DNA of 8,370 nt. Source: a bacterium (lineage in GTDB: Bacteria > UBP15 > UBA6099 > JAJRTR01). Under the pieces are notes generated by a model. That model was not told the DNA's origin and ran no database searches. It saw nothing but the letters and a program-made list of their open reading frames with translations. Positions 1 to 8,370 of the stretch are shown here, piece after piece. Each line of letters starts with the position of its first letter. Position 1 is the first letter of the stretch. The position numbers and the translations under genes are program-made. The stretch lies in assembly GCA_024278215.1 (NCBI GenBank), contig JAJRTR010000079.1, positions 1 to 8,370 on the forward strand. The letters run 5' to 3'.

Positions 1-115
1 AGACCGTGCGTGTGCCGTGCTCAAACCGTAGACCGTGCGTGTGCCGTGCTCAAACCATAGACCGTGCGTGTGCCGTGCTCAAACCGTAGACCGTGCGTGT
101 GCCGTGCTCAAACCG
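1..115. repeat. 29-bp tandem repeat, about 4 copies
   Basis: Four head-to-tail copies of a 29-bp unit lie at 1-29, 30-58, 59-87 and 88-115; the last lacks its final base. Each begins AGACCGTGCG and ends TCAAACCGT. They are identical except for one change in copy 2 (CCAT instead of CCGT). The array probably continues past the left edge. There are no spacers, so it is not a CRISPR array. Because 29 is not a multiple of 3, every frame meets a TAG or TGA within about three units, so a coding repeat is unlikely. The near-identity points to recent expansion. I see no function in the sequence. Confidence 0.95.
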
Positions 116-140
116 CATTTGTTTGGGCACGAAAATGCGG
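113..140. repeat. hairpin abutting the tandem repeat, CCGCATTT arms
   Basis: Perfect 8-bp inverted repeat CCGCATTT (113-120) / AAATGCGG (133-140) with a 12-nt loop. Its left arm fuses with the last tandem-repeat copy. The arms resemble the hairpins at 2574-2596 and 7457-7479 (shared CCGCATTTGT on the left, ATGCGG on the right), as if the same element carried a longer loop here. No T-run follows on either strand, so it is not a clear terminator. An 8-bp hairpin alone is expected about once per window by chance; only the resemblance to the other two makes it notable. Confidence 0.5.
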
Positions 141-164
141 CCTGTTTGGTTCCAGCTTTGCCGG

Positions 165-264
165 GTTAGGTTTTCAAGGTGCAGCTTCGCCTGGCTAAAG
201 TGTTACGAAAGCTATGGATCGGCGGGGTACGGTGACCATGCCCTGCACCTTCTTACAACTTAAC
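165..264. other. non-coding, possibly structured region downstream of the FemAB-like gene
   Basis: Non-coding stretch past the stop of the minus-strand operon. It can fold as a three-way junction: closing stem AAGGTGCAG (176-184) / CTGCACCTT (243-251), an outer helix GTTAGGTT (165-172) / AACTTAAC (257-264) with one G-T pair, a short stem near 185-189 / 206-211, and a hairpin at 221-228 / 235-242 whose tip GGTACGGTGACC (226-237) also occurs at the tip of the 3069-3104 hairpin. A 9-bp inverted repeat at this spacing is expected a few times per window by chance, so the fold is only suggestive. From 265 to 308 I see an A/T palindrome (GTTTTTAAAAAAC) and no gene. Confidence 0.3.
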
Positions 265-308
265 TCGTGTGTTTTTAAAAAACGGGATACTTCGCTTCGC
301 TCAGCCTG

Positions 309-1358
309 TTACGCACCGATGTGTGAAAACGGAATTACGTAGTAGAATCTGCTGAACTCCCTGAGAATGTTTTCCGCGCCTGCGCGTCGCAGTGGTTCGC
401 AGTCGCCGGTGATGTATGTGAAATAGGAATAGCCGGCCTCCCGCGCGCCCCAGGCTTTCTTGAAACGGTACACACCGCATTCCCTGTCGGCGGAAGCGCC
501 CCAGTTGAAATATTCGCAGCCCGCCGCGACGGCGTCTCTCAAGGCGGTGTCGAGCAGCAGACTGTTGCCCTGGTACTTCGCGTGCCTGCGCTCGAACACA
601 GTCTCATGGCTCATCACACCACGCCGCGACAGGAAAACAAGCAGCCCTGAAACCATCTCGCCACCCGCGAACGCAAAATAAAATCGCGCCTTGCCCTTTT
701 CGCACATGTTCCTCGCCACCGAATCGAAAAACGCGCGCGGTTTCGTGTCGAGGCCGAGAGCACCCATATTCGCGCAGTAAATGTCATAAAACAGTTTCAT
801 GTTGCCTTCTGACAACTCGCGCGAAACCTCGACACCCTGCTTCCGCGCTTTTCGTATGTGATTTTTTACGCTGGGTTTATATGCGAGCGGAGCGGTCAGG
901 TCCGTCAACTGAGTGAAGCGGTCATAGATGTAATCGGGCGCGGCGGTGTTTATGTACCGGCTGCGCAACCCGGGCCTGAGCGGCGACATGACGAATGTTG
1001 CTGTCAGGCAACGACTCGAACGCGCGTAATCGAGCGCGGCGCGCTGAAGCTTTTCAAAAACCGCCTCGGGGTTCTCCGCGTCTTTGTGGAGACACACACC
1101 GCCATAGCTGCCGCTCAGAGGCAGTGAGTTCAGCACCGCGCCGAGCGTGGTTGTCCTCACGAACGCGGGTAGCACACCGGCAGGCGCGCCGGCGTCGTAA
1201 CACACGAAATACACCGGCGGGTCGCCCAGCGTTTCCGCCAGCGCGTCACGCCACTCGATCGAATGCAGAACGGTGCTTTCGCGCGATGCGCCGATCACGC
1301 TGCGGTAGTCTTCTTCCGTTGCGCTTCCGGGACTTATTATTTTTGTTTCGAGATTCAT
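309..1358 (-). CDS. FemAB-like GNAT acyl/aminoacyltransferase
   Basis: 349-aa protein of the FemAB-like branch of the GNAT fold (Acetyltransf_6 type). Visible signs are an N-terminal half with LHSIEWRDAL and GVLPAFV followed by a YGG turn, then a second GNAT-like half with HIRKARKQGVEV, FYDIYCANMGALG, YFAFAGGEMVSG, a HAKYQGNSLL stretch and a C-terminal FNWGAS ... YRFKKAWGA block. That block is the typical end of these proteins. Members add amino acids to peptidoglycan bridges or modify exopolysaccharide or lipid-linked sugars; the exact substrate cannot be read here. No signal peptide, so cytoplasmic. It starts 45 bp after the epimerase stop, suggesting one operon for envelope or surface-glycan modification. 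The start ATG has no good Shine-Dalgarno site, so translation may depend on coupling. Length is normal for the family (about 340-370 aa). Confidence 0.8.
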   Translation of the reverse strand: MNLETKIISPGSATEEDYRSVIGASRESTVLHSIEWRDALAETLGDPPVYFVCYDAGAPAGVLPAFVRTTTLGAVLNSLPLSGSYGGVCLHKDAENPEAVFEKLQRAALDYARSSRCLTATFVMSPLRPGLRSRYINTAAPDYIYDRFTQLTDLTAPLAYKPSVKNHIRKARKQGVEVSRELSEGNMKLFYDIYCANMGALGLDTKPRAFFDSVARNMCEKGKARFYFAFAGGEMVSGLLVFLSRRGVMSHETVFERRHAKYQGNSLLLDTALRDAVAAGCEYFNWGASADRECGVYRFKKAWGAREAGYSYFTYITGDCEPLRRAGAENILREFSRFYYVIPFSHIGA

Positions 1359-1403
1359 CGTCGGGGCCGGGAGTGCTTCGCGCCGAAAATCCGGCGCCGC
1401 CGC

Positions 1404-2390
1404 TTATAAGAGATGCTCTCTGTACCAGTCGATAGTGCCCATCAGCACTTTGCCCACATCGTGTAAGGGCTTGAAATCGAGTAGCTTCTCCGCCTTCGAT
1501 ATGTCGGGCACACGCTGTTCGATGTCTGTGAAATTCACATCGCGGCAACTTATTTTCGACTTGCTCCGTGTCTGCGATTTTATCATTTTAGCGAGCCGGT
1601 ACACCGAAAGCACATTGACCGGATTGCCGATGTTGAAAGACTCGCCGACGGATTTTCTCTTTGTTAGCATCGCCTCGAGCGCGTCCGCCAGGTCGTCGAT
1701 ATAGCACCATGCCCTGATCTGCGCGCCATCGTTATGCACCGTTATCGTTTTGTCCTGCAACGCCTGCAGAATAAAGGTTTTCATCACATGGTCGCCCACG
1801 CGCCGCGGGCCGAATATGTTGAACGGCCTCACTATCACCGTCGGCATTGCGTTTTCCCTGTAGAAGCTCTGAACAAGGTGCTCTCCGGCAACTTTGCTTA
1901 TGGAATAGCTCCAGCGAGCGTCTTTTACGGGACCTAGCACAACGGGCGTGTCTTCACGCACCTGGTAGGCGTTGACACCGAAAACTTCGCTCGTCGAGAA
2001 ATAAAGAAAACGCTCGAGTTTCGGCAGTTCCGCCGCAACTCGCAGAACACACGATGTGCCGGTGAAGTTCGTGTCGATGGTCTTCATCGAATTGTTGAGA
2101 ACCTTCTGCACACCGACAACCGCCGCGGCATGTACAACATGTGTCACGTCATCGTCCACAACATCCGCGATGCGCTCCATGTCCATGACATCACCCTTGT
2201 ATATCGTCACATTGGGATGATCGCGCAGACCGGTATATTTCAGGGAATTTCGCTTATATGAAACATCATACAGAACTACCCTGTTGTCGTCGGCCAGTCT
2301 CTCGGCAAGTGAACTGCCGATGAACCCACCGCCGCCTGTTATGAATATCTTTTTGCCTCTGAGAGCTATGACTGCCGTCTCCTTCTGCAT
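1404..2390 (-). CDS. NAD-dependent nucleotide-sugar epimerase/dehydratase (extended SDR)
   Basis: 328-aa extended short-chain dehydrogenase. The NAD-binding Rossmann motif TGGGGFIG is at residues 18-25, the active-site STSE at 132-135, and the catalytic YxxxK is Y162-SIS-K166. RPFNIFGPRR (188-197) and a FNIGNP element (252-257) are typical of nucleotide-sugar epimerases and dehydratases such as UDP-glucose 4-epimerase or UDP-glucuronate decarboxylase relatives. It probably converts a nucleotide sugar for a surface polysaccharide; which sugar is not visible. It is first of a two-gene unit with the FemAB-like gene. The ATG lacks an upstream Shine-Dalgarno site, and a strong AAGGAG lies just inside the gene (codons 3-4) with no standard start at the right distance, so the start is less certain than the rest. 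It could be host DNA or a phage-carried surface-changing gene. Confidence 0.88.
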   Translation of the reverse strand: MQKETAVIALRGKKIFITGGGGFIGSSLAERLADDNRVVLYDVSYKRNSLKYTGLRDHPNVTIYKGDVMDMERIADVVDDDVTHVVHAAAVVGVQKVLNNSMKTIDTNFTGTSCVLRVAAELPKLERFLYFSTSEVFGVNAYQVREDTPVVLGPVKDARWSYSISKVAGEHLVQSFYRENAMPTVIVRPFNIFGPRRVGDHVMKTFILQALQDKTITVHNDGAQIRAWCYIDDLADALEAMLTKRKSVGESFNIGNPVNVLSVYRLAKMIKSQTRSKSKISCRDVNFTDIEQRVPDISKAEKLLDFKPLHDVGKVLMGTIDWYREHLL

Positions 2391-2673
2391 TATCGAGTAT
2401 GTTCTGAAGCAATTGTTTCTATGCGCTGGTACAGCATAAAGTGTAGCTCAAATGCAGACCATAAACAAGTTGCACGAGACCGAAAAGCGTATAAAACAGG
2501 GACGCTTACCGCTGTTTGCTGGTACTTGTTGTCTGCCGCGCCTTGTATCACAGGCGTTCTTCCGGTTTTTAAACCCGCATTTGTGAAATATGCGGGTTAT
2601 ACACAGGATTTTTCATCGTTCCCAGGGGCCACCCTGGAAACGCTTGAGGCTGAAAGCTTCAGTTTCCACCAGA
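2391..2673. other. intergenic region with two hairpins
   Basis: No convincing gene. A plus-strand open frame across 2421-2798 lacks a ribosome site and overlaps the minus-strand zinc-protein gene, so I leave it out. The stretch holds the dispersed hairpin at 2572-2598 and a smaller one, CCAGGG (2622-2627) / CCCTGG (2632-2637), just past the stop of the zinc protein. A weak minus-strand promoter for the epimerase may read TTGTTT, 17 bp, TACACT, near 2440-2470; only 7 of 12 bases fit consensus. Confidence 0.4.
2572..2598. repeat. dispersed hairpin element, copy A
   Basis: Perfect 9-bp arms AACCCGCAT (2572-2580) and ATGCGGGTT (2590-2598) around the spacer TTGTGAAAT. The 23-bp core 2574-2596 matches 7457-7479 at 22 of 23 positions in the same orientation, including the asymmetric spacer. 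It lies past the end of the zinc-protein gene (2674) and could end that transcript, but only a short AT stretch (TTTAAAAA) follows on the minus strand. Conservation of the spacer argues for a DNA or RNA sequence that is recognised, not only a stem. Confidence 0.75.
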
Positions 2674-2991
2674 TCACCCCGAACTTAACGCCGCCAGGCG
2701 GCGCCGCCTTTCGGCGCGCATTCGTGCGGACCATGCTTCGAGAGCGCCGGAAGGCGTGTAGGCAACGATGGATTCGAGCGCGCAGTCGGGACACATAACC
2801 GCCGGCTCGCTTCTCTCGCCTCGCTCTACCGCCCGCATGAGAAAGTACAGTCCTTTCAACGACAGCGGCCTGCCGCAGCCCGCGCAGTGTGCAAGGCAAT
2901 GGCCGCAGACAACATTTCCATATATGTCCCTGTTGCCATCGTCGTTTCCGTTTGTTTCGCGGATTTCCAATCCGCAGTAATCACAATTCAT
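2674..2991 (-). CDS. small zinc-binding protein with four CxxC pairs (first gene of the leftward early transcript)
   Basis: 105-aa protein with eight cysteines in four CxxC knuckles: C3/C6, C29/C32, C36/C39 and C67/C70. It probably folds around two zinc ions, followed by a basic Arg-rich tail (MRAERRRRLA) that could touch nucleic acid. I chose the ATG at 2991 over an upstream one at 3027 because AGGAG sits 9 nt before it and the first knuckle begins at once (MNCDYC). The block CAGCGRPLSLKGL ... MCPDCALESIVAY resembles CAVCGRAFEADAL ... VCGGCLDRLLAY in the protein at 4623-5018, so the two share a module. It is the first gene downstream of the leftward repressor-controlled promoter (3332-3359), after a leader of about 330 nt. 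Function unknown; an early regulator or host-takeover role is inference. Confidence 0.75.
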   Translation of the reverse strand: MNCDYCGLEIRETNGNDDGNRDIYGNVVCGHCLAHCAGCGRPLSLKGLYFLMRAVERGERSEPAVMCPDCALESIVAYTPSGALEAWSARMRAERRRRLAALSSG

Positions 2992-3068
2992 TATATTTTT
3001 CTCCTGTTTTATAGTGTCATGTCGCACTTGTAAGTGTGCATGAAAATAATTTAGTGGAAGGAACAGAA

Positions 3069-3104
3069 AGACAAGGGCGCGGTACGGTGACCGCGCCCTT
3101 GTCT
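3069..3104 (-). terminator. perfect 15-bp hairpin in the leftward leader (possible terminator/attenuator)
   Basis: AGACAAGGGCGCGGT (3069-3083) pairs without mismatch with ACCGCGCCCTTGTCT (3090-3104) around a 6-nt loop, ACGGTG. On the minus strand the stem is followed by TTCTGTTCCTTCC, a weak U-rich tail, while the plus side (CTACACTC) is not U-rich. This favours a leftward terminator or pause between the promoter at 3332-3359 and the zinc-protein gene. A roughly 230-260-nt leader RNA ending here is possible. The tip GGTACGGTGACC recurs at 226-237. Between this hairpin and the gene lies another small palindrome, CACTT-GT-AAGTG (3025-3036). Confidence 0.6.
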
Positions 3105-3314
3105 ACACTCAAACGTCGATACAAAGTTGACACGACACCATGTTGTTTCCCGATTTTACATACGAGCCAATTGCAAAATTCTGAATTTCTATTGATAACC
3201 GCTATAACACAAAGTTTCCCCGACGTTCTGTTCTGTACGGTAAACCACCCGTGCTATGTGAAATGGAGAAATGTTGAGATGACAACCGGCGACAAAAACA
3301 GACCGCGATTACAC

Positions 3315-3328
3315 TTCCATATCGCACA
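3315..3328. promoter_or_regulatory. possible degenerate second operator at the leftward promoter
   Basis: TTCCATATCGCACA keeps the ATATC core and most of one arm of the operator TACCATATCTGGTA. It lies exactly 21 bp downstream of the main leftward operator, the same offset that separates the two operators at the rightward promoter. The second arm is poor (CACA), so this is a weak call resting mainly on spacing. Confidence 0.3.
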
Positions 3329-3331
3329 GTA

Positions 3332-3359
3332 ATTATACCAGATATGGTAGTTTTGTCAA
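3332..3359 (-). promoter_or_regulatory. leftward early promoter (PL-like)
   Basis: On the minus strand: TTGACA (3359-3354), 16-bp spacer, TATAAT (3337-3332), both hexamers perfect. The expected start is near 3325, reading toward the zinc-protein gene at 2991. The spacer carries the repressor operator at 3336-3349, so a bound repressor would block RNA polymerase directly. Confidence 0.85.
3336..3349. promoter_or_regulatory. operator OL1 within the leftward promoter
   Basis: TACCAGATATGGTA, a dyad with arms TACCA/TGGTA. Its reverse complement, with one flanking base on each side (CTACCATATCTGGTAT), is identical over 16 bp to the operator in the rightward promoter at 4371-4386. Both lie between -35 and -10 boxes. 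Binding by the neighbouring XRE-like repressor is inferred from position and symmetry. Confidence 0.8.
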
Positions 3360-3586
3360 GAAGAACAGCTAAAAAGCCATTTATGGTGGCCATACCGCTT
3401 TGGAGCAAAAAAATAAAAAAGTTTTCTCCACTTAACAACAGTATTCAGTAGCTTGCTATAGGCTATCGGCAGAAGCGACAGAATCGGGACTGCGGGGACA
3501 TCCGGCAAAAGCGATAAAAACGATTACTACTAAAGGATTATTTCAACACCGGGGCCGTAAATATCTAAAAGTTCTGTCGTGAGAGA
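3360..3586. other. AT-rich non-coding region with imperfect direct repeats
   Basis: No gene with a ribosome site is visible. It contains a 13-bp palindrome TATGGTGGCCATA (3382-3394) upstream of the leftward promoter. Two imperfect 20-nt direct repeats, starting CGGCAGAAGCGA at 3467 and CGGCAAAAGCGA at 3503 (offset 36, 16 of 20 identical), follow. It must hold the promoter for the rightward leader that ends in the 3644-3695 terminator; the best candidate, TTAACA (3432) to CTATAG (about 3456), is weak. Confidence 0.4.
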
Positions 3587-3695
3587 AAAACACGCCTGTT
3601 GTGAAGCCAGACAAATAATAATAACGCCGATTGAGGCGTTTTACCGCCGTTCGGGTTTAAATACAGGCGTGTTTTCCCGAGCGGCGGCTTTTTTT
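3587..3695 (+). ncRNA. candidate structured leader or small RNA with competing folds
   Basis: A perfect 13-bp inverted repeat, AAAACACGCCTGT (3587-3599) / ACAGGCGTGTTTT (3663-3675), encloses a small hairpin AACGCC/GGCGTT (3623-3640). It interlocks with the terminator stem 3644-3655 / 3676-3687, because its 3' arm fills the terminator loop and abuts the terminator's 3' arm. The order A-B-A'-B' is that of a pseudoknot, but a 7-nt linker crossing 13 bp looks too short for both helices to form fully, so they more likely compete. It could be the attenuator of the 55-aa gene at 3761 or a free small RNA ending at the T-tract. No known riboswitch motif was recognised. Confidence 0.55.
3644..3695 (+). 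terminator. strong rho-independent terminator
   Basis: CCGCCGTTCGGG (3644-3655) pairs with CCCGAGCGGCGG (3676-3687): 12 bp with a single U-G pair and a 20-nt loop. C3688 and seven Ts (3689-3695) follow. Direction is rightward. It lies 65 nt before the 55-aa gene, so either it ends a leader or small RNA, or it attenuates that gene. Confidence 0.88.
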
Positions 3696-3760
3696 GTCAC
3701 ACCCTGATGTTAGAATACGGATACTGTACGCAAGTTCAGTCTTTCTGCAGGGGGGAAGAA

Positions 3761-3928
3761 ATGGCAGAATATACTATCAATAAACAGATTACGGATTACA
3801 CGGAAAAAAGAAAAGAAGAAATTATCGAGTGGATACTCGATGGGCGGGACATCTACGGTGACGACATAGAATACGTCGGCGACTGGGTCTATATGGCAGT
3901 CTACCTGCCGCAAAAGCCGGATTGGTGA
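3761..3928 (+). CDS. small acidic protein of unknown function (55 aa)
   Basis: I chose the ATG at 3761, which follows GGGGGAAGAA, a good Shine-Dalgarno site; an in-frame ATG at 3707 lacks one. The protein begins MAEYTINKQI and has a charged helix (EKRKEEIIEWILDG), a cluster of acidic residues (DIYGDDIEYVGD) and an aromatic end (WVYMAVYLPQKPDW). No membrane segment or cysteine. I do not recognise a family. It lies in the phage immunity region between the two operators, convergent with the repressor, and is preceded by the terminator at 3644-3695, which suggests conditional expression. A role in the lysis-lysogeny decision or immunity is conceivable from position only. Confidence 0.6.
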   Translation: MAEYTINKQITDYTEKRKEEIIEWILDGRDIYGDDIEYVGDWVYMAVYLPQKPDW

Positions 3929-3950
3929 ACTATAGAGTCCGGCCCGACTC
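3916..3950. terminator. weak hairpins between convergent genes
   Basis: GCCGGA (3916-3921) / TCCGGC (3938-3943) spans the stop codon of the 55-aa gene, and GAGTC (3935-3939) / GACTC (3946-3950) overlaps it. Both lie between a plus-strand gene ending at 3928 and the minus-strand repressor ending at 3974, where a two-way terminator would be expected. Neither side has a proper T-run, so the call is weak. Confidence 0.3.
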
Positions 3951-3973
3951 GGTTCTTAACCTGCCGCCCGGGT

Positions 3974-4360
3974 TCATTTGTTGCGTTCCGCAGACCTTTG
4001 TTCCTTTATTTTCCGAATCGCTTCAGGGCCGCGGGAGCCGGCGTGCTGTTTTGCCGACTTGACGATGTTTCTTATTGTCCGCCTGTCCAGCGGCGAAAGC
4101 ACACCCCTGCGCTCCGCTTCCTCGATCTCCCTGGCGAGCGCCGACTGAACACCCGCAAGCAGGTCAACCTCGAAGTATTCCTCAAGCTGATCGATGTGCC
4201 CGACCGCCTTCCCTTTGAACCGCTCATAATTGTACTTGCTGGGCGCGAAATAGTTTTCCTGCAAACCCAGCGCCTCCGTCGTCGGCTTAGTACCGTGCGA
4301 CGCAAGTAGTTCCCGCACAATACCGAACAACCGCTCCGAGAAACTTTTTTTGTCACTCAC
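3974..4360 (-). CDS. phage repressor-like protein, XRE-type helix-turn-helix
   Basis: 128 aa from a GTG at 4360. Residues about 7-67 look like an XRE/Cro-CI domain: helix FSERLFGIVRELLASHG, a TTEALGL turn, NYFAPSKYNYERFKG, and the typical closing HIDQLEEYFEVDL. The C-terminal half is charged and helical (ALAREIEEAERR, TIRNIVKSAKQH) and may dimerise; there is no LexA-type peptidase domain. An upstream in-frame GTG at 4411 has AGGGAG close by, but its extra 17 residues would be encoded by the operators themselves, and the domain starts naturally after 4360, where only AGG at 9-nt spacing is seen. It is divergent from the rightward early promoter and sits between two copies of one operator, the classic place for a lysogeny repressor. 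DNA binding is inferred. Confidence 0.75.
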   Translation of the reverse strand: MSDKKSFSERLFGIVRELLASHGTKPTTEALGLQENYFAPSKYNYERFKGKAVGHIDQLEEYFEVDLLAGVQSALAREIEEAERRGVLSPLDRRTIRNIVKSAKQHAGSRGPEAIRKIKEQRSAERNK

Positions 4361-4389
4361 TTGACACGACCTACCATATCTGGTATTAT
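4361..4389 (+). promoter_or_regulatory. rightward early promoter (PR-like)
   Basis: TTGACA (4361-4366), 17-bp spacer, TATTAT (4384-4389), near-consensus sigma-70. The transcript should start near 4396 and run through a leader of about 225 nt into the gene at 4623 and on toward packaging. The spacer holds operator OR1 and the start region holds OR2, so repression by steric block is expected. Confidence 0.88.
4372..4385. promoter_or_regulatory. operator OR1 within the rightward promoter
   Basis: TACCATATCTGGTA lies between the -35 and -10 boxes. With flanks (4371-4386) it is the exact 16-bp reverse complement of 3335-3350 at the leftward promoter. Confidence 0.82.
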
Positions 4390-4392
4390 TGA

Positions 4393-4406
4393 TACCGTAA
4401 CAGGTA
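4393..4406. promoter_or_regulatory. operator OR2 over the rightward start site
   Basis: TACCGTAACAGGTA keeps both TACC/GGTA half-sites with the same 6-bp gap. It starts exactly 21 bp (two helical turns) after OR1, so two repressor dimers would bind the same face of the DNA. A weaker relative, TACCTGATTCGGAA, is at 4420-4433. Confidence 0.65.
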
Positions 4407-4622
4407 GGCACTCGCTCCCTACCTGATTCGGAAGCGTTATTACCACTTATTTATCTGATTATAACACGTTTATTTTCGCCGCCGCTGTTTTTTTAAGAAA
4501 ATCTTCAGGGCGGATGCTTCGAAAGGATGAAGCGGGACGTGCCACCGGCTTTTCGAGACGGAAACCTGTTTTCGCCCGGCGGCGTATCGAAAAGAACGTG
4601 AAACGGGAAAGGAATAAATCTT
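4401..4622 (+). other. structured leader of the rightward early transcript
   Basis: Long 5' leader with possible hairpins: CAGGTAGG (4401-4408) / CCTACCTG (4418-4425) within the first 30 nt of the RNA; GCTTC (4516-4520) / GAAGC (4529-4533); and CTTTTCGA (4549-4556) / TCGAAAAG (4587-4594) around a smaller stem, CGGAAA/TTTTCG. Each is near chance frequency alone. The Shine-Dalgarno site AAAGGA of the 4623 gene remains unpaired. Confidence 0.35.
4458..4466 (-). promoter_or_regulatory. extended -10 promoter for the repressor (PRM-like)
   Basis: On the minus strand TGTTATAAT, a perfect TATAAT preceded by the TGn extension, with no -35 match. The start would be near 4451, giving a leader of about 90 nt that crosses OR2 and OR1 before the repressor start, so self-repression is possible. 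Confidence 0.55.
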
Positions 4623-5018
4623 ATGTCAGTTGCAGAGAAAGAAATAGTGATCGCCGGCAGTGAAAACGGCGCGGCCGGCGCTTATGCGGAGCAGCGGCGC
4701 ATCGTATACCGGCGCGGTGACAGGCGATGCGCTCATATATGGCACGCCACAGGCGTTGTGGCGGGCGGCCACGCGCGTTTTCGATGCGGAAAATGCGGCG
4801 CGCTGATGAGTGAGCCTGTCTGCCAGGAGCCGCTGCGTTTTACACAATGTGTGGTGCCCGCGGGGCACGCGCTGTGCGCAGTGTGCGGCAGGGCGTTCGA
4901 GGCGGACGCGCTCGAGCGCGCCCCCTATGGCCGCGGGCGGCTGGTCTGCGGCGGCTGCCTGGACCGGCTCCTTGCCTATAACAACCACGAAGAGCCGTTT
5001 TTTTTCAGGCTGATATAA
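4623..5018 (+). CDS. zinc-binding early protein with CxxC knuckles
   Basis: 131 aa, start chosen at ATG 4623 with AAAGGA 9 nt upstream. Cysteine pairs are C55/C58, C85/C88 and C109/C112, with single C36, C67 and C76 and H38 and H41, enough for two or three zinc sites. The C-terminal module CAVCGRAFEADAL ... LVCGGCLDRLLAY parallels the protein at 2674-2991. The N-terminal 50 residues are Ala/Gly- and Arg-rich and not recognised. First gene after the rightward repressor-controlled promoter and 51 bp before the small-terminase-like gene. A nucleic-acid-binding or regulatory role is inference; no enzyme motif is seen. Confidence 0.72.
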   Translation: MSVAEKEIVIAGSENGAAGAYAEQRRIVYRRGDRRCAHIWHATGVVAGGHARFRCGKCGALMSEPVCQEPLRFTQCVVPAGHALCAVCGRAFEADALERAPYGRGRLVCGGCLDRLLAYNNHEEPFFFRLI

Positions 5019-5069
5019 TCGAAATCCGACCGCCACTACAAACAATCACATCACTGAAGAGGAAAAAGT

Positions 5070-5762
5070 ATGAAAACAACAAGCGACGATTTTATACGAT
5101 GCCGCGCTATAAGCAAAAGTACCGGCACGCAGTGCAGGCACGCCGCAATGCGGGGCAGCGATTATTGCCCGACGCACCGCGCGAAAATGCGCAAACGCCC
5201 TGTGCGGAATAAAACGGCGTCGGCGGCGCAGGATACGTCGCGTGCGGCGTCGGGAAACGCGCCGCGGAACGCGGTCCAAAACGCGCCGCGGGTCGAGTCC
5301 GAAACACCGGTTGCGACTGCATCCGCGAGAGCGGCGGGCGGCATGTATCCGGCACGCGGCGCGAGAGCGATTACGACGCGTATCATGGAGATGCGCGACG
5401 ACCCGGACCTGCTGACGCTGCGCACGGAGGTGGCGACGCTGAAGGCGATGCTCGAGGACGCGCTGGGTCGGCTCGACGAGGCGCGCATGAGCGACGACGC
5501 GGAATCGGCGGTGCCGGCGGCGGAGAAACGGGTCGAGAGCCTGACGATGAGCATACTGTCGGCCGGCGAGAAGTTCACGCGGGTCGAGGAGCGCCGCCGG
5601 GGCGTGCTCACGGCGTCCGAGATCGGCGTTATTGTCGACAGAATAAAAGAGAGGGTGATCGATGTTGTCCGAAAAGCAGACGAAGACGATAGTCCTGAAG
5701 AGACCGCTCGACGCATCGCTGAGGCGTTCTCTGCGATCGAAATTGTCGGCAGCGGCGACTGA
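5070..5762 (+). CDS. putative terminase small subunit with N-terminal zinc finger
   Basis: 230 aa, start ATG 5070 with a GAGG site. The N-terminus has C11-x10-C22-x10-C33-x2-H36 (CRAISKS ... YCPTH), like the DUF5763-type zinc knuckle. A low-complexity Ala/Pro/Arg linker (about 45-95) follows. Then comes a helical segment, DPDLLTLRTEVATLKAMLED, and a region ending TASEIGVIVDRIKERVIDVV ... ARRIAEAF, a pattern I know from phage proteins encoded directly before the large terminase. By that position and pattern it should recognise phage DNA and load the large subunit. Its last 101 bp overlap the large terminase in another frame. It could instead be an accessory zinc protein. Confidence 0.65.
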   Translation: MKTTSDDFIRCRAISKSTGTQCRHAAMRGSDYCPTHRAKMRKRPVRNKTASAAQDTSRAASGNAPRNAVQNAPRVESETPVATASARAAGGMYPARGARAITTRIMEMRDDPDLLTLRTEVATLKAMLEDALGRLDEARMSDDAESAVPAAEKRVESLTMSILSAGEKFTRVEERRRGVLTASEIGVIVDRIKERVIDVVRKADEDDSPEETARRIAEAFSAIEIVGSGD

Positions 5763-7440
5763 CATACTGGAACGCGCCCTGCCGCGCCGAAGTTCGACCA
5801 TCGGACGCGCCGACTGGGCCTGCCGCTACGCTTCGATAGACGGCCGCCGCTTCAGTTTCGAGCGTCACGAATACCTGCGCGGCATCTACGAATGCGACCA
5901 CCCGAATATTGTGCTCGAAAAGGCGGCGCAGATGGGCGGGAGCGTGTTCGGCATCATCGACGCGCTCTGGGCCATCGACACAGGCAGGGTGAAAAAAGTC
6001 ATCTACTTTTTCCCGACCGCCGCCGATGTCGAGGACTTCTCGCACGACCGCGTCAGGCCGATGATCCTGGATTGTCCCCGTTTGTCATCACGTGTGAAAG
6101 GGATCGACAACGCCGGCTACAAGCAGTTCCTCGATCCCGTGGACGGCTCGCTCCGGGCGGCGATATATTTCCGCGGCATGAAGTCGAAGGTTTCGACATC
6201 TTCGGTGCCCGCCGACCAGATAATGATCGACGAGCGCGACAAGGTGTCGGTGCGCGACTACGAACTCGCCCTCAAGCGCATCTCGCATTCCGAAAAAGGC
6301 TATCGGCGCGAGGCGTGCACGCCCACGGTGTCGGACTACGGCATCGACGCTGTTTTCCTTCGCTCGGACATGAGATGGTGGACGATGAAATGCGCCGCCT
6401 GCGGCGAATGGAACCAGCCGGAGAAGACGTTCCGCGACGACGGCGGCCCCGCGCATGTTCTGTATGCCGTGGACGGCGACGTATTCCTGGGCTGCCGCAG
6501 ATGCGGCGCGCGCCTGGAACCGGCCGCGGGCGAATGGGTGGCCGACTGGCCGGACCGCTCGGATATCGCGGGCTTCCACATCTCGCAACTTTACAGCCAG
6601 GTGGTGCAGTCGGGCCGCCCGATACAGAAGGTGATACTCGACGACTGGCGCAACACGCGCTATGTGCAGGATTTCTGGAATTCGCGTGTCGGGTTGCCGT
6701 TCGAGGACAACACGACTTCGATCACGCGCGAGATGCTCAACGCTTGCGACGGCGACTACGAGATGAAGCGACGCGGCACCGCCTGCACGATGGGCGTCGA
6801 TCAGGGGAATGTGCTGCACGCTGTCGTGTCTTCATACAGCAACAGCGCGCGCCGCGTACTGTTCGCCGGTGTGCTCGAACGGTTCGACCAACTCGACGAG
6901 CTGATGAAAACTTATGACGTGCGGACGTGTGTAATAGACGGACTGCCCAACACGCACAGCGCGCGCGAGTTCGCCGCGCGTTTTCCCGGTCGCGTCTATC
7001 TCTGTTTTTACAGCGCGAGCGCGAAGGGCGAAACGCGGTGGAGCGAGTCCGATTCGACAGTGTCCGTGAACCGCACCGAGGCGCTGGACGCGGCGCTCGA
7101 AAGTTACGCGCGCCGCGAGGTGCGTCTGCCGCGCGGCGCGGTGATCGAGGAGCAGTTCAAGCAGCAGATGTGCAACATGGCGCGCAAGCCGATCAGGGGC
7201 GAACTGGGAGAGATAACCGGTTTTGAATGGGTGCGGCGCGGTGCGGATCATTTTCGCCATGCCGACAGCTACGACTGCATCGCCGGTACGCGGCGCGGCC
7301 GCGACCTGGGTGAGATACTGCTGGGCGTGGCGTCCGAAGAGCCGCGCGCCGGTTTCCACACGCCCGGCTCGGAGTTGCCGGGTGGCAACAGCCGCGTTGC
7401 AGGCGGCAGCGATGAAAAGAGGAGTATGGATGAGTGGTGA
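5662..7440 (+). CDS. terL: phage terminase large subunit, GpA/lambda-like
   Basis: 592-aa packaging motor that cuts concatemeric DNA and pumps it into proheads. The ATPase domain has a deviant Walker A, K87-AAQMGG-S94, with the lysine at the front as in lambda gpA (KSARVGYS). Walker B is IMID190-E191 and the coupling motif ACTPT is at 218-222. A zinc ribbon sits at C244/C247 and C278/C281. FHISQLYS (305-312) is a GpA-family signature. The RNase-H-like nuclease has D380 (GVDQG), D426 (VIDG) and D535/D538 in DHFRHADSYD. Start ATG 5662 has GAGAGGG upstream at good spacing but overlaps the previous gene by 101 bp; no better start exists before the conserved region. Length is usual and the gene looks intact. 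Confidence 0.93.
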   Translation: MLSEKQTKTIVLKRPLDASLRRSLRSKLSAAATDILERALPRRSSTIGRADWACRYASIDGRRFSFERHEYLRGIYECDHPNIVLEKAAQMGGSVFGIIDALWAIDTGRVKKVIYFFPTAADVEDFSHDRVRPMILDCPRLSSRVKGIDNAGYKQFLDPVDGSLRAAIYFRGMKSKVSTSSVPADQIMIDERDKVSVRDYELALKRISHSEKGYRREACTPTVSDYGIDAVFLRSDMRWWTMKCAACGEWNQPEKTFRDDGGPAHVLYAVDGDVFLGCRRCGARLEPAAGEWVADWPDRSDIAGFHISQLYSQVVQSGRPIQKVILDDWRNTRYVQDFWNSRVGLPFEDNTTSITREMLNACDGDYEMKRRGTACTMGVDQGNVLHAVVSSYSNSARRVLFAGVLERFDQLDELMKTYDVRTCVIDGLPNTHSAREFAARFPGRVYLCFYSASAKGETRWSESDSTVSVNRTEALDAALESYARREVRLPRGAVIEEQFKQQMCNMARKPIRGELGEITGFEWVRRGADHFRHADSYDCIAGTRRGRDLGEILLGVASEEPRAGFHTPGSELPGGNSRVAGGSDEKRSMDEW

Positions 7441-7453
7441 AAAGGGGATGCAC

Positions 7454-7492
7454 GGCCCGCATTGGTGAAATATGCGGGGCAGCCGGTTTTTG
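7454..7492 (+). terminator. dispersed hairpin element, copy B; possible terminator after terL
   Basis: Core CCCGCAT (7457-7463) / ATGCGGG (7473-7479) around TGGTGAAAT, identical to 2574-2596 except one spacer base. Here the stem can be extended: CGGC (7454-7457) pairs with GCCG (7483-7486) past a 4-nt bulge, then G and five Ts (7488-7492). That makes a modest intrinsic terminator after the terminase gene, perhaps only partial because phage genes continue in the same direction. Confidence 0.55.
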
Positions 7493-7538
7493 TACGAGTA
7501 CTGCAAAGAATATGAGAACGTAACATGGGAGGTATTTT

Positions 7539-7862
7539 ATGTATGGAACAAGATTGAAATGTGACAGGCGACCGTGTTGCGTGATGGGCGACATGATGGT
7601 GGAGGAAATTTTGAACACAATGGCGGCGCGGCACGCGAGCCGCGGCGTTATTCAGTACTGTGTGCTGCCCTACGCGCTGGACGATCTGATGGAGATCATA
7701 ACCGACATCGAGGCGTCGCCCACCGGCGATTCCAGCCGTAACGGCCTTGTGCTCAGCCTCGTGAAGCGAGTGATCACCGACAGGCTGCGAAAAGCCGCGG
7801 GGTGCATCGGCAGGGCCATCGAGAACGGGCACAGGCTGGCGGTCGAGGAGTTGAAGTTCTGA
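7539..7862 (+). CDS. hypothetical phage protein (107 aa)
   Basis: Start ATG 7539 follows GGGAGG at 6-nt spacing, one of the best ribosome sites in the window. The N-terminus is Cys-containing (LKCDRRPCCVMG), followed by helices EEILNTMAARHAS, YALDDLMEIITDI, LVLSLVKRVITDRLRK and IGRAIENGHRLAVEEL. No family recognised, no membrane segment. It lies between terL and the HTH gene, where phages often have a portal or regulatory gene, but it is far too short for a portal. Confidence 0.7.
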   Translation: MYGTRLKCDRRPCCVMGDMMVEEILNTMAARHASRGVIQYCVLPYALDDLMEIITDIEASPTGDSSRNGLVLSLVKRVITDRLRKAAGCIGRAIENGHRLAVEELKF

Positions 7863-7943
7863 AGTTGCCGCCGTGCACGCTACAACACGCGCGCGACATG
7901 TTGCAGGGTCGAACCGAAAAACCAATGTGAAAGGAACGAGGTT

Positions 7944-8243
7944 ATGAACTACCCGCTTTTCGAGCGTTCTGAAGGGTTCTACCATTCGCTGGCACTGCTG
8001 CCCGACTGGGAAAACCGGCTGGTGCGACGGCTGGACATCGAGGAATTCGCCGTGAGCGATCTCGACAGCGCCGAACTGACTATCCTGCATTTCAATCAGC
8101 TCGGCTACACGATCAGGGAGATAAGCTGGTACTACGGAGTGAAGGACCGACAGGTGCGCCGCCGTCTAAAGAAGATATACCACCGTCTGGCTGTGCGGCA
8201 GGCGGATACGAGCGAAGACGAAAAGGAGTGTGATGCACATTGA
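7944..8243 (+). CDS. sigma-70 region 4-like helix-turn-helix protein
   Basis: 99 aa, start ATG 7944 after GGAACGAGG. Residues 43-83 (AELTILHFNQLGYTIREISWYYGVKDRQVRRRLKKIYHRLA) have the sigma region 4 / LuxR-type tetrahelical HTH pattern: a helix, a Gly-Tyr-Thr turn, the EI-xx-Y-GV turn and the basic recognition helix. The N-terminus has no sigma region 2, so it is not a full sigma factor. Small HTH proteins of this kind in phages often control late genes (for example ArpU-like activators); that role is inference. Its stop TGA overlaps the TTG start of the next gene (TTGA), pointing to coupled translation. Confidence 0.75.
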   Translation: MNYPLFERSEGFYHSLALLPDWENRLVRRLDIEEFAVSDLDSAELTILHFNQLGYTIREISWYYGVKDRQVRRRLKKIYHRLAVRQADTSEDEKECDAH

Positions 8244-8370
8244 AGTGTTACGGCAGGTATGGTACGGGGGCGGACTGCGCGAACTGCGAGTGGAGCGCGG
8301 GCTGCCGAAAGATCGAGGCTTTCGACAAGCGGATTTACAGGTCGAACCGAAAGTATGCGATTCTGAAACT
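8240..8370 (+). CDS. Cys-rich small protein, partial (runs off the window)
   Basis: Open frame from TTG 8240 to the edge, beginning (M)KCYGRYGTGADC and continuing ANCEWSAGC, then basic (RKIEAFDKRIYRSNRKYAIL). Four cysteines within 21 residues suggest a zinc knuckle. The TTG overlaps the preceding stop as TTGA, and AAAGGAG lies 11 nt upstream. A second open frame from ATG 8233 also has this ribosome site, but its codons lack the GC-rich third positions of the neighbours and give no motif, so I prefer the Cys-rich frame. Function unknown. Confidence 0.55.
   Translation, partial: MKCYGRYGTGADCANCEWSAGCRKIEAFDKRIYRSNRKYAILK

Follow-up and report, generated by a model that had tools for sequence, protein, structure and literature searches.

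Organization of the locus

The window analysed here is an entire contig (C49; 8,370 bp) from genome G000, whose assembly comprises 207 contigs and 4.5 Mb. A gene for a predicted XRE-like repressor lies between two outward promoters, and phage-type packaging genes follow to the right. The features on which the analysis rests are given below.

2674-2991, minus strand: 105-aa Cys-rich ORF past the terminator, weakly similar to Lar restriction-alleviation proteins
3069-3104, minus strand: strong intrinsic terminator (15-bp stem), which ends the leftward transcript after ~260 nt
3332-3359, minus strand: leftward promoter, TTGACA-16-TATAAT, 12/12 consensus, in this genome only
3336-3349, minus strand: putative left operator dyad, with a 16-bp context identical to that of the right one
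3585-3701, plus strand: structured, attenuator-like RNA, with P1 at 3587-3599/3663-3675, terminator P3 at 3645-3656/3677-3689 and a hairpin, P2
3761-3928, plus strand: conserved 55-aa ORF (47 aa in relatives), downstream of the RNA and convergent with the repressor gene
3974-4360, minus strand: repressor gene, 128 aa, GTG start at 4360, with an XRE/lambda-repressor-like N-terminal domain by prediction
4361-4389, plus strand: rightward promoter (PR), TTGACA-17-TATTAT, 11/12, its -35 abutting the repressor start codon; same layout in five relatives
4372-4385, plus strand: putative right operator dyad TACCATATCTGGTA, TACC-N6-GGTA in six genomes, with TA common to the -10
4393-4406, plus strand: putative second operator TACCGTAACAGGTA, TACC/GGTA
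4458-4466, minus strand: possible extended -10 by motif, TGTTATAAT, opposed to PR, from which the repressor gene could be transcribed leftward
4623-5018, plus strand: first gene of the PR operon, a Cys-rich zinc-ribbon-like protein with a positional counterpart in relatives
5070-5762, plus strand: 230-aa ORF preceding the terminase gene, weakly similar to phage terminase-small/unknown proteins
5662-7440, plus strand: terminase large subunit, GpA type (phrog_675, 3e-95)
7539-7862, plus strand: 107-aa cassette ORF with no assigned family
7944-8243, plus strand: 99-aa cassette protein, HTH/sigma-region-4-like

FemAB/GNAT-like and nucleotide-sugar epimerase genes, apparently belonging to the host, lie left of the cassette (309-2390, minus strand), and a tandem repeat with a unit of ~32 bp is found at the contig end (1-120).

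The packaging cassette

Relatives of the repressor were found once each in five genomes of the same order, at 48-54% identity and in UBP15-type MAGs only; among the literature matches listed for UBP15, the word referred to ubiquitin proteases only. The six genomes carry the same set of cassette genes with open frames, and the terminase motifs, judged by eye, are intact. A Mu-type portal gene follows in the relatives (PF06074, 1e-79 and 9e-76). The portal gene of the present genome stands at the start of another contig (G000:C36:357-1694), which on gene order we infer to continue the window, the two contig ends not overlapping. Between two species of one genus, dN/dS is 0.057 for the terminase and 0.042 for the portal, indicating purifying selection. 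Searches with the terminase large subunit returned no close relative among viral contigs and, in phage records, distant relatives only (<30% identity among the matches listed).

In G000, G001, G003 and G005 the searches revealed no capsid, tail or integrase gene next to the cassette, and what follows the portal is of host type or at least not phage-like. Capsids of the Mu gpT and HK97 families are confined to other contigs, in G002, G003 and G000, and neither PF05065 nor PF10124 recovered a capsid locus common to the genomes. One contig of G003 (C64) is a separate Mu-like prophage, and an HK97-type capsid gene is present at G000:C29:10587-11429, with one in-frame TGA that may reflect a pseudogene or recoding. 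The controlled unit is a host-embedded, retained packaging cassette and not a recognisable prophage.

Promoters and shared putative operator sites

A first-pass annotation of this DNA had described a single 16-bp site within both outward promoters, inverted and about 1 kb apart, and this description holds: the sequence CTACCATATCTGGTAT is identical at the two promoters, where it runs over part of the -10 hexamer, and the two copies are inverted and separated by 1,036 bp. The wider inverted pair (3331-3350 and 4371-4390) spans 20 nt at 95% identity around the exact 16-bp core. An exact distant inverted match of 16 arose in none of 300 dinucleotide shuffles of 3000-4800, where the longest was 14. 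Across the whole 4.5-Mb genome the 14-bp core with 0-1 mismatch occurs at these two places only. Sites with 2-3 mismatches are at the level of a reversed-pattern control, and a regulon search gave no further operators above control; with no other strong site in the genome, the regulator appears to be local.

The promoters themselves are as first described, perfect on the left and near-perfect on the right, and both have an extended TG. The dyad had been placed between the -35 and the -10; it does lie inside the promoter, but not purely between the hexamers, as TACC-N6-GGTA takes in the first two bases of each -10. A second site 21 bp downstream, which had been proposed at both promoters, is confirmed on the right, where 8/8 positions agree at exactly +21. 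The degenerate counterpart proposed on the left (TGTGCGATATGGAA) agrees at 4/8, the same as the +18 register and no better than chance, and is not retained.

The putative right operator in relatives

The earlier account would have been contradicted by relatives with the same repressor in which the dyad is missing; all five relatives keep TACC-N6-GGTA in register together with a half-site 21 bp on. Throughout the six genomes, the TTGAC of the -35 lies directly against the GTG start codon, the dyad shares the TA of the -10, and the spacer is 17-18. The half-site exactly 21 bp downstream reads GGTA, or AGTA in one genome; at this second site the relatives keep the right half-site, (A/G)GTAG, and the left half is not conserved. 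This register is kept although the repressors are 48-54% identical. At the promoter, four of the six hardly differ from one another, and the comparison thus represents three independent lineages. By a rough count, an exact TACC-N6-GGTA in ~30 positions is expected once per ~2,000 sequences. Some of the dyad's conservation could have other causes, since its left half coincides in part with the complement of the repressor's Shine-Dalgarno stretch and its right half with the -10; even with the TACC half granted to the ribosome-binding stretch, the other half is still, again by rough count, a 1-in-256 match per further lineage. We regard the right-hand operator as very probably real, and as serving a repressor that would be autoregulated.

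The repressor protein

The earlier designation of the 128-aa product as XRE-like is favoured by its predicted N-terminal fold and not by family searches: Pfam, PHROG and NCBIfam gave no match at a meaningful score, nor did a PDB sequence profile search. No relative was found in viral contigs or phage records, and a DNA search for distant matches between 3300-4440 and phages was likewise negative. The full-length AlphaFold model is poor (pLDDT 46.7). Its first 78 residues are predicted better (pLDDT 79), with a helix pattern typical of XRE domains. Foldseek returned 21 PDB matches to this N-terminal model, mostly XRE, C-protein, DdrO and CII structures, with E-values of 1 or more in this list and >0.6 throughout, and a second structural comparison (VIA) gave Z up to 7.5. 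An XRE-type fold of the N-terminus thus has moderate support from structure prediction. Residues 73-105 have a weak similarity to 186-CII/YmfL.

The absence of a LexA-type cleavage domain, also part of the first description, is upheld. Searches found no C-terminal S24 peptidase domain, and 128 aa is too short for a LexA/S24 domain; release from repression therefore cannot use LexA-type self-cleavage.

A conserved RNA and a small ORF

Between the leftward promoter and the 3' end of the repressor gene lie the structured RNA and the 55-aa ORF. A covariance model built from the relatives alone finds the copy in the window at E = 8e-14. The RNA is present in six of 145 genomes searched, the same six, and in each the sole strong covariance match is at the cassette. 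Pairs changed on both sides number 9/34 against a mean of 2.8 in shuffles, none of 500 of which reach 9; the counts for P1 and P2 lean on the model, and P3 is not in it. Rfam gave no match at 3585-3701 even at E up to 5. P1 (13 bp) and the terminator P3 cross each other; given this length and the 1-6 nt joining them, the two are probably alternative helices, as in an attenuator.

The ORF downstream of the RNA has no known relatives beyond the conserved set. Small antirepressors are known to inactivate repressors that lack a peptidase domain (PMC10432266, PMC3121763), and in N15 the antirepressor is itself controlled by a small RNA, according to a reference cited in PMC10432266. By this analogy, and by its position and size, the 55-aa ORF is the first candidate for an inducer or antirepressor.

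The left side

The left promoter and dyad are absent from all five relatives. No ORF of at least 20 aa lies wholly within the left transcript on the same strand, leaving it non-coding up to the terminator, and apart from the terminator the leader RNA folds no better than shuffles. For the 105-aa Cys-rich ORF past the terminator, a search of 60 genomes found no relative. The ten bases that open the right promoter, TTGACACGAC, recur at 3127-3136 (plus strand) without a -10, and the left side may have arisen when parts of the operator region were copied.

These results bear on the broadest of the earlier claims, a compact, paired, lambda-like immunity switch with two arms. It is not supported as a general design, since the left operator, promoter and gene are absent from the five relatives, and even here the left transcript reaches a strong terminator before any gene. 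The two-armed picture applies to this one genome at most. The label "phage immunity" is doubtful as well, because the controlled unit is a short chromosomal terminase and portal cassette without capsid, tail or integrase genes beside it.

Proposed control of the cassette

The locus is best read, in our view, as an autorepressed switch that controls a retained packaging cassette, and we consider this likely. The 128-aa protein, with a lambda-repressor fold, would bind as a dimer to TACC-N6-GGTA over the -10 of PR, and a weaker site two helical turns downstream would be bound cooperatively. Binding would shut the operon, comprising the zinc-ribbon gene first, then the terminase large subunit, and the portal on the next contig. 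The repressor would also limit its own expression, because the operator spans its own ribosome-binding region and the path of its transcript. In this genome, the second copy of operator and promoter would control the short leftward transcript. Release from repression may come from the conserved ~50-aa ORF, perhaps gated by the attenuator-like RNA before it.

Several known systems resemble parts of this arrangement. As in lambda CI/Cro, a small HTH repressor gene is divergent from a strong promoter with an operator inside, and in this genome the outward promoters are paired; unlike lambda, with its three operator sites, there is one main dyad and a weak second site, the left arm is not conserved, the repressor has no cleavage domain, and no integrase or lytic genes surround it. 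Restriction-modification (R-M) controller proteins such as C.Esp1396I and C.AhdI share the predicted small XRE-fold dimer, the tandem operators about two turns apart and the geometry of autoregulation, whereas here there are no R-M genes, the dyad lies on the -10 of a near-consensus promoter, and no sequence similarity was detected. Phages with non-cleavable repressors and antirepressors (N15, 186 Tum, Salmonella prophages; PMC10432266, PMC3121763) likewise have a peptidase-less repressor beside a small ORF, but the antirepressor function is here guessed from position, for an ORF without known relatives. In gene transfer agents (GTAs) and domesticated prophages, too, purifying selection has kept phage packaging genes in a bacterial lineage; known GTA clusters, however, carry capsid and tail genes, and this cassette has terminase and portal only.

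Other explanations were weighed against the autorepressed switch. The protein could be an activator or dual regulator, like the R-M controllers or CII, acting at two tandem sites: the top structural neighbours include C.Esp1396I, C.AhdI, C.BclI and the CII proteins of lambda and 186, and both the weak 186-CII/YmfL similarity and the 21-bp spacing of the sites fit. We consider this unlikely, as a protein bound to the primary dyad, over the -10 of a near-consensus promoter, should get in the way of polymerase, and the repressor coding sequence occupies the upstream positions of an activator. The promoters themselves also favour repression: close to consensus and overlapped at the -10, they do not depend on an activator. 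A complete lambda-like prophage immunity switch, with PL and PR both held down and early functions of the left arm lying after an antiterminated leader, would account for the identical operators in two outward promoters, for the terminase and portal on the right, and for a left transcript that, resembling the lambda PL leader, meets a terminator before the weakly Lar-like gene. It is nonetheless quite unlikely, given that promoter, operator and gene on the left are missing in five relatives, that the cassette has no capsid, tail or integrase beside it in the genomes examined, and that the repressor occurs in no viral contig or phage record.

We think it equally doubtful that the dyads are incidental, their conservation due to the -10 and the ribosome-binding stretch and their duplication to chance or copying. 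The left half does overlap the AGGT stretch before the GTG start and the right half does share TA with the -10, but neither signal explains why the right half always keeps its GG, at a fixed distance of 6 bp from TACC, while the spacer and -10 vary; the GTAG at +21 lies outside both signals, and an exact 16-bp copy stands at the second promoter. It is very improbable that the locus is what remains of a decaying prophage and no longer has a function. The missing capsid, tail and integrase genes and the differing gene order around the cassette would suit such a remnant; the open frames, intact terminase motifs, dN/dS of ~0.05 for terminase and portal and the same gene set in six genomes argue against it.

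We also advance a rather speculative proposal, which on balance we hold to be improbable: that UBP15 bacteria keep the capsid-less terminase-portal cassette as a host function, either a DNA-translocating device or one component of a transfer agent spread over several loci, with a repressor of a new family keeping it off and a small, RNA-attenuated antirepressor turning it on. If our account of the locus is right, an uncultured lineage would retain, under strong selection and still regulated, the packaging motor and portal of a phage but none of its other parts. A short list of components could be tested in a laboratory strain: the operator logic, the orphan repressor family, the attenuator-like RNA and the small ORF.

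Surroundings of the cassette in relatives

Gene order flanking the cassette varies between species, and synteny there is poor in general. In G003, where an empty insertion site was sought, synteny around the cassette is lost generally, and the differing order is no evidence on mobility either way. The neighbours of the cassette in G001 include genes for an acyl-CoA dehydrogenase, a DUF2804 protein, an exonuclease and a radical SAM protein. Intergenic repeats of ~150 bp are abundant on both sides of the cassette in G001, G003, G004 and G006, and in G006 a REP-associated transposase-like ORF, identified by eye, lies to its left.
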